Assembly: GCF_963664915.1 (NCBI RefSeq)
Contig: NZ_OY761810.1
Coordinates: 2,928,661-2,992,660 of the forward strand
Length of the DNA: 64,000 nt
Reading direction: 5' to 3'
Source of the DNA: an uncultured Caproiciproducens sp.
Lineage (GTDB): Bacteria; Bacillota; Clostridia; Oscillospirales; Acutalibacteraceae
The position numbers and the translations under genes are program-made. Positions 1 to 64,000 of this stretch are shown one piece after another (within the stretch, counting starts at the first letter, position 1; each line of letters starts with the position of its first letter). The notes under the pieces were generated by a model. That model saw nothing but the letters and a program-made list of their open reading frames with translations. It searched no databases and was not told the origin of the DNA.

Positions 1-504
1 AGCTTTTTCGTCAATGCTTAATTCTCTTTTGATTACCTTTTCAGCTATGGCAACAGCCAATTTCTTAATGTCTTCTTCGTATTTTCTCAAAATCTCGCAC
101 TTCATGGTTTCAACCGTTTCAAGCATTCCGGAAAGTTCGGCGGCCACCGCCTGATTCTCTTCTTCAGCATTTTTCAGGCCATCTTTGTAGCCGAGCTCGC
201 GGCCATCTTTTTCGCCTTCCAAAAGACCTCTTCTGTAACCGTCCTCACGGCTCTGCACCAGCACCTGCGCGGCTTCCTGATTCATTTGCTGCGTTGATTC
301 CTTCACCTTGTTCATACTGTAATTCTGAGCCGCTTCCATGATTTGCTGCGCTTTCTGAAAAGCCTCGTTTACAATTTTTCTATGCTGATCCTGCGCGCCC
401 TGTGAGGATTCATAGGATGAATCTTGTAAATTCACATTGTTTGAAGGAAAGGCACTTCCGTTTTTAACAGATACATATTCGGAAGCTTTGATAACATTAT
501 GCAA
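1..504 (-). CDS. fliH: Flagellar assembly protein FliH, C-terminus outside the window
   Basis: Negative regulator and stator partner of the FliI ATPase in the flagellar type III export apparatus. The open frame runs off the left edge; 168 codons are visible. It begins at a TTG (504-502) that overlaps the fliG stop by 8 bases, with GGATGAGG just upstream as ribosome site; an in-frame ATG at the end of fliG does not exist, and the ATG at 500 is in another frame that stops after 21 codons. The visible protein is Q/E/K-rich and coiled-coil-like in the middle (AQNYSMNKVKEST, EGEKDGRELGYKDGLKNAEEE), then ILRKYEEDIKKLAVAIAEKV, the usual FliH/YscL pattern. Position directly after fliG in a flgB-flgC-fliE-fliF-fliG order supports it. 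Confidence 0.85.
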   Translation of the reverse strand, partial: MHNVIKASEYVSVKNGSAFPSNNVNLQDSSYESSQGAQDQHRKIVNEAFQKAQQIMEAAQNYSMNKVKESTQQMNQEAAQVLVQSREDGYRRGLLEGEKDGRELGYKDGLKNAEEENQAVAAELSGMLETVETMKCEILRKYEEDIKKLAVAIAEKVIKRELSIDEKA

Positions 505-1504
505 TAACCTCATCCTTTCCGCCCTTGCTGATGACTAACTCACCTTCGCCCTCAAGACGCCGGATGACGCCAACAATACGCTGCTGCGCTTCTTCGACAT
601 CTCTGAGCCTGACATTGTGCGTGAATTCCAGATCGGATTTGATGGTTTCAGTCGTACGATTAGACATATTTTTGAAGATGACATCGGAGACTTCCTGATT
701 GGCTCCTTTGAGTGCGAATACCAGATCTTTGGAATCCACTTCACGCAGAAAGCGCTGTATGGACATATCGTCCAGAACGGTAATGTCTTCAAAGACAAAC
801 ATCCTCTTCTTAATCTCATCGCAAAGCTGCGCGTCCTTCCGTGCCAATTCATCAAAAATATACTTCTCATTGGCACGATCCATATTGTTCATAATGTCTG
901 CGATATAATTTACGCCGCCGAATTCCATGAAATCCAAAGACATAAGAGAGGAGAATTTCTTTTCAAGATTGTTTTCAACAATTTTTATAATTTCAGGAGA
1001 TGTGCGGTCCATTGTGGCAATCCTTTCCACAACTTCAAGTCTTTTGTCTTTTGGCAATTCTGCAATGATCATGGCCGCCTGATCCGCTCTTGCGTAGGAA
1101 AGGATCAGTGCGATGGTCTGAGGATGTTCATTTTGGATCATTGCCATTAAATTTTTATAATCGGTCTTCCTAATGAATTCAAACGCCTTGGTTCTAAGCG
1201 ACTTGGTAACACGTTCCAAAAGGGAAGCCGCCATCTGCGCGCCATATGTCTTTTCAAGTACATTTCTTGCGTATTCCATTCCGCCTTCGGTAATTACCTT
1301 TTGCGTCATGCAAACCTGATAAAAATTCTCAAGGATTTCTTCCACTTGCTCGGAAGTCATGTGGGACATTCTTGCAATTTCGTATGTAAGCTGCTCTACT
1401 TCGTCTTCTTTCAAATACTTATAGATTTTAGAAGCATTTTCAGCTCCCAGTGAGATAATGACAGCGGCAGCCTTTTGCTGCCCATTCATCGGATGATTAG
1501 CCAT
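497..1504 (-). CDS. fliG: Flagellar motor switch protein FliG
   Basis: Rotor component of the C ring on the cytoplasmic face of the MS ring; transmits torque from the MotA/B stator. 335 aa, the normal family length. N-terminal domain begins NGQQKAAAVIISLG; the middle part has EHPQTIALILSYARADQAA (the EHPQ motif typical of FliG), and the C-terminal torque domain has the charged helix IQRFLREVDSKDLVFALKGA with the conserved Lys/Arg/Asp residues. The ATG overlaps the end of fliF by 8 bases, and its stop overlaps fliH, so the three are translationally coupled. Confidence 0.97.
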   Translation of the reverse strand: MANHPMNGQQKAAAVIISLGAENASKIYKYLKEDEVEQLTYEIARMSHMTSEQVEEILENFYQVCMTQKVITEGGMEYARNVLEKTYGAQMAASLLERVTKSLRTKAFEFIRKTDYKNLMAMIQNEHPQTIALILSYARADQAAMIIAELPKDKRLEVVERIATMDRTSPEIIKIVENNLEKKFSSLMSLDFMEFGGVNYIADIMNNMDRANEKYIFDELARKDAQLCDEIKKRMFVFEDITVLDDMSIQRFLREVDSKDLVFALKGANQEVSDVIFKNMSNRTTETIKSDLEFTHNVRLRDVEEAQQRIVGVIRRLEGEGELVISKGGKDEVIA

Positions 1505-3116
1505 CGCCGTCGTCTCCTCTCAGCCAGGATCGAATAAGTTGGGCCGCGATTTCAGGATTTTGTGATGAAAAATCCTGAATTTCCTTCGTCAGGGCCTCTT
1601 CCTTGGACGCCTTTTCAGCACGCGCATTTTCAATTGCCTTCAGATCAATAGACTTTTTATCATCCTGTTCTTTGGGGCCGTTCTGGGTAAGACGGGATTT
1701 AAGCGAAGCTTCCTCCGGATTTTCCAGCCCTTCCAATTCTGCAAGCTGAAGCAATTTCTTCTTTCTGCGCCTGCGTGAAACAATGACCGCTATGGTGATA
1801 ACAATCAGTAGTGTAAGTAATGCGGCTCCGCCAAGCACAAGAATGGTTTTCAACGGAGGCAGTGCAGACGGCGGAGCGATTGTCGGCTGATTAGCATCTG
1901 GAAAAACACTGTTGTAAACGGCTACCTTTTCCGGTTGAATGGCTGATGCATACGCGGCAAGCTTTGCGATATCCTGTTTCTGTGTTGCATCCATCAGTTC
2001 TTTGTTTACAACGATGGAGACGGTCATGTCTTGGACGCTTGCAGCGTCGCTCTGAATTTGTTCTTTCACCTGACTGACGAGATATTTGTAGGTCTCATTG
2101 TCTTTTGTGTAAATTGTGTTACCGCTTACGGTAACGCCCGGATAAGTCGTAGCTTCCGTATTCGAATTGGTTCCCGCAGTCCCGCCGGTCTGTTGCCCGC
2201 CCGTTTCCTGCTCTTTTTGCACATCCGACTCGTTAATGACACCTTTGTTGTCGTCTGTTGACGGCTTATAAGTGATAATTTCCTGTACCTTTTTGTCGAC
2301 ATCCATAATACTCTTGGCAGTAACCTTCACATTGTTTTCACCAAAAACCGGTGTGAGAACTTTAAGAATACTTTTTTCAATATCATTTTCATATTCATTT
2401 TCAATTGTCATCTTAAACTGTGAAATATCAATTTGATTTCCGCCGGTCGCCGCATTCAATTCATTGCCGGTCGCCGTATCAATGACGGCCACATCATCTG
2501 TTTTTAAACTGGGTACGCTTTTTGCAACCAGCTGCTTGATGCCGTTCACCTGAGAAGACTCCAGTGTCTTGCCCGATGCAAGCGTTACTGTTACGGAAGC
2601 GGTAGTCGCCTCAGCGTTTTCATCCCACGCATAGCCGCTGCTGTCAGGAACGCTGATTGTCACATTGGCATTCTTAACGCAGTCCAATGTTTTAATAACA
2701 GACTCCAACCGTTGATTCAGCTGGTATTTTTCTATCGTCTTTTTTTCAAAGTCCGTTGACATAATATCAACATTGTTGGTAAAGAAATCATAATTCGGTG
2801 CTGTTTTCGGATGGCCTTCATTGGCAAGCTCCATCCTTAACGCATTCTCCTTATCCTTTGGCACGGAAATCGTTCCGTTGTCTTCTTTGTAGTTTATATT
2901 CCGGTCCTTAAGTTCATTCATGACCTCAACTGCTTCTTCGTGATCCATACCGGGGTAAAGCACTACAAACGGCTGTATGTTAAGCAGTATGCCGGCAATA
3001 ACAGAAACCAGTATAATTCCGCCCAACACACTCATGATAATTATTTTTTTCTTTTTTGTCAGATTGCCCCAAAAATTCTTAATCGGGTCAATATATTTTT
3101 TAATCTGTATGTTCAT
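1497..3116 (-). CDS. fliF: Flagellar M-ring protein FliF
   Basis: Forms the MS ring, the membrane base of the flagellum on which FliG and the export gate assemble. 539 aa. First membrane segment near residues 27-47 (IIIMSVLGGIILVSVIAGIL), YscJ/FliF ring-building motifs around residues 70-230 (LVAKSVPSLK, VTVTLASG), a low-complexity periplasmic loop rich in T/G/Q near 305-330, a second membrane segment near residues 425-450 followed by RRRRKKK, and a C-terminal FliG-binding tail ending in SWLRGDDGDG. Overlaps fliG by 8 bases. Confidence 0.96.
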   Translation of the reverse strand: MNIQIKKYIDPIKNFWGNLTKKKKIIIMSVLGGIILVSVIAGILLNIQPFVVLYPGMDHEEAVEVMNELKDRNINYKEDNGTISVPKDKENALRMELANEGHPKTAPNYDFFTNNVDIMSTDFEKKTIEKYQLNQRLESVIKTLDCVKNANVTISVPDSSGYAWDENAEATTASVTVTLASGKTLESSQVNGIKQLVAKSVPSLKTDDVAVIDTATGNELNAATGGNQIDISQFKMTIENEYENDIEKSILKVLTPVFGENNVKVTAKSIMDVDKKVQEIITYKPSTDDNKGVINESDVQKEQETGGQQTGGTAGTNSNTEATTYPGVTVSGNTIYTKDNETYKYLVSQVKEQIQSDAASVQDMTVSIVVNKELMDATQKQDIAKLAAYASAIQPEKVAVYNSVFPDANQPTIAPPSALPPLKTILVLGGAALLTLLIVITIAVIVSRRRRKKKLLQLAELEGLENPEEASLKSRLTQNGPKEQDDKKSIDLKAIENARAEKASKEEALTKEIQDFSSQNPEIAAQLIRSWLRGDDGDG

Positions 3117-3153
3117 TGTTCAACCCGCAGTCACCCTTTCCTAATGCTTTGCT

Positions 3154-3459
3154 TTAAACGCTCATTCGCATAACTTCATTATACGCATCCAGAGCTTTAT
3201 TGCGAAGTTGAACCAGCATCTGAACCGAAAGGGTTGCTTTTGTAGAGGCAATAGCGACATTATGCAAATCATCTGACTGGCCGGTGGTAAGCTTGTAAAG
3301 TTCCTGATTGAGGTCGGAGTTGGTCGTTTGTACATTTTGAACGGCATTCTGGAAATAATCCTGAAAAGGAACACCCGCAGACGTTTTGGAAGAAGAAACT
3401 TTACCCAAACCGTCAAGATCAGTAATAGAACTTATTTTATCGATCGGTGCTATAAACAA
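3154..3459 (-). CDS. fliE: Flagellar hook-basal body protein FliE
   Basis: Links the MS ring to the proximal rod and is required for rod export. 101 aa, family length. The C-terminal half shows the FliE signature: FQDYFQNAVQNVQ, LTTGQSDDLHNVAIASTKATLSVQMLVQLRNKALDAYNEVMRM. Lies between flgC (6-base gap) and fliF as in other Firmicutes. Confidence 0.95.
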   Translation of the reverse strand: MFIAPIDKISSITDLDGLGKVSSSKTSAGVPFQDYFQNAVQNVQTTNSDLNQELYKLTTGQSDDLHNVAIASTKATLSVQMLVQLRNKALDAYNEVMRMSV

Positions 3460-3465
3460 TTTACG

Positions 3466-3915
3466 TTACCTCCCCAATTCTAAAGCTTTTACTGCCATTC
3501 CCTTTACGGCATTAAAAGCAGTTAAATTTGCATCGTATGCTCTCGTGACGGACATCATGTCCAGCGTCTCTTTAATTGGGTCCACGTTCGGCATCATCAC
3601 ATATCCCTGATCATTTGCATCGGGGTTTGTGGGATCATACACGGGAGTAAACTCACTGGTGTCTTCAACAATCTTTGAAACTTTTACCCCTTTTTGCGTA
3701 TTATCCGATTCGTTCTCATTCATCTTTGCATCAAGGATATGGCGGAAGGATGTCTGCTCGACAGGTTCATAAACAACCAATTTTCTGCGATAAGGCCCGC
3801 CACTTTCGGTTTTGGTCGTAGAAGCGTTTGCAATATTTTCAGAAATAACATCCATCCGAAGCCTGCTCGCAGTAAGAGCAGAACCGCTGATGTCCAATGA
3901 ATTCAAAAAAGCCAT
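3466..3915 (-). CDS. flgC: Flagellar basal-body rod protein FlgC
   Basis: Proximal rod subunit exported by the flagellar type III system. 149 aa. N-terminal rod motif SGSALTASRLRMDVISENIANAST and C-terminal MMSVTRAYDANLTAFNAVKGMAVKALELGR are the paired coiled-coil ends shared by axial flagellar proteins. Central YVMMPNVDPIKE is typical for FlgC. Gap of 40 bases to flgB. Confidence 0.96.
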   Translation of the reverse strand: MAFLNSLDISGSALTASRLRMDVISENIANASTTKTESGGPYRRKLVVYEPVEQTSFRHILDAKMNENESDNTQKGVKVSKIVEDTSEFTPVYDPTNPDANDQGYVMMPNVDPIKETLDMMSVTRAYDANLTAFNAVKGMAVKALELGR

Positions 3916-3955
3916 ATAGATTCCTCCTGACAGTTATTCTTCAATTAAACCAGGT

Positions 3956-4342
3956 TTAGGATTTTCCATCCGTTATCGCATATCTTAGACGTGAAAAATA
4001 GTCCGAAAGCTCCCGAAGGGAATAGTTATAATTGATCTGTGTTCTTGCAAGTTCTATATTCTCTTTTTCTACATCAACATTATTTCCGTCTAACCTTAAC
4101 GATTCATCGTCCGATATATTGATTGTCGGGGTTGTGTTCTTAATTTTGTCATTTAATTCACCGCTGTTTTCGCTTCCGTCTGACATGACTTTTTTTAATT
4201 GATCTTCAAAACTGACAGATTTGCTTTTGTACCCCGGCGTTTCAACATTGGATATATTATCGGATATTTCCTGCTGCCTTGCCCATAGGCCATCAAGGTC
4301 TTTGCTTAATAAGTTAGCCGAAACGCTGTTAAACCAATCCAA
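3956..4342 (-). CDS. flgB: Flagellar basal-body rod protein FlgB
   Basis: Proximal rod subunit, first gene of the minus-strand basal-body operon. I place the start at TTG 4342 because AGAAGG stands 6 bases upstream and the protein then begins MDWFNSVSANLL, the FlgB pattern; an in-frame ATG (4360) and GTG (4372) would add 6-10 residues without family similarity. 128 aa; rod motif LWARQQEISDNISNVETPGYKS near the N-terminus and an axial C-terminal helix (IELARTQINYNYSLRELSDYF). Confidence 0.9.
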   Translation of the reverse strand: MDWFNSVSANLLSKDLDGLWARQQEISDNISNVETPGYKSKSVSFEDQLKKVMSDGSENSGELNDKIKNTTPTINISDDESLRLDGNNVDVEKENIELARTQINYNYSLRELSDYFSRLRYAITDGKS

Positions 4343-4509
4343 AACAATACCTTCTTTCATAAATATAGTCACGAAATTCTCATATAATCAGTGTATTAAT
4401 TTTGACTATATGGATTTTGTGACCAAACTAATATAATGATTATTGTTTTATAAATAAATAATTTATCTAATTATATATGCAAATAATGGCAAAAGTCAAC
4501 TAAAAATCG

Positions 4510-4535
4510 ATATATTCGAAATATTTCGGATATAT
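4510..4535. promoter_or_regulatory. 26-bp near-perfect palindrome between the divergent flagellar operons
   Basis: The left arm ATATATTCGAAAT is mirrored by the right arm, 24 of 26 positions pairing (12 of 13 per arm). It has no T-tract and is too AT-rich to be a terminator, so it looks like an operator for a dimeric regulator acting on flgB and/or flgM. Which regulator binds is unknown. Confidence 0.5.
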
Positions 4536-4601
4536 TTGTCATTAACCAATAATGTAATTCTTATATAGCAAAAGTTATTTGTAAATTAACCGGATTCTAT
4601 C

Positions 4602-4628
4602 TAAATATTTTAAAAAATATGCCGATAA
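4602..4628 (+). promoter_or_regulatory. SigD (sigma-28) promoter of flgM operon
   Basis: TAAA at 4602-4605, exactly 15 bases, then GCCGATAA at 4621-4628: a full match to the motility sigma factor consensus. The ribosome site AGAGGTGAG follows at 4636-4644. Puts the anti-sigma factor gene flgM under its own target sigma, the classic feedback loop. Confidence 0.85.
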
Positions 4629-4649
4629 TTTCAACAGAGGTGAGTATTG

Positions 4650-4994
4650 ATGATTATTAAAAATCTTGATTGTAATTTCAATTATATAAACAATCCATAT
4701 TCCGGCAAAAAACCTGATAAAACCAATGCCGCTAGCGCAAATACGGAGTCTGCTTTTTCCAATAGCCTAAACAGGGCATCAAGTGCTTCCAAAGTAGACA
4801 CATTTGAATTATCGCAGCATACTGCAGACAGTGCCCAGACTATTACAGAAACTAAGGACAAAATCCTTTCAGATTTAAACAAAGATAAAGACGAACAATA
4901 CATTAGCCGCATTAAGGAACAGTTAAATAACAAACAATATGCTGTAAATCCTATTGAAATCGCTAAAATAATGCTTACTGACAGCAATAAATAA
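4650..4994 (+). CDS. flgM: Anti-sigma-28 factor FlgM
   Basis: Binds and inhibits SigD until the hook-basal body is complete. 114 aa from ATG 4650 (a TTG directly before it is too close to the ribosome site). The C-terminal half carries the FlgM signature: KILSDLNKDKDEQYISRIKE, NNKQYAVNPIEIAKIML. N-terminal half is Ser/Asn-rich and probably unstructured. First gene of the rightward operon, followed by flgN. Confidence 0.9.
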   Translation: MIIKNLDCNFNYINNPYSGKKPDKTNAASANTESAFSNSLNRASSASKVDTFELSQHTADSAQTITETKDKILSDLNKDKDEQYISRIKEQLNNKQYAVNPIEIAKIMLTDSNK

Positions 4995-5033
4995 ACAAGA
5001 AAACGAACTGAAAGTAACAAAGGATAGGTGTTT

Positions 5034-5516
5034 ATGATGGATAAAGATTTGGCTGATAAACTGTTGAAGTTTCTCCGCGGTTACCTTATTTTTTACAAAG
5101 AGTTCCTACAGCTTGAATCCGAAAAATACAGCGATTTAACAAGCAATAACATCAGTTCGATGGATGAGCGTGTGAAAACTGAGGAAGCTTTCATGCTGAA
5201 ATCCAGAGGGCTTGAATTGGAACGTGACAGACTGGTTGCTTTGACCGGCAGCCCGAACGCGACCTTTCGGCAGCTGCTTCCGATGTTCATCCCCTCCCTG
5301 CAGCCGGAAGCGAAAGAAATCTTTGACGAGCTGTCACGGGTTATGCTGGATTTGAAGGAAATGAATATGCGCTGCAACCATCTGACGGAACTCAAGCTTC
5401 ATCGGGTTAAAATAGATTTAAATAAGTTGAAAAACAATCCGGAGCTTCAAACGATTTATAATGCCAAGATTCATGAGGGAACTATGCCCCCATGTGTTCT
5501 ATCCAAGAAGGTTTAA
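5034..5516 (+). CDS. flgN: FlgN-like flagellar export chaperone
   Basis: Predicted cytoplasmic chaperone for the hook-filament junction proteins FlgK and FlgL, the next two genes. 160 aa if started at ATG 5034 (AAAGGA 10 bases upstream; GTG 5028 and ATG 5037 are alternatives). Mostly helical with the FlgN-like core EEAFMLKSRGLELERDRLVALTG and LKEMNMRCNHLTELKL. Similarity is moderate, as usual for this fast-evolving family; the call rests largely on position between flgM and flgK. Confidence 0.8.
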   Translation: MMDKDLADKLLKFLRGYLIFYKEFLQLESEKYSDLTSNNISSMDERVKTEEAFMLKSRGLELERDRLVALTGSPNATFRQLLPMFIPSLQPEAKEIFDELSRVMLDLKEMNMRCNHLTELKLHRVKIDLNKLKNNPELQTIYNAKIHEGTMPPCVLSKKV

Positions 5517-5528
5517 GGAGGTACTCAC

Positions 5529-7139
5529 ATGTCGTCAACTTTTTCCGGGTTCTATGTTGCGAAGAGCGGGATACAGGCCGCCCGAGCCAATTTGCAGGTA
5601 ACCGGCCAGAATATGACAAATGTTAACACCCCAGGCTATACAAGACAGCGCGTGGACTCCTATGCGGTTGCATCAACCAACAATGGAATGCGCTACGCAT
5701 CCACTTCAATCGGCATCGGCCAAGGTGTGAACTGCACCGGAGTAAACCAGATCAGAGATCCTTATCTGGATATCCGGTACCGCACGGAGCACGCCAAAAC
5801 CGGCAAAACCGGCACTCAGCTGGATACTCTTGAAGACATTGACAGTATTTTTGACGAAACAACAAAAGACGGTATCAGCGCCCAATTTGCGGATCTGGTC
5901 AAACAGATGAAAACCCTTGGCGCCGCCCCGTCCTATACTCTTGAGGGTATTGTAAAGAATTCCGCCCAACTGCTTACAAAAGCGTTAAATAAGGCTTCGG
6001 CTAAATTAGATGAAATACGGACGCTACAAACCAAATCGCTTAAAAACGACGAAATTACAAATGTCAATAGTCTTCTAAAAAATATCGCGCATCTGAATGA
6101 GGAGATCAAGAGTTCTGATATCTCCGGAACCTCCGCTTTGGAATTAATGGATCAACGCAATACAAAGATTGACGAACTTTCGAAATACGCGAATATCAAT
6201 GTTTCCTCAAAACAAGTGGATATCGGCTCCGGAAAATCTGTTTCGGAACTCCATATTGACCTGGTTTCCGGCGATAAATCATTTAGTCTGGTTTCAGACA
6301 ATAAATTTAGTTCGTTTGATATGACAACGGACGCCGATACCGGTTACGTTACCATGGCGCTGAAGGATACCGACGGAAACGCTGTTCAGGCAAAAGATTC
6401 CGATGGAAATGTGATGAAGGACGGGGACGACAAACCGTATACGATGGCAAACGCGGATTTGACGGAAGGCACTTTCAGCGGATACCTTACCATGTTAAAT
6501 GAAAAAGGGGAATTTGACTCTGCCGACGGAACCGAACGCGGAATCGGTTATTATGAAAATGTTTTAGACAAACTTGCGGTCAGCTTTGCGAATACGATGA
6601 ACACGGCGAACAGCACGAATCCACCCGCCAATGACAATAAACCCCTGTTTTCTACAACGGACGGCAAGGCGATGGCGGCCGGAAATATCTGTCTTTCAGA
6701 AGAGTGGAATACTTCGACCAGTTCCTACATGACAAATACGAAGCAGACCCCATCTTCCAACGTTGATACTACCACGCTGGGCGACAATATTTTATATATG
6801 GTTGATCAACTGGCGAAGGATACGACCTATAGGACAAGCAGTGACAATGCAAGCGGAAAAACTCTTTTCACTACTTCTATTGAAGCCTATGTTTCTGATC
6901 TTTCCGTATCTGTTCTTGGCCTTCAGGAAAACTATATTACCCAGAACGACACATCTTACAATTCAACTCTCAGCGAAATTGACAAGCAAAGATCCGAAAT
7001 TTCCTCCGTGGATGTCAACGAAGAAGGGATCAACCTAATTATGTACAATCAGTCGCTGACCGCTTCTTCCCGATTTATGACCACACTGGATGAAGCTTTG
7101 GATACCATCATTAATAAAATGGGCATAGTGGGCAGATAA
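5529..7139 (+). CDS. flgK: Flagellar hook-associated protein 1, FlgK
   Basis: Junction protein between hook and filament. 536 aa. N-terminal axial motif SGIQAARANLQVTGQNMTNV followed by NTPGYTRQR (residues ~14-40), and the C-terminal DVNEEGINLIMYNQSLTASSRFMTTLDEALDTIINKMG helix. The ribosome site AAGGAGG at the end of flgN lies 8 bases upstream of the ATG. Confidence 0.96.
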   Translation: MSSTFSGFYVAKSGIQAARANLQVTGQNMTNVNTPGYTRQRVDSYAVASTNNGMRYASTSIGIGQGVNCTGVNQIRDPYLDIRYRTEHAKTGKTGTQLDTLEDIDSIFDETTKDGISAQFADLVKQMKTLGAAPSYTLEGIVKNSAQLLTKALNKASAKLDEIRTLQTKSLKNDEITNVNSLLKNIAHLNEEIKSSDISGTSALELMDQRNTKIDELSKYANINVSSKQVDIGSGKSVSELHIDLVSGDKSFSLVSDNKFSSFDMTTDADTGYVTMALKDTDGNAVQAKDSDGNVMKDGDDKPYTMANADLTEGTFSGYLTMLNEKGEFDSADGTERGIGYYENVLDKLAVSFANTMNTANSTNPPANDNKPLFSTTDGKAMAAGNICLSEEWNTSTSSYMTNTKQTPSSNVDTTTLGDNILYMVDQLAKDTTYRTSSDNASGKTLFTTSIEAYVSDLSVSVLGLQENYITQNDTSYNSTLSEIDKQRSEISSVDVNEEGINLIMYNQSLTASSRFMTTLDEALDTIINKMGIVGR

Positions 7140-7173
7140 CAATTTTGGGTGCTAGAAGGAGGATTTTTACGGT

Positions 7174-8541
7174 ATGAGAATTACAATGGGCATGGTTATG
7201 AGCCAATACAAGAATAATTTAAATAATTCATTAAACTTACTCAATGAAGCGAATCAGCGGGAACTTACTCTGCGGAAATTTAACAAAGCGTCTGAGGATC
7301 CGTTTTCCGCTTCCAAAGCTTACCAGCTCAGACGAGAATATTTGAAAAATGAAAGCTACCAGAGCGATCTTTCCGACGCTTCCGATCAGATATTTCTCGC
7401 ACACACCACAATACAGAGTATTAACAAGACTCTCACAGAAGCAGGCTCTGGCGACTGTATTCAGGCAATTTCCGACACGACTTCGGACACCGGCCGAAGC
7501 GCGATTGCAGAGAAGCTCCGCGGGCTTCAGCAGACCATTTTAGCGGAGGCAAACACCCAATTTGGCAGTAAGTACATTTTCGGCGGTTCCAATACTAGCA
7601 GTGTTCCTTTTACCGTCGGCTCAAAAGGAAATTTGCTGTACCGCGGTATTGATGTGGATACCGGAGAAATAGAAGCCGGCTCAACATTGAGTTATAACGG
7701 GGCCCAAATCACGCTTGGCGACAAACAGTTCGACGGCTTTAAGATTCAGGTGACAACCGCTGACGGTGCGACTCCGTCAGTTTCCGCAGATACCTCTTCA
7801 AAAACGTTGACCGTCAATCTGCCGACTGGGGCAAAAAACAGTGATGTGCTGGCGGCATTGAAAGCCTCCCCAAGCTTAACTGCTTCTAATGATTCCTCCG
7901 TTACCTTTGACCTTTCAAAGGCCGCCATGTCGGGTGACATGAACAGTCCGGTAAGCACCGCTCCTCAGACAGATACCGCAATCAGCAACATCGGCGCAAC
8001 GGACGCAGACAGAAAGCTTGCTTTCCAAAAGCTCATGGGCGAACAGACGTATGTTGATATCGGAATGGGACTAAGCTTCGACAGTACCGGTAAAATTAAT
8101 GACCAAAGTGTTTTTAATTCGTCAATACCCGGTATTTCATTTTTAGGCTGCAACACAACAGACGGCACTCAAACCGGGGTTTCCAACAACCTTTACAACC
8201 TATTGGGACAGATTGCGGACAAACTGGACGGCGGAAGCAATTCGACCGGGTTTACCTATTCCTATGATGCAGTGAAGCCTTATCTTGACAATTTTACGGC
8301 GCAGCAAGACGTATTGCTTAATAAAATGACGGAAGTGGACGCAAAATACAGTTTTCTTACCACTACAAAAACCAACCTGACATCGATAGGCGATAAAGTT
8401 AATGAGAAAATTGACAGTACCGAATTTGTTGAATTTGAAGACGCGGTCACGGAACAATTGTATCAGCAATATGCTTACAACGCGGCTTTAAAGGTGGGCG
8501 CCCAAATTTTACAGCCGACATTCCTTGATTTTATGACTTAA
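7174..8541 (+). CDS. flgL: Flagellar hook-associated protein 3, FlgL
   Basis: Second hook-filament junction protein. 455 aa, longer than the about 300 aa of B. subtilis because of an inserted variable domain (about residues 150-290, rich in T/S/G). N-terminus MRITMGMVMSQYKNNLNN and motif FNKASEDPFSASKAYQLRREY are typical; C-terminal helix EQLYQQYAYNAALKVGAQILQPTFLDFM. Preceded by AGAAGGAGG. Confidence 0.94.
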   Translation: MRITMGMVMSQYKNNLNNSLNLLNEANQRELTLRKFNKASEDPFSASKAYQLRREYLKNESYQSDLSDASDQIFLAHTTIQSINKTLTEAGSGDCIQAISDTTSDTGRSAIAEKLRGLQQTILAEANTQFGSKYIFGGSNTSSVPFTVGSKGNLLYRGIDVDTGEIEAGSTLSYNGAQITLGDKQFDGFKIQVTTADGATPSVSADTSSKTLTVNLPTGAKNSDVLAALKASPSLTASNDSSVTFDLSKAAMSGDMNSPVSTAPQTDTAISNIGATDADRKLAFQKLMGEQTYVDIGMGLSFDSTGKINDQSVFNSSIPGISFLGCNTTDGTQTGVSNNLYNLLGQIADKLDGGSNSTGFTYSYDAVKPYLDNFTAQQDVLLNKMTEVDAKYSFLTTTKTNLTSIGDKVNEKIDSTEFVEFEDAVTEQLYQQYAYNAALKVGAQILQPTFLDFMT

Positions 8542-8573
8542 TAGTTTAATCATTGCAGGTGAGGTGAGTTAAA

Positions 8574-9185
8574 ATGGAGCAGTTATTGGAAATAAAAAAT
8601 GTTCCAATTTCATTTGAGTTAAAGATTCACAACGCAAAGCTGGAAGTATCGGATACCTCCACCAACCAAGGGATTGTAGACTTCACCGACTTAACCCCCT
8701 ATGAGTCAAAGCTGTATATTGATACGCGCGAATTCAGAAATAAATCAAGGTCTGCATCAAGAATACATACGAAGTATGACAAACAGAATACCTATGAAAA
8801 TGAAATTTTTACATCCATGACTGATACAGCCGATCTTGCAAAGAAGGGAAATGTGCTTATGAATACAAAAAGTGATACAAGCACACTGAGTGCCCTTGCT
8901 ATTCAGCATGTTCAGCCCACAATAGAAAGCACAATCGGTATTCCTTCTTATCCTAACGATTTTGACTGGGACACGCAACAGCTTTCTGTCCAGTACGAAA
9001 CGGACAAGCAGAATTACGACTGGCTGACAAAAAACAAGCCAAAACTAAAGTTCACCCCCGCAAGCGTTGAATTTGTGGTAAGAGAGTATGCCCATGTGGA
9101 GTTTAAGTATCTGGGCAAACCGCAGTATGTTCCGCCATCCGCAAGCCCGGACTATCAGCCGCCGCAGCTTGATGTGACCGCATAA
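8574..9185 (+). CDS. YviE-like (DUF6470) flagellar-cluster protein
   Basis: 203 aa protein of unknown function. In B. subtilis the gene between flgL and fliW is yviE; this frame sits in exactly that place and has similar features: an N-terminal PISFELKIHNAKLEVSDT start and a C-terminal FVVREYAHVEFKYLGKPQYVPP pattern. No signal peptide or membrane segment. Probably soluble or exported with the axial proteins; role not assigned. Confidence 0.75.
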   Translation: MEQLLEIKNVPISFELKIHNAKLEVSDTSTNQGIVDFTDLTPYESKLYIDTREFRNKSRSASRIHTKYDKQNTYENEIFTSMTDTADLAKKGNVLMNTKSDTSTLSALAIQHVQPTIESTIGIPSYPNDFDWDTQQLSVQYETDKQNYDWLTKNKPKLKFTPASVEFVVREYAHVEFKYLGKPQYVPPSASPDYQPPQLDVTA

Positions 9186-9196
9186 AGAAAATTTAT

Positions 9197-9225
9197 ACAG
9201 CCGCCTTCGGGGGGCTGTTTTTTCT
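9197..9225 (+). terminator. Rho-independent terminator after yviE-like gene
   Basis: ACAGCCgCC and GGGGGCTGT form a GC-rich stem with a short loop (about 9203-9212), followed by TTTTTT. It separates the flgM-yviE transcript from fliW-csrA, or allows partial read-through. Confidence 0.8.
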
Positions 9226-9260
9226 AACAGAGTAACGCTGATAAAATTAGGAGGACATTT

Positions 9261-9692
9261 ATGGACATGAATTACGCAGAGTTGCAGAATACGGAAACCG
9301 GCGGTCAAAATATCATTCATTTTGACGAAGGAATCTTAGGCTTTGAAGATGTCAGCGAATATCTTCTATATCATGAGGATGAGGACGGGGTTATTTGGAA
9401 TCTTCAGGCCGCCGATTCGGATATTCCATCCTTTGTTGTGGTGGACCCATATCCGATTGTAAACGATTATAATCCTGTATTTTCACAGTCTGAACTGGAT
9501 TATTTTGGAGAAGCTAATACCGATAACCTTTGTGTTCTGGTGGTTGCGGTGATTAAGCCGAATTTGCAGGAATCCGTAATTAACCTGAAAGCGCCGATTG
9601 TAATCGACGTGAACAGTAAAAAAGCAAAACAGATTATTCTGGAAAACTCGGATTATCCAATTCGATACAAATTATTCAGCGATAAAAGATAG
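9261..9692 (+). CDS. fliW: Flagellar assembly factor FliW
   Basis: Binds flagellin and, when free, sequesters CsrA, coupling flagellin export to translation. 143 aa, normal length. Family motifs IIHFDEGILGFEDVSEYLL near residues 19-37, FVVVDPYPI, and NLKAPIVIDVNSKKAKQIIL near the end. RBS AGGAGG at 9250. Directly upstream of csrA (12-base gap) as in B. subtilis. Confidence 0.96.
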   Translation: MDMNYAELQNTETGGQNIIHFDEGILGFEDVSEYLLYHEDEDGVIWNLQAADSDIPSFVVVDPYPIVNDYNPVFSQSELDYFGEANTDNLCVLVVAVIKPNLQESVINLKAPIVIDVNSKKAKQIILENSDYPIRYKLFSDKR

Positions 9693-9704
9693 GAGGGATT
9701 TCCG

Positions 9705-9929
9705 GTGCTTGTTATCAGCCGAAAAGTATCCGAATCCATTATTATTGGAGACAACATCGAAATCATTCTGTCTGAAATCAGCGGCGACCGCGCAAAAATC
9801 TGCATCAACGCCCCGAAGGAAATTCCAATTGTGCGCAAAGAGCTTTTGGAAACCCGTGCCCTGAACGAGGAAGCAAGCGTCGCACCCAAAAAACAAACCC
9901 TTGACCAGTTAAAAAAGCTGCTCAAATAA
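9705..9929 (+). CDS. csrA: Translational regulator CsrA
   Basis: RNA-binding homodimer that blocks ribosome access to target leaders. 74 aa; starts with the GTG that reads MLVISRKVSESIIIGDNIEI, then SGDRAKICINAPKEIPIVRKEL, matching CsrA throughout. AGGAGGG lies 8 bases upstream. Likely target is the flagellin mRNA that begins just downstream; see the hairpin at 10119. Confidence 0.97.
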   Translation: MLVISRKVSESIIIGDNIEIILSEISGDRAKICINAPKEIPIVRKELLETRALNEEASVAPKKQTLDQLKKLLK

Positions 9930-9990
9930 AGTCAATCCATATTTCCTTTCCGAAAATATACAATAATTTTGTAAAACTTACGAAAAGCCC

Positions 9991-10017
9991 TAAACTTTTG
10001 CAAAATAGTACCGAAAT
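9991..10017 (+). promoter_or_regulatory. SigD-type promoter of flagellin gene
   Basis: TAAA at 9991-9994, 15 bases, then ACCGAAAT at 10010-10017, a good match to the TAAA-N15-GCCGATAA consensus seen perfectly at flgM. It gives a leader of about 170 bases before the flagellin start. Confidence 0.7.
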
Positions 10018-10118
10018 ATCAGTTGTAAGCAAAAAACAAAAAGATGCTTACAATGCAGACTTTGTTTTTAGTTTCTGCTTCGGCAGGGCCCGTCGAAGCG
10101 GAAATCCAATCGCACAGC

Positions 10119-10138
10119 AAAGAACATGGACGTTCTTT
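10119..10138 (+). promoter_or_regulatory. CsrA-type hairpin in flagellin leader
   Basis: A perfect 7-bp stem (AAAGAAC / GTTCTTT) presents ATGGAC in the loop, so GGA (10128-10130) sits in the loop as in high-affinity CsrA sites. A second GGA site is the ribosome site itself, CAGGAGGA at 10182-10189, 56 bases downstream. Two-site leader architecture with one site over the Shine-Dalgarno is what is known from the B. subtilis hag leader. Confidence 0.7.
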
Positions 10139-10196
10139 CAAAACAGGCGTGACCGGCGTTTCGCCGCACGTACTTAAAATTCAGGAGGAAAAAATT

Positions 10197-11357
10197 ATGC
10201 GTATTCAACACAATATTGCCGCTTTAAATGCAAACAGAATGTTAGGCACCAACAACAATGCGGTTAGCAAAAACCTTGAGAAACTGTCTTCCGGTTATAA
10301 AATCAACCGTGCAGGCGACGACGCTGCCGGTCTTGCAATTTCCGAAAAAATGCGCGGCCAGATCCGCGGACTTGACCAAGCGACAAACAATGCCAACGAC
10401 GGTATTTCCCTTGTACAGACCGCTGAAGGTGGTTTGAACGAAACCACTTCTATTCTGCAGAGAATGAAAGAGCTGGCAACACAGGCTTCCAACGGAACCT
10501 ATCAGAACGAAGTCGACCGTACAAATATCAGCAAGGAAGTCGAATCCCTTAAGAGTGAAATTACCAGAATCTCTACTTCCACCAATTTCAACAAGATCAA
10601 TCTGTTAGATGGTAATTTGGGCGGTTATGAAACATCTATCACAGCGGGTACTGTTGGTAATGCTACTATTTCTGCTATTTCAGTCAGTGGCGGCAATCTT
10701 GCAGCAAATAATACACTTGATTTATCAGAAGCTACTGATGGCGCAATTACGTTTGACGCTTCCTCCCTTACGGGAATTACAGCGACCTCAACTGTAGCTG
10801 ACGATGGAACAACTACTATATCGTTCAAATCCGACGATACTGCTACTGTTGCTGATGCCAAAAAATATGATGGCCTTACTGTTACCGTTAGTAAAGGTGC
10901 AAGTTATGCTAAACCTAGTTCCGCTGCTACTTGGACTGTTAAGGTTGATTCTGCAAGTGCTGGATTAAAGCTACAAATTGGTGCAACTGCAACTGATGAT
11001 CAGCAGGTTACTCTAAAAGTCGGTGATATGAGCGCCAAAGGTCTTGGTATTGACACCATCTCTGTTGATACACAAGAGCATGCTGCAGCAGCAATTAAGT
11101 CCCTTGCCGATGCAATTGACAAGGTTTCCGGCACAAGAGCCGACCTTGGCGCACTGCAGAACAGACTTGAGCACACCGTCAACAATCTGGGTACTACAAG
11201 CGAGAACTTAACCTCCGCTGAAAGCCGTATCCGCGACGTTGACATGGCTTCTGAAATGATGGAAATGACCAAGAACAACGTTCTTGCTCAGGCCGCTCAG
11301 TCCATGCTTGCTCAGGCAAATACACAACCACAGAACGTTCTGAAACTCTTACAGTAA
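10197..11357 (+). CDS. hag: Flagellin
   Basis: Filament subunit exported by the flagellar type III system. Start is ATG 10197 (MRIQHNIAALNANRML) 7 bases after AGGAGGA; the frame is open further upstream to 10044 but that part is leader RNA. 386 aa. Conserved N-terminal D0/D1 (LSSGYKINRAGDDAAGLAIS) and C-terminal D1/D0 (ESRIRDVDMASEMMEMTKNN, ending VLKLLQ); the central about residues 150-300 are a T/S/A-rich variable surface domain. SigD promoter and CsrA hairpin upstream, strong terminator downstream. Confidence 0.97.
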   Translation: MRIQHNIAALNANRMLGTNNNAVSKNLEKLSSGYKINRAGDDAAGLAISEKMRGQIRGLDQATNNANDGISLVQTAEGGLNETTSILQRMKELATQASNGTYQNEVDRTNISKEVESLKSEITRISTSTNFNKINLLDGNLGGYETSITAGTVGNATISAISVSGGNLAANNTLDLSEATDGAITFDASSLTGITATSTVADDGTTTISFKSDDTATVADAKKYDGLTVTVSKGASYAKPSSAATWTVKVDSASAGLKLQIGATATDDQQVTLKVGDMSAKGLGIDTISVDTQEHAAAAIKSLADAIDKVSGTRADLGALQNRLEHTVNNLGTTSENLTSAESRIRDVDMASEMMEMTKNNVLAQAAQSMLAQANTQPQNVLKLLQ

Positions 11358-11385
11358 TTTGTTTCAGACTAACTGATGTTTTCCG

Positions 11386-11417
11386 GCACCCGCAAGCGAA
11401 GCTTGCGGGTGCTTTTC
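11386..11417 (+). terminator. Flagellin terminator
   Basis: Perfect 12-bp stem GCACCCGCAAGC with loop GAA, then TTTTCTGTTTT. Confidence 0.95.
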
Positions 11418-11641
11418 TGTTTTCTCATAAAATGCGCGCCTGCGTCTGGCTCATTTGCAGGCTCTGACAGGCACGTTTAAGCAGTGGTGTCCTCTTCTCT
11501 ATTCATTGCCCCATTGAGCGTCTGAGCAGTCAGCAAGCGCCATTCAACGCCATATCCTTGATTCTCTTTTCTTTCTTTTAACTCTTCCTTCCTCTTGCTC
11601 TCTGCTCTTTCCAAATTAACTAGCACTCTTTCCCTCACGCG
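11418..11641. other. Intergenic stretch without convincing gene
   Basis: About 220 bases between two converging terminators. Only a short minus-strand open frame (K/R/E-rich, GTG start, no ribosome site) is present, which I do not call. Confidence 0.6.
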
Positions 11642-11678
11642 AAAAAGGCCGCTCAGCACGAAGCTAAGCGACCTTTTT
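11642..11678 (-). terminator. Terminator of the SH3-lysozyme gene
   Basis: On the minus strand AAAAAGGTCGCTTAGC pairs with GCTGAGCGGCCTTTTT around a TTCGT loop; the mismatches on the plus strand become G-U pairs on the minus strand, and T5 follows, so the minus strand is the functional one. Confidence 0.85.
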
Positions 11679-11705
11679 AATCTATCCTAATGTTTATCCT
11701 ATGTT

Positions 11706-14687
11706 TTAGTCCAGTCCGGCTGCCACATTCGGATAAGTATAATTGTATCTGTTATACTTTACCGCTTCATAATCACCATAGTTGTAGACGTTCACTTCAC
11801 CAAGTCTTCTGTAGAACAGACCGGTGTAGAATTTGCCGCTCGCCTGATTCCAGCGGATCAGGTCTGAACCGATGGCATTGGCATTGGTATAGTTGAGGTC
11901 ATGCGTCAGAGAATCTGAGTTTGAAAGATTGACATAACCGGAATTGACCCAGCCCGTACTTCCGTCGGAGAGCTGCACTTTATACCAGCCGTCTTTCGTA
12001 TTGGCAAAGTTACACTCCGTAACCGTCAGTGAAGTTCCGGACAGAACGCTGCAAACTTCGGCTCCCCCGATGCTTGGCTGATCCCTGACATTCGTATCCT
12101 TCGTCACGGTCGCCGCAAGCGTTTGACCTGAGAACAAAGCCGGCGGAACAACCGCGTTTTTCATGATCCTTCTGAAATCCATCTCCGAACTGCTGTTAAA
12201 ATAACCGGCGCCAACATTGTAGGCGAAGCTGATAAAGCAGTCGGCCTGATTCTGGCTCATGCGGAAATGATTATTCTGTATCATCTTGTTTAACTCGGAT
12301 GTATAAGAGGAATTGTTGATTTTATTAACCAGAAGCGACCATGATTCGGTTTGCGTCATATTGTTATAGAAAACCGCATTTGCGCCAAAGGTGCAGCCAT
12401 AGCCGATGGTAGGTACCTGATTTGATGTCAGCTGGTCGGCGTAAACGGTCGAACTGCAGCCTTCCCATTTTGCAATCAGTGAAATCATCTGATCACTGAT
12501 CCTGCGCTCTTCACTGGAAGTTGTGACAAAATCCTGCTGTGCGGAAACATACGCATTGGTAGTATATCCCGAGGAACTCATGCTTCCGTTGAGTGATGAC
12601 AGCGTGGTAAATGAATATGTTCCTGCTGTACCAAAGGTTGTTGTCGCGGTCCATTTTTTGGTGCAGGTATTCAGTACGGTTTCTTCCGTACAGGAATCGG
12701 CATTCAGCGCTTTTTTGCTGCCGTCCGGCATACTGATAACGAATTGCACGCCGTCACGCGTGGTGTCGGTAACGGCGGTTAATGTTACTGTCGCACCTGT
12801 ACTTGCAATATTGGGCGAAGCATACGCAGTTTTAACAGGCTCTGCGTCGGTTACCGTAACATTGCAGTTCGCCGTGTAGGTTCCTGACGTAGCCTTAATC
12901 ACTGCAGAACCCTTTGATACGGCATAAACATATCCGTTTGAAACAGTAGCAACATTGGTATTGCTGCTTGTCCAGTTAACATAAGTTCCGCTTGGGGATA
13001 TACTTGCCTTAATGTACAGCGTCTTCCCCACCGGTATGCTCTGAGAAGTTGTAGAAAGGGAAAGCGCAGAGGTATTCGTCACATCATCAGAATAATGAAG
13101 CTGAATATATTCCGAACTGACATAACCTGCCACGCCGCTGGCAGTCTGTACTTTCGTCCAAGAGGAGTCTGAGGTGTCCAGTACCGTCAGATTTGTACCT
13201 TTCGGCAGATTGGCAAGTATCTTTCCGTTCGTGTCCGGCGTTTCTCTCAGCCGGAGCATATCGGCTGTTACACTTGCACCCGTGATGGTATGAGTGTCAG
13301 AACCTGTATCGGTCCCGTCGCCTGTATCGGTCCCGTCGCCCGTATCAGTCCCGTCGCCCGTATCAGTTCCGTCGCCCGTATCAGTTCCGTTGCCAGAACC
13401 TGTATTGGGATTGGTACCGGTGCCGTTCGGCGTTGCAGAAATATTCAAAAACGATTTGCTGCAATAGCCCTCTTTACCGTCTGAAGTCTTAATCTTCGCC
13501 CATGCTGTATTGGAATTATCCGTAACAGTGACGGTCACGCCCTTGGCAAGTGTTACCATAATGCCAAAACTGGAGCCTGCGCCGCTGCGTACATTTAGAG
13601 AAGCAGTGGTCGTCGCCGTAGTCGAGCCGGTCGTCCCGGTAGGCGGCGTTGTGTTTGTTGGTGTTGGTGTTGTGGTGCCCGTTGAAGTTTTTATTGTTAA
13701 ATACTGCTTGCTGCAATATCCTTCTTTGCCGTCCGCCGTCTTGATTTTCGCCCAAACTGAATTGGAATTATCCGTAACTGTAACAGATGCACCTTTCGCA
13801 AGAGTCACAACAACCTTGTAGCTGGCTCCCGCGCCACTGCGGACATTTAAAGATGAAGTTGTTGTAGCGGTAGTGACAGTTGTCGATCCTTTGGAAGGCG
13901 TCGTATTCGTGGGTGTTGTCGTACCCGTTGAAGTACTGATTTTTAGATACTGTTTGCTGCAATAGCCCTGTTTGCCGCTTGAGGTCTGCACTTTCGCCCA
14001 TTGTGCATTGGAGTTGTCCAAAACCGTCAGCGTAATTCCCTTACTGATTGTAGCCGAAACCTTATAATTTGTGCCTGCGCCCTCGCGCAGGTTCAGATAA
14101 TCCGTTGTGACTGCCGTAACCGCTGACGTGCCGGAACCTGTTGAAGTTGTACCGGAGCCGGACGATGTGGAAATATTCAAAAATCCTTTGCTGCAATAGC
14201 CTTGCTTTCCATCCGTCGTCTGTACTTTCACCCAAGCGGCATTGGAATTATCTATCACCTTCACAGAAGCCCCCTTGGCAAGAGTTACAATAATTTTATT
14301 GGATGTACCTGCGCCTTCACGCAAATTCAGCGATGCCGTCGTTACAGCCGTTGTTCCGGACGTTGAGGAAGAAGCATTGGAATAATTGGAAATGATACCG
14401 GAAATGCTAAGGTACTGTTTATTGCAATATCCCTGTTTTCCGTTGGTAGTCTGCACTTTGGTCCATGTTGAATCAGAATTGTCAAGTATCGTTACGGTAA
14501 TCCCCTTGCCGAGCGTTAAAATAACTTTTTTATCCATACCTGCGCCCTCACGCAGATTTAAATAATCCGTTGTTTGTGCAGTTGCCGCCGCCGTCACAGA
14601 AATCGTCGGCAGAAGTGTTGCCGTTACCGCTGCAGCACAGATGAGAGAAATTGCCGCTGTTACAATTCGTTTTGTCAGACTTTTCAA
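11706..14687 (-). CDS. Secreted multi-SH3 GH24 lysozyme
   Basis: Predicted exported peptidoglycan hydrolase of 993 aa. Start TTG 14687, with GGAGTG 6 bases upstream (GTG 14696 possible); the frame is open further but that part reads through a hairpin. Signal peptide about 1-34. Six bacterial SH3 repeats (LNLREGAG / LNVRSGAG ... GYCSKQYL) to about residue 500, with a DGTDTG linker (five near-identical 15-bp units, about 13297-13395) between repeats 5 and 6. Then a Big_2 Ig-like domain and a second Ig-like domain. From about 730 a T4-type lysozyme: E742 (KWEGC), D751 (YADQ) and T760 (PTIGYG). A seventh SH3 module (858-921) is inserted before the lysozyme tail IRWNQASGKFYTGLFYRRLGE (about 944-964). 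Probably binds and cuts cell wall; whose wall is unknown. Confidence 0.85.
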   Translation of the reverse strand: MKSLTKRIVTAAISLICAAAVTATLLPTISVTAAATAQTTDYLNLREGAGMDKKVILTLGKGITVTILDNSDSTWTKVQTTNGKQGYCNKQYLSISGIISNYSNASSSTSGTTAVTTASLNLREGAGTSNKIIVTLAKGASVKVIDNSNAAWVKVQTTDGKQGYCSKGFLNISTSSGSGTTSTGSGTSAVTAVTTDYLNLREGAGTNYKVSATISKGITLTVLDNSNAQWAKVQTSSGKQGYCSKQYLKISTSTGTTTPTNTTPSKGSTTVTTATTTSSLNVRSGAGASYKVVVTLAKGASVTVTDNSNSVWAKIKTADGKEGYCSKQYLTIKTSTGTTTPTPTNTTPPTGTTGSTTATTTASLNVRSGAGSSFGIMVTLAKGVTVTVTDNSNTAWAKIKTSDGKEGYCSKSFLNISATPNGTGTNPNTGSGNGTDTGDGTDTGDGTDTGDGTDTGDGTDTGSDTHTITGASVTADMLRLRETPDTNGKILANLPKGTNLTVLDTSDSSWTKVQTASGVAGYVSSEYIQLHYSDDVTNTSALSLSTTSQSIPVGKTLYIKASISPSGTYVNWTSSNTNVATVSNGYVYAVSKGSAVIKATSGTYTANCNVTVTDAEPVKTAYASPNIASTGATVTLTAVTDTTRDGVQFVISMPDGSKKALNADSCTEETVLNTCTKKWTATTTFGTAGTYSFTTLSSLNGSMSSSGYTTNAYVSAQQDFVTTSSEERRISDQMISLIAKWEGCSSTVYADQLTSNQVPTIGYGCTFGANAVFYNNMTQTESWSLLVNKINNSSYTSELNKMIQNNHFRMSQNQADCFISFAYNVGAGYFNSSSEMDFRRIMKNAVVPPALFSGQTLAATVTKDTNVRDQPSIGGAEVCSVLSGTSLTVTECNFANTKDGWYKVQLSDGSTGWVNSGYVNLSNSDSLTHDLNYTNANAIGSDLIRWNQASGKFYTGLFYRRLGEVNVYNYGDYEAVKYNRYNYTYPNVAAGLD

Positions 14688-14764
14688 TTCATTCACTCCA
14701 TTTATGTAGTATTTATTCGAATATGGATCTATGAAGCAGCTCTCTAAAATAGGCAGATTTTCCC

Positions 14765-14801
14765 TTACTGACTTCCCCCGCCGCAATGGGGAAGTCAGTA
14801 A
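14765..14801. repeat. Strong 14-bp inverted repeat upstream of the lysozyme gene
   Basis: TTACTGACTTCCCC and its exact complement flank a 9-base loop. No T-tract follows on either strand, so it is not a normal terminator; it may be a regulatory RNA structure or a remnant of a small repeat. Confidence 0.5.
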
Positions 14802-15018
14802 AATTAATCCCATCTTAATTATTCAATTGCTATAATATTATAAAACGAATCCCGCTATCCGTTATTATTACTGGTTCGATTATAACCTAAAAAGTGGCAA
14901 TTATCAAGTTAATCCGCTAAATGTTAACATTTTCTGCCATCATTTCAGAAGCAGTTATACGGCATACTGTATCTTCTTTTTCCGAAAGGAACCATCCGAA
15001 CAAATTATTTGTTAAAGA

Positions 15019-15047
15019 TTGACATCTTGTTGAAATTGTGTTATTTT
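15019..15047 (+). promoter_or_regulatory. SigA promoter of enolase
   Basis: TTGACA at 15019-15024, 17 bases, TATTTT at 15042-15047. The leader contains a 7-bp hairpin AGTTAGC-TTTT-GCTAACT at 15057-15074. Confidence 0.7.
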
Positions 15048-15089
15048 AATATTGTAAGTTAGCTTTTGCTAACTGATAAAAAGAAATGA

Positions 15090-16388
<1,299 letters not shown>

Positions 16389-16405
16389 TGACTAATTGAT
16401 CGCGA

Positions 16406-16570
16406 TTACGCTTCATAATTTATTTCCAAGATGATGCATGAAACTACTGGGTAAAAGCTGTTCCAATAGGTTCGCCCAATAGAATTCACCTGATATCCCA
16501 GACTCTTGAGAAGCTTCGCAGCTTCATATCCAACCTTTTTATCGAAAAATCTAATTATAACAGTCTGCAT
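16406..16570 (-). CDS. Small hypothetical protein, 54 aa
   Basis: ATG at 16570 preceded by TGAGGTGATAGC gives a clear ribosome site. The product begins MQTVIIRFFDKKVGYEAAK and continues with LLKSLGYQVNSIG, looking like one beta-strand/helix unit; no known family recognised. It lies downstream of enolase in the opposite direction. Confidence 0.55.
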   Translation of the reverse strand: MQTVIIRFFDKKVGYEAAKLLKSLGYQVNSIGRTYWNSFYPVVSCIILEINYEA

Positions 16571-16670
16571 GCTATCACCTCAATAAAAGAAATGGACTTA
16601 TATTAAGATATTCTGTAAACTGTTATCTGTTTCATGTACTTGATCAAAATAAATGTTTAATCCTAGAAAG

Positions 16671-16702
16671 CAGGCTTAGAATCCAATTGGATTCTAAGCC
16701 TG
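16671..16702. terminator. 32-bp perfect palindrome, probable bidirectional terminator
   Basis: Arms CAGGCTTAGAATCCAA and its complement join without a spacer (loop AATT). Only weakly T-rich tails follow (CAGTTTT on plus, CTTTCT on minus), so strength is uncertain. It lies between the ends of the converging or tandem small genes. Confidence 0.6.
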
Positions 16703-16728
16703 TGTCAGTTTTATATTGAATGGTTTCC

Positions 16729-17292
16729 TCATAAGTTAAATCCGATATATGCAGATAGTTCTTTATCAGCGGAAATATCTGTAATTCGCCAAAAATCGCC
16801 TTCACGCGCGACAATAAGTAAAACGTTATAATCTCCGGCAGGACCGGCCGACGTTGCAGTGGAAAAACAAAGTTTTATTGCATATTGATCGTCGCCTGCC
16901 GCTGAAACATCTGTGATTTTATAACTGTCCACCCATGGGCTTGACATTCCGGTGACCCAATTAAGATAATTTTTATCCAGTTGCTTCGCATACTCTTTTC
17001 TGAGTTTAGTGCCCATAACGGAATACTGTAGTGCCGCGCTTCTCGCCTTCAAGCCATTCGCCCATACTTTTGCGGCAGATTCCGGATTATTAACACCGAC
17101 CTGGTTCATCGCCTCCATTAAAAGTTCACTTCTTACTTCGTATTTATCTACCTCTGCCACGGCCGCAAAAACACTGATGTATTTGCAGTTGAAATAGTAA
17201 CCCACCACATTAAACAAAACTACAACGAGTAAACAAATAAAAATTACTACCCTAATGACGCCTTTTACTTGTCCTGATAAAACCATTTTCAC
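16729..17292 (-). CDS. Membrane-anchored protein of unknown function
   Basis: 187 aa from GTG 17292, 7 bases after AGGAGGGG; the frame extends upstream without a ribosome site. One N-terminal membrane segment (VIRVVIFICLLVVVLFNVVGYY, about 10-31) followed by an extracytoplasmic domain with helices (VWANGLKARSAALQYSVMG) and a C-terminal strand-rich part (YNVLLIVAREGDFWRITDIS) resembling a SnoaL/NTF2-like fold. No catalytic motif recognised. Confidence 0.75.
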   Translation of the reverse strand: MKMVLSGQVKGVIRVVIFICLLVVVLFNVVGYYFNCKYISVFAAVAEVDKYEVRSELLMEAMNQVGVNNPESAAKVWANGLKARSAALQYSVMGTKLRKEYAKQLDKNYLNWVTGMSSPWVDSYKITDVSAAGDDQYAIKLCFSTATSAGPAGDYNVLLIVAREGDFWRITDISADKELSAYIGFNL

Positions 17293-17368
17293 GCTTACCC
17301 CTCCTATCAAACATTTCTCTAAAATGTATGATTGAAAAACGGTAATAAGAAATAAGAACAATAATTAA

Positions 17369-17397
17369 AGCCCGCCCGGCATATAGCCGGACAGGCT
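17369..17397 (-). terminator. Terminator of rubredoxin gene
   Basis: Minus-strand stem AGCCTGTCCGGC / GCCGGGCGGGCT with G-U pairs and loop TATAT, followed by TTAATTATT. Confidence 0.8.
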
Positions 17398-17413
17398 TTT
17401 GTGGATTTCGTTT

Positions 17414-18070
17414 TTACTTTCTTCTGAACGCTGACTTCGGCGCTCCGCAAATCGGACAAACCCAGTCGTCTGGAAGCTCTTCGAAGGAAACATCCGGATC
17501 GTTGTAAACATAACCGCATACCGTACAAATCCAGCTTTCCCCATCGTTATTGTCGTCATCCGGCTGGTCTTTCTGATAAGTCGGCGCATTCTTCGGCGCC
17601 TTGCCCTTAATGACTTTATGATAATAATCGTAAGTCATAGGAATACCTTTCGCTTCATCGCTGCCGGCAACAACTTCAGCGACAAAAATCGTGTGGGTTG
17701 GCGTTTCAGCGCTGCTTACAACACGGCAAAGAAGCCAACAGCAGATATTTTCCTTTATAACGGGCACGCCCTCAGCCAAAATTTTATGATGAACGTTATT
17801 CAGCTTATCCGTATCACGACCGGAGTTGAATCCGAGCGCACCGATTACAGCTCCTGAAGTATCTTCTGATAAGACGGAAATAGTAAAAATCCCGCTTTTG
17901 GCAATGCACTGATGGCTGTAATTGCTATGGTTCATACTGACAGCAATCATATTCGGTGTGTTGCAAACCTGAATGACGGTATTCACAATACAAGCGGAGG
18001 CTTTGTTTTCATCTTTTACGCCGATGGCGTACATGCCATATGTCAGATTAAAAAGAACCTCATTTTTCAT
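17414..18070 (-). CDS. Flavin reductase-rubredoxin fusion (high-molecular-weight rubredoxin)
   Basis: 218 aa. N-terminal FMN-binding flavin reductase-like domain (about 1-155; [31 protein letters not shown]) fused to a C-terminal rubredoxin (about 175-214) with the iron ligands CTVCGY and CPICGA. Such proteins pass electrons from NAD(P)H to flavodiiron proteins for O2 or NO reduction in anaerobes; here that partner is not in the window, though a hemerythrin lies 3.7 kb away. ATG 18070 has AGGAGG upstream. Confidence 0.93.
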
Positions 18071-18166
18071 ACTATACGCCTCCTAATTTCCTTATGTTTA
18101 TCATATCACTCTGTCGGAATGGATACAAGACGAAACTGGTATTTTCAAACAGAATTCATACAAATT

Positions 18167-19438
18167 TCATGTATTATTCCCTTTTACTTTACTCCAATAC
18201 TGTTGAAAAGCCTGTTCTGTTTTATTTAGTCCATATTCATAATACTGAACGTCTTTGAGCTCATCCGGCAGATACTGCTGCGCAACCCACTTGTTCGGGT
18301 AATCGTGCGGATACTTATAAAACTGGCCCTTGTGCGTGTTGTCTTCGCCGTCATAATGCTTATTCTGAAGCTGGCGGGGAATATTTCCGATTCTCCCCTG
18401 CTGTACATCGGCAATTGCGGCATCAATGGCACAGTAAGCGGAATTGGACTTTGGCGAATTGCAGACAAGAATCACCGCGTCCGCAAGCGGAATACGTGCT
18501 TCCGGCAGACCGACCTGAATAGCGGCATCAACCGCCGCTTTGACAATCGGAATAATCTGCGGATAGGCCAGCCCAACATCCTCGCAGGCGCATACCATTA
18601 AACGGCGGCAAATGGATGGCAAATCGCCCGCCACAACCAGCCGCGCCAGATAGTGAACGGCGGCGTTTGCGTCCGAACCCCGCATTGACTTTTGGAAAGC
18701 GGAAAGAATATCGTAATGCTCGTCCCCCACGCGGTCATACCTCAATGCGCTGCGTTGCGTAAGCTCTCTGGCCCGTTCCAGTGTCACCCTGCAAAGGTCG
18801 TCCCGTTCCTCACCGGAAAGCACACAGAGTTCAACCGCATTCATTGCCTTTCGCACATCCCCGCCGCAGGCAGACGAAATATAATCGTCCACCCCTTCTT
18901 CGACGGAAATTGTCCTGTTCAATTCCTGTTCCATAAACTGAAACGCACGCCGAACCGCCAACAGCACGTCCTGTTTTTCGACCGGTTTGAATTCAAATAC
19001 CGTTGAACGGCTGAGGATGGCGTTATAAACATAAAAATAAGGGTTTTCCGTAGTGGACGCAATTAAAGTAATCTGACCGTTCTCAATAAACTCCAGCAAT
19101 GTCTGCTGCTGCTTTTTATTAAAATACTGAATTTCATCAAGGTAAAGCAGAATTCCGTTCGGAGCGGCAAGTGTGTCAAGCTGTTCAACCACACTGCGGA
19201 TATCCGCAGTGGACGCGGTGGTACCGTTCAGCTTGTAAAGGCTGCGTTTCGTCTGCTTTGCAATGATGGAGGCTAGAGTGGTTTTACCGATGCCCGACGG
19301 GCCGTAAAAAATCATGTTGGGGATTTCGCCCGAATCAATAATACGGCGCAGGGCTTTGCCTTCTCCTAAAAGATGACGCTGCCCGACAAGATCGTCCAAA
19401 TTTTGCGGGCGCAGCCGATCCGCCAAAGGCGCTGCCAT
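18167..19438 (-). CDS. rarA: Replication-associated recombination protein RarA (MgsA family)
   Basis: AAA+ ATPase acting at stalled forks. 423 aa from ATG 19438 (GGGGTGG 5 bases upstream). Starts MAAPLADRLRPQNLDDLVGQ; Walker A GPSGIGKTT, Walker B LYLDEIQYFNKKQQ, sensor ASTTENP, and the C-terminal MgsA tetramer domain (QKSMRGSDANAAVHYLARL, ICRRLMVCACEDVGLAYP, KYPHDYPNKWVAQQYLPD). Confidence 0.96.
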   Translation of the reverse strand: MAAPLADRLRPQNLDDLVGQRHLLGEGKALRRIIDSGEIPNMIFYGPSGIGKTTLASIIAKQTKRSLYKLNGTTASTADIRSVVEQLDTLAAPNGILLYLDEIQYFNKKQQQTLLEFIENGQITLIASTTENPYFYVYNAILSRSTVFEFKPVEKQDVLLAVRRAFQFMEQELNRTISVEEGVDDYISSACGGDVRKAMNAVELCVLSGEERDDLCRVTLERARELTQRSALRYDRVGDEHYDILSAFQKSMRGSDANAAVHYLARLVVAGDLPSICRRLMVCACEDVGLAYPQIIPIVKAAVDAAIQVGLPEARIPLADAVILVCNSPKSNSAYCAIDAAIADVQQGRIGNIPRQLQNKHYDGEDNTHKGQFYKYPHDYPNKWVAQQYLPDELKDVQYYEYGLNKTEQAFQQYWSKVKGNNT

Positions 19439-19462
19439 ATTAACCACCCCACTTAATTCAAA

Positions 19463-20725
19463 TTATTCGTATAACGGATAGCGGTCACAGATCCCTGTAA
19501 CCATCGCGCGGATTTTTTCCTCGCTTGCTTCAAAATCATTGATTGTAAGGCTGATGCATTCGGCAATGATATCCATATCTTGCGTATTCAGGCCACGGGT
19601 AGTAATTGCCGGTGTGCCCAACCGCAAGCCGCTTGTGACAAACGGGCTGCGCTGCTCGTTCGGAACGGTGTTTTTATTTGCCGTAATATAAACCGCATCC
19701 AGACGGTGCTCCAGCTCCTTGCCGGTCAGTTCCATTCCGCTCAGATCCACCATCATTAAGTGGTTGTCGGTTCCGTTGCTGACAAGCTTTACGCCGCGCT
19801 TCATCAGGCCATCGGCAAGAGCTGCGGCATTCTCAACGATTTTACGGCCGTATTCCTTAAACTCAGGTTTCAGAGCCTCTCCAAAGCACACCGCCTTGCC
19901 GGCGATGACATGCATCAGCGGGCCGCCTTGTGTTCCGGGGAAAATCGCTTTATCAATTGCTTTGGCGTATTCTTCGCGGCAAAGAATCATACCGCCGCGG
20001 GGACCGCGCAGGGTTTTGTGTGTGGTGGTAGTGACAATATCCGCCCATTCCACCGGGTTTGGATGCATGCCCGCGGCAACGAGGCCCGCAATGTGGGCCA
20101 TATCCACCATCAGATACGCTCCGCACGCATCGCAGATTTCACGGAATCGTTTGAAGTCGATGGTTCTCGGATATGCGCTCGCGCCGGCAACGATCATTTT
20201 CGGCTTTTCCTTCACTGCTGTTTCATATAGCTTGTCATAATCAATATGACCGGTTTCAGGATTTACGCCGTAGGGAATGAAGTTAAAATATTTACCGGAA
20301 ATATTGACCGGCGAACCGTGCGTCAGATGGCCGCCTTCGGCAAGGCTCATGCCCATGACGGTGTCGCCCGGGTTCAGCAGGGCAAAATAAACCGCAATAT
20401 TGGCCTGAGCACCGGAATGCGGCTGAACATTGGCATACTCCGCGTGAAAAAGCTCACAGGCACGGTCGCGCGCAAGATTTTCAACAACGTCAACATACTG
20501 GCATCCACCGTAATATCTTTTTGAAGGATAGCCCTCAGCATATTTATTGGTCAGAACGCTGCCCATTGCGGCCATAACCGCAGGAGAAACCAAATTTTCA
20601 GAAGCAATCATTTCAAGATTGCGTTGCTGGCGCTTTAATTCCTCTTTCATCGCCGCGCCGACCGCAGGGTCCGTCTGAGAGACAAAGCCTATGGTATCCA
20701 TCATATCCTGGTACATTTTCTTCAT
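19463..20725 (-). CDS. glyA: Serine hydroxymethyltransferase
   Basis: PLP enzyme interconverting serine and glycine with tetrahydrofolate, the main one-carbon source. 420 aa. Motifs [48 protein letters not shown] and [15 protein letters not shown] with the PLP-binding lysine. Lies 24 bases upstream of rarA on the same strand, so likely cotranscribed. Confidence 0.97.
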
Positions 20726-20770
20726 TCCCTTTCCCTGAGTAATTTATTGATTATTATACACTGTAATGTG

Positions 20771-21424
20771 TTAAAAGGCAACCTTATGCACAAAATACAG
20801 CAGTAACAGATGAACAGGATAAAATGCATAAAAGAAATATTTCCAGTTCAATCTGCCTTTTTTTCCGTTATAAAGGACAATTGGAAAACCTGCCATCACA
20901 GCATAAAGTTTGACCGTACCGGTAAGCAGACTGTAACCGGTATTGAAAATGGCAAAAGTCAGCACGCCCCTTGTCCTATAATTTTTAAAACAGTAAAAAA
21001 TGATAATCAGCACGATACCAAACCAACCGTAATCTGTATGTAAAGCTTCGGCAACCAGGACACTGACTCCGGCAAGAACAATCGCGGAGACCGGCCGCAA
21101 GTTAAGATAAGTATGGAGAAATGTAATTGCCGCAAGCCCCAGTAGAAGTGTAAAAAATACATTTTGGCTTTCCGGATAATAAATTGTTCCGTGAAATGCG
21201 AGATCATACGGCACTTCGGAAATGAGTGCAAAAAGGAAAAGACGTTTAAAATATTCTGCCAAATCTGAAGTATAAATAAACCCTTCGGATATGAAAAAGC
21301 AAAACAGCGGAAAGGAAATTCGACCAATCATGCGAAAAATCAGGATCGACGGAAAAAAAATTGCTCCAATATGATCGATCAGCATGGTGATTACCGCCAG
21401 CATTTTTAACTGCGACCTGCTCAT
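20771..21424 (-). CDS. TraX family membrane protein
   Basis: 217 aa from ATG 21424 (GGCGGAG just upstream; the longer frame from 21454 includes this ribosome site). Begins MSRSQLKMLAVITMLIDHIGAIFF, the TraX signature with the Asp-His pair, then about six hydrophobic segments (e.g. VSAIVLAGVSVLVAEALHTDYGWFG, FYAFYPVHLLLLYFVHKVAF). TraX N-acetylates F pilin; chromosomal homologs in Firmicutes are widespread and probably acylate other substrates. Confidence 0.88.
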   Translation of the reverse strand: MSRSQLKMLAVITMLIDHIGAIFFPSILIFRMIGRISFPLFCFFISEGFIYTSDLAEYFKRLFLFALISEVPYDLAFHGTIYYPESQNVFFTLLLGLAAITFLHTYLNLRPVSAIVLAGVSVLVAEALHTDYGWFGIVLIIIFYCFKNYRTRGVLTFAIFNTGYSLLTGTVKLYAVMAGFPIVLYNGKKGRLNWKYFFYAFYPVHLLLLYFVHKVAF

Positions 21425-21559
21425 ATTCTCTCCGCCTTTCTTTTGAAGATTCATTTATACCATGATATTTGATAATCCTGTCCATGTCAACTTGTACTTT
21501 CCTCATATTTCATATAAAATTAGACATATAAAATACATTGATTAAATAGGAGGAAGCTC

Positions 21560-21646
21560 GTGACAAAAAAGCAGCGTGGCGCGCTGGCGGTAGAAGGCCA
21601 TGCCCTTTTAGTCGCAAAATCACCCACGAAAAATAGTTTTGAATGA
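21560..21646 (+). CDS. Very small ORF, 28 aa
   Basis: GTG start 7 bases after AGGAGG. The product begins MTKKQRGALAVEGHALLVAK. The first residues resemble the start of endonuclease III proteins, so this could be a decayed gene start rather than a real peptide. No promoter recognised. Confidence 0.25.
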   Translation: MTKKQRGALAVEGHALLVAKSPTKNSFE

Positions 21647-21651
21647 TTGTA

Positions 21652-21680
21652 TTGAAATAACTACTCAAAAAATATATAAT
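21652..21680 (+). promoter_or_regulatory. SigA promoter of hemerythrin gene
   Basis: TTGAAA at 21652-21657, 17 bases, TATAAT at 21675-21680. Confidence 0.85.
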
Positions 21681-21724
21681 AATGGTAGAATATAGCAAAT
21701 TATGCAGAAGGGTGGTTATGTTCC

Positions 21725-22132
21725 ATGGTTATGGGATGGACAGAAGATTTATCCGTAGGAGTAGACTTGATTGATCAGCAGCATAAGATTTGGTTTGAAA
21801 AAGCAAACCAGCTGTTTGACGCCGGTAAAAACGGCAAGGCAAAGGAGTTTATTTCACAGATGTTGGACTTTTTGGATGAATACACAAAGATGCATTTTCG
21901 TGATGAAGAGAAATACATGCTGAGTATTCATTATCCGGAATATGATACGCAGAAGAAGTTGCATACGAATTTTATCGCCGAGCTTACAAAGCTGAAAACG
22001 GAATATGCACAATCCGGCGGGAATATCGCTGTTATTATTAACGCCAATCAAATGGTGATTAACTGGCTGATTCAGCATATTTCATCACAGGATAAAAAAA
22101 TAGGCCAATATGTAAAAAACCATAAAGCTTAA
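21725..22132 (+). CDS. Bacteriohemerythrin
   Basis: 135-aa di-iron O2-binding protein. The metal ligand pattern is complete: VDLIDQQHKIWFEKANQLFD, YTKMHFRDEEKYM, KLHTNFIAEL and NWLIQHISSQDKKIGQYV. In motile anaerobes such proteins are linked to oxygen sensing or scavenging. Single gene with its own promoter; no terminator recognised before the tRNA. Confidence 0.95.
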   Translation: MVMGWTEDLSVGVDLIDQQHKIWFEKANQLFDAGKNGKAKEFISQMLDFLDEYTKMHFRDEEKYMLSIHYPEYDTQKKLHTNFIAELTKLKTEYAQSGGNIAVIINANQMVINWLIQHISSQDKKIGQYVKNHKA

Positions 22133-22200
22133 AAATAAACACAGTATTACTTTGATAAAAAGGCAATCTGCCGGAAGATGGGATAAACTGAAAATAACAG

Positions 22201-22229
22201 TTGAAATCGCGCCGCCAACGTGATATAAT
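22201..22229 (+). promoter_or_regulatory. SigA promoter of tRNA-Ala
   Basis: TTGAAA at 22201-22206, 17 bases, TATAAT at 22224-22229; start of tRNA 12 bases later. Confidence 0.85.
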
Positions 22230-22241
22230 ATCATTCGTTGT

Positions 22242-22317
22242 GGGGGCGTAGCTCAGCTGGGAGAGTGCTTGCTTCGCATGCAAGAAGTCGAGAGTTCGAA
22301 TCTCTTCGTCTCCACCA
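22242..22317 (+). tRNA. tRNA-Ala(CGC)
   Basis: 76 bases including encoded CCA. Acceptor GGGGGCG / CGTCTCC, D arm GCTC...GAGT, anticodon stem CTTGC/GCAAG with loop TTCGCAT (anticodon CGC), T arm GAGAG-TTCGAAT-CTCTT. Confidence 0.95.
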
Positions 22318-22330
22318 AAAAAAATCGTCA

Positions 22331-22368
22331 AAAGAAGTCGATTCTTGCAAAAGAGTCGGCTTCTTTCT
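22331..22368 (+). terminator. tRNA-Ala terminator
   Basis: AAAGAAGTCGA pairs with TCGGCTTCTTT (one G-U) across a 14-base loop, followed by a CTAT tail. Confidence 0.7.
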
Positions 22369-22425
22369 ATATGATAATATGGAAAATCAATTCGTTTTAT
22401 ACAATTACAAAGGGAGGAGCCAATA

Positions 22426-23346
22426 ATGCGTAAAATCTTCATTTTAGCTCTGGCTTTGGGCATATTATGCGGCTTGTGCGGATGTAACAAACAGAGTCCC
22501 GGCGTGAATAATTCCAATTATTCTTCAGCAGTATCGCAATCTGTTTCAGCTTCTGTAATTTATTCTGATTATCAATCCTATACGGTGGATGATAATGGCA
22601 ATATTATAGACTCAAAAACAGGGAATCTTATTACGAATGACGAATTAGCTGTTGACAGCAACGCAAACATTGTGCTGAAAGAAAACAAGCAGGTCGTTGT
22701 AACATCGAAACAAGTTCAGGAAAACAAAAAGCTGCACACTTCCTCGCAAAATACTTCCTCACAAACAAAAAACGAAAGCACAGAAAACTCGTCGAAACCC
22801 GAAAAAGCCCCCCGTTCCTCAACAACCAAGACATCCTCTTCCACAACGTTAAAATCTGCTGTTTCGGCTAAACCTGCATCACACAGTGAGCCGACTCCCA
22901 TTGACAAAATAAAAAATTGGGATTCACTATACGGTGAAAAGGAATGGATGCTATTTAATACTGAACCGGGCAGGCAACGGTATGAAGGCTCCACTGCTTT
23001 TGTATGCAGATTTTCAGCAGGGCAGGATTCGCATGCAACTATTTCTGTGGAATCTTATTGCTTGCTTGACGAATGGAAATATCCTTTGAATAATGACATT
23101 GTTGTACGAACAATTAACGGCCAAAAATATGTTCAGATCTTTTGGAGCGGGTATACAGGGGACCTTTATACTTTTGTAGGCGGCGAAGATGTTGTCACAC
23201 TTGAGCTGAGATGTTATGATGCCACCGGCCATAATTGGCTGTCAGATGAACTGAAGTTTAAACGTACCGAAAACAATTCTTTGCAGCTGATAAGCGGTGA
23301 TTATAAAGAATTTGGATTGAAAAACGGTGATGTTTTTACACGATAA
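22426..23346 (+). CDS. Lipoprotein of unknown function
   Basis: 306 aa. Signal peptide ALALGILCGLCGC gives a lipobox (Cys20), so the mature protein is probably lipid-anchored outside the membrane. Residues about 100-150 are a Ser/Thr/Lys-rich linker (STTKTSSSTTLKS); the C-terminal about 150 residues look like a folded beta domain (YEGSTAFVCRFSAG, NGQKYVQIFWSGYTG). No family recognised. RBS GGGAGGAG 8 bases upstream. Confidence 0.8.
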   Translation: MRKIFILALALGILCGLCGCNKQSPGVNNSNYSSAVSQSVSASVIYSDYQSYTVDDNGNIIDSKTGNLITNDELAVDSNANIVLKENKQVVVTSKQVQENKKLHTSSQNTSSQTKNESTENSSKPEKAPRSSTTKTSSSTTLKSAVSAKPASHSEPTPIDKIKNWDSLYGEKEWMLFNTEPGRQRYEGSTAFVCRFSAGQDSHATISVESYCLLDEWKYPLNNDIVVRTINGQKYVQIFWSGYTGDLYTFVGGEDVVTLELRCYDATGHNWLSDELKFKRTENNSLQLISGDYKEFGLKNGDVFTR

Positions 23347-23368
23347 TCTGCATATTTTCGGCAAGTAA

Positions 23369-23500
23369 CGTCTACTGAATTCGCGCTTCGACTTTTTTGT
23401 CGGAACCTTAAGCAATATCGAAAAAGGTGATCGGGTTTCACTTAGAGCTGACGCAACCAAGGAAGAATCAGCATATTTCCGAAATCAAATTATAAAGTGA
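23369..23500 (+). pseudogene. Possible coding remnant in gap after lipoprotein
   Basis: The 338-base gap 23347-23684 contains one 43-codon open frame without a start codon that reads FDFFVGTLSNIEKGDRVSLR and continues to a TGA at 23498. Its composition looks protein-like, so it may be the tail of a decayed gene. The rest of the gap is AT-rich without recognised signals. Confidence 0.25.
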
Positions 23501-23684
23501 CGGAAAATAAATTTGTTGTTGTTACTGTTGTTACTATAGAATAACAAAAAACCAGTGGCAGAGAGACACTTTTCATTCTACAAGTACGAAGAGTTCAAAA
23601 TTCCGCCTCAACCTTGCATCTAAATTAAACAAATGACACATCAAAAAATGAAATTGTAAATAATTTTTAGAATGGAGTTTCATA

Positions 23685-24431
23685 ATGAACTATACCAGTA
23701 TTAATGCTGAAACGATCGACAGATGGATCGATCAAGGCTGGAAATGGGGTATTCCAATATCACATGAGGACTTTGTAAAAGTAAAAGAAGGTGATTGGAA
23801 TGTGCTTTTAACACCTACAAAACCAGTTCCCAACGGATGGTTTCCTAATTTTAATCATTGCAAAATATTAGGGCTTGCTGCAGGTGGCGGCCAACAAATG
23901 CCTGTGTTTTCGGCCCTTGGAGCAGAATGCACTGTTTTGGATTACTCGCAAAAGCAAATTGACAGTGAAATAGCCGTTGCAAAGCGCGAGGGATATACAA
24001 TTAAAACAGCAAGGGCAGATATGACAAAGCAGTTGCCCTTTCATGATAATTCTTTTGATTTTATCTTTCATCCTGTTTCTAACTGTTATATCGAAGATGT
24101 AATCCCTGTATGGCAAGAATGTTACCGTGTTTTGAAAAAGGGCGGTATCCTTATGGCAGGTCTTGATAACGGGATTAACTTTTTATTTGATGATTCAGAA
24201 ATCAGACTGACCTATTCCCTTCCATTCAATCCATTAAAAAATCCGGAATTAAAAGAAGTATTAGATAAAACAGACGACGGCGTTCAGTTTTCCCACACAT
24301 TGGATGAACAAATCCGAGGACAGATACAATCCGGTTTTTCCATAAAAGATTTATATGAGGATTATAACGATAGCGGTCCTCTTCAAGAGCATGGAGTCCC
24401 GACATTCTGGGCGACACTTGCTGTAAAATAA
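23685..24431 (+). CDS. SAM-dependent methyltransferase, class I
   Basis: 248 aa. SAM motif I LGLAAGGGQQMPVFSALG, acidic end of strand 2 VLDYSQKQ, motif with ADMTKQLPFHDNSFDFIFHP and CYRVLKKGGILMAG; the order is that of Methyltransf_11 enzymes acting on small molecules. Substrate unknown. Terminator directly downstream. Confidence 0.9.
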   Translation: MNYTSINAETIDRWIDQGWKWGIPISHEDFVKVKEGDWNVLLTPTKPVPNGWFPNFNHCKILGLAAGGGQQMPVFSALGAECTVLDYSQKQIDSEIAVAKREGYTIKTARADMTKQLPFHDNSFDFIFHPVSNCYIEDVIPVWQECYRVLKKGGILMAGLDNGINFLFDDSEIRLTYSLPFNPLKNPELKEVLDKTDDGVQFSHTLDEQIRGQIQSGFSIKDLYEDYNDSGPLQEHGVPTFWATLAVK

Positions 24432-24486
24432 TAATTTTGTTAACGAAGTAATCTATTTCATCTAAATTGAGCAAATGACGCATAAG

Positions 24487-24528
24487 CAAAAGGCAATATC
24501 TCTATTGAGGTATTGCCTTTTGTTTTTC
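24487..24528 (+). terminator. Terminator of methyltransferase gene
   Basis: 16-bp stem CAAAAGGCAATATCTC / GAGGTATTGCCTTTTG, loop TATT, then TTTTTC. Confidence 0.93.
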
Positions 24529-24687
24529 AAGCTGGATATAAAAAGTCACAGACGGGCAATACCCTCAGTCCTAATAATTAGCTTGTTGTTTGGGGAATTT
24601 AGGATTAATCATTTGTTTTCTGGTCAATATAATAAAAGGTATCTTAAATTTTATTCAGATAACAGCATATTAGTGAAAGGATTAAAA

Positions 24688-25800
24688 ATGGATATTGCAG
24701 TAATTGGTACATCTAAAAAAGAGAATGAGAAAAGGGTACCTATTCATCCGGACCATATTTGTCAAATACCGATCAAAATACGGGAGCATTTATATTTTGA
24801 AAAAAGCTATGGTATCCCTTTTGATACGAAAGACGGAACAATATACTCGTTAACGGGAAATCATTTACTGGAACGTGAAAAATTATTAAGGGACTTCAAG
24901 GCAATTTTAATCACGAAACCAGTAGCAGAGGACTTTGAAGAGATACAAGAGGGGTCTATTGTGTGGGGATGGCTGCACAGTGTGCAGCAGAGCATTATTA
25001 CCCAGATTGCCATTAATAAGAAATTAACTCTTATTGCATGGGAGAATATGTATCATCAGGGAGAGCGTGATTTAATTCACCTGTTCAGCAGAAACAATGA
25101 AATGGCCGGATACTGCGGCGTACAGCATGCCCTGCAGTTAATGGGAATTGATGGAAACTTCGGTCCGAAACGAAAGGCTGTTGTCATCAGCTTCGGCTCT
25201 GTCAGCCGTGGCGCGATCCATTCATTGCAGGGACACGGCTTTAACGATATTGTGGTATATACTAAACGGCCGCCATTTTTATCTGCAAATAAAATACCGG
25301 GAATCCAATATAGCCAAATCACAAAAGACGATGCGGGCGTAATCCACACGGTTGATTCGTACGGAAACAAAAAACCTTTTATCAAGGAGTTAACAACCGC
25401 GGATATAATCGTCAATGGGATTTTGCAGAATCCCAATAATCCCGATACTTTTATTAACGAAGAAGATATTGATAAATTCACTAAGCCATGTCTGGTGATT
25501 GATATCAGCTGTGCATTAGGAATGGGATTTAGTTTTGCGCATCCAACGGATTTTTCCAATCCCATCCTTAAAATCGGGAATATTAAATATTATGCAGTCG
25601 ATCATACGCCTACATTGCTGTGGAACAGCGCTTCATGGGAAATATCAAGCAGCATTCTGCCTTATTTATCATATATCGTCGAGCAGACAGATAATAAAGT
25701 TTTAATTGATGCGACTGATATAAAAGACGGTAAAATATTAAATAGAGATATCTTGTCGTTTCAGAACCGCTCATTAGTATATCCATATAAACAACTTTAG
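24688..25800 (+). CDS. Alanine dehydrogenase/PNT family; N5-(carboxyethyl)ornithine synthase-like
   Basis: 370 aa from ATG 24688 (AAAGGA 6 bases upstream); the frame is open back to 24475 but that part overlaps the terminator. N-terminus MDIAVIGTSKKENEKRVPIH is the AlaDH/PNT pattern and in detail resembles N5-(carboxyethyl)ornithine synthase, an NADPH opine dehydrogenase. Nucleotide-binding region AVVISFGSVSRGAIHSLQGHG at about 170-190. The exact substrate cannot be read from sequence; saccharopine-type enzymes are the alternative. Confidence 0.75.
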   Translation: MDIAVIGTSKKENEKRVPIHPDHICQIPIKIREHLYFEKSYGIPFDTKDGTIYSLTGNHLLEREKLLRDFKAILITKPVAEDFEEIQEGSIVWGWLHSVQQSIITQIAINKKLTLIAWENMYHQGERDLIHLFSRNNEMAGYCGVQHALQLMGIDGNFGPKRKAVVISFGSVSRGAIHSLQGHGFNDIVVYTKRPPFLSANKIPGIQYSQITKDDAGVIHTVDSYGNKKPFIKELTTADIIVNGILQNPNNPDTFINEEDIDKFTKPCLVIDISCALGMGFSFAHPTDFSNPILKIGNIKYYAVDHTPTLLWNSASWEISSSILPYLSYIVEQTDNKVLIDATDIKDGKILNRDILSFQNRSLVYPYKQL

Positions 25801-25832
25801 CATCACCTGTAATGCCCTGAATCAATAATTGT

Positions 25833-25876
25833 TCGCAAAAGACAATCCTCTTGAGGGGGTATTGTCTTTTCTCTTT
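25833..25876 (+). terminator. Terminator of opine dehydrogenase-like gene
   Basis: AAAAGACAAT plus CCTC-TTGA-GGGG and ATTGTCTTTT form a long stem, then CTCTTT. Confidence 0.9.
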
Positions 25877-26108
25877 GTGCGCGTCCCTTTTACAGTCGAC
25901 TTCTTTTCATTTTTATGGTAAAATCTAAATATACATTGTTTGCATAAGTTTATCAGGATGGAACAAAAATATGTTTACTAAATGCGAATGACTATTTTTT
26001 GATATGGATTCATTGTTAATGAATAGGGTTATAATATAAATCAGAGATATATTCGAGAATTGATATTTAAGATATAAAATTCACCCGTAACCTGAAAGGA
26101 AATTATTT

Positions 26109-27746
26109 ATGAAAAAGGCTAAAGTTATTCTCCTGCTAATTCTCGTATTGTTCTTTGGCGTTATAATATTTTTAACATCGCCTAATCTTAACCCCTTATA
26201 CAGAGAAGGACTAAGCTTCTGGGGGGTTGTCGTTACCTCGCTCTCTCTGGTTCTCTGGATACTTAACACCGGTGTAAAAAAATTCGCACGCCAAAATGAC
26301 GGCGTTGTAAAATTCGGCATTCCAAAACGAGGGCGCAAATATTTGGCGGTTGCGGTTGCACCGTGGGCGATTCTAATTATTGTAAGCATTTTCTCCAGCG
26401 TACTATTTCATACGAACAGTTATAAAAATCAAATGCCTGAGCCTGAAAACAGAACATTTTCCTCCGATGTTCAGGCGATTGATATTGCACGGCTGCCAGT
26501 CGTCGATAGAAGTCTGGCGGCACTTCTTGCTGATAAGAAGCTTGGAGAAAAGCCCGCGTTGGGCAGCCAGGTTACATTGGGTGAACCTACCATTCAAAAA
26601 GTAAAAGACAATCTTGTATGGGTAGTGCCTCTGTTGCATTCCGGATTTTTTAAATGGATTTCCAATTCAAGCGGAACTCCGGGCTATATTTTAGTCTCGG
26701 CAACAAACCCCAGAGATGTTACCTATGTTGAAAACCACCCTATCAAATATCAGCCGAATGCATATTTTCTCGACAACCTGCAAAGACACGCGCGCTTTTC
26801 CGGCGGACTTTTTACCGGACTTACTGATTATTCCTTTGAGATAAACGATGAGGGCAAGCCTTACTGGGTTGTAACTACTTATAAAAATCTTGTAGGAGTT
26901 AACCTACCCGAAGCAAATGGTGCAATTATTATTGATGCCAGCACAGGGGAAAGCGTAAGATACAGTATCAGCGATTTACCAGAGTGGGTCGACAGAGTTC
27001 AGCCGGTTGATTTTGTGATGACACAGATAGCGAACCGCGGGAACTACATTCATGGTATATTCAACTTCTCCAATAAAGATAAGTTCCAGACTTCCGAGGG
27101 TAATGCCATCATCTATAACGGCGGCAAATGCTATTTATACACTGGGCTCACCAGTGTGGGAGCGGACGAAAGTGCAACCGGCATTTTGCTGATCGATATG
27201 GTTACGAAAACGCCATACCGCTATCAGGTCAGCGGCGCGACAGAATACGCGGCACAGCAGTCGGCACAGGGCAAAGTGCAAAATCTGCACTATATTGCAT
27301 CATTCCCACTCATCACTAATGTTGATGGACAGCCGACATATTTTATGACATTAAAGGATGATGCAGGCCTAATCAAGCAATATGCCTTTGTTTCGGTCAT
27401 CGACTACACAAGTGTTGGAACCGGTGATACGATTGGGGCCGCAATATCCAACTACCGATCTGTTATGAAGAATACGAGCGGAAGCTCAGAAATTGGCACA
27501 GGCAGCCAGCAGCAGGATCTGCAAGGTACAATTGACAGAATATCCTCTGAAATTATCAGCGACAGCACTGTCTATTCTATGATCCTGAAGGAGCGACCCG
27601 ATAAAATCTTCACTGCCGTTGCAGATATTAGTTCGGAACTGTCATTGACAAGAGAAGGGGATACGGTCAAAATAGCCTATGTGAAATCTGAACGTGCAGT
27701 AATTAATATCGCAACTTTTGATAATCTGAAATATACACAAAAGTGA
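26109..27746 (+). CDS. Membrane protein of unknown function
   Basis: 545 aa. Three N-terminal membrane segments (about 5-22, 36-52, 78-97) and a large probably extracytoplasmic C-terminal part with repeated strand patterns (YWVVTTYKNLVGVNLPEANG, GAIIIDASTGESVRYSISDLPEWVDRV) reminiscent of PepSY-like repeats. No enzymatic motif recognised. RBS AAAGGA 8 bases upstream; it stands alone. Confidence 0.8.
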   Translation: MKKAKVILLLILVLFFGVIIFLTSPNLNPLYREGLSFWGVVVTSLSLVLWILNTGVKKFARQNDGVVKFGIPKRGRKYLAVAVAPWAILIIVSIFSSVLFHTNSYKNQMPEPENRTFSSDVQAIDIARLPVVDRSLAALLADKKLGEKPALGSQVTLGEPTIQKVKDNLVWVVPLLHSGFFKWISNSSGTPGYILVSATNPRDVTYVENHPIKYQPNAYFLDNLQRHARFSGGLFTGLTDYSFEINDEGKPYWVVTTYKNLVGVNLPEANGAIIIDASTGESVRYSISDLPEWVDRVQPVDFVMTQIANRGNYIHGIFNFSNKDKFQTSEGNAIIYNGGKCYLYTGLTSVGADESATGILLIDMVTKTPYRYQVSGATEYAAQQSAQGKVQNLHYIASFPLITNVDGQPTYFMTLKDDAGLIKQYAFVSVIDYTSVGTGDTIGAAISNYRSVMKNTSGSSEIGTGSQQQDLQGTIDRISSEIISDSTVYSMILKERPDKIFTAVADISSELSLTREGDTVKIAYVKSERAVINIATFDNLKYTQK

Positions 27747-27796
27747 TTTGTACCGAAAGACCCCTTTTCCCACGCAAGTTTCATATGAAAAACAAT

Positions 27797-27815
27797 TAGG
27801 GGCTGTTGCAAAATG
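27797..27815 (+). mobile_element. Possible insertion-sequence end remnant
   Basis: GGGGCTGTTGCAAAATGA resembles the terminal sequence of many Firmicutes insertion sequences (IS1182/IS5-like). No transposase frame or matching opposite end is present in the 690-base gap. Confidence 0.25.
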
Positions 27816-27864
27816 AATTTGCGATAGCAACTTGCTCAAATATATTCTTAAATAGCCAAGAAAG

Positions 27865-27910
27865 AGCCTGAAAAAGCGTTGCAAAACGTTCTTTCAGGCT
27901 AACTTTTTAT
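27865..27910 (+). terminator. Terminator in the 27.7-28.4 kb gap
   Basis: AGCCTGAAAAAGCGTT and AACGTTCTTTCAGGCT (14 of 16 paired) followed by ACTTTTTA; probably ends the 26109 transcript. Confidence 0.85.
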
Positions 27911-28244
27911 ACAATGCGAAAGCCCGCTGTGGCGCCAGAGATTAATCTGGAATGCGCTGAATTTTAATTATTTTACTTTTATCTTCGGTTATAAGGAATT
28001 TATAAATTATTATTATGGTATTTATAAATTGCTAAATTCAAACCGCTTGGAGTAAATTTTCATTTAAAAGTCGCCAATTCATTCATTTAATGTTCTATTA
28101 CTCCATAAAACGATTTTAATTTAGCTAAAGCTTCCCCAAAATATATGTTGACTTAATCCAAGAATAAGATTATTCTTTAATCGCAATCTAAAGTAACGTC
28201 GATAGGTGGCGAATTAATTCTACTCAAATATCAATAAAATATAT

Positions 28245-28327
28245 CCTCCATATCGACAGCTATTTAGCTTGTGTTTTATATATGGAGGGCCATTCATGAC
28301 CACTCCTAAATGGAACGGTCATTTTTT
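28245..28327 (+). other. Structured leader with two hairpins
   Basis: CCTCCATAT (28245-28253) pairs with ATATGGAGG (28280-28288); then ATGACC (28296-28301) pairs with GGTCAT (28317-28322) followed by T6, a terminator-like element. Both precede the small ORFs at 28373 and 28437. The remaining gap from 27911 to 28244 is AT-rich and I see nothing in it. Confidence 0.45.
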
Positions 28328-28372
28328 AATATATAAACATAAAAAAATTAATTATGATCGGAGGTGAGAAAC

Positions 28373-28417
28373 ATGTGCATTTTGAAGGTTCTCTTCACAA
28401 TTTTGTCTTCGCCATAA
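28373..28417 (+). CDS. Possible leader peptide, 14 aa
   Basis: ATG 6 bases after GGAGGTGA, reading MCILKVLFTILSSP. Twenty bases downstream the next ORF starts. Could be a translated leader that controls the downstream gene; the strong ribosome site is the only evidence. Confidence 0.35.
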   Translation: MCILKVLFTILSSP

Positions 28418-28436
28418 GAAATAAGGAGGGATTTTT

Positions 28437-28679
28437 ATGAGGACAAATTCCCATACAATAGTGATTTGTAAAAAAATCTATGAGACTGTATTCACCAAGG
28501 ATGGAGAAAAACGCCATGAAGTTAAAACTGTACAATATTTTATACCTAATATCGATTTAAAAACAGCTATTAAGGCACTGAATGTCATAACATTAATTCT
28601 CTTACTCATTGCAATACTTACCAACAAAATAAAAGAAGCTGCCCCAATAATGACGTTCATATTGGAGCAACTTCGCTGA
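28437..28679 (+). CDS. Small membrane protein, possible type I toxin-like
   Basis: 80 aa; ATG after AAGGAGGG. A charged N-terminal half (ICKKIYETVFTKDGEKRHEV) and one membrane helix (ALNVITLILLLIAILTNKI, about 46-64). The last 15 codons are encoded within the terminator hairpin of an antisense transcript (see 28628-28733). No family recognised; the toxin idea is inference from the architecture. Confidence 0.55.
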   Translation: MRTNSHTIVICKKIYETVFTKDGEKRHEVKTVQYFIPNIDLKTAIKALNVITLILLLIAILTNKIKEAAPIMTFILEQLR

Positions 28680-28733
28680 AGAAAATGCATAAAAGCAAAT
28701 ACACATTAGCTTACAATGTGTATAAACTCTAAT
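28628..28733 (-). ncRNA. Predicted antisense RNA overlapping the small membrane protein gene
   Basis: On the minus strand TTGACA (28766-28761) with an AT-rich -10 region about 17 bases on starts a roughly 105-base transcript. It has a hairpin at 28722-28700 and ends in a 15-bp stem (28674-28635) followed by TTTTATTTT. On this strand both deviations are G-U pairs, on the sense strand they are C-A mismatches, so the terminator is selected on the antisense strand. It overlaps the last 50 bases of the ORF and its 3' region. Confidence 0.55.
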
Positions 28734-28840
28734 TTTTAAATTATCATAAATTTCATATTCTGTCAATCTAAATTTCATAATAATCATTTTTATTTAATTT
28801 ACAAGGGATATTGCAAAACACCCCATGCTAAAAGGCAAAA

Positions 28841-28887
28841 TAAAAAAGCCGCTTGAATAACTGAAAAACTCAGTATCCATGCGGCTT
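28841..28887 (-). terminator. tRNA-Leu terminator
   Basis: Minus-strand AAGCCGC ... GCGGCTT stem with an inner ACTGAG/CTCAGT-type stem, then TTTTATTTT. Confidence 0.9.
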
Positions 28888-28895
28888 CTTAACTT

Positions 28896-28980
28896 TGGTG
28901 CGCGAGACGGGACTTGAACCCGTACGTCATACAACACACGCCCCTCAAACGTGCCTGTCTGCCAGTTCCAGCACTCGCGC
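28896..28980 (-). tRNA. tRNA-Leu(GAG)
   Basis: 85 bases including CCA. Acceptor GCGCGAG / CTCGCGC, anticodon stem CACGT/GCGTG with loop TTGAGGG (anticodon GAG), long variable arm, T arm CGGG-TTCAAGT-CCCG. Confidence 0.95.
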
Positions 28981-29032
28981 GACTCAGCAAGAGTTATTAT
29001 ATCATTCTAAATTACCGATTGTCAACCCTAAA

Positions 29033-29629
29033 TCAAGAATTTTTAAAAAGTTTGTCAATTAAACTGCAAAACTCATCATAACTCATGATACTGTTTAAAA
29101 CACCAACCATGGAATTGACCGCCAAATGTTCGGGCAGGGCAAGTTCCTTTAAAAGCGTCTTCCTCTTTTGCACGCTGTTTTCCCCGCCGGACAAACCCGC
29201 AAGGTACAAATCTGTTTTTGCAATCATGCGTCCCGAAGGTATTTTGTCATCCTCACAGACGACTCCCGCGCGCCGCAGCGCATCAATAATCGCCGCGACA
29301 GGCATCCCTTCCACCCCGAGTTTTCCCTCCTTGGAGGGCCTGTCCTTACGGCCTTCTTTTCCTAGAATATCCGGGATATAGGCATGTTTTATTTTATCCG
29401 GGCTGATCGCACCGGAAAGATAATGACGAATCATAAAGCCTGCGGAATCACTGTCAGTCAGGACAAGAACTCCGCGTTTGTCCGCAAGGCGGCGGATCAT
29501 TTCCATCTGTTCTTTATCGCTGAAAATCTGAAAACCATGCGTTTCTATAATCAATCCTTCAATAATGGAAGAAAGCTTGATTTTATCATATTTCCCCTCG
29601 ACGATCACTGCTTCTTTCACTTTAATCAA
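29033..29629 (-). CDS. rnmV: Ribonuclease M5
   Basis: Toprim-domain RNase that matures 5S rRNA. 198 aa. Toprim motifs KEAVIVEGKYDKIKL (catalytic Glu) and VLVLTDSDSAGFMIR (DxD), then HAYIPDILGKEGRKDRPSKEGKLGVEGM, the RnmV pattern. Its start overlaps the end of holA by 4 bases. Confidence 0.95.
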   Translation of the reverse strand: MIKVKEAVIVEGKYDKIKLSSIIEGLIIETHGFQIFSDKEQMEMIRRLADKRGVLVLTDSDSAGFMIRHYLSGAISPDKIKHAYIPDILGKEGRKDRPSKEGKLGVEGMPVAAIIDALRRAGVVCEDDKIPSGRMIAKTDLYLAGLSGGENSVQKRKTLLKELALPEHLAVNSMVGVLNSIMSYDEFCSLIDKLFKNS

Positions 29630-30675
29630 GCTGTTTTCTCCTTTTCCGCAATTACTAAAAGCTGGGCGATCAGCTTTTCCATGACAATGCGACGGTTGCC
29701 GCGCGCGCTTTTCAGCGCAGTATCCGCCCCTAAAAGCACCTGAATGCTTTGACGCAGCATGGGGGTCGTCAGTTTTTTTGCATCCCTTTCCGCGTTGGTA
29801 AGCCTGAATTCCTTACGGGAATAGTCAAAATATTTGGCGGGCTCCATTACGTTGAACCCGCTCTGCACGGAAACCCTGACACGGTACATGTCGATATAAG
29901 CGGACGAAAGAACCGCCAGAATGGAAACAGGCTCCTCATTCTGATAGAACAGCAAGTCCAGAACACCATAAGCTTTATCGTATTCTCCGGCGACAATTGC
30001 CTTGGATAAATCATATACCCTGGTTTCCAAATTTCTTACCACAGTCTCATCAATCGTCTGCGCGGTGATATCACCTTCCCCTATAAACGCACACAGCTTT
30101 TCAAGCTCGTTGAACAGCGTTTGCAGATCATTTCCACAGTAGCCGATGATCCGTGCAGCATTCTGCCTTGAAAGCTCACAGCCATGTTTTGCCGCCGAAG
30201 AGCATAACGCCTTTTCAAGGTCGGGCGTCGAGCGGGTTTTCAGATGAACCGTCACCCCTGCCTGATTGACCGTGTCAATAAACTTCTTCCACTTTTTATC
30301 CTTTTTATAATCGATAACATTGGATGGAAGATAAAAAATCAATATGGTCGTGTCGGGTACGTTTTTCAGCAGCTCGTCCAGCTTTGCCGCTTCTTGGGCG
30401 CGCAGACCTTCCACATCAAGATCCGAAACAACAACACATTTGCGTTCCGCCATAAAAGGCAGCGCCTCGACTGCTGACGCAATCCCGTCGATAGAAGCAG
30501 AATCATCAAAGCGCTGAAAATTAAAATCCGGAAACGCAGTGCCTGCGGCTTTAGATATCAGCTTTTTTGCATAGAACCCAACCAGATACTTTTCTTCGCC
30601 GTGTAAAAAATATAGATTTGAAAAATCTGCTTTTTCAATTTGTTTTTTTAATTCCGCCTCAGTAATCTCCGGCAT
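29626..30675 (-). CDS. holA: DNA polymerase III subunit delta
   Basis: Clamp-loader subunit that opens the beta clamp. 349 aa. N-terminal NLYFLHGEEKYLVGFYAKKL, VVVSDLDVEGLRAQEAAKL and the C-terminal lid (SILAVLSSAYIDMYRVRV, LRQSIQVLLGADTALKS). Two bases after comEC, an arrangement common in Firmicutes. Confidence 0.94.
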   Translation of the reverse strand: MPEITEAELKKQIEKADFSNLYFLHGEEKYLVGFYAKKLISKAAGTAFPDFNFQRFDDSASIDGIASAVEALPFMAERKCVVVSDLDVEGLRAQEAAKLDELLKNVPDTTILIFYLPSNVIDYKKDKKWKKFIDTVNQAGVTVHLKTRSTPDLEKALCSSAAKHGCELSRQNAARIIGYCGNDLQTLFNELEKLCAFIGEGDITAQTIDETVVRNLETRVYDLSKAIVAGEYDKAYGVLDLLFYQNEEPVSILAVLSSAYIDMYRVRVSVQSGFNVMEPAKYFDYSRKEFRLTNAERDAKKLTTPMLRQSIQVLLGADTALKSARGNRRIVMEKLIAQLLVIAEKEKTA

Positions 30676-30677
30676 TC

Positions 30678-32906
30678 CTATTCCCTCCTCAGTTTTATCG
30701 TTCTGTTATCATTCAGTTCCAAAACAATATTTCCGGCCCCGCCAGTCACAATCGGATGCAGCTTTCTTACCTGCGGCACTGTTTTCCCCAGATCCTCATC
30801 GTCCAGCGAAAGCACGATGCAGACCGGGTCAAGTAAGTCTGCATCATTCAACAAGGAATCCGCAACCACAAAATCGGAAGAAAGCCATTCTTGAGGTAAG
30901 TCCGAGAGCTTCGTCCCGGTAGGACACACCAAAACCGACACGCCGCTGACCATGATCTGTGCCGCGCTGACGGTACCGTTAAACTTCGCTTGAATATCTG
31001 CATTATTCCATAATTTCGAATTAGCCGCAGCATTATAGACAGATACGTTCTTCAATAGCGGCGCCGCTTTCCGAATAAATGTATCAACCATACCGCCGTT
31101 CTGGATGACCAATCTGTCGGATGTAAATCCGTTCATCAGTTCCGCAGTATTTTTTGCTTCCTCGCTCGACAGGGTCAACGGCTGTAGATAATCAAGCCGG
31201 GTCACTCCCTGGCCGCGCAGGTAACTGCTGATGGTACCGGAAGAAAATCCACCGCACCCGATAACCGCTGCGTGGCCGTTGCGGGTAAGAACGATGGACT
31301 CGGCACTCCCAACATCCAAAACAGCAAGGCGCGTCACGTTGCGCATAGAAAGCTGATATGAAAAAATGCCCGTAAGAAGTAAAATCGCCGAAAGCAGCGC
31401 GGTCACTTTGAAGAACCGCCGGTTCTTCATCATCATAATGCTAGCGGCAAACAGAAGAATTGTTCCCGAAAGCCAAATGTTGACAAAGCCGAAGGACGCC
31501 GAGACACTGGCGTATGGAATTTGCGCAAGCCAGTGCGCGCAGGCAAGCATATATTTCGCCAACAGCCCGGAAGCCAGCGCAAACGGCATGGCAAAAAAGG
31601 ACTGCGGAGCAATCAGGTTGATCACGGCGGCGATCGCTGCAAAATTCATCATCAGCGTTGAGGGAACCAGTTCCAGCAAATTGGAAACCAAAGCGGCAAG
31701 TGAAACGCTGCCGAACGTAACAATAACGATGGGCAGCGTAAAAATCACCGCCCAGACGGTCGTCCCGAGTATTCCGTTCACCCCACGGACAAAGGGACTG
31801 ATCACTTTTATTTTATCATATTTTCGGTTCAAATAGCCAGCGGTTTTACCGGAAAACAAAATAAGCCCCAGTGTTGCGGAAAACGAAAGTAAAAGTCCTA
31901 CATCCGCTGCGGCATACGGGTTGGACAGACCAATCAGCAATACGGAAATGCTCAGCGAATTCAGCGAATCCGGATGGCGGGAAAGAATCATGCCCGATAA
32001 GTAAATCAGGCACATCACTCCGCTTCGCGTGACGGAAGGGACAAAACAGGTAATCGCCATAAAACAGACCACCCCGGCACCGGCCAATGCCGCAGCAGGC
32101 TTTTTCGGCACCCTGAAAAACAGAAGGAGCAGCAGCAGCAGCTGTGCCATCGTCGTCATATGCAGCCCGGAAACAGATAAGATATGCGAAATCCCGATTG
32201 CCCTGAAATCGGAGGTTACCTCCGGGGAAAGACTTGACTTGTCACCAAAAAGAACTCCGTTGATCAAATCGGCCTCATTGGGCGGCAGCATGGAACGAAC
32301 GGACTTCAAAAGAGCCGACCTCAAATTCAGCGCGTAATAATATGGAGGTTTTTGTGTTGGCGCAGTGACTGTCACATTCTCATATTCGTACAGATACGCA
32401 AATAAGGTAATTCCTTTTGAGGCGTAGTAGGAGCGGGAGGAATACCCCTCTCCCCCCGACGGAAGAAACAGATGCACCTTTCCTCTAATATGGGAATAAG
32501 GCTCCACATTGAGCGCACCCTGAGAAGAAAGGCGTATTTTAAGCGTTTTAGGCGCATTTTTCAGTGAGGTGTTGTTTACTTCAACAATATAATAAAATCG
32601 ATTGTAAGCCTTATATGGAAGCTCACAGACGGTTCCATCGATCACTGCGTCATTTCCGGCAAAATCAGCCGTCGGCTTCACCTCGGATTGATGATACGCA
32701 TAAAAGCTGCCGAAGGCAAGCGACATCGTGATCAGTGCAACGGGAAACACGGCGGCGGCGCGTGTTTTGGGTACAAGCATGGTGACAAGAAAACCCAAAA
32801 GAGCGGCGCAGGCGAAAAGGAGGGACAACTCCGCTCCAAAATAAACAGCGGCCGCAAGTGTCAGCAGATAACAAAAACCTACCAACACAAGCGGTCGCTT
32901 CATCAT
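30678..32906 (-). CDS. comEC: ComEC/Rec2 DNA uptake channel with degenerate C-terminal domain
   Basis: 742 aa. N-terminal DUF4131 region with membrane segments, OB-like domain (VIDGTVCELPYKAYNRFYYIVE), then the competence channel domain (LINGVLFGDKSSLSPEVTSDFRAIGISHILSVSGLHMTTMAQ, positions about 215-255) with about seven further membrane helices. The C-terminal metallo-beta-lactamase-like domain starts LAVLDVGSAESIVLTRNGHAAVIGCGG but lacks the HxHxDH metal motif (LQPLTLSSEEAKN in its place). Channel function plausible, nuclease function doubtful. Confidence 0.92.
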   Translation of the reverse strand: MMKRPLVLVGFCYLLTLAAAVYFGAELSLLFACAALLGFLVTMLVPKTRAAAVFPVALITMSLAFGSFYAYHQSEVKPTADFAGNDAVIDGTVCELPYKAYNRFYYIVEVNNTSLKNAPKTLKIRLSSQGALNVEPYSHIRGKVHLFLPSGGEGYSSRSYYASKGITLFAYLYEYENVTVTAPTQKPPYYYALNLRSALLKSVRSMLPPNEADLINGVLFGDKSSLSPEVTSDFRAIGISHILSVSGLHMTTMAQLLLLLLLFFRVPKKPAAALAGAGVVCFMAITCFVPSVTRSGVMCLIYLSGMILSRHPDSLNSLSISVLLIGLSNPYAAADVGLLLSFSATLGLILFSGKTAGYLNRKYDKIKVISPFVRGVNGILGTTVWAVIFTLPIVIVTFGSVSLAALVSNLLELVPSTLMMNFAAIAAVINLIAPQSFFAMPFALASGLLAKYMLACAHWLAQIPYASVSASFGFVNIWLSGTILLFAASIMMMKNRRFFKVTALLSAILLLTGIFSYQLSMRNVTRLAVLDVGSAESIVLTRNGHAAVIGCGGFSSGTISSYLRGQGVTRLDYLQPLTLSSEEAKNTAELMNGFTSDRLVIQNGGMVDTFIRKAAPLLKNVSVYNAAANSKLWNNADIQAKFNGTVSAAQIMVSGVSVLVCPTGTKLSDLPQEWLSSDFVVADSLLNDADLLDPVCIVLSLDDEDLGKTVPQVRKLHPIVTGGAGNIVLELNDNRTIKLRRE

Positions 32907-32933
32907 AAATTCCCCCGAATTTTAATATTGAAC

Positions 32934-33473
32934 TTATTTAAAGAACAGCGGCAGAGGTTCCAGATAGATGATATCGTCTCTGTCCTTGGCTTCGCCTTCG
33001 GCAAGCACGCAGGCGCGCCCGACAATGACTCCGCCGAACTGCTTTACGAGGTCCTCCATTGCGGCAAGGGACTCTCCCGTGCTGATGACATCATCGACGA
33101 TCAGTACTCGCTTGCCGTTCAAACCTCTGTAATCGTCCTCGGCAAGATAAAGCTTCTGCAAATGGTCGGTGGTGATGGACTTCACCTCCACATGGATTGG
33201 GTTACGCATGTAAGCCTTTACGCTTTTACGCGCTACAATATAACGGCGGCAGCCCTGACGCGCCATTTCATAGCAGAGCGGAATTCCTTTGGTTTCGGCA
33301 GTAACGACAACATCGTGCGTCGGGCATTTTTCAAGAAGTGCCGCCGCTGTTTTTTCGGTTATCTCCACATCGCCGAGCATAACAAAGCCCGCAATGTCAA
33401 GCGTATCGCTGATCGGACAAATCGGCAGTTCGCGCTCACAGCCCGCAATTGTCATTTTATAATATCTTCCCAT
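32934..33473 (-). CDS. Adenine phosphoribosyltransferase-like protein
   Basis: 179 aa from ATG 33473 (AAAGG upstream; the frame is open to 33530 but that overlaps the HIT gene). PRPP motif VLIVDDVISTGES at about 129-141 and the hood VVTAETKGIPLCYEMAR. Belongs to the apt/xpt group of purine salvage enzymes; which base it uses is uncertain, and B. subtilis-type apt has closer motifs. Follows the HIT gene after 41 bases. Confidence 0.85.
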   Translation of the reverse strand: MGRYYKMTIAGCERELPICPISDTLDIAGFVMLGDVEITEKTAAALLEKCPTHDVVVTAETKGIPLCYEMARQGCRRYIVARKSVKAYMRNPIHVEVKSITTDHLQKLYLAEDDYRGLNGKRVLIVDDVISTGESLAAMEDLVKQFGGVIVGRACVLAEGEAKDRDDIIYLEPLPLFFK

Positions 33474-33514
33474 AATTAATCGACCTTTCAGATATAAATA
33501 AGTATGCTGTTTTA

Positions 33515-33853
33515 TCAGCCCGGAGGCCACTTCATGGAACGGCCGCCAAGCAGATGGAAATGCAGATGCGGCACGCTCTGGCCGCCGTCCTTCCCAACAT
33601 TGCTGACAACACGAAACCCATCAGTCAGATTGTTTTCTCTGGCCAGTTTCGCCGCCACTTCAAAAATATATGCGACAATCGCACTGTTCTTTTCCGTGAT
33701 GTCCTCCACAGATTGAATATGTTCTTTTGGAATAATCAAAATATGCACCGGCGCCTGGGGATCAAGATCATAAAATGCAAGTACTCTGTCATCTTCGTAC
33801 GCCTTTTTGCAGGGGATATCTCCATTCGCAATTTTACAAAATACGCAGTCCAC
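33515..33853 (-). CDS. HIT family nucleotide hydrolase (HinT-like)
   Basis: 112 aa from GTG 33853, 8 bases after AGGAGG. VDCVFCKIANGDIPCKKAYEDD at the N-terminus and the histidine triad HLHFHLLGGR at the C-terminus. Removes AMP from nucleoside phosphoramidates or acyl-adenylates, a fitting neighbour for alaS. Confidence 0.95.
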   Translation of the reverse strand: MDCVFCKIANGDIPCKKAYEDDRVLAFYDLDPQAPVHILIIPKEHIQSVEDITEKNSAIVAYIFEVAAKLARENNLTDGFRVVSNVGKDGGQSVPHLHFHLLGGRSMKWPPG

Positions 33854-33898
33854 GCTGAGACCTCCTTTTTCTAACAATACAACGTTACTATTATAGTA

Positions 33899-36529
33899 TC
33901 ATTTTAGCATATTCGCAACAATTTTCTCTACTTCGGCAAGAGCGCCGTCAAGCTTTGCAAGATCCTTCGCCCCCGCCATGGCACTGTCCGCCCTGCCGCC
34001 GCCGTTCCCGCCCGCAAACTGCGCAATCGCACGCACAATCTGACCGGCATTTACACCCATTGCCAATGCTTCCTTGGCAACGCATGCGGCAATATTGGCC
34101 TTTCCGTCGCGGGTCCCGGCAAACACGGCAACCATATTCGGAGCATGATCGCGCGCTTTGTCGCATAAGGCGCGTAAAGCATCCGGTTCAGTCCCCGGGA
34201 ACACGGCGGTGATTACCTGAACGCCGCCCACTTTTTTAGCGCCCGCGATCAGGCTGTCAATTTGAATTCCCGCCAGTTTGGAGTTGAGAATCTCAATTGT
34301 TTTATCCTTCTCCTTCATCTCTGCGGAAAACTGTACCGCTTTCTGCACAAGTTCGGAGGAATTATTAAGTTTCAGCGCAGCGGCCGTCTCGTCAATCTCG
34401 TTGATCGTCTGATTCAGAAGTGAAAGCACGCCTGCACCGGTAACGCCTTCAATACGGCGTACGCCGGCGGCAACGGAGCTTTCCGAAACAATCTTAAACA
34501 GGCCGATTTTGGCGGTGTTGTCGATATGGGTGCCGCCGCAGAATTCTCTGGAAAAATCATTAACGGTAACTACACGGACAACATTGCCGTATTTCTCACC
34601 GAACAATGCCATGGCACCGAGTTTTTTTGCTTCTTCAATCGGCATTTCGCGGCAATCTACAGGAGTTCCGCTCAGGATGACCTGATTGACAAACAGTTCG
34701 ACCTTTTCCAATTCCTCTTTTGTCATAGCGGAAAAATGCGTAAAGTCGAAACGGACATGCTGTTCATTTACAAGCTGTCCCGCCTGCTCGACATGGTCGC
34801 CAAGGACCTTGCGCAGTGCAGCCTGAAGCAGATGGGCGGACGTATGATTGCGCATCACGGCAAGACGTCTTTCTTTATCGACGGAAGCTTTCACTTCTTC
34901 ATTCACGCTGATTTGTCCGGCAGTCACAACCGCGTGATGCAGATAATTTTTCGCATGGTTCTTTGTGGTATTCTTTACTTCTATAATCGCGTCGGCAGAC
35001 TCAATAGAACCGGTATCGCCGACCTGCCCGCCGCTTTCTGCATAGAAAGTAGTCTTGTCAAGCGCTAAAGTGACTTCGTCACCAGCTGTCGCGGACTCAA
35101 CGCGTTCGCCGTCGCGAATGATAGCAATCACCTTCGCAGAAGTTTCGAACTGGCCGTAACCGAGGAATTCTGTTTCCGGAACAGCATCAAGAAGGTCGCT
35201 TTCCCCCTCCCATGCGTCCGCACCGGCATTTTTTCTGGCAGCTCTTGCACGCTCGCGCTGTTCAAGCATCAGCCGTTTGAATTCTTCCTCATCGACCGTC
35301 ATGCCGCGTTCGGCTACAATTTCTTTTGTAAGGTCAATCGGGAAGCCATAGGTATCGTTGAGGCGGAACGCATCGGCGCCCGAAAACACCTTTTTTCCGC
35401 CGTTGTCAATATAGGTGCTCAATAGCTGTAGTCCCTGATCGATGGTCTTTGCAAAGCTCTCTTCTTCCACGCCGATGAGTTTCGTAATCATGGCGCGCTT
35501 TTCGTCCAGTTCCGGATAGGCGTTTTTATTCTCGTCGATGACGGTCGCAGCGACCTCCGCAAGGAAGGTATGGTCAATTCCGAGCAAACGTCCATGGCGG
35601 GCCGCACGGCGCAGAAGACGGCGCAGCACATAGCCTCTGCCCTCATTGGACGGCATAACGCCGTCACCGATCATGAAGGTGGTGCTGCGGATGTGGTCGG
35701 TAATGACGCGCAGTGATATATCTTTTTTCGGATCGTCGCCGTATTTGACATCTGCGATACGGCAGATGTGCTTCATAATATTCTGAACGGTATCCACAAG
35801 GAACAGGTTGTCCACGCCCTGCAAAATGCAGGCGAGGCGCTCAAGACCCATTCCGGTATCAATGTTCGGATGTTCCATCGGCGGGTAGTTTCCCTTGCCG
35901 TCGCTGTTGAACTGGGAGAACACAACGTTCCAGAATTCAACATACCGATCGCAGTCACACCCTACGCCACAGGTGGGAGAACCGCAGCTGTACTGTTCCC
36001 CGCGGTCAAAATAGATTTCAGAGCAAGGGCCGCAGGGGCCGGAGCCGTGTTCCCAGAAGTTGTCCTCTTTGCCCAGACGGACAATATGCGCCGGGTTGAC
36101 GCCGACTTCCTTTGTCCAAATATCAAAGGCCTCGTCGTCGTCGGTGTAAATTGTAACCCACAGCTTATCAATCGGCATTTCGAGTACCTTGGTACAGAAC
36201 TCCCACGCCCACGCGGTCGCTTCATGCTTGAAATAATCGCCGAATGAAAAATTTCCCAGCATTTCAAAATAGGTGCCGTGGCGCGCGGTGATGCCGACAC
36301 GCTCAATATCAGGCGTACGGATGCATTTTTGACAGGTCGTCACTCTTTTGCGCGGAGGAGTCACTTCTCCCGTAAAATATTTTTTCATCGGCGCCATGCC
36401 GGAATTAATCAGCAAAAGGCTGTTGTCATCCTTGGGTATTAAAGAAAAGCTTTGCAGACGCAAATGTCCCTTCGACTCAAAGAACGATAAATACTTTTCA
36501 CGCAGTTCATTTAAACCTGTCCACTCCAT
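33899..36529 (-). CDS. alaS: Alanine--tRNA ligase
   Basis: 876 aa from ATG 36529, 8 bases after GGAG; the frame is open further upstream to 36646 but reads through the T-box terminator. Catalytic domain FFESKGHLRLQSFSLIP, INSGMAPMKKYFTGE; editing domain HTSAHLLQAALRKVLGDHV and FCGGTHIDNTAKIG; C-terminal C-Ala coiled-coil and glycine-rich tail (GGNGGGRADSAMAGAKDL). Controlled by the T-box leader. Confidence 0.97.
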   Translation of the reverse strand: MEWTGLNELREKYLSFFESKGHLRLQSFSLIPKDDNSLLLINSGMAPMKKYFTGEVTPPRKRVTTCQKCIRTPDIERVGITARHGTYFEMLGNFSFGDYFKHEATAWAWEFCTKVLEMPIDKLWVTIYTDDDEAFDIWTKEVGVNPAHIVRLGKEDNFWEHGSGPCGPCSEIYFDRGEQYSCGSPTCGVGCDCDRYVEFWNVVFSQFNSDGKGNYPPMEHPNIDTGMGLERLACILQGVDNLFLVDTVQNIMKHICRIADVKYGDDPKKDISLRVITDHIRSTTFMIGDGVMPSNEGRGYVLRRLLRRAARHGRLLGIDHTFLAEVAATVIDENKNAYPELDEKRAMITKLIGVEEESFAKTIDQGLQLLSTYIDNGGKKVFSGADAFRLNDTYGFPIDLTKEIVAERGMTVDEEEFKRLMLEQRERARAARKNAGADAWEGESDLLDAVPETEFLGYGQFETSAKVIAIIRDGERVESATAGDEVTLALDKTTFYAESGGQVGDTGSIESADAIIEVKNTTKNHAKNYLHHAVVTAGQISVNEEVKASVDKERRLAVMRNHTSAHLLQAALRKVLGDHVEQAGQLVNEQHVRFDFTHFSAMTKEELEKVELFVNQVILSGTPVDCREMPIEEAKKLGAMALFGEKYGNVVRVVTVNDFSREFCGGTHIDNTAKIGLFKIVSESSVAAGVRRIEGVTGAGVLSLLNQTINEIDETAAALKLNNSSELVQKAVQFSAEMKEKDKTIEILNSKLAGIQIDSLIAGAKKVGGVQVITAVFPGTEPDALRALCDKARDHAPNMVAVFAGTRDGKANIAACVAKEALAMGVNAGQIVRAIAQFAGGNGGGRADSAMAGAKDLAKLDGALAEVEKIVANMLK

Positions 36530-36589
36530 TGCAATAACTCCATTCCGCCTAATCGGCAAAAATAATTGATTTTTATAGCCGCGGCACCG

Positions 36590-36875
36590 CAAAAAAATAG
36601 ACTTCACCATCCACAATGGGACGGAGAAATCCGTGGTACCACCCAAATTGCGCTGACGCGCCGCTTGAAGCCCCTTAACGCAGGGAAAACGCCGCGGCTC
36701 GTCGCCGCAGGGCTACGGGTTGGCTCAAGCGCCTTCTGCTGCGGAAATCTTTCAGCCGTGAATTTCCTCTCTTTTGCAGTATCCGGCACGTTCTTACCCT
36801 TTATCGCCTTTAACCGTGTACTCGGGCATTGGTGCAAAAAGCGCACAATAACCAAAATAGCACATTTAATTTCCT
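36590..36875 (-). promoter_or_regulatory. T-box leader of alaS
   Basis: The minus strand contains the T-box motif GGGTGGTACCACGG (about 36647-36634) followed by the terminator pair around CTCCGTCC / GGATGGTGAAG and TCTATTTTTTT. Uncharged tRNA would bind and favour the antiterminator formed with the T-box. I could not assign the specifier loop with confidence; downstream alaS implies a GCN codon. Confidence 0.9.
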
Positions 36876-36879
36876 CATG

Positions 36880-36908
36880 ATTATAAACTGAATCATGAGG
36901 CTTGTCAA
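36880..36908 (-). promoter_or_regulatory. SigA promoter of T-box/alaS
   Basis: Minus strand TTGACA (36908-36903), 17 bases, TATAAT (36885-36880): a consensus promoter. Confidence 0.95.
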
Positions 36909-36920
36909 TCATATTGTCGG

Positions 36921-38522
36921 TTATTGACTGATTTTACCGGCCAGTTCATCTGCTATCTGTTTAAAGACAGGGCCGCAGGTCGCGCCGCCGCCGATGCCGT
37001 CTTCGGCAAAAACGGTAATGACGTATTTTGGATTTTCGTACGGATAAAACCCCGAGAACCAGGATTCCACCGATTCCACACCGTTCACATATCTTCCTGT
37101 CTGCGCAGTCGCGGTTTTTGCACCCGCCCCGCCCGCTGTCGGTTTGCCCTTTTTACTGGTGCCTGTCTCAATGGATTCCTTCATAAAATCCTGAAGCAGC
37201 TTCACGGTACTCTGTGAAATCACTTGCGTGCTTTTCTGTGCCGGCGCCTTCGCCGTATAATTCAGATTTTCATCCACAAGGCCTTCATACAGATAAGGCT
37301 GGGTATACTCTCCCCCGCTCGCAACGGCGTTGACCATAGCCGCAATTTGCAGCGGCGTGGCGGTTAAATCACCCTGACCAAAGGAGAAATTCGCCAGAGC
37401 CCTCGGAATGCTGAGGCTCTTCAAAGTCGGAAGATTCCCTTTGACTGATGAAATTCCAGGAGCAATTTCAAATGAGCGGCCAAAGCCCATGCTTTGCGAC
37501 ATAAGCAAAAACTGAGCCTGCGGAACCTGCTGCATGATATTGACAAAATAGGTATTGCAGGAATGCGCAATTGCCGCCTTCATGTTTTCGCTGCCATGCT
37601 TTTCGCCGTTAAAGCAGTGAAAAATGCCGCCGTCAACATCAATGGAACCGGTACAGATGTACTGGGTATCCGGTGATATGCCGTATTCAAGAGCAGCGGA
37701 GGCAGAGACAAGCTTGAATACGGAGCCTACATTGTACGCCGAGAGACAGCGGTTCACAAACGGAGAGCCCTCCGCCTTAAGAGCCGCAGGAATGTTGTTC
37801 GGAGAAAAGGAAGGTAGACTGACCATCGCACGAATTTTGCACGACGGCACTTCTGTGACAAGCACCGCAGCCTTTGTCAAATACTTTTCAGCCGCTTTTT
37901 CGGCGATCTTCTGAATATTTTTATCAATCGTCAGTACAACGCCGCTGTTTTTTAAATAAGAGGAGTCACTGATTTTTTTATTTTCTCCGGCAAGCACGCG
38001 GTTGACGGCATCCACTTTATACGTAACGGAAATCTGACCTTGATTGTTTGTCAGCTGCTGGTTGAACGCTTTTTCAAGTCCTGCGGCGCCCGCACCGGAG
38101 CCGTCCAGATATCCGATAATATTCACAGCTGTCTGTTTATCATCGTACCGTTTGTCAACGGCAAACACGTCAATACCGTTAGCGGTGACATTTTTCGAAA
38201 GCTTCATCGCAAACGGTTTTCCCGCGGTTAAAGACGGATAAACAGCTTCGAGTTCTTTTTCAGTCAGCACTTTGCTGAGCGCCGCCGCACCTTCTACACT
38301 CGGCGCAATGGCGGCTGCATATTCCTTGCCCGCACCGGTGAGAGCATTTTTATTGCAGTCATAAATGGTCCCCCTTGTTTTGGCTACGACCAGCTTATAA
38401 CTGCTCTGGTTGTCGGCGGTCGCAGCGAGCTGTGCGCCGTTCGACACGGTAAATACACTTAAAATACAAAGGAACATGCAAAGCATAAATACTCCGAAAA
38501 ATACGGCTGTTCTTTTTTCCAT
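36921..38522 (-). CDS. Class B penicillin-binding protein (transpeptidase)
   Basis: 533 aa, SpoVD/FtsI-like but without a PASTA domain. N-terminal membrane anchor (about 8-26), dimerisation domain, and transpeptidase domain with S267-V-F-K270 (SxxK), S321-C-N323 (SxN) and K469-T-A471, where KTG is expected (KTATAQTG). Predicted to crosslink peptidoglycan in division or spore cortex synthesis. Lies 84 bases downstream of the U32 gene. Confidence 0.88.
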   Translation of the reverse strand: MEKRTAVFFGVFMLCMFLCILSVFTVSNGAQLAATADNQSSYKLVVAKTRGTIYDCNKNALTGAGKEYAAAIAPSVEGAAALSKVLTEKELEAVYPSLTAGKPFAMKLSKNVTANGIDVFAVDKRYDDKQTAVNIIGYLDGSGAGAAGLEKAFNQQLTNNQGQISVTYKVDAVNRVLAGENKKISDSSYLKNSGVVLTIDKNIQKIAEKAAEKYLTKAAVLVTEVPSCKIRAMVSLPSFSPNNIPAALKAEGSPFVNRCLSAYNVGSVFKLVSASAALEYGISPDTQYICTGSIDVDGGIFHCFNGEKHGSENMKAAIAHSCNTYFVNIMQQVPQAQFLLMSQSMGFGRSFEIAPGISSVKGNLPTLKSLSIPRALANFSFGQGDLTATPLQIAAMVNAVASGGEYTQPYLYEGLVDENLNYTAKAPAQKSTQVISQSTVKLLQDFMKESIETGTSKKGKPTAGGAGAKTATAQTGRYVNGVESVESWFSGFYPYENPKYVITVFAEDGIGGGATCGPVFKQIADELAGKISQ

Positions 38523-38606
38523 ATAAATTCCCCCATGCTGGTTATCATTACCAATATGGGGGAATTTTAATCATTTTATTCACATGCCAAAGCATGGTAA
38601 TTTTAT

Positions 38607-39836
38607 TCAGTTATCACGGCGTTCTTTCCGTAAAATCGCACCTTTTACAAGAGGATGGTCTGTTTTTACCAATACGGTCATCATGGCGTGCGGCGCGGAT
38701 TCAATCGGATTCCAGTTCTGATCATAAAGATCATTCAACGCCAAAAGAAACGGCTGGCTTCCCCTCTCGAGCACATCGGCTGTATCGCCCCTGAAAAAAC
38801 GGTTGCGCTGTGAAAGCGTGGCCACTCCGTTTTCATAACCTTCGCAGACAGCAATCACATCATACTCACGGACGTAACCGCCATTATCGTACACCTGCCC
38901 GGGTTCTGTGCCAAAATAAAATCCTGTGCTGTACTCACGGTGGCTGATCTTGTTCATCTCCTCCACAATCCATGGGGAAACCTTTTCCAGTGGATGCTTA
39001 TAATATTCGTCGATCGCATTCCGGTAAGCGTTGGTCGTCACAGCAACATAATAAGCGGACTTTGCCCTGCCTTCAATTTTCAGGCTTGTTACGCCGGCTT
39101 TCAGAATTTCGGGAATATGTTCGATCATGCACATGTCTTTGGAATTCAGAATATAAGTGCCGTGCCGGTCTTCGAAAACCGGCATGTACTGTCCCGGCCG
39201 TTTGGACTCCATGAGCGCGTATTCCCAGCGGCATGGCTGCGCGCAGTCGCCGCGATTTGCGTCGCGCCCGGTGAGATAGCTGGACAAAAGACAGCGTCCC
39301 GAAAACGAAACGCACATGGCGCCGTGGACAAAAGCCTCCAGTTCCAGCTCTTTGGGCGTTTTGGCACGGATTTCCGCAATCTCGTCAAGATTCAGTTCAC
39401 GCGCCAGCACAACGCGTGAAGCACCCATATTGTACAGTTCACCGGCACTGACATAGTTCGCCACACCGGCCTGTGTGGACATATGGATATCCACCTTCGG
39501 CGCGTATTTCTTTGCTAAAGACATTACGCCGAAATCGGCTATGATCAGCGCGTCAACTCCGGCGTCCTGCGCAAGCTGCAAAAATTCCGGCAGTTGCGCA
39601 AGCTCTTTATTGTGGGGAACGGTGTTGCAGGTCAGATGCACCCTGACATTTCGATCATGTGCAAATTGAACCGCTTTGACCAGTTCCTCGTCCGTAAAAT
39701 TGGACGGCGCCGTGCGCATGCCGAATTCCTGTCCTGCAAGGTAAACCGCATCGGCTCCAAAGCTGATTGCTGCGCTGAGCCTTTCCATGTCGCCGACAGG
39801 AGAAAGCAGCTCCGCGCGATTGATTGTATCTGTCAA
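38607..39836 (-). CDS. Peptidase U32 family protein (RNA hydroxylation type)
   Basis: 409 aa. The U32 core is clear: LLSPVGDMERLSAAISFGADAVYLAGQEFGM, and the cysteine cluster CVSFSGRCLLSSYLTGRDANRGDCAQPCRW (about residues 165-200) that binds an iron-sulfur centre in TrhP/RlhA. Despite the name, members hydroxylate tRNA or rRNA using prephenate-derived oxygen; which RNA is inferred, not visible. Confidence 0.92.
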   Translation of the reverse strand: MTDTINRAELLSPVGDMERLSAAISFGADAVYLAGQEFGMRTAPSNFTDEELVKAVQFAHDRNVRVHLTCNTVPHNKELAQLPEFLQLAQDAGVDALIIADFGVMSLAKKYAPKVDIHMSTQAGVANYVSAGELYNMGASRVVLARELNLDEIAEIRAKTPKELELEAFVHGAMCVSFSGRCLLSSYLTGRDANRGDCAQPCRWEYALMESKRPGQYMPVFEDRHGTYILNSKDMCMIEHIPEILKAGVTSLKIEGRAKSAYYVAVTTNAYRNAIDEYYKHPLEKVSPWIVEEMNKISHREYSTGFYFGTEPGQVYDNGGYVREYDVIAVCEGYENGVATLSQRNRFFRGDTADVLERGSQPFLLALNDLYDQNWNPIESAPHAMMTVLVKTDHPLVKGAILRKERRDN

Positions 39837-39856
39837 TTTTTGCCCTCCAAAACCTT

Positions 39857-41176
39857 CTATTTCAGTCCCGCCTTTACTAAATTCGCCTCGTGCTGCGCAT
39901 TGGTTGCTGCGTAATATGCTTTCCCGTCCTTATCATGACAGAAGTAATAATATTTGGTGCTTGTCGGATTCAACGCCGCATCAATTGCATCCAGGCCAGG
40001 GTTACAGATTGGTCCCGCGGGCAGACCCTTGATGGTATAAGTATCATATTTGCTCTTATAGGTTTCACGTATATCCGACGGAACCGCCGCCTTTGTACGG
40101 TATGGATAATAAGTCGTCGGATCCGAACGAAGACGAAGCAGGTCCCCCGTTCCGCCGCTGTTCAGGCGGTTGTGAAAGACGGACGAAACCTTATACATAT
40201 CCTCTTTATCCGCCGCCTCTGCCTGAATCATGGAGGCCAGCGTCATCATCTGGTCAATGGTCATGTTTTGGGCAGCTGCCTTACTGCGGATTTGCTTTGT
40301 CAGCTTTACATTGCAGTTGCTCAGTAACTTGGCGACCGCCAGCTCGGGATCTTCGTCTTTATAGAACTCATAGGTATCCGGAAATAAATATCCCTCAAGC
40401 TTGTAATAGCGGTCTTTTTCATTTGTGATTGCCTGAAGCATTTCATAATTTTTATCGAAATCATCCGAATTTGCAACAGCGAGCATGTCTTTTGCTGTAC
40501 AAATCCCGTTTTTCTCCATAAGCGCAGCAGCCTCAACTATGTTCACACCTTCTTTAAAGGTGATTTTAATAGTATCCACACGATTCAGATTGGATTGAAG
40601 GTTGTTAATAATCGCTTCATAATCCATATTGGTATCAATTTTGTAGCTGCCATTGCTGTAATGGCCATCCGCCTTAGTCAGCTTTGAATATACCTGAAAA
40701 AAGTTCACATCGCGGACAATACCGGCGCTGTTAAGGATGCCGGCGATCTGTTCTGTGGACGCATTTTTGGGAATTTCTACTGTTACCGTCACTTTTTCCT
40801 TGCCGATGGCAAGCATATCATCAATTCCCGCGATCATAAACTGCGCGAAAAGAATGGAAGCGAACAGAACCATGATGATCCAGATGAATCGAAAAAAGCC
40901 TTTGTTTTTTCTGCCTTTTTCCTTATTGCGAATCCGGTGTGCTTTTTCGGCTCTGACCTCGGCCTCGTCTTGTGAGAGTTTCGCTTTCTGGGCCTCACGC
41001 GGATCACTATAGCTGTTGATCAAAGTGTTGGAACCTGCGTTTTGATCGTCTGCGTTCTGCAAATCGGAATAAAGATCCGTATCCGGTGTGTCGCCCCAAT
41101 CCTCATCGGGAATATTCAGTTTAAAGTCCTCAATCCTTTTGTGATGGTAACCATTGAGGTCTCTGTCATCATTCAT
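39857..41176 (-). CDS. mltG: Endolytic transglycosylase MltG
   Basis: Cleaves nascent glycan strands at the membrane. 439 aa; cytoplasmic charged N-terminus (to about residue 90), one membrane helix (FIWIIMVLFASILFAQFMI), and a YceG domain with LEGYLFPDTYEFYKDEDP and the catalytic Glu in TLASMIQAEAADKEDM, then NPGLDAIDAALNPTSTKYYYF. Confidence 0.94.
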   Translation of the reverse strand: MNDDRDLNGYHHKRIEDFKLNIPDEDWGDTPDTDLYSDLQNADDQNAGSNTLINSYSDPREAQKAKLSQDEAEVRAEKAHRIRNKEKGRKNKGFFRFIWIIMVLFASILFAQFMIAGIDDMLAIGKEKVTVTVEIPKNASTEQIAGILNSAGIVRDVNFFQVYSKLTKADGHYSNGSYKIDTNMDYEAIINNLQSNLNRVDTIKITFKEGVNIVEAAALMEKNGICTAKDMLAVANSDDFDKNYEMLQAITNEKDRYYKLEGYLFPDTYEFYKDEDPELAVAKLLSNCNVKLTKQIRSKAAAQNMTIDQMMTLASMIQAEAADKEDMYKVSSVFHNRLNSGGTGDLLRLRSDPTTYYPYRTKAAVPSDIRETYKSKYDTYTIKGLPAGPICNPGLDAIDAALNPTSTKYYYFCHDKDGKAYYAATNAQHEANLVKAGLK

Positions 41177-41211
41177 GGATACGCCTCCTGTTATGAACTA
41201 TGATAGCAATT

Positions 41212-41808
41212 TCAGTTTGTCTGATTCGCTATTCTCCTGATATATTTTTCGGTAATCAAAATATTAACCGGCTTGTCGTAATAACCGTGGGGTAAGTTCC
41301 ACTGGACACAGCCGGAATAGCAGATGCCCACGGTATCTCCCCCGAATTCGGCCAAAAAACGGTCGTAGTACCCTTTACCGTATCCCAAGCGATACCCCTG
41401 AGCGTCGAAGCTGAGACCCGGCACGATACAGAACCCTTTGGAAAAATCGGTTACCATCCGGCATTTAGAAACGATCGGCTCCAGCACACCGAAGCTCCCC
41501 TTTTCAAGATCCTCAAGGGAAGTGACATAATAAAACTGCATGTCATATGTTTCCGGCACACAACGCGGCACGGCAACCTGTTTGTGGTTGGCAAGCACAG
41601 CTTTTATCAGCGCAATCGTGTCAACTTCAATCGGCTTGCTTACATAAGTGAACACCGTATCAGCCGCGGCGTATTCCCGGAGCGCAAGAAGCCTGCTCTG
41701 GATGATGGAATCCAGTTTAATCTTCTGGTCTTCATTCAGCCTTTCACGGAACTGACGGTAACGTATGCGCAGGCTCACTTTTATTTCCTTGATATTCTTC
41801 ACATGCAT
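41212..41808 (-). CDS. 5-formyltetrahydrofolate cyclo-ligase
   Basis: 198 aa. ATP-dependent conversion of 5-formyl-THF to methenyl-THF. RYRQFRERLNEDQKIKLDSII, the nucleotide-binding VPGLSFDAQGYRLGYGKGYYDRFL at about 130-155 and GICYSGCVQWNLPHGYYDKPVNIL. Starts within the end of the DJ-1 gene (10-base overlap). Confidence 0.94.
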   Translation of the reverse strand: MHVKNIKEIKVSLRIRYRQFRERLNEDQKIKLDSIIQSRLLALREYAAADTVFTYVSKPIEVDTIALIKAVLANHKQVAVPRCVPETYDMQFYYVTSLEDLEKGSFGVLEPIVSKCRMVTDFSKGFCIVPGLSFDAQGYRLGYGKGYYDRFLAEFGGDTVGICYSGCVQWNLPHGYYDKPVNILITEKYIRRIANQTN

Positions 41809-42338
41809 TGCATCGACTTCCTAAGCATCTTTGATTTTTCAGGATCAAACAGCACTTCCACAATTTGAAGTGCAAATTCAATCGAGACACCCGCACCCCT
41901 CGCAGTAATCACCTTGCCGCTGACACAGACGGGATCTTTTGACAGCACCTTTGCCCCCAGTTCCTGCTCGTAGCCCGGAAAACAAGTTGCCGTATGCTCC
42001 GTCAGAAGATTCATATGGCCCAGTATGGAAGGTGCCGCGCAGATTGCCGCAATGTATTTATCATTTTCCGCACAATAGCGGATCGCTGCTCTTACGATCG
42101 GGGACTTTTCAAGGTTAAGTGTCCCCGGCACACCGCCCGGCAGCACCACCATGTCCAGTCCTTCGGTCACCGCTTCCTTTTCATCTATATCGGCGGTCAC
42201 TTCGATCTTATGTGCGCCTGTAATTTTTTTTCCGCCGACACCGACAGTAACAAGTTCACAGCCGGCACGCCTTAAAATATCAGCGGTGGCAAGCGCCTCG
42301 ATTTCTTCAAATCCATTTGCCAGAAATAGGTAAATCAT
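41799..42338 (-). CDS. DJ-1/PfpI family protein
   Basis: 179 aa from ATG 42338, 6 bases after GGAGGTG. YLFLANGFEEIEALATADILRRAG with the conserved Glu, and the nucleophile elbow IAAICAAPSILGHM with Cys about 104. Family members (YajL/ThiJ-like) act as glyoxalases or deglycases; substrate unknown. Confidence 0.93.
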   Translation of the reverse strand: MIYLFLANGFEEIEALATADILRRAGCELVTVGVGGKKITGAHKIEVTADIDEKEAVTEGLDMVVLPGGVPGTLNLEKSPIVRAAIRYCAENDKYIAAICAAPSILGHMNLLTEHTATCFPGYEQELGAKVLSKDPVCVSGKVITARGAGVSIEFALQIVEVLFDPEKSKMLRKSMQCM

Positions 42339-42357
42339 AATTGACACCTCCAAAAAA

Positions 42358-43242
42358 TTAATCAAGCGGCATCCCAAGATACGGCGCGGCCGAATCCTGT
42401 AACAGCTGATCCAAAACAGAACCCCCAATGGCTTTCAACATTCCGAAATCGAAGGTTTCACCTTTTTTGCCAAAAAAGACTTCATCGGCGGGCAATCGAA
42501 AAATATATTTTTCAGCCGGTACGCTGCTGATAATGTTCGCCGCCAAATCGCGGATGGTATCCCCGTCTGCCATCAGTTCCAAAACCAAGCAGGTATCGGG
42601 ATTGGTTTCGCGGCATAAAGCATAGGCGAATTTTCCGGCAGTCCGGGAACAAATCATCCTGTCTCCATAAACCTTACCCATTCCCACCGCAAATCCAAAC
42701 GCTTCGTCGCTCCAGAGTACGGAGCCGGTTTTTCCCGCAAGCTTTGCATTGCGAAGTCCGTTCATCTGACCGTATGTCAGGATGGTTTTTGTCACAATTC
42801 CCGACTCGGCCATTGAGCACATTTCCTCCAGTGAAAAGGACAGGGTGCTGGCTTTAAAAAATTTAATGTAATCGGATTTTTCATAAAGGCTGTATAATCC
42901 CGGTTCGGCGGGGAGCACGGCAGAATACTGATCCCCGCGGTTGGCGCCAACCAGCGCCGCGGCGGCAAGAAGAGCCGCCATATACCCATGGCCGCGGTAT
43001 TGCGGCAAGGTTGCCGCCGCATAAATATAATGTGCCTGTACGGGTTTTGCGCCCGCGGCGATTCGGGTAGGCAGCAGATAAACAACGGCCGCGATTTTGT
43101 CCCCCATTTTATAAACCAGACAATCTTCCGGACGAAAATAATTATTCAAAAAATATTTTGCGGGACGTACCGGTTCGTCGAAGCAGGTTTTCCAAATTTC
43201 AGCAAGTTCACCGCGCATTTCCCAGTCAGCAGAACAAATCAT
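42358..43242 (-). CDS. GNAT family N-acetyltransferase
   Basis: 294 aa, two-domain acetyltransferase. Acetyl-CoA binding site AAATLPQYRGHGYMAALL (about 80-97, Q/RxxGxG). The C-terminal part resembles the lipid-binding-like SCP2 domain seen in Eis-type acetyltransferases. Start overlaps the end of the kinase gene by 4 bases. Confidence 0.85.
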   Translation of the reverse strand: MICSADWEMRGELAEIWKTCFDEPVRPAKYFLNNYFRPEDCLVYKMGDKIAAVVYLLPTRIAAGAKPVQAHYIYAAATLPQYRGHGYMAALLAAAALVGANRGDQYSAVLPAEPGLYSLYEKSDYIKFFKASTLSFSLEEMCSMAESGIVTKTILTYGQMNGLRNAKLAGKTGSVLWSDEAFGFAVGMGKVYGDRMICSRTAGKFAYALCRETNPDTCLVLELMADGDTIRDLAANIISSVPAEKYIFRLPADEVFFGKKGETFDFGMLKAIGGSVLDQLLQDSAAPYLGMPLD

Positions 43243-43925
43243 ATCAAACCGTCCCTCTTTTTCAGCACCCCCGCTATGATTTCCATCACTTCACTGTGAA
43301 TTTGTTCAACCGTCTTTAATTCATTGTTATCCGCACACTGGACCATTTTCCAATTCAGCTTCTGCGCCGCATAGTCCGCGCTTTCACGGCACGCGCGGAG
43401 GTAACCCGCATTGCTTTCATGAATATCTTTTTTTTCTTCATTTCCATGATACCTGCCGCTCAAAAGCTTCTGAGAAACTTCCAACGGCATGTTCAGGTAA
43501 ATTGTCAAATCCGGACGGGGCAGCGTGAGCTTATTGTACTCATAATCCTGTACCCATTCCACAAAATCCGGCCACTGTTCCCGAGGCAGTTTAGAAAGCT
43601 GAAACACAATATTTGAAGTGGTATATCGATCCGCAATAATCAGGGTGCCGCCCTGGTAATCCTGCCGCCAATACTTTCTGTAGCTTGCATAACGGTCCAC
43701 CGCATAAAACGAAGAGGCGGCATATGCATTCACGTCGTTGGGATCGGTTCCAAAATCTCCTTTCAGATACATTTTAACCAAACTAGATGAAGGTTCTCCG
43801 TAGTCGGGAAAAGAAACATGGTGTAATTTAACGCCGCGCTCCGAAAGCGCCCTGCACAGCAGCTCAGTCTGCGTCGCCTTGCCGCTGCCGTCGAGGCCCT
43901 CCATTGTGATTAATTTTCCATTCAT
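43239..43925 (-). CDS. tmk: Thymidylate kinase-like protein
   Basis: 228 aa P-loop kinase: GLDGSGKATQ, DRYTTSNIVFQ (DR motif) and a lid with LSGRYHGNEEKKDIHE. It lies directly after thyX with a 1-base overlap, consistent with dTMP to dTDP phosphorylation. It belongs to a variant group of Tmk (longer, with YAASSFYAVDRYAS), so some uncertainty about substrate remains. Confidence 0.85.
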   Translation of the reverse strand: MNGKLITMEGLDGSGKATQTELLCRALSERGVKLHHVSFPDYGEPSSSLVKMYLKGDFGTDPNDVNAYAASSFYAVDRYASYRKYWRQDYQGGTLIIADRYTTSNIVFQLSKLPREQWPDFVEWVQDYEYNKLTLPRPDLTIYLNMPLEVSQKLLSGRYHGNEEKKDIHESNAGYLRACRESADYAAQKLNWKMVQCADNNELKTVEQIHSEVMEIIAGVLKKRDGLI

Positions 43926-44695
43926 CAGTTTTCCCCTATTCCATTAAAAAACTCACGCACTTCGCTTATTTTGCCGCAGGACATCTTTCCCTCCTGGCAG
44001 CTGCCGCGCAGGCACGACGGCCCGCTATGCTTGAACAGATGCGGCGCAACCTCGCGCACAAGACGCAGCATTTCGATTGCTACGCCGCGGATTTCCCACT
44101 GGGCGCGGTTGCAGCAGCGAACTGAAAAGAAATTATACAACGAACGCGCGTTGAAGGTGCAAACCATTTTCGTATCGCAGGCGTTAGGCAGAACAAACCG
44201 CGCGTCTTCAATCGCCTGTTTTTGTGCGGTACGGTCGGCTGATTTTTCATCCTGTCCCGCCGCCAACAGTTCCTGTTTGTGTTTGCTTTTTAAAAGGGAA
44301 GTCAGTTTTTCGTAATGGCACTGGTCTTCTTCCATAGCCAAAAGAAATTCCGCCTTTGCTTCTGGTATTGCTTCTATTTCCGGAGGAACAACGTACTCAA
44401 AGCAGGTTTCTGTCACATAGCGCTGGCTTTGAACGCTGTAGGAAGCAATGCGGTGGCGGGTCATCTGCGCCAAAAAAGAGCGGGAGACCCCTTCGATTCC
44501 AAATGTAAAAGAAGCATGTTCTATCGGGCTTTCGTGCCCTATTTCAGCCAGCATGTCTACAAAGGAGGCAACCTTATCCTCTGTTAAACCATCGGATATA
44601 GTTTCTATTGAAGCAGGCGAGTAGCAAAGCTTTGCCGCCTGTGCGACTGTTTTTTCCGGATCGGGCGTATAGGTAATCAGAGTAACCTTTGCCAT
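43925..44695 (-). CDS. thyX: Flavin-dependent thymidylate synthase ThyX
   Basis: 256 aa from ATG 44695 (AAAGGGG upstream). Makes dTMP from dUMP using methylene-THF and FAD. ThyX motif RHRIASYSVQSQRY, N-terminal TYTPDPEKTVAQAAKLCYSP, and LFKHSGPSCLRGSCQEGKMSCG. Replaces the ThyA type and recycles THF directly, which fits the neighbouring folate enzyme. Confidence 0.96.
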   Translation of the reverse strand: MAKVTLITYTPDPEKTVAQAAKLCYSPASIETISDGLTEDKVASFVDMLAEIGHESPIEHASFTFGIEGVSRSFLAQMTRHRIASYSVQSQRYVTETCFEYVVPPEIEAIPEAKAEFLLAMEEDQCHYEKLTSLLKSKHKQELLAAGQDEKSADRTAQKQAIEDARFVLPNACDTKMVCTFNARSLYNFFSVRCCNRAQWEIRGVAIEMLRLVREVAPHLFKHSGPSCLRGSCQEGKMSCGKISEVREFFNGIGEN

Positions 44696-44796
44696 GGAAA
44701 TTTCCCCTTTATATACAATTATGTCATTAATAATAGTATTATAGCAAACTATCGTGTTCTGTTCAATATAAAATCTCTGCAGCCCTTTCACACCAA

Positions 44797-44835
44797 AAAG
44801 AAAAAGCCCACTCCAAAATGGAAGGTGAGCTTTAG
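44797..44835 (-). terminator. Terminator downstream of the pit operon
   Basis: Minus strand AAAGCTCACCTTCCA / TGGAGTGGGCTTT with TTTT loop, then TTCTTTTT. Confidence 0.9.
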
Positions 44836-44848
44836 AATGGCAATGAAT

Positions 44849-45481
44849 TTAGGTATTTGAAATAATGATCTGCTCCACGATATCGGCGACGTCTTCGCAG
44901 TAATCCAGCGAATTCTCCATCGTGTTGTAAAGGTTCTGCAAACGGATAACATCAATCATTTCCATCTTGTTTTTAGGATCAAAGAGCTCGCGCATGGCTT
45001 CGCTGAAAATCGCGTCTCCCTCTTCTTCAAGGTGATTAACATAAACCGACATCTGCTTAATGCTCTTCAGGTTTTTCTTAAACTGTTTAAAATCGGACAT
45101 TAATGTGCAGAGTCCTTCGCAGCTTTTGACGATTAAATCAACCAGTTTGACGGTTGTTTCATTCGCCTTGGAAATATGCATCATATAAATCTGATTTCCG
45201 ATATCATCGATACTGTCGGTAATAGATTCAATTGCACGAACCATGTCCATCATATCCGAGCGGTCAATCGGCGTAATAAACGCGTCGGCTATGAGGTTTG
45301 AACAATAGTGAACATGCTTGTCCCCATCATGCTCAAGTTCTTTGAGCAAGGTAATTTCTTCCTTGTCAATTGTTCCGTCCGTAAATGAGGTCTGAAGTAC
45401 TTTTGCAGACTGGCAGGAAATACCGATCCCTTTTTCAAACAGTGAGAAGTAGTCCGGCCCTTTAGCAAAAAAATTACTCAT
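44849..45481 (-). CDS. DUF47 (PhoU-like) phosphate transport accessory protein
   Basis: 210 aa, all-helical. Conserved ELEHDGDKHVHYCSNLIADAFITPIDRSDMMDMVRAIESITDSIDDIG, the PhoU/DUF47 metal-site pattern. 51 bases downstream of pit, the usual pair; regulates Pit. Confidence 0.94.
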   Translation of the reverse strand: MSNFFAKGPDYFSLFEKGIGISCQSAKVLQTSFTDGTIDKEEITLLKELEHDGDKHVHYCSNLIADAFITPIDRSDMMDMVRAIESITDSIDDIGNQIYMMHISKANETTVKLVDLIVKSCEGLCTLMSDFKQFKKNLKSIKQMSVYVNHLEEEGDAIFSEAMRELFDPKNKMEMIDVIRLQNLYNTMENSLDYCEDVADIVEQIIISNT

Positions 45482-45532
45482 ATAGTTCCCTTACCCTTCA
45501 AAATAACAAATTATTATTCTTTACATATTATA

Positions 45533-46534
45533 TTAAAATATGAGTATGAACAGTTTGGTCATTGCATAGCCAAGAATCAGGCAGGCCGGAAAAGTAAGTA
45601 CCCACGCCATTACCATTTCTTTGGCTATCCCCCAGTTAACATCGGAAAAGCGTCTGGCCGCTCCCGCACCCATCATTGCCGTACCCTTGGTGTTGGTGGT
45701 TGAGAGAGGAATTCCGGAAGATACCGTAGTGATCAGCATGCAGAGAGACGCCACAATTTCAGCGGAAAATCCCTGATATTTTTCCAGTTTCACCATGTCG
45801 ATTCCCATTGTTTTAATAATGCGGTAACCGCCGATGGATGTGCCAATCGCCATGACAATTGAACACAGGAACATAATCCAAATGTCAATATGTATTGATG
45901 CCGGAATCGGCTGATTATTAGCGAGAAGAATCACAAGCACAAAAACGCCCATAAATTTCTGACCGTCCTGCGCTCCATGGCTGGTAGCCATCAAAGCGGC
46001 GGAAGCGATCTGACCAATTGAGAAAAAACGGTTTGCTTTTGAGCGTTTCACACGGCGGAACAGGAACCCGACTACTTTGGTAACAAGGTAAGCTGCAAAA
46101 AAGCCGACAAACGTCGAAATAAGAATACCCCAAAGTACTTTTTGAAATTCTACCAACTTAAAAGCAGAAACGCCGTTATAGGCAATTCCCGCACCCATCA
46201 GCCCGGCAATCAGCGCATGGCTCTCACTGGTGGGAATCCCAAACTTCCAGGCCGATACCGACCATATTACTATGGAAAGCTGAGCCGCGCAAATTGCAAT
46301 GAGCGGGTTTGACCCGGTTCCCACGTTTACAAGATTGGCAATGGTGCTCGCAACAGCCGTACCAAAACACATGATACCGACCAAATTGAAAACAGTCGCC
46401 ATTAAAACAGCCGCTCGTGGGGAAAGCACTCGGGTCGAAACAACAGTAGCGATTGCATTCGGCGCATCCGTCCAACCGTTGACAAAAATGGAAGCGCACA
46501 CAAGGATAAGTGCAATAATGAGCGCGAGTGACAT
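45533..46534 (-). CDS. pit: Inorganic phosphate transporter, PiT family
   Basis: 333 aa, about ten membrane segments. Signature motifs VNGWTDAPNAIATVVSTR at the N-terminus and GIPLSTTNTKGTAMMGAGAARR in the second half. Low-affinity phosphate uptake. The upstream DNA has a Pho-box-like repeat array. Confidence 0.95.
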   Translation of the reverse strand: MSLALIIALILVCASIFVNGWTDAPNAIATVVSTRVLSPRAAVLMATVFNLVGIMCFGTAVASTIANLVNVGTGSNPLIAICAAQLSIVIWSVSAWKFGIPTSESHALIAGLMGAGIAYNGVSAFKLVEFQKVLWGILISTFVGFFAAYLVTKVVGFLFRRVKRSKANRFFSIGQIASAALMATSHGAQDGQKFMGVFVLVILLANNQPIPASIHIDIWIMFLCSIVMAIGTSIGGYRIIKTMGIDMVKLEKYQGFSAEIVASLCMLITTVSSGIPLSTTNTKGTAMMGAGAARRFSDVNWGIAKEMVMAWVLTFPACLILGYAMTKLFILIF

Positions 46535-46582
46535 TAAATAACCTCATTTCGTCCTGTCGAGTGATTATTTTTTTACTTTTGT

Positions 46583-46610
46583 TTAACACAATTATAACAG
46601 AATCTTAACA
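46583..46610. promoter_or_regulatory. Pho-box-like triple repeat upstream of pit
   Basis: TTAACA (46583-46588), ATAACA (46594-46599) and TTAACA (46605-46610) recur at exactly 11-bp spacing, matching the TT(A/T/C)ACA repeats bound by PhoP. On the pit strand TATAAT (46596-46591) overlaps, so PhoP could act at the promoter core. Confidence 0.6.
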
Positions 46611-46808
46611 AAATATAAATAGTAAAGATTTTATAAAAAGACGAATTAATTTGGCTATAGTAACCTTATTTTGTGCTTATTGCTTATTTGGTGCAGATTT
46701 ATACTATATTATAATGATTATTGATACTATATATTTATGATTTTATAAATAATTTTGAGTTTTTTGTATTTTTGAAAAAACTTGCTCATAAAGGGGAAAT
46801 ATTTCTGT

Positions 46809-46835
46809 AACACAATGAAACCGCCGCCATAAAAT
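46809..46835 (+). promoter_or_regulatory. Possible mother-cell (SigE/SigK-like) promoter of split gene
   Basis: AAC at 46809-46811, 16 bases, CATAAAAT at 46828-46835, close to the AC-N16/17-CATANNNTA pattern of SigK. It lies about 50 bases before the start codon. No better SigA promoter is visible. The rest of the gap 46611-46808 is AT-rich without signals. Confidence 0.35.
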
Positions 46836-46883
46836 GGTATTGAGAAACAAAGGTTTCACTAAATGTGTTAGGAGGATTATTTT

Positions 46884-46994
46884 ATGGATGGAAATAGCTC
46901 GGAAACATCTAATGTACAAAACTCAGGAACTTTTAATGAAGCTGTATGCATAGACGGAATGCGCGTATATGATTCATGCAGTGAAGTACAGTGA
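46884..46994 (+). CDS. 5' part of interrupted Cys-rich gene
   Basis: ATG after AGGAGG. Reads 36 aa: ...EAVCIDGMRVYDSCSEVQ then TGA. Residues 1-33 match the start of a conserved clostridial family whose motif is CID-NRVYDSC-DKDCLEDLRV; the match ends at the codon after DSC. Continuation DKDCLEDLRVYF is found 3.56 kb downstream (50542). Joined at TGA 46982-46984 / 50541-50543 the gene has 271 codons plus stop. Function of the family is not known to me; a spore surface role is only inference. Confidence 0.85.
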   Translation: MDGNSSETSNVQNSGTFNEAVCIDGMRVYDSCSEVQ

Positions 46995-46996
46995 AC
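46970..46996 (+). other. Predicted left attachment site (attL)
   Basis: Left junction of the intervening element. Chromosomal side ends TCATGCAG, core TGA at 46982-46984, element side AGTACAGTG. The reading frame leaves the family consensus right after the core. Confidence 0.7.
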
Positions 46997-47082
46997 AGCC
47001 TTCATACAAATGTCTTTTGTCAGCTGTGAAATTTCTGCATTTTTTACAAAAATCATCATACACTATTCTGGAGGTGATCGAT

Positions 47083-47259
47083 TTGGATTATGCAGGATTT
47101 TATGAGTTTCCTTTTCCCTCGGTTTTGTCCGATCATGACAGGGAGGTAAAGAATTTTTTCTTTTCGCTGTCGGATGACATGCAATTGAAATTACTAAACG
47201 GAAGTCGCTCTTATGAAAGTTTCCATGACCGCGTTACACAGTACATGAGCAAACAATAA
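47083..47259 (+). CDS. Small ORF, 58 aa, element-borne
   Basis: TTG start 5 bases after GGAGGTG; the frame is open upstream into the host gene but without a ribosome site. Product MDYAGFYEFPFPSVLSDH... with a C-terminal helix (SYESFHDRVTQYMSKQ). No family known to me. At 58 aa and beside attL it is a candidate for a recombination directionality factor, by analogy with SprB. Confidence 0.6.
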   Translation: MDYAGFYEFPFPSVLSDHDREVKNFFFSLSDDMQLKLLNGSRSYESFHDRVTQYMSKQ

Positions 47260-47266
47260 ACGACAC

Positions 47267-47296
47267 TGCCGCCCAATAGGGGCGGCTCTGTTTTGC
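47267..47296 (+). terminator. Terminator after 58-aa ORF
   Basis: GCCGCCC-AATA-GGGGCGGC stem followed by TCTGTTTTG. Confidence 0.75.
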
Positions 47297-47311
47297 CGAC
47301 GGCGCCTTCCC

Positions 47312-47464
47312 CTATTTTGAAATTCTTGCAAGACGCTTAAACAGTGTTTCATCAAGCTGCCGCTCTACATTGCGTTCAAATGCACGTTTGTATGCTGAAC
47401 AAAACCGGCGGCAAACCCTGTTGTTGAATCTGCTTCTGCATTTTCCACACGGTGCGCAGATCAT
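47312..47464 (-). CDS. Tiny Cys-rich ORF, 50 aa
   Basis: ATG 47464 with AAGGAGG 10 bases upstream, the ribosome site lying in the end of the preceding ORF. Product MICAPCGKCRSRFNNRVCRR and onward has five cysteines in the first 24 residues (CxxCxxC...C...C), so possibly zinc-binding, followed by a basic helix. Third of a three-gene set. Confidence 0.6.
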   Translation of the reverse strand: MICAPCGKCRSRFNNRVCRRFCSAYKRAFERNVERQLDETLFKRLARISK

Positions 47465-47472
47465 TGTATGTA

Positions 47473-47595
47473 TTACCTCCTTCCCAAAGACCGTGCACGG
47501 TCACCACGGTTAAATGCCCTGAGCCCTGCCCATGTCGGTGTCCATCCGTAATAACGGCAGAGAGCCATATATCCCTGAAGAACCTTGTATTTCAT
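47473..47595 (-). CDS. Tiny basic ORF, 40 aa
   Basis: ATG 47595 overlaps the stop of the upstream ORF (ATGA), with GGAGGG 5 bases before. Product MKYKVLQGYMALCRYYGWTP and a basic tail ending SLGRR. Tight coupling with both neighbours suggests a real operon; family unknown. Confidence 0.6.
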   Translation of the reverse strand: MKYKVLQGYMALCRYYGWTPTWAGLRAFNRGDRARSLGRR

Positions 47596-47792
47596 GGAAC
47601 CCTCCCCTTTCTATCGAACAGCTTTCCTGTACAATCACTGTCCCAATCGATCGTCACCTTCGTAGCACATCCGTTTTTTTCACTGCAGATCTGTTCTGTT
47701 ACATACCGCAGATTCTCCCTGTTGCGCGCGACCTCTTCGGGTGTGCCGGGTAAAATGTGCACCGCAACCGTTGGCTTTCCCGCATCGCCCAT
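47592..47792 (-). CDS. Small ORF, 66 aa, first of the element's minus-strand set
   Basis: ATG 47792 with GAGGTGA upstream. Product MGDAGKPTVAVHILPGTPEE and onward, with C-terminal GCATKVTIDWDSDC. Soluble, no family recognised. Lies divergent from the recombinase. A 6-bp hairpin GCTGCC-AAGTCC-GGCAGC (about 47840-47857) is in its leader. Confidence 0.6.
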   Translation of the reverse strand: MGDAGKPTVAVHILPGTPEEVARNRENLRYVTEQICSEKNGCATKVTIDWDSDCTGKLFDRKGRVP

Positions 47793-47950
47793 TTGTATCA
47801 CCTCATTTAAAAATATGAGGATTGGTGTTTGTCCTATTCACGCTGCCAAGTCCGGCAGCACTATTATTTTATGTTATTTTTGATATTTCGCGAATTTCTA
47901 TTGTGTTTTTTTAATGAATATTATGCTATAATTCAAGTGATGAAATAAAA

Positions 47951-47989
47951 GAAAAAGCCCCCGATTTCCCTCAAGAGGATTCGGAGGCT
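47951..47989 (-). terminator. Minus-strand terminator in the recombinase leader
   Basis: AGCCTCCGAATCC and its partner TCGGGGGCT pair on the minus strand, with G-U rather than mismatch on that strand, followed by TTTTTC. It would stop transcription coming from the recombinase gene in antisense direction. A TATAAT at about 47930 upstream may be the recombinase -10. Confidence 0.6.
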
Positions 47990-48082
47990 CAGAACATTAA
48001 ATTAAACGAAGGATTAAGAGATAATTTTTACAACTTCTTTAAGTACTTTCCCCAAAAATATGACAGTAAACCGGGTGATAAA

Positions 48083-49570
48083 GTGAATACGGCCATCTAT
48101 TTGCGCAAAAGCCGAGCGGAAGAATTGAGTGATACCATCGACGAAACATTAAAGCGGCATAAGGAAACCCTGTTGGAATTTGCTGCGAAAAACAATCTTA
48201 CCGTAGCAAAAATATATGAAGAAGTGGTTTCCGGTGAGTCGCTTTACGCCCGCCCGCAAATGTTAAAGCTGCTTGCAGATGTGGAACACGGTGATTATGA
48301 AGCTGTACTCTGTATGGATATTGACCGTCTGGGACGCGGAACAATGAGTGACCAGGGCGTAATCCTCGAAACGCTGAAAGACGCAGATACAAAAATAATC
48401 ACGCCGCGTAAAAGCTACGATCTCAGCAATGAAATGGATGAGACCTATTCCGAGTTTGAAACCTTTATGGCGCGGCAGGAACTGAAGGCAATTAAGCGGC
48501 GGATGCAGCGTGGCATCAAAAAAACAATAGCGGACGGCGGATACATAGCCAATGCCCCCTACGGGTATGTGAAAACAACGGTCAATAAGCGGCCCACTCT
48601 TGCTGTCAATGAAGAGGAAGCCCGATTTGTGCGGATGATGTACGATCTGTACGTTAATAAGGGCATGGGCTGTCAGCATATTGCCAACGCATTGAACGCT
48701 ATGGGAGCTAAGCCGCATCGTGCCAATCAATTCGGTCGATCGTCTGTTATGAAAATACTCCATAGCCCCACCTATATCGGCAAAATAGTTTGGAACCAGA
48801 AAACGCATATCCGAAAAGGCGCAAAAGGCAACAGTAAGCATATTACAATCAATAATCCGCAGGAGAAGTGGACGATTGTCGGCGGCATCCATCCGCCCAT
48901 TATTGACAAGACAATTTTTGAACAGGCGCAGAAAATATCTGCCTGCCGGTCCCATCCGCCGGCGAGTTCGGGGATTGTGGAAAATCCGCTCGCTGGTTTG
49001 GTCTACTGCTCGCATTGCGGCTCGTTAATGCAGCGGCAGGTAATCCGCCGCGGCGGCTCCTACCTTCTGTGTCAGAAACCCGGGTGCATGGTATCCTCGT
49101 CCCTTCCGCTTGTTGAGAGCGCGGTTTTGAATGAACTGAAGGACAGCCTTCAACGCTTAAAGCTCATACAGGAAACCACTGTGCCGCCACAGGAATACAA
49201 AAGCAGCGAAATCCTAAGTACAATTGACTCTGAAATGAAAACCACCGCAGGACAAATTGAAAAACTGCATGACTTGCTGGAGCAGGGCATTTATGATCTT
49301 AATACTTTTTTAACCCGGCAAACGCATTTGAACGAAAAAACCGCAAAGCTTCAGGAAGTGAGAAATTCAGTATTATTCATGCCGCGTGTTGACTGTTATA
49401 AGATGAGCCAGACAATCAATCATGTGCTGGCGGCCTATGAATCCGCTACTTTACAGAAAAAAAATTTGCTTTTAAAGTCCATCATTGATAAGATTGTTTA
49501 CTTTAAGGAAAAGGGCGCCAAACCCGCGCAATTTACGCTTGAGCTTTATTTAAAACCTCTTTGTTTATAA
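48083..49570 (+). CDS. Large serine recombinase (SpoIVCA type)
   Basis: 495 aa from GTG 48083, after GGGTGATAAA. Resolvase domain MNTAIYLRKSRAEELS with nucleophile Ser10, arginines in DIDRLGRGTMSDQG; recombinase domain (GMGCQHIANALNAMGAKPHRANQFGRSSVMKILHSPTYIGKIVWNQ); zinc ribbon with CSHCGSLM and CQKPGC (about 312-340) and a C-terminal coiled coil (LQKKNLLLKSIIDKIVYF). This is the domain set of SpoIVCA, SprA and phage integrases. Encoded within the intervening element, presumably catalyses its excision. Confidence 0.95.
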   Translation: MNTAIYLRKSRAEELSDTIDETLKRHKETLLEFAAKNNLTVAKIYEEVVSGESLYARPQMLKLLADVEHGDYEAVLCMDIDRLGRGTMSDQGVILETLKDADTKIITPRKSYDLSNEMDETYSEFETFMARQELKAIKRRMQRGIKKTIADGGYIANAPYGYVKTTVNKRPTLAVNEEEARFVRMMYDLYVNKGMGCQHIANALNAMGAKPHRANQFGRSSVMKILHSPTYIGKIVWNQKTHIRKGAKGNSKHITINNPQEKWTIVGGIHPPIIDKTIFEQAQKISACRSHPPASSGIVENPLAGLVYCSHCGSLMQRQVIRRGGSYLLCQKPGCMVSSSLPLVESAVLNELKDSLQRLKLIQETTVPPQEYKSSEILSTIDSEMKTTAGQIEKLHDLLEQGIYDLNTFLTRQTHLNEKTAKLQEVRNSVLFMPRVDCYKMSQTINHVLAAYESATLQKKNLLLKSIIDKIVYFKEKGAKPAQFTLELYLKPLCL

Positions 49571-49633
49571 ACCCACCGGTATTGGCAAAATACCCTTTGC
49601 GGCAGCATACTACAAATGATAGGAGTGATCAAA

Positions 49634-49915
49634 TTGGAATTCATTTATGAACAAAATCGTATTTACGTAAAAAACGAATCGGGTCTTGTGATTGCCGAGG
49701 TTACCTTTCCGGATATTGACGCTCAGACGGTAAACATCGACCATACCTTCGTGGATGATTCTCTGCGGGGTCAGGGCATTGCCGGAAAATTGCTGGAGGC
49801 CGCCGCCTCTACCCTTAGGCAGCAAAACAGGAAAGCATGCCTTACCTGTTCCTATGCTGTAAAATGGTTTGAAAAACATCCAGAATATTGCGATCTTCGT
49901 ACGAACAAGCCATAA
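49634..49915 (+). CDS. Small GNAT-like acetyltransferase (YidJ/PF14542 type)
   Basis: 93 aa from TTG 49634, after AGGAGTGATCAAA. LEFIYEQNRIYVKNESGLVIAEVTF and the acetyl-CoA loop DDSLRGQGIAGKLLEAA, then CSYAVKWFEKHPEYCDL: a short single-domain acetyltransferase. Cargo of the element; substrate unknown. Confidence 0.88.
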   Translation: MEFIYEQNRIYVKNESGLVIAEVTFPDIDAQTVNIDHTFVDDSLRGQGIAGKLLEAAASTLRQQNRKACLTCSYAVKWFEKHPEYCDLRTNKP

Positions 49916-50171
49916 ATCTAACAACTTCGACATGAAGTATCCCTTTAAAATTTTTCTTATAAGTCAAAATAGTCACATTATCGAAAATTTGCATCTAAAT
50001 ATCCATAAAAATTCCTTCATAAGACGAATTTATTTTGTTTATTCATCCTATTTTTATTCATTCCTTAAAACTTCTAAAAATGCGACTTTTTTCGCTATTG
50101 CAATTTTAATACATTTCCTTTAAAATTACAAATGTTGCGCAACCAATTAAAAATAAAAGGATGTTTTTAAA

Positions 50172-50405
50172 ATGCAAAGTATTAGTGTGAATCTAAAAAC
50201 GCTTAAGGAAAAATTAATGGAAATTGAAAAAGACGAAATGGGCTTAATCGAACTTCATATCGTTGCAAGTCAGGTTGACGACAAACTCAATCACCCCGCA
50301 TTTCTTCATTTGGAAGGAATTTCTGAAACCGGAGAATACAAAGACTATGAAAGTCTTGACGAATGCCCTGTCATGCAATACCTGCTAATGAATATGCCTG
50401 CATAA
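50172..50405 (+). CDS. Small acidic protein, 77 aa
   Basis: ATG after AAAAGGA at 50157-50163. Product MQSISVNLKTLKEKLMEIEK and a strand-rich middle (LIELHIVASQVDDKLNHPAFL), no family recognised. Lies in the element, nearest attR. The gap 49916-50171 has only a low-quality overlapping frame. Confidence 0.6.
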   Translation: MQSISVNLKTLKEKLMEIEKDEMGLIELHIVASQVDDKLNHPAFLHLEGISETGEYKDYESLDECPVMQYLLMNMPA

Positions 50406-50526
50406 TCCCCTATCGTAACGATACATAGCACTGCCGGGTATCTTAGTATTCATTATAAAATAGAATAATAAAAGAGGTACTAAACCTGCTTCGCTTTCGA
50501 GCTTGATCGTTAGTGTATACATCTAA

Positions 50527-50553
50527 CCTGTATACTCTTTTGATAAAGATTGC
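50527..50553 (+). other. Predicted right attachment site (attR)
   Basis: Element side CTGTATACTCTTT, core TGA at 50541-50543, chromosomal side TAAAGATTGCC. Upstream on the element side an in-frame TAA (50524) closes the frame, so the 3' half is not translated on its own with the right start. Confidence 0.7.
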
Positions 50554-51258
50554 CTTGAAGACTTAAGGGTTTACTTCCCACCGGATAAGCACGACCTGAT
50601 TGAGCATGCAACCAACGTCAGACTTAGAAATGCTGATGTTATTACGGTGTTCCTTGATTTGGAGCCGGTGCCATTTAACAGGGGTTTCTATTCGGTTGAT
50701 ATGACCTTTTTCTTCGATGTATGCGTGGACGTATTTTGTCCGTTGGCTACCAGCCCCTCTATTGTAAATGGTGTATCCATATTTAGCAAAAGGGTAATTT
50801 TGTATGGCAGCGAGGGCAACGTAAAAATGTTCAGTTCCGATTGCGCGCAGGACGACTTGGATGGTCAGAATTCTATGGACGGCGACGTGCTTCCAAAGGC
50901 AACCTGTCAGGTTGCAGAGCCGATTTGTCTCTCCGCCAGGATTTGCGACTGCCAGTCGCATTGCAACGAAAGTTGCTGCCGGATTCCCGACTGCATCTGC
51001 AGGCATTTCGGCGGCCAACTTGATTTTGCATCAAATCGTACTGTTTATGCTACAATTGGTATTTTTACTATTGTTCAAATTGTGAGAAATGTACAAATGC
51101 TGATTCCCGCGTACGACTTCTGCATCCCGGATAAAGAATGTGTCACTACATCAGACGATCCATGCGATATGTTCCGCCGCATAGAGTTTCCGACCGACGA
51201 GTTTTTCCCGCCCAAGGTCAGCGACTGCAGCTGCAATGACCGTTCCCACAGATCATAA
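50542..51258 (+). CDS. 3' part of interrupted Cys-rich gene
   Basis: Reads DKDCLEDLRVYFPPDKHDL and onward, 238 aa to TGA, without its own start codon or ribosome site. Family features: FLDLEPVPFNRGFYSVDMTFFF, RVILYGSEGNVKMFSSD, a cysteine cluster (ICDCQSHCNESCCRIPDCICR), then DFCIPDKECVTTSDDPCDMFRR and FPTDEFFPPK. The internal GTG at 50647 is not a plausible start because the conserved part lies upstream of it. Completed by the N-terminal part at 46884. Confidence 0.85.
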   Translation, partial: DKDCLEDLRVYFPPDKHDLIEHATNVRLRNADVITVFLDLEPVPFNRGFYSVDMTFFFDVCVDVFCPLATSPSIVNGVSIFSKRVILYGSEGNVKMFSSDCAQDDLDGQNSMDGDVLPKATCQVAEPICLSARICDCQSHCNESCCRIPDCICRHFGGQLDFASNRTVYATIGIFTIVQIVRNVQMLIPAYDFCIPDKECVTTSDDPCDMFRRIEFPTDEFFPPKVSDCSCNDRSHRS

Positions 51259-51284
51259 AGAAAAGAAGCAATCCGTTGATTACA

Positions 51285-51322
51285 AATAAAGCCCGCCTGT
51301 TTTTATTCAGGCGGGCTTTATT
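51285..51322. terminator. Bidirectional terminator
   Basis: AATAAAGCCCGCCTG and its complement around TTTTTATT; T-rich on both sides. Ends both the split gene and pcrA. Confidence 0.92.
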
Positions 51323-51331
51323 GTATTTTTA

Positions 51332-53725
51332 TTATGCTTTTTCCAGACGCGCAAAATTTGCCATCAGCTTTTTCGTGCCTGCATTATCAAAGGCAATCTC
51401 CAAAAGGGTGTCGTTGCCCATGGGGGAAGCAGAAAGCACCATGCCCGTTCCAAACGTTTTGTGTGTCACGCTGTCGCCCGCTTTCAGCTGAACAGCCGGC
51501 GGCTCGCTGTGTATCAGGGTTGATGGACCAAAGCTGCGTGCCGATTCAGTCGTAACCACCCTCGCTTCAAAAGCGGATGTGGGAAGGCTGGTTCCCGGCT
51601 TTGGCTTTTTCCATTCTCTGGAACGACTGCGAACAATCAAATCATCGGGCATTTCCTCAATAAAGCGGGATGCCTTGTTGCGGGAGGTGCTGCCGAAAAT
51701 CATGCGGCTTTCCGCATTGACGACATACAGTTCCTCCTTCGCCCTAGTGATGGCAACATAAGCCAGGCGGCGCTCCTCTTCAATTTCGACAGGATTGTAA
51801 ATTGCCTGCATTCCCGGAAAAATACCTTCTTCAAACCCAGGCAGGAATACGACCGGAAATTCCAAACCTTTCGCTGAATGAATCGTCATCATCACCACGC
51901 TGTCGGAGTTCGGGTCAAAGTTGTCAATGTCGGTAATCAGGGACACTTCTTCAAGGAAGCCCGACAGGGTCGCCTCTTCACCGTTGTCCTCCTCATACTT
52001 GATCAAATTGGATGCAAGCTCATTGATATTGTCAATCCGATCCTGAGCGTCATCATTTTCAGATGCACACAGGCTTCCAATATAATCCGTTTTATCGAGA
52101 ATCAGATGATAAAGCTCATTTAAACTTGTATGTTCATCGTTCGCGGCATCAATCAGCTCCTGCATTGTATTCGCGAACTGAAGAAGCTTTGGCGATGTGC
52201 GTTTCAGCGGCTCATATTGATCCGCGTGCTTAATGACATCAAACACACTTTCGCCCACCGTTGCGGCAATTTCGGTAGCTTGTGCAATCGTTTTATCCCC
52301 AATGGAGCGTTTTGGCTGATTAATAATGCGGCGTAAACGAATTTCGTCATTAGGGTTGTTAATTACACTCAAATATGCAATCATATCCCTGATTTCTTTT
52401 CGTTCATAGAAACGCAGACCGCCTACAATTCGGTATGGAATGCCGGATTTTACAAATATTTTTTCAAGGATATTCGATTGGGAATTCATACGGTACAAAA
52501 TTGCATAATCCGAAAATTTCCTGCCTGCCGCAACACCGGCCAGCACTTTTTTAGCAATAAAATCCGCTTCATCCTGTTCGCTGAAAGCGGTGTGCACACC
52601 GAGCTTTTCTCCGTCCGCGTTGTCTGTCCAAAGTGTTTTTCCTTTGCGCTCAGTATTGTTCTCAATCACTGCATTCGCAGCATTCAAAATGTTTTTGGTA
52701 GAGCGATAGTTTTGCTCCAAGCGGACTACCTTTGCATTTGGAAAGGATCTCTCAAAGTTCATAATATTTTCAATGGTCGCGCCACGGAATTTGTAAATAC
52801 TCTGATCGTCATCACCGACAACGCAAAGGTTCGTGCTTTTTTGAGCAAGCAATTTAACCATCATGTACTGCGCATGATTGGTGTCCTGATACTCATCGAC
52901 CATAATATATTTGAATTTATTCTGATAATACTCCAAAACCTCCGGATTCTGCTGCAGCAGGAACACTGCATTGCAGATTAAATCGTCAAAATCCATGGCG
53001 TCCGCTTCTTTAAGTCTTGCCTGATAAAGCTTGTACGCCTGTGCGATGAGCCCCAGTCTGTTGTCGCTGCCGGCCTGCTGCATATATTCCTCCGGCTGAA
53101 TCATGCTGTCTTTCGCATGAGAAACCGCAGACAGAATCGATTTATGTGAAAGAAGCTTATCGTCAATACCAAGGGCCTTCTGACATTCCTTCATCATACG
53201 GCGGGAGTCATCCGAATCATAAATAGTAAAATGGTTTGAATAGCCGAGCTTTGAGCCGTCATGCCTGAGCATGCGCGCACAGGTCGAATGGAATGTGGAA
53301 GCCCAGATATCATTGCCTTCTTCACCGAGCATGCTGATCAGCCTGCTCTTCAGTTCGCCGGCGGCCTTATTGGTAAATGTAATGGCAAGAATCTGCCAAG
53401 GGCGGCAGGAATCCACCGCAAAGCGGTTTTTCACCTGCTGCGGCAAAGGTTCTCCTGCACTCAGGTACTGTTTGGCTGCATTCAAGTCATCATCAGTTAA
53501 ATCGTTTGAAACGATCTTACTCATATAAGCGTTTCCGTAACGGATAATATTGGCAATACGGTTCACCAGCACGGTGGTCTTCCCGCTTCCGGCGCCCGCA
53601 AGAATGAGCAGAGGGCCGTTAATACAGAAGACTGCCTCCCTCTGCATGTCATTCATTCTGAAAAATTCCTTGTTCAGAACATTTTTCCTAATTTCAATCA
53701 TTTGATCCGTTGTAGTATTGTTCAT
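51332..53725 (-). CDS. pcrA: UvrD/PcrA-type ATP-dependent DNA helicase
   Basis: 797 aa SF1A helicase. Motif I LAGAGSGKTTVLVNRI, Ia TFTNKAAGELKSRL, II VDEYQDTN, III GDDDQSIYKFRGA, IV LEQNYRSTKNIL, V VMMTIHSAKGLEFPVVFLPG, VI AYVAITRAKEELYV, and a C-terminal Tudor-like segment (KAGDSVTHKTFGTGMVL) typical of PcrA. Works in repair and replication. Confidence 0.96.
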   Translation of the reverse strand: MNNTTTDQMIEIRKNVLNKEFFRMNDMQREAVFCINGPLLILAGAGSGKTTVLVNRIANIIRYGNAYMSKIVSNDLTDDDLNAAKQYLSAGEPLPQQVKNRFAVDSCRPWQILAITFTNKAAGELKSRLISMLGEEGNDIWASTFHSTCARMLRHDGSKLGYSNHFTIYDSDDSRRMMKECQKALGIDDKLLSHKSILSAVSHAKDSMIQPEEYMQQAGSDNRLGLIAQAYKLYQARLKEADAMDFDDLICNAVFLLQQNPEVLEYYQNKFKYIMVDEYQDTNHAQYMMVKLLAQKSTNLCVVGDDDQSIYKFRGATIENIMNFERSFPNAKVVRLEQNYRSTKNILNAANAVIENNTERKGKTLWTDNADGEKLGVHTAFSEQDEADFIAKKVLAGVAAGRKFSDYAILYRMNSQSNILEKIFVKSGIPYRIVGGLRFYERKEIRDMIAYLSVINNPNDEIRLRRIINQPKRSIGDKTIAQATEIAATVGESVFDVIKHADQYEPLKRTSPKLLQFANTMQELIDAANDEHTSLNELYHLILDKTDYIGSLCASENDDAQDRIDNINELASNLIKYEEDNGEEATLSGFLEEVSLITDIDNFDPNSDSVVMMTIHSAKGLEFPVVFLPGFEEGIFPGMQAIYNPVEIEEERRLAYVAITRAKEELYVVNAESRMIFGSTSRNKASRFIEEMPDDLIVRSRSREWKKPKPGTSLPTSAFEARVVTTESARSFGPSTLIHSEPPAVQLKAGDSVTHKTFGTGMVLSASPMGNDTLLEIAFDNAGTKKLMANFARLEKA

Positions 53726-53844
53726 GAATTCACCGCCAGAACGTTATAATTTAGGCGAATGTCCGCCTATAGTTTTTTACTGCATAAGATCTATTGTACA
53801 ATATTTTGCGCATAATAGCAAATGAAAATAAAACGCCACACAAA

Positions 53845-53872
53845 AAACCCGCACCCAATTGTGTGCGGGTTT
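53845..53872 (-). terminator. Terminator after oadB/oadG
   Basis: Minus strand AAACCCGCAC / GTGCGGGTTT around a 6-8 base loop, then TTTTGTG. Confidence 0.85.
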
Positions 53873-53903
53873 CGTTTGCAATTAATGAATTCAGAAAATA
53901 AAA

Positions 53904-55145
53904 TTATCCGAGGATGCTGATCAAAACACCGGCAGCAACTGCGGAACCAATAACACCGGCAACGTTCGGACCCATCGCATGCATCAGCAGGAAGTTGCCC
54001 GGATTCTCCTCTTGTCCAACCTTCTGCGACACGCGGGCTGCCATTGGTACGGCAGAAACACCGGCGGATCCAATAAGCGGGTTGACTTTGCCGTGTGAAG
54101 TCCAGCACATGAGTTTACCGAACAGCACACCGCCGGCCGTGCCAAAGCAGAACGCCAACAGACCGAGAACAATGATCTCAATTGTCTGGAGGGACAGGAA
54201 AACCGTACCGGTTGCCGTAGCCCCGACCGTAACGCCAAGGAAAATAGTAATAATGTTCATCAGTTCGTTTTGCGCTGTGTTGGAAATACGCCCTACAACA
54301 CCGCTCTCACGGAACAGATTTCCGAGCATTAGCATGCCTACAAGCGGGCAGGCGTCCGGCAGAAGGAGTGAAACAATTACAGTAACAATAATTGGGAACA
54401 AAATCTTTTCCAGTTTAGAAACCGGGCGAAGCTGTTCCATGACAATGCTGCGCTCTTTTTTTGTTGTCAATGCCCTCATAATCGGAGGCTGAATAATTGG
54501 GACGAGCGCCATGTAAGAATATGCCGCAACCGCAATCGGCCCCAAAAGTTCCGGAGCCAATTTTGAGGTTACAAAAATAGCGGTCGGACCGTCTGCTCCG
54601 CCGATAATTCCGATTGCCCCGGCCTGCTTTCCAGTGAATCCCAGAAAAACAGCGCCGATGAATGTAGTAAAAATCCCTAGCTGAGCCGCCGCGCCAAGCA
54701 GAAAGCTCTTCGGATTGGAAATCAGCGGACCGAAGTCGGTCATCGCTCCGATTCCCAAAAAGATCAGAGGAGGATAAATACCGAGCTTAACTCCCTGATA
54801 CAGATAGTAAAACAAACCGCCGACCTGTGTAGTCTGATAATATTGCTGACCGTTTAAAATAACAATAGGGTAATTTCCCGCCGCACCGCTGTGAGCAGCC
54901 ATATATTCCTGGACAAGCTGCATCGTTGTTTGAGGTGGAAACATAATGGCCGGAAAAAGATTTACAAGCAGCATACCGAATGCAATCGGTAAAAGAAGAA
55001 GGGGTTCAAACTGCTTTTTAATGGCCAGGTAAATTAAAACACACGAAATCCCTATCATAACGTAATTGCGCCAGTCATTTGTAGCGAAACCGGAAGATAA
55101 AATAATACTTTTAATCGATTTTAAAAATTCATTTAGTATTACCAA
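53904..55145 (-). CDS. Sodium-ion-translocating decarboxylase beta subunit
   Basis: 413 aa membrane protein, about nine to eleven helices, of the OadB/GcdB/MmdB family, which couples decarboxylation of carboxybiotin to Na+ export. Motifs [42 protein letters not shown] and [24 protein letters not shown]. The alpha subunit and biotin carrier are not in the window; only the gamma-like gene lies next to it. Confidence 0.94.
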
Positions 55146-55176
55146 TGTTAGGATCAGTCCTTTCTACATTCTGAAT

Positions 55177-55554
55177 TTAAAAAGGGCGGGTATTCTCCAG
55201 TAACCCAGCCATGCCCCATGCGGAACGATTTGGCTGTGCAGCACGGCGGATACTTGTCACTTTTCCAGCGGAGGTGCCGTACAAAGTATAAACAGCGGCG
55301 GAAATTGCCGCAACCGTTTCTTCGGAAATGCCGGTTTGAACAGACTGAACTGATACGGGTATTAAAGCAGAAGGGGATGGCGACACTACCGGCTGAACAC
55401 TGTCTTTATGATCTTCATGATTTGACTGCAATTTTTTGACCACTGCCCCATACCCTTTGATCACAAAAGTCAAAAATATCAGCATAGAAAAAACAATAAC
55501 GATGCCGGTAAGCAGAATAATGATGGAAAGTTGTATTTTTTGTTCAAGACTCAT
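55177..55554 (-). CDS. OadG-like gamma subunit
   Basis: 125 aa. One N-terminal membrane helix (IQLSIIILLTGIVIVFSMLIFLTFVI), a proline/serine linker and a C-terminal AVYTLYGTSAGKVTSIRR tail that ends in the typical SAWGMAGLLENTRPF. Upstream of oadB in the same operon, the usual order for a small subunit that anchors the alpha subunit. Confidence 0.85.
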   Translation of the reverse strand: MSLEQKIQLSIIILLTGIVIVFSMLIFLTFVIKGYGAVVKKLQSNHEDHKDSVQPVVSPSPSALIPVSVQSVQTGISEETVAAISAAVYTLYGTSAGKVTSIRRAAQPNRSAWGMAGLLENTRPF

Positions 55555-55745
55555 ACTTTATCTCCTTATTTCTTAAAAATATTATTTGATAAAAATGAAT
55601 AGAAAATTAACAATTGCTCTAATTATAAACGATAGCAAAATTTATTTCAATTATATTTTACTACTTTTTGATTTTTATTGCATAAATTTGCCGTGCGAAT
55701 TATAATAAAATATAAATAATGCCGAGAAGGAGGCTTGATTTCTTG

Positions 55746-56603
55746 ATGACAAATGACGAATTTAGGCGTTCCTTCAGGGTGCCTTTTCATAACAGCCTGG
55801 GCCTTGCAGTCTATAGCTGCGGGGTTCAGCGCTGCGGCGCCTGCCATTCCTGGGGTCCCGCCGTGCGCGATCATTACCTGATTCACTATATATTATCCGG
55901 GCAAGGCACTTTTTTTAGCGGCGGCAAAGAATATCATCTTACTGCGGGCGACGGTTTTTTGGTCGAACCGTCCCATGTTGTCCACTATGTTGCGGATCGG
56001 GAAGATCCGTGGGAATACAGCTGGATCGGATTCAACGGCAGCGATGCAAAAAGACTCATGGGCCAAACCGGTCTCTTGGATCGAAGCCCTGTTTTCCACT
56101 ATGAAGAAGACAGGCTTTTTGAGGAGCTTCTGATGAAAATCTGCAATGCTTCCGGTTCCACCCCAAGCGACGAGGCAAGAATGGAATCCGGGCTTCTGCT
56201 GTTTTTAGCCGCACTGATGGACAAATTCGGTGTTCCTTCCACACAGCACACAAACGGATATGAATATGTGCAGAAAGCAATTAAATTTATAGAATATAAT
56301 TATTCGAGCGATATCGGCATTACCGATATCGCCTCCAGCGTGGGAATCAGCCGCAGTCATCTGTACCGCCTGTTTATGCAGCACATCTCCATTCCGCCGA
56401 ATGAATATCTGATGCGCTACCGCATCAGCAAGGCGTCCGAGCTGCTGGAATGCCGTAATCTGTCAGTCGGTGAAGTTGCTTATTCGGCAGGTTTTTCCGA
56501 TCAATTGTATTTTTCGCGCGTATTTAAAAAATGCATGGGCATGCCGCCAAGCCACTTTACCTGCTATGAACGTGCGACGAAAAAAAAGGAGGATTTAAAA
56601 TGA
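55746..56603 (+). CDS. AraC family transcriptional regulator
   Basis: 285 aa from ATG 55746 (TTG 55743 also possible; AAGGAGG about 12 bases upstream). N-terminal cupin sensor (LSGQGTFFSGGKEYHLTAGDGFLVEPS) and C-terminal double HTH (IASSVGISRSHLYRLFMQH, VGEVAYSAGFSDQLYFSRVFKKCMG). Sugar-sensing type. Ends overlapping the DUF1836 gene by 4 bases. Confidence 0.93.
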   Translation: MTNDEFRRSFRVPFHNSLGLAVYSCGVQRCGACHSWGPAVRDHYLIHYILSGQGTFFSGGKEYHLTAGDGFLVEPSHVVHYVADREDPWEYSWIGFNGSDAKRLMGQTGLLDRSPVFHYEEDRLFEELLMKICNASGSTPSDEARMESGLLLFLAALMDKFGVPSTQHTNGYEYVQKAIKFIEYNYSSDIGITDIASSVGISRSHLYRLFMQHISIPPNEYLMRYRISKASELLECRNLSVGEVAYSAGFSDQLYFSRVFKKCMGMPPSHFTCYERATKKKEDLK

Positions 56604-57163
56604 GTGAAGCAGCCGAACAAATTGCAAAATGGGCAGAGGAAATCAAAAAATACAGCGCAGTTGACTGGGACAGGCTGCCGGAAATCTATTTATATATGGA
56701 TCAGGTACTTACCTATATGAACAAACAGCTCCGCCTGTTTGAGCGCAATGAAAGCACAAGCTTATTGACATCAAGCATGATTAATAATTACGTAAAAGAC
56801 GGTGTTCTTCCCCGGCCCGAGCAGAAAAAATATGCCCGTGAGCACCTGGCGCTGCTGATGGTAATCTGTATGCTGAAGCAGGTCCTGTCCATCCAGGATA
56901 TCTCATCCCTGTTAAAAACATTGCTGGAAGACGCATCAAACGCCGAAATGTACGGACGTTTCTGTGAAGCACATTCTTCCGCGCTGAAAGAAGTATGTGA
57001 TCGTGTAAGTTCAACCGCAGAACAGGGCGACGCCGAGCTGACAAGGCTGGTGATTGAACTTTCCATTGAAGCAAACGCACGCCGCACGGCGGCGGAAAGA
57101 ATTCTGAGCGAATTAGCCGCAGCGGACAAAAAAGATAAAACAAACGAAAAAAAGGACAAGTAA
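56600..57163 (+). CDS. DUF1836 protein, MerR-like
   Basis: 187 aa. LPEIYLYMDQVLTYMNKQL and SLLTSSMINNYVKDGVLPRPEQKKY show the MerR-like winged helix of DUF1836, followed by a helical C-terminal part. Translationally coupled to the AraC regulator; likely a transcription regulator of unknown signal. Confidence 0.87.
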   Translation: MSEAAEQIAKWAEEIKKYSAVDWDRLPEIYLYMDQVLTYMNKQLRLFERNESTSLLTSSMINNYVKDGVLPRPEQKKYAREHLALLMVICMLKQVLSIQDISSLLKTLLEDASNAEMYGRFCEAHSSALKEVCDRVSSTAEQGDAELTRLVIELSIEANARRTAAERILSELAAADKKDKTNEKKDK

Positions 57164-57186
57164 ATAATGAAGTCCAAATGATTCGA

Positions 57187-57217
57187 CCGTCCCGCAGCCT
57201 TGCGGGACGGCTTTTCT
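57187..57217 (+). terminator. Terminator of the AraC/DUF1836 operon
   Basis: CCGTCCCGCA-GCCT-TGCGGGACGG then CTTTTCT. Confidence 0.93.
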
Positions 57218-57306
57218 ATGTCTGCTCCGCATAACAAATATGGACGTTAACCATAATGATTAATCAGCATAATATAAAGATAGACAAAAGAAAGTGAGGT
57301 ATTGAT

Positions 57307-59160
57307 ATGTGTGGAATTGCAGGATTTTGCGATTATAACGACGATTTGAGCGAGGAAGCTTTGTTTTGGAAAGCGCTTGCGAAACGAATGGGATCACGAT
57401 TAAAGCACCGCGGCCCGGATGACAGCGGAGTACATGTTTCATCCCACGCAGCATTCGCCCACACAAGGCTTGCTGTTGTGGACATTGAGGGCGGGAAGCA
57501 GCCGATGACCGCTGTTGTCGATGGTCTTCATTATACCATCGTTTACAACGGTGAGCTGTACAACAGTGATGAATTGCGCGCCGAACTCAAAGCACTTGGA
57601 CATACTTTTGAAACAAAAAGCGATACCGAAGTCCTTTTAAAATGCTACATCCAGTTTGGATTTACATGTGCCGAAAAGCTGAACGGCATTTTTGCCTTTG
57701 CGGTTGATGATGAAAAACGTCATTGCTGCTATTTATGCCGTGACCGTTTTGGTGTGAAACCGCTTTTTTATTCCATGGAAAACGGACGCCTTGTTTTCGC
57801 CTCGGAAATAAAAGCACTGTTTGAGTATCCGGGAATCAATCCTGTCATTGACCGTCAGGGATTGTGCGAAATATTCGGGATAGGGCCTGCCAGAACTGCC
57901 GGAATCGGTGTATTTAAGAATATACTGGAGGTCAAACCCGGGCATTTCGCCGTGTTTGACCGTCAGGGACTGGAGACATACCCCTACTTTGAGCTGAAAA
58001 GTTATGAGCATCCGGACAGCTATGAAGACAGCGTAAAGCGGGTTCGATACCTTGTGGAAGACGCCGTTACCAGGCAGCTTGTGTCCGATGTGCCGCTGTG
58101 CACATTTTTGTCGGGCGGTCTTGACTCCAGCATTATCACCGCACTGGCCGCAAGGAATTATCAATCGGCGGGTAAAACGCTTTCCACCTATTCTTTCGAT
58201 TTCACCGGAAATGACAAGTATTTTAAACCGACAGCATTCCAGCCGGGGGCAGATAAGCCATGGGTCGAAAAAATGGCCCAACTGTTTAAAACAGATCACC
58301 ACTATTTGGAATGCGACAACGTGAATCTTGCCGACCGGCTTTATGATTCGGTTACTGCAAAGGACCTGCCCGGCATGGCGGATGTTGACTCTTCCCTGCT
58401 TTACTTCTGTAATCTGGTGAAAAAGAACCATGTTGTCGGGCTGAGCGGAGAATGTGCGGATGAAATATTCGGGGGATATCCATGGTTTCATAAAAAAGAA
58501 GCATTTGAGGGCCACTGCTTCCCATGGTCACCGGACCTGTCGATCAGAATAAATCTGCTGATCCCTGAAATTGCCGATGAGCTGCATATTGAGGATTATG
58601 TAACTATGCGGTATGAGGAATCAATCGCCGCTGTTCCCGTGCTTGAAGGTGAAAGCGCACAGGAGAAACGGCGCAGGGAAATCTCCTTCCTAAACATCAA
58701 CTGGTTTATGTCCACCCTGCTCGACCGCAAAGACCGAGCCAGCATGGCAAGCGGTCTTGAAGTGCGTGTGCCGTATGCTGACCATCGTATTGTGCAGTAT
58801 GTATTCAATACGCCATGGGAATACAAATGCCATGACGGCGTCGTTAAGGGGCTTTTACGCGATGCAGCGAAGGATTGGCTCCCGGAAGATGTTCTCATGC
58901 GCAAAAAAAGCCCGTATCCCAAAACACACAACCCGGCTTATGAGCAGATTGTGAAACAAAGACTGGCAGCCGTCATGGCAGACAATGACGAGCCGATACA
59001 CCAACTGGTCAGCAAAGCCGCCGCCGGGGAATTGCTCAGTGAAAAATCCGATTACGGTAAGCCGTGGTTCGGTCAGCTGATGGCCGGTCCACAACTGATG
59101 GCGTATTTGCTTCAAGTCAATGACTGGCTTAAAAAATATGATATTACGATTGAGTTGTAA
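57307..59160 (+). CDS. asnB: Asparagine synthase (glutamine-hydrolysing)
   Basis: 617 aa. Class II glutamine amidotransferase starting with the catalytic Cys (MCGIAGF), glutamine site KHRGPDDSG and VYNGELYN, then synthetase domain PPi loop CTFLSGGLDSSIITAL and active-site GLSGECADEIFGGYPW. Catalyses aspartate + glutamine to asparagine with ATP. Confidence 0.96.
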   Translation: MCGIAGFCDYNDDLSEEALFWKALAKRMGSRLKHRGPDDSGVHVSSHAAFAHTRLAVVDIEGGKQPMTAVVDGLHYTIVYNGELYNSDELRAELKALGHTFETKSDTEVLLKCYIQFGFTCAEKLNGIFAFAVDDEKRHCCYLCRDRFGVKPLFYSMENGRLVFASEIKALFEYPGINPVIDRQGLCEIFGIGPARTAGIGVFKNILEVKPGHFAVFDRQGLETYPYFELKSYEHPDSYEDSVKRVRYLVEDAVTRQLVSDVPLCTFLSGGLDSSIITALAARNYQSAGKTLSTYSFDFTGNDKYFKPTAFQPGADKPWVEKMAQLFKTDHHYLECDNVNLADRLYDSVTAKDLPGMADVDSSLLYFCNLVKKNHVVGLSGECADEIFGGYPWFHKKEAFEGHCFPWSPDLSIRINLLIPEIADELHIEDYVTMRYEESIAAVPVLEGESAQEKRRREISFLNINWFMSTLLDRKDRASMASGLEVRVPYADHRIVQYVFNTPWEYKCHDGVVKGLLRDAAKDWLPEDVLMRKKSPYPKTHNPAYEQIVKQRLAAVMADNDEPIHQLVSKAAAGELLSEKSDYGKPWFGQLMAGPQLMAYLLQVNDWLKKYDITIEL

Positions 59161-59189
59161 CGCACTCGTAACGGTCAATTAAGATAACT

Positions 59190-59238
59190 AGGCGTCCCAA
59201 CCTGCAAAATCTTTCGGGTTCGGGGCGCCTTTCTATTA
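59190..59238 (+). terminator. Terminator of asnB
   Basis: AGGCGTCCCaACC and GGGTtcGGGGCGCCT form an imperfect stem over an A/T-rich loop, followed by TTCTATTATT. Confidence 0.75.
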
Positions 59239-59278
59239 TTCAATATTTCATTCGAATTCCCAAGTGATTTGCACCTTA

Positions 59279-59307
59279 TTGCAATTTCGTAATTCCTGTT
59301 ATACAAT
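59279..59307 (+). promoter_or_regulatory. Promoter of hydroxyacid dehydrogenase
   Basis: TTGCAA at 59279-59284, 17 bases, TACAAT at 59302-59307. Confidence 0.6.
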
Positions 59308-59368
59308 GGAACAAAATTCAAATTTGTAAAAAAATGCTTTGAAGAACATAAAAAGGAGTTAAATCATC

Positions 59369-60340
59369 ATGAATTTTTCAAAACGCATACTCGTTCTTCT
59401 TCCTGCAGAGGCCCAGCACAAATTACTGCTGGAACAGTCCGCGCCGGACTGCCTGTTTTCGTACGGTTCCTATGGCACCGTTACAATGAATCAAGTCCAG
59501 GATGCCCATATCATCATTGGCAATCCGCCGGCAGATTACGTGAAAGACTCCCCTAATTTGGAATGGCTTCATTGCAACAGTGCCGGAGTAGATGCATATT
59601 TAAAAGACGGTGTCCTTCCCAAAGGCACAGCTTTGACGAATTCAACCGGAGCGTACGGCCTTGCCGTTTCCGAGCACATGCTTGCAATGCTTTTGGAAAT
59701 CATTAAACAGCTTCACACTTACCGCGATGCGCAGCACCAGCACATTTGGCGGAGTCAGGGAAAGGTGAAATCCATTTTTAATTCCACTGTACTGGTGCTG
59801 GGCATGGGAGATATCGGAGGCGAATTTGCTAAAAAAGTGAAAGCACTGGGGGCATATGTAATCGGCGTTCGCCGCACCCATGCGGAAAAGCCGGATTATG
59901 CCGACGAACTGCATTTAACCCAAGAACTGGACAGCCTTCTGCCCCGTGCAGACATCATTGCGCTCAGTCTGCCTGAAACGAAGGATACCTATCAGTTGTT
60001 TTCGCGTGAACGGCTTGCCTTAGTAAAAGAAGAGGCCGTACTCTTAAATGTCGGCCGCGGTACGGTCATTGACACGGACGCGCTCTGCGACGCGCTGGAA
60101 AGCGGGCATCTCTTTGGAGCGGGACTTGATGTTACCGACCCTGAACCTTTGCCGGAAAACCATCGGATCTGGGACATCCCGAACGTTGTTATTACGCCCC
60201 ATATATCGGGACTTTACCACCTGCAGGAAACCTTTGAACGGGTGGTACGTATTGCCGCAGAAAATTTGAGACATTACGCTAACGGAGAACCGCTGAACAA
60301 TGTCGTCGATTTTTCAACCGGCTATCGCACCAGAAAATAA
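59369..60340 (+). CDS. D-2-hydroxyacid dehydrogenase
   Basis: 323 aa NAD(P)-dependent oxidoreductase. Rossmann motif LGMGDIGGEFAKKVKALGAYVIGVRRT, NVGRGTVIDTDALCDALESG, ALDVTDPEPLPENHRIWDIPNVVITPHISG with the catalytic His (PHISG), plus the Arg and Glu of the family. Substrate not determined (2-ketoacid reductase or phosphoglycerate dehydrogenase-like). Confidence 0.92.
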   Translation: MNFSKRILVLLPAEAQHKLLLEQSAPDCLFSYGSYGTVTMNQVQDAHIIIGNPPADYVKDSPNLEWLHCNSAGVDAYLKDGVLPKGTALTNSTGAYGLAVSEHMLAMLLEIIKQLHTYRDAQHQHIWRSQGKVKSIFNSTVLVLGMGDIGGEFAKKVKALGAYVIGVRRTHAEKPDYADELHLTQELDSLLPRADIIALSLPETKDTYQLFSRERLALVKEEAVLLNVGRGTVIDTDALCDALESGHLFGAGLDVTDPEPLPENHRIWDIPNVVITPHISGLYHLQETFERVVRIAAENLRHYANGEPLNNVVDFSTGYRTRK

Positions 60341-60398
60341 ATGATCGGACTGGCGGGACATGAATGACAATGTTCCCTAAGTATTTTAAATTCTCATA

Positions 60399-60426
60399 TT
60401 GACAAGCCATGCCCCATCACCATAAT
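60399..60426 (+). promoter_or_regulatory. SigA promoter of the 23-aa ORF
   Basis: TTGACA at 60399-60404, 16 bases, CATAAT at 60421-60426. Confidence 0.75.
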
Positions 60427-60458
60427 ATATAATATCTCCTTTCAAAGGAGGGATTTAA

Positions 60459-60530
60459 ATGCTTTGGTGTTGGGACCCTCACATTCGCCGCTGGCGCTTC
60501 TTCTATATGGGCCATTGGATCCCTTTATAG
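60459..60530 (+). CDS. Trp-rich 23-aa peptide
   Basis: ATG 6 bases after AAAGGAGGG. Product begins MLWCWDPHIRRWRFF; four Trp and three Arg in 23 residues. It stands alone between its own promoter and a perfect terminator, a transcript of about 140 bases. No family recognised. Confidence 0.6.
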   Translation: MLWCWDPHIRRWRFFYMGHWIPL

Positions 60531-60542
60531 GAATAAAACGCA

Positions 60543-60580
60543 AAAACAGGGAATGCCCATTCGGGCATTCCCTGTTTTGG
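60543..60580 (+). terminator. Terminator of the 23-aa unit
   Basis: CAGGGAATGCCC-ATTC-GGGCATTCCCTG within a longer AAAA/TTTT pairing, then GG; T4 tail. Confidence 0.93.
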
Positions 60581-60637
60581 TGCTGGTGATCGGACTTGAA
60601 CCGATACGGTGTCGCCACCGAGGGATTTTAAGTCCCT
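60578..60637 (-). tRNA. Orphan 3' half of tRNA-Leu(UAA), prophage attachment remnant
   Basis: Minus strand carries anticodon stem AGGGA-CTTAAAA-TCCCT (anticodon TAA), variable arm CGGTG-GCGA-CACCG, T arm ATCGG-TTCAAGT-CCGAT, acceptor CACCAGC and ACCA. The 5' half with GCTGGTG is missing; the DNA to the right is unrelated. Typical of the copied 3' end left by an element that integrated at a tRNA gene. Confidence 0.85.
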
Positions 60638-60729
60638 AACTATATGGCTATATTACTGGATTATTCAATTAATTACGCCACGATTACGCCAATGCTGAAT
60701 TATTACTCTAACAAACACAAAAATAAAAG

Positions 60730-60825
60730 TTGACAAATAGAACAAATGTACTATAATATATTTATCCCATTCGTTTCCGCATTTAGCTCTGTACTTTTTG
60801 TAGCGAGAAGTACAGAGCACTTTTA
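60730..60825 (+). ncRNA. Short promoter-to-terminator unit without ORF
   Basis: TTGACA (60730-60735), 16 bases, TATAAT (60752-60757). About 30 bases later GCTCTGTACTT (60786-60796) pairs with AAGTACAGAGC (60808-60818), then ACTTTTATAAG. Encodes no plausible peptide; could be a small RNA or attenuated leader of the 60850 ORF. Confidence 0.5.
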
Positions 60826-60849
60826 TAAGCGCATGTTTGGAGTGATTTT

Positions 60850-61082
60850 ATGTCAAGTTTGCTAATGATGATCATCATGGTCATATCTGCCCCATACTGC
60901 TTGCCGTCTGCGCGACCTGCACCACTTTGTGGGTATCTCGGCGCATAAATAATAAGGAATTAGCCTGCCTGATCAGTATGATGTTGGGGAAATTGCTTGC
61001 TATTATTCTGCTGGTGTTGGCGTACTGCGTGCTTCCTGCGATAGCTAGAAGGGCAATGTCGATTATGGGTACGGCGGTGTGA
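60850..61082 (+). pseudogene. Small membrane protein with frame break
   Basis: ATG 60850 after GGAGTGA opens MSSLLMMIIMVISA; at the C4 run near 60890 the frame must slip by -1 to continue PILLAVCATCTTLWVSRRIN ... LLAIILLVLAYCVLPAIARR to TGA at 61080-61082 (77 aa). Unslipped it stops at 60946 after 32 residues. Could be a disabled gene, a sequencing slip, or programmed frameshifting at C-CCC. Confidence 0.45.
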
Positions 61083-61190
61083 TTCGGCGCGATTGAGCTG
61101 CAGTAGTTGGTTATAGATCATAGCCTGGTTGATAACCACTGCATTCAAATTCTGATTTATATCCTTTAGCAAAGTAAATATTTCCGACAT
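60960..61190 (-). CDS. Small ORF, 76 aa, overlapping convergently
   Basis: ATG 61190 after AGGAGGAATAGC, a strong ribosome site. N-terminal half is amphipathic helical (MSEIFTLLKDINQNLNAVVI); the Q/H-rich end lies antisense to the membrane protein above, so only the first about 37 residues look genuine. Confidence 0.45.
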   Translation of the reverse strand: MSEIFTLLKDINQNLNAVVINQAMIYNQLLQLNRAESHRRTHNRHCPSSYRRKHAVRQHQQNNSKQFPQHHTDQAG

Positions 61191-61199
61191 TGCTATTCC

Positions 61200-61471
61200 T
61201 CCTAGTTATAATTGTTGTGAGTAATTATAATGCAGAAATTTGTCGGAAATGTGTTTTCGTGGAGAATAATCACACGAACTGCCCTTCAAACTGAGAATTT
61301 CGGAAGATACTTGCCGCGAAAGGAGGTAAAGAATACGACGCGTTATATTTGGCCTGCTGGAATGGTTGGGGCCGTTAGAAGTAAATAGAAAATCCCTGAA
61401 CCACGGGAATCACTCGGCGGATGGGTATCAGTTATATAGATCTCACGATGTGATCTACGCGGTTGAGAAAT
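61200..61471. other. Gap without convincing gene
   Basis: 270 bases with an AAAGGAGG at about 61318 but no good ORF after it; the frame stops quickly in all phases. Nothing else recognised. Confidence 0.5.
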
Positions 61472-61503
61472 AAAAAAAGCCCGTCGGTTAACTTCCGGCG
61501 GAC
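61472..61503 (-). terminator. Terminator of the RHH gene
   Basis: Minus strand GTCCGCCGG / CCGACGGGC with one mismatch, then TTTTTTT. Confidence 0.85.
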
Positions 61504-61568
61504 ATATCTTTTACTATCAGCTCATTAATATAGGCGTTTAGGCTCATGCCCTTTGAATCGGCATGGGC

Positions 61569-61862
61569 TTATTTTTTATTCTCAATTGCGTCCAGTACGC
61601 GCTTTGCAATATTTGGATCGTGATTTTTCTTTAAAATTTCATCAACGTCAAGACGTTCTATGCGCTCGTTGATTGCTATAATTACAAATTCATTTAAGCT
61701 TTCACCCTTTGGATATTCGTCTGTAATCTGCGAAGCTGCAAAAGCCTTTAATTCTTCCTTTTGACCTTTGGGTACCGTAATGTATAATCGGTCGTATGCT
61801 TTCTCGTTATAGTTGCGGCTCCATTCAGTTTGCTTTTTCATATCTCGTTTTCTTTCTGTCAT
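61569..61862 (-). CDS. Probable ribbon-helix-helix regulator
   Basis: 97 aa from ATG 61862 after GAGGTGA. AYDRLYITVPKGQKEELKAFA gives a strand-helix start, GESLNEFVIIAINERIERLD a second helix, as in Arc/MetJ-type regulators of mobile elements. Divergent from the small ORFs, with three palindromic sites in between, suggesting autoregulation. Confidence 0.65.
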   Translation of the reverse strand: MTERKRDMKKQTEWSRNYNEKAYDRLYITVPKGQKEELKAFAASQITDEYPKGESLNEFVIIAINERIERLDVDEILKKNHDPNIAKRVLDAIENKK

Positions 61863-61897
61863 AAAAATCACCTCGTGAACATCATATCACTTTTACA

Positions 61898-61978
61898 CTA
61901 ATAACGCAATTAGTCATTATTGCTAATAACGTTATTAAAAGTTTGGATATTATGCTTATTAAATAATAACGTTATTAG
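61898..61978. promoter_or_regulatory. Three palindromic operator-like repeats
   Basis: CTAATAACGCAATTAG (61898-61913), TAATAACGTTATTA (61924-61937) and TAATAACGTTATTA (61964-61977). The last two are perfect 14-bp palindromes 40 bp apart; the first is a degenerate copy 25 bp away. They lie between the divergent small repressor-like gene and the 62018 ORF. Confidence 0.8.
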
Positions 61979-62017
61979 TGATATGCCATAGTCACGATAA
62001 AGAAAGGGGCGGTCAAT

Positions 62018-62155
62018 ATGACAAACGACGAAATTATGACACTAAACCTTAGAAGAATAAACGTATGTGATATAAGGTTGGCATTAATAAGCCTTATTTG
62101 TGACATGAAAAGAGTGTTAAACGATGAATCAACAAGCGAATATTGTTTTACCTGA
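62018..62155 (+). CDS. Small phage-type ORF, 45 aa
   Basis: ATG after AAAGGGGCGG. Product MTNDEIMTLNLRRINVCDIR and onward to EYCFT. Typical size and composition of a small prophage protein; no role assigned. Confidence 0.55.
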   Translation: MTNDEIMTLNLRRINVCDIRLALISLICDMKRVLNDESTSEYCFT

Positions 62156-62225
62156 ATCAATAGCCAAGTGGGAAGCACTTAAAGCGGAAATTGCAAAACA
62201 GTTTGATGCCCAAGACGCTGAATAA
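62124..62225 (+). CDS. Small ORF, 33 aa, overlapping the previous one
   Basis: ATG 62124 in another frame, 32 bases inside the 62018 ORF; a GAGTG upstream. Product MNQQANIVLPESIAKWEALK and onward. Amphipathic; overlap is common in phage early regions. Confidence 0.5.
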   Translation: MNQQANIVLPESIAKWEALKAEIAKQFDAQDAE

Positions 62226-62267
62226 TCTACACACGCCGCACAGGAAATTAATCCGATGCGACTTATT

Positions 62268-62513
62268 TTAGGTAAACATGGCATTCATTCTTTTTATACA
62301 TTTGCGACAAACGATGTGGCCTTCAAAGTTAACAACATTATGTACGCCGTTGCAAAACTCACATGCAAATTTCTTTTTTCTTAGAATGATTTTATCATCA
62401 TCAACAAAAAATTCAAACTGATCATTTGCATTTATATTAAGACCCTTCCTGAGTTCTTTGGGCATAACAATTCGGCCTAATTGGTCAATTCTTCTAACTA
62501 TTGCAACTGCCAT
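62268..62513 (-). CDS. AbrB-like regulator with zinc knuckle
   Basis: 81 aa. SpoVT/AbrB swapped-hairpin domain (AVAIVRRIDQLGRIVMPKELR, about 2-46) followed by CEFCNGVHNVVNFEGHIVCRKC, a CxxC...CxxC knuckle not found in most AbrB proteins. DNA-binding regulator in the prophage. Confidence 0.85.
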   Translation of the reverse strand: MAVAIVRRIDQLGRIVMPKELRKGLNINANDQFEFFVDDDKIILRKKKFACEFCNGVHNVVNFEGHIVCRKCIKRMNAMFT

Positions 62514-62605
62514 ACGTTCGCCTCTTTAAATTTTATTTTCCCATATTTTACCATGCAGAAAACATGGTTTAGTTCCATACTATCAATGGTAATAATTGCT
62601 AATTT

Positions 62606-62640
62606 AACAAAAGGCCCGCTGGAAATTAATCCAACGGGCT
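62606..62640 (-). terminator. Terminator of the lysis genes
   Basis: GCCCGCTGG (62614-62622) and CCAACGGGC (62631-62639) pair across AAATTAAT; T4 on the minus strand after CC. Confidence 0.85.
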
Positions 62641-62650
62641 ATAATTTTAT

Positions 62651-63226
62651 CTATTCTGTTTTCGCGTCCCCGGCCGCCGCCGTATCTGTCTTAACCTCTG
62701 CCGCTGCATCCGCCCCGGTCTGTGCAGCTTCGGTGAGCGCGGTATCTTCAATGGTACCAATAATACCCTGCATTGCACCTACCGGCAGCGCCTGATCTGC
62801 TTTGCTCTCAACCTGGGACTTTAAGCTTCCGACGATCTTCAGCAGGAATGGCGGCAATGCCACACCGATATCGGACATGTTTTCAAGGATACTGATAATC
62901 TCGTTGCAGATCAGCCACACCGCCGCAAGTGACGCGACCGCATACCCAAAATGCAGAGTAATGCCGGCAGAATCCGCCGCGTATGTAATTAGGCAGTCAA
63001 TGACGGCTCCGATGCCGACCAGCAGCCACATGCAGATTTTTTTGACGATTCCGCGGAATCCTTTATAGCTGCTGATCTTCTGGTTGCGGTACTTCGCCGC
63101 GGCAAGGCCGGTACCGTAATCAATGATGTTGACTGCCACTAGGAGCAGCATCGGCACGGCCAGAATTCCCAGCCACGCCGACAGTGCCGTGAATACCGCG
63201 ATAAAGGTTGCTTTTAATTTGTCCAT
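62651..63226 (-). CDS. Phage holin family protein
   Basis: 191 aa. Three to four membrane helices (LGILAVPMLLLVAVNIIDYGTGLAA, MWLLVGIGAVIDCLITYAADSAG, LHFGYAVASLAAVWLICNEIISI) with RNQKISSYKGFRGIVKKI between, matching the Phage_holin_4 group (TcdE/toxin-secretion holins). C-terminal tail is Ala/Thr-rich. Directly after the endolysin. Confidence 0.92.
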   Translation of the reverse strand: MDKLKATFIAVFTALSAWLGILAVPMLLLVAVNIIDYGTGLAAAKYRNQKISSYKGFRGIVKKICMWLLVGIGAVIDCLITYAADSAGITLHFGYAVASLAAVWLICNEIISILENMSDIGVALPPFLLKIVGSLKSQVESKADQALPVGAMQGIIGTIEDTALTEAAQTGADAAAEVKTDTAAAGDAKTE

Positions 63227-63259
63227 GAATTTAATACCCTCCGATTTTATTTATTTAAA

Positions 63260-64000
63260 CTATGCTACTCTTGCCACAAAACGCTTGGTTGGTTTCTCAC
63301 CCGGCGCGGCTGTGTAGATCCCGGTTGCCTGCCCGGGCTGCCCAATAGACGTGATATGCCAATAATCACGGCCGAGTGCCGTATCTCTGCGACAATGCAT
63401 TAATGCTACAACATTTGTGGTTCCACAGGTCACCGTAGGCACTTGCCCTGATTCAGTGTAGAAAGTGTACATCCTGCCTTTTTCAAAACACACCTCGGTC
63501 GTTGTGTCGATCTTAACGGCAGTCTGCGGCTGTTTCGGGTACCCGTTGTAACCTCCGGCTACAATCATGGTGGGATAATCCCTGAAAGACACATCCATGT
63601 CCACATTGCCGGTAATGCCTGGTACCGTTCCGGTGCTGCCTGTCTGCTGAATATAGCAGGGATAGTCCGGTGCGCCGCTATAATCTGCAAGCCACACGTC
63701 ATAAGCCTTGATCGTGGCCGCGCTGAATTTTCCGGATTTAATAAAATCGATGTTGGTATAAAGGTTGGCAAACCATCCATCCGCTTTCATGCTGTCCATA
63801 AAGGCGCGGGCCATGCTGTCGGCAGAAGCGGTCACGGTGATTTTATGTGATACCGCCCAGTTGATTGAATCGTACTCATAGTCAAAAGCAACAGGAAAAT
63901 CAATCTGCCCCTGATATGGGGCAAGAACCTTTTTGCAGACCTCTGCTTCTTTGAGCGCGTCCGCAATGGACACAGCGTAGCTGAACCAATACACGCCGAC
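63260..64000 (-). CDS. GH25 endolysin, N-terminus outside the window
   Basis: Partial; the frame continues past the right edge (VGVYWFSYAVS at the edge). YWFSYAVSIADALKEAEVC, DFPVAFDYEYDS and DVWLADYSGAPDYPCYIQQTG with MDVSFRDYP are the GH25 lysozyme core; the C-terminal part is an SH3-like cell wall domain (YWHITSIGQPGQATGIYT). Lysis enzyme of the prophage. Confidence 0.9.
   Translation of the reverse strand, partial: VGVYWFSYAVSIADALKEAEVCKKVLAPYQGQIDFPVAFDYEYDSINWAVSHKITVTASADSMARAFMDSMKADGWFANLYTNIDFIKSGKFSAATIKAYDVWLADYSGAPDYPCYIQQTGSTGTVPGITGNVDMDVSFRDYPTMIVAGGYNGYPKQPQTAVKIDTTTEVCFEKGRMYTFYTESGQVPTVTCGTTNVVALMHCRRDTALGRDYWHITSIGQPGQATGIYTAAPGEKPTKRFVARVA

Follow-up and report, generated by a model that had tools for sequence, protein, structure and literature searches.

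The window analysed here, a stretch of 64,000 nucleotides, belongs to a Caproiciproducens genome contained in a single contig of 3.1 Mb. It includes a gene that is split into two parts by a small intervening element and is flanked by what we take, from reading the neighbouring frames, to be a phosphate-permease-like ORF and a UvrD/PcrA-like ORF. The features of the locus, with their basis where this is needed, are the following:

46810-46836, plus strand: sigmaK-type promoter motif of the split gene, ACACAATGAAACCGCCGCCATAAAATG (AC-N16-CATAAAATG), within a block conserved in nine genomes of the genus
46884-46984, plus strand: 5' exon of the split gene, 33 codons with the TGA core at the end (sequence)
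46982-46984, no strand: crossover core of attL, TGA in the window (end comparison and blastn)
46985-50543, no strand: intervening element, 3,559 nt (end comparison and blastn against G005)
47592-47792, minus strand: small ORF of 66 aa, candidate recombination directionality factor (homologues; function inferred)
47809-47839, minus strand: sigmaE-type promoter motif of the 66-aa ORF, overlapping a SpoIIID-like box (47827-47836)
48083-49570, plus strand: large serine recombinase, 495 aa (PF00239, PF07508, PF13408; phrog_95 integrase; catalytic motifs)
49616-49915, plus strand: GNAT-like acetyltransferase, cargo (PF14542)
50082-50107, plus strand: nearly invariant 26-nt block upstream of the 77-aa ORF, role unknown (alignment of seven elements)
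50172-50405, plus strand: conserved 77-aa ORF of unknown function, found in seven of the nine interrupted genus genomes
50541-50543, no strand: crossover core of attR, TGA in the window (end comparison and blastn)
50542-51258, plus strand: 3' exon of the split gene, 238 codons plus stop (sequence, pN/pS)

The 5' exon starts with the ATG at 46884 and runs for 33 codons to RVYDSCS, after which the frame continues with E-V-Q and a stop. The frame of the 3' exon, entered at 50542, reads DKDCLEDLRVYF and ends with the stop at 51256-51258; its first 35 codons in the window contain no in-frame ATG, GTG or TTG. Joined without a change of frame, the two halves give 33 + 238 = 271 codons of a Cys-rich protein. 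The family motif YDSC-x-DKDC spans the junction. Among the best 80 named relatives it is uninterrupted in 69 and broken at this point in 11, four of which (L045-L048) are also counted in the genus set described below. The preliminary description had read the 5' part as ending in RVYDSCS before diverging and stopping, had joined the halves at the TGA of both junctions into 271 codons in frame, and had seen the family motif restored in the product; coordinates, frame and motif were all borne out. The uninterrupted homologues aligned across the junction, which it had proposed as a check, were found in these 69 relatives and in one intact genome of the same genus (G005), with exact breakpoints. 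In the eight genus elements that were read at both ends, the core bases common to both ends are GA.

The recombinase of the element has Resolvase, Recombinase and zinc-ribbon domains and keeps the motifs YLRKSR and DIDRLGRG, so the element does possess, with domains and active-site motifs intact, the serine recombinase of its own that had been ascribed to it. It had also been described as free of phage structural genes, and no phage structural family was found in the five different ORFs scanned (four against Pfam and NCBIfam, four against PHROGs). The scanned ORFs matched recombinase/integrase-type families, GNAT families and one PHROG of unknown function (E 0.09). Homologues of the GNAT-like ORF are present as whole genes in three other genus elements and as a remnant in a fourth, and several further small ORFs make up the rest of the content. 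An Rfam search of 46500-51600 at E values up to 0.5 gave no intron family and no match inside the element; four weak matches, all below gathering scores, lie at 51250-51400.

Comparison within the genus showed that the interruption is widespread. The gene is present in ten of the 11 genus genomes searched (G009 gave no match), and nine of these ten are interrupted at the same codon. Eight of the nine have a 5' exon homologue in the same orientation, 2.7-3.9 kb ahead of the 3' part; in the remaining one (G006) the contig ends before the 5' part. In all nine, the best recombinase match of the genome adjoins the 3' part (61-100% identity). G005, the sole uninterrupted gene-bearing member, is nested within the interrupted group (100/99 on the target tree). 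Its blastn alignment to the window extends to 46984 and is taken up again at 50541, the two segments sharing the 3 nt TGA, and no element-type recombinase was found in its assembly, which is 64% complete. Thus, the comparison of strains for empty sites that had been suggested before yielded a natural empty site with exact breakpoints. A second pair of empty and occupied sites is formed by L050 (intact) and L049 (interrupted), which are sisters on the target tree and 84% alike at the DNA level over the 3' exon.

On the target tree, the interrupted state requires seven changes, with well-supported branches forcing at least five of them, which indicates that the site was hit or cleared repeatedly. 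Both the recombinase tree and the target tree recover the pairs G002/G010 and G007/G001 as well as a group made up of G000, G002, G003, G008 and G010; the position of G008 differs between them, at forks that are poorly supported in the target tree. Across the order, sampled evenly, 247 of 297 genomes have the gene, and at least 11 breaks at this same site, here called site A, are present among the matches listed. For ten site-A breaks from this sample, a recombinase of the same clade lies directly before the 3' exon in six; none was found in the stretch examined of L178, L182 and L183, and the contig of L176 is too short. Outside these ten, the 3.1 kb of the break in G036 also showed no recombinase of this clade. 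A single branch sets the 21 site-A recombinases apart, with weak support (17/58). The same gene is also split elsewhere, near residue 156 in G022 and G049 by elements with a distant recombinase (24-28% identity), and near residues 77-80 in G069, G208 and G285. In the case of G184, G308 and G318, long open frames lie between the two pieces of the match, and these may not be insertions.

Upstream regions of the split gene were searched for the pattern AC-N15-18-CATANNNT[AG] within 200 nt, which follows the sigmaK consensus and was fixed after the genus block had been viewed. Of 80 named loci, five gave no start with a ribosome site, leaving 75 upstream regions. The pattern was present in 63 of them. 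In 200 mononucleotide shuffles, 2.4 of the regions had it on average and never more than 7, and it was found in 2.3% of random 200-nt windows from the same loci and in 33 of 820 upstream regions of other ORFs of at least 200 aa. A cruder control, in which the first ATG was taken as the start, gave 45 of 63 target-like ORFs against 33 of 820 others (pooled 78/883). Twelve of the 75 regions lack the pattern, including those of the interrupted L058 and L062. SpoIVA was found in 23 of 23 genomes with the target and in 13 of 23 without it (46 tested). These comprised 23 of the 247 gene-bearing genomes, the 20 listed among the 50 gene-lacking ones and three that had been picked for absent sporulation sigmas; without the latter, the comparison is 23/23 against 13/20 (hypergeometric p 0.0024). 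In the absence of expression data, motif and SpoIVA distribution identify the interrupted gene as a sporulation gene only indirectly.

Sixty-three intact copies of the protein have 260-288 aa and 11-27 Cys, and the two halves of the window together encode 20 Cys. No Pfam or NCBIfam family matched the target, the best match by sequence among solved structures was S-arrestin (E 0.72, taken as chance), and a Foldseek search with a model of the intact L050 protein (mean pLDDT 76.6, mainly beta) returned no match at E 0.001. In size and Cys content, the only features compared, the target resembles the exosporium proteins CsxA (299 aa, 25 Cys) and CsxC (273 aa, 14 Cys) of C. sporogenes (PMC4942563, PMC7333573). 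The target is probably a spore outer-layer gene of the late mother-cell type, an assignment based on motif, Cys content and distribution alone.

Within the element, the 66-aa ORF on the minus strand is a candidate for the directionality factor, proposed from its position, conservation and promoter motif only, with its activity inferred. Similarity searches recovered homologues from 14 site-A elements, and a profile added one further element. Among the 22 loci of site A that have a related recombinase, seven gave no match to the ORF (L058, L062, L074, L118, L179, L180 and L181), some of these seven being only partly covered. Upstream of 11 of the 14 homologues lies a sigmaE-type pattern, fixed after the genus sequences had been viewed, which reached a mean of 0.17 and a maximum of 2 in 500 shuffles and occurred in 1.2% of random windows and in 17 of 820 upstream regions of other long ORFs. 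The heptamer TAGGACA, which fits the SpoIIID consensus, likewise stands upstream of 11 of the 14 homologues, in eight cases overlapping the sigmaE pattern. The predicted model of the ORF (mean pLDDT 74.7) consists of one main helix. The 77-aa ORF had been considered for the same function; it turned up in just seven genus elements, compared with 14 across genera for the minus-strand ORF, and candidacy was therefore moved to the latter. A sigmaE motif for the recombinase was also tried and dropped as evidence: a loose pattern, chosen after three had been viewed, occurred in seven of 22 elements (shuffled mean 1.4, maximum 6), three of the seven carriers are close relatives, and the window is without it.

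Altogether, the gene is split in frame at a core of the serine-recombinase type, beside a recombinase with intact motifs, the very same site is unoccupied in an uninterrupted relative, and both halves of the gene are under selection. We are confident, short of certainty, that this is a skin-like, sporulation-regulated intervening element consisting of little beyond a recombination module, which is excised in the mother cell before sigmaK acts; excision has not been observed. Very probably the element removes itself during spore formation, and the gene would work only at that stage. In the proposed sequence of events, sigmaE, with SpoIIID, would turn on the small directionality factor in the mother cell, whereupon the recombinase would join attL to attR. 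The element would be released in circular form, from a chromosome that will in any case be lost, and the rebuilt gene would be transcribed by sigmaK to give a Cys-rich protein of the spore coat or exosporium, with the element retained in the forespore copy. Control of the directionality factor as in C. difficile would confine excision to the mother cell, which is inferred here. Excision in the mother cell had already been put forward in the preliminary description; it gains support from sequence alone, namely the sigmaK-type and sigmaE-type motifs, and neither excision nor its timing nor the circle has been demonstrated. C. galactitolivorans is described as non-spore-forming, a point that the literature search did not settle and that counts against a developmental reading.

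In the interrupted species, purifying selection acts on each half of the gene, which bears on several alternatives. The pN/pS was 0.164 for the 3' exon (nine interrupted species) and 0.214 for the 5' exon (eight sequences). Over the first 35 codons of the 3' exon, which lack an in-frame ATG, GTG or TTG in eight of the nine species, it was 0.129, and over codons 7-35, with the six next to the recombination site excluded, 0.148. An in-frame stop lies 5-22 codons upstream of this stretch in each of the nine species. Such strong constraint on a headless stretch is best explained by translation within the joined gene. If the 3' part were instead a separate gene making a shortened protein from its own start, it could use the in-frame GTG at codon 36 (50647) that the window shares with six other interrupted species, but the codons before any start are constrained like the rest and are cut off by the upstream stops, and we find this reading scarcely credible. 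Inside the element, pN/pS was 0.33 for the recombinase (nine sequences), 0.23 for the 77-aa ORF (seven) and 0.53 for the directionality-factor candidate (eight; 0.38 in five close sequences), the last indicating fast evolution. A mobile element that inactivated the gene on insertion and then decayed to a remnant would account for the small size, for the lack of visible phage structural genes, in contrast to the element that occupies this site in another genus (L175) and encodes a terminase small subunit, and for the length variation within the genus. With both halves still open and selected, and with the recombinase active-site motifs and the sigmaK-type block kept, a dead gene of this kind seems very unlikely.

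Excision could also be real and yet not developmental, as in random or stress-induced phase variation or in the ordinary excision of a mobile element. The site-A elements do include a prophage-like one, and in the 320 nt upstream of the window's recombinase neither a sigmaE nor a sigmaK motif was found. Against this stand the sigmaE-type motif upstream of the directionality-factor candidate and the sigmaK-type character of the target itself, given which vegetative excision would serve little; we regard this explanation as unlikely. Removal at the RNA level by an intron, or at the protein level by an intein, has the interrupted frame in its favour and nothing else: no intron family matched inside the element in the Rfam search, a serine recombinase and an att-type core are present, and stops on both sides rule out an intein, so that practically no room is left for it. 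Excision of DNA in the mother cell remains the reading that we prefer. The element agrees with what defines an intervening element, that is, two segments that rejoin in frame at a shared core (TGA here, GA genus-wide) and a site-specific large serine recombinase with intact active-site motifs. A prophage would be defined by structural genes, which are lacking among the scanned ORFs, and a group I or II intron by intron RNA structure, for which no family matched in 46500-51600 at E up to 0.5.

Several known systems can be compared with the window element. The recombinase CD1231 of the C. difficile skin element is expressed constitutively; sigmaE and SpoIIID control the directionality factor CD1234 and thereby limit excision to the mother cell (PMC5025042). 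As in skin of C. difficile and B. subtilis, a gene assigned to the mother cell, here by inference, is split and a large serine recombinase is present; the window differs in that a gene of sigmaK type takes the place of sigK as the target, the element measures only 3.6 kb, no phage structural gene was found and excision is not yet shown. The gin element in gerE of Bacillus cereus ATCC10987 spans 28.6 kb, contains three recombinase genes, has a core of 9 bp and no phage-related genes, and is excised during sporulation by a serine recombinase and GirX, of 42 aa (PMC5595907). It shares with the window element the absence of phage genes and the pairing of a serine recombinase with a small partner, for which the window has a candidate, whereas the window element has 3.56 kb, one recombinase and a 2-3 bp core and is common to a genus. 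The yin element, which interrupts yabG in a C. botulinum isolate, is prophage-like and excisable, and its authors did not find it in other strains or species (PMC10747680). It too is an intervening element in a clostridial sporulation gene; the window element, in contrast, is genus-wide, and related elements occupy the same site in other genera. Finally, SPbeta is an active prophage whose excision from spsM rebuilds a spore-envelope gene (PMC4191935), and the rebuilding of such a gene, inferred for the window, is the point of likeness. Among sporulation-specific intervening elements, the one described here thus represents a variant that is small, without phage structural genes, genus-wide and inserted in a repeatedly targeted sigmaK-type gene; its mechanism is strongly implied, its excision not observed.

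Elements at site A vary considerably in extent. The smallest start from 1.9 kb with little beyond the recombinase gene (L058, L062), and in these as well as in L066 the recombinase is inverted and lies at the opposite end. At the other extreme, in L175 from another genus, the 5' exon was not found within 12.4 kb and a terminase small subunit lies near the far end. From this range we infer that the window element has the look of an element of prophage type eroded to the recombination module.

Known sporulation elements come mostly from single strains and are mostly prophages, which has left it unclear whether they are tolerated parasites or belong to the programme. In the present case, nearly every genome of the genus carries a small element, the gene that it cuts is under selection, and precise natural loss has occurred; this loss within the genus makes the role of the element testable by comparing strains with and without it. 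The conserved small ORF with its mother-cell-type motif is a candidate for how timing is set, and compact pairs of recombinase and directionality factor could be useful as tools. In the open-licence literature, no title or displayed abstract among the matches listed dealt with the target family, a split cotJC or sporulation elements of Caproiciproducens, which leaves room for such work elsewhere.

The directionality-factor candidate, the conservation throughout the genus and two other split spore genes had not figured in the preliminary description. These two genes bring up a wider proposal, on which we remain evenly divided: that it is routine in the Oscillospirales for spore-envelope genes to exist in pieces which are joined at the DNA level, that stripped-down modules of recombinase and directionality factor are inherited, domesticated 'DNA introns' found genus-wide and several per genome (the target, sigK and a CotJC-like gene in up to three exons), and that building the coat would need ordered excisions in the mother cell. 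The sigK gene of the window's genome has a 5' part ending in GISRSYVS; RIEKKSLGALYKRFTK stands about 5.7 kb further along, preceded by a serine recombinase. A profile search found sigK truncated in four of the 11 genus genomes. The second split gene is one of the Mn-catalase family, termed CotJC-like from our reading of it, with exon 1 at G000 C1:326818-326916 and the remainder at 334846-335361. Among ten genus genomes with a match, it is whole only in G006, a single piece was found in G009, and the other eight have it divided into two or three parts; the distinct break points number about four overall.

The elements that interrupt the Cys-rich target gene in the genus Caproiciproducens share, in seven cases, a nearly invariant block upstream of the conserved 77-aa ORF, and an inverted repeat (GCGA/TCGC) lies within this block:

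Window 50082-50107: GCGACTTTTTTCGCTATTGCAATTTT, upstream of the 77-aa ORF

The element of the genus member G004 (locus L038) lacks the 77-aa ORF and carries a 423-aa ORF, which by our own reading of its sequence resembles a uracil/xanthine permease. Two further elements (loci L058 and L062) are only 1.9 kb long; they occupy the same site as in the window and consist of hardly more than one inverted recombinase gene. In these two elements, no homolog of the putative directionality factor, a 66-aa ORF, was detected.

Not all target genes are broken at the window's point. In genomes G022 (L040) and G049 (L041) the gene is interrupted near residue 156 instead, and in both elements a distantly related serine recombinase lies shortly upstream of the 3' part of the target. 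In genome G037 (L042), a partial match to the target was found 18 kb off on the opposite strand, which may represent an inversion or a second copy.

Split genes were observed elsewhere in the window's genome (G000). At C1:326818-335361, 7.9 kb interrupts a Mn-catalase-family gene, which we take to be CotJC-like from our own reading of the sequence. Among the ten genus genomes with a match to this gene, it was found in two or three pieces in eight, intact in one (G006) and with one piece seen in another (G009). Fragmented copies also occur outside the genus within the order Oscillospirales, e.g. in G031 and G048. The CotJC-like loci are numbered L125-L130. Finally, sigK of the window's genome shows a skin-type split of about 5.7 kb (C1:1961000-1975000, reverse strand, locus L131), with a serine recombinase immediately preceding its 3' part. 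By profile search, sigK was truncated in 4 of 11 genus genomes.
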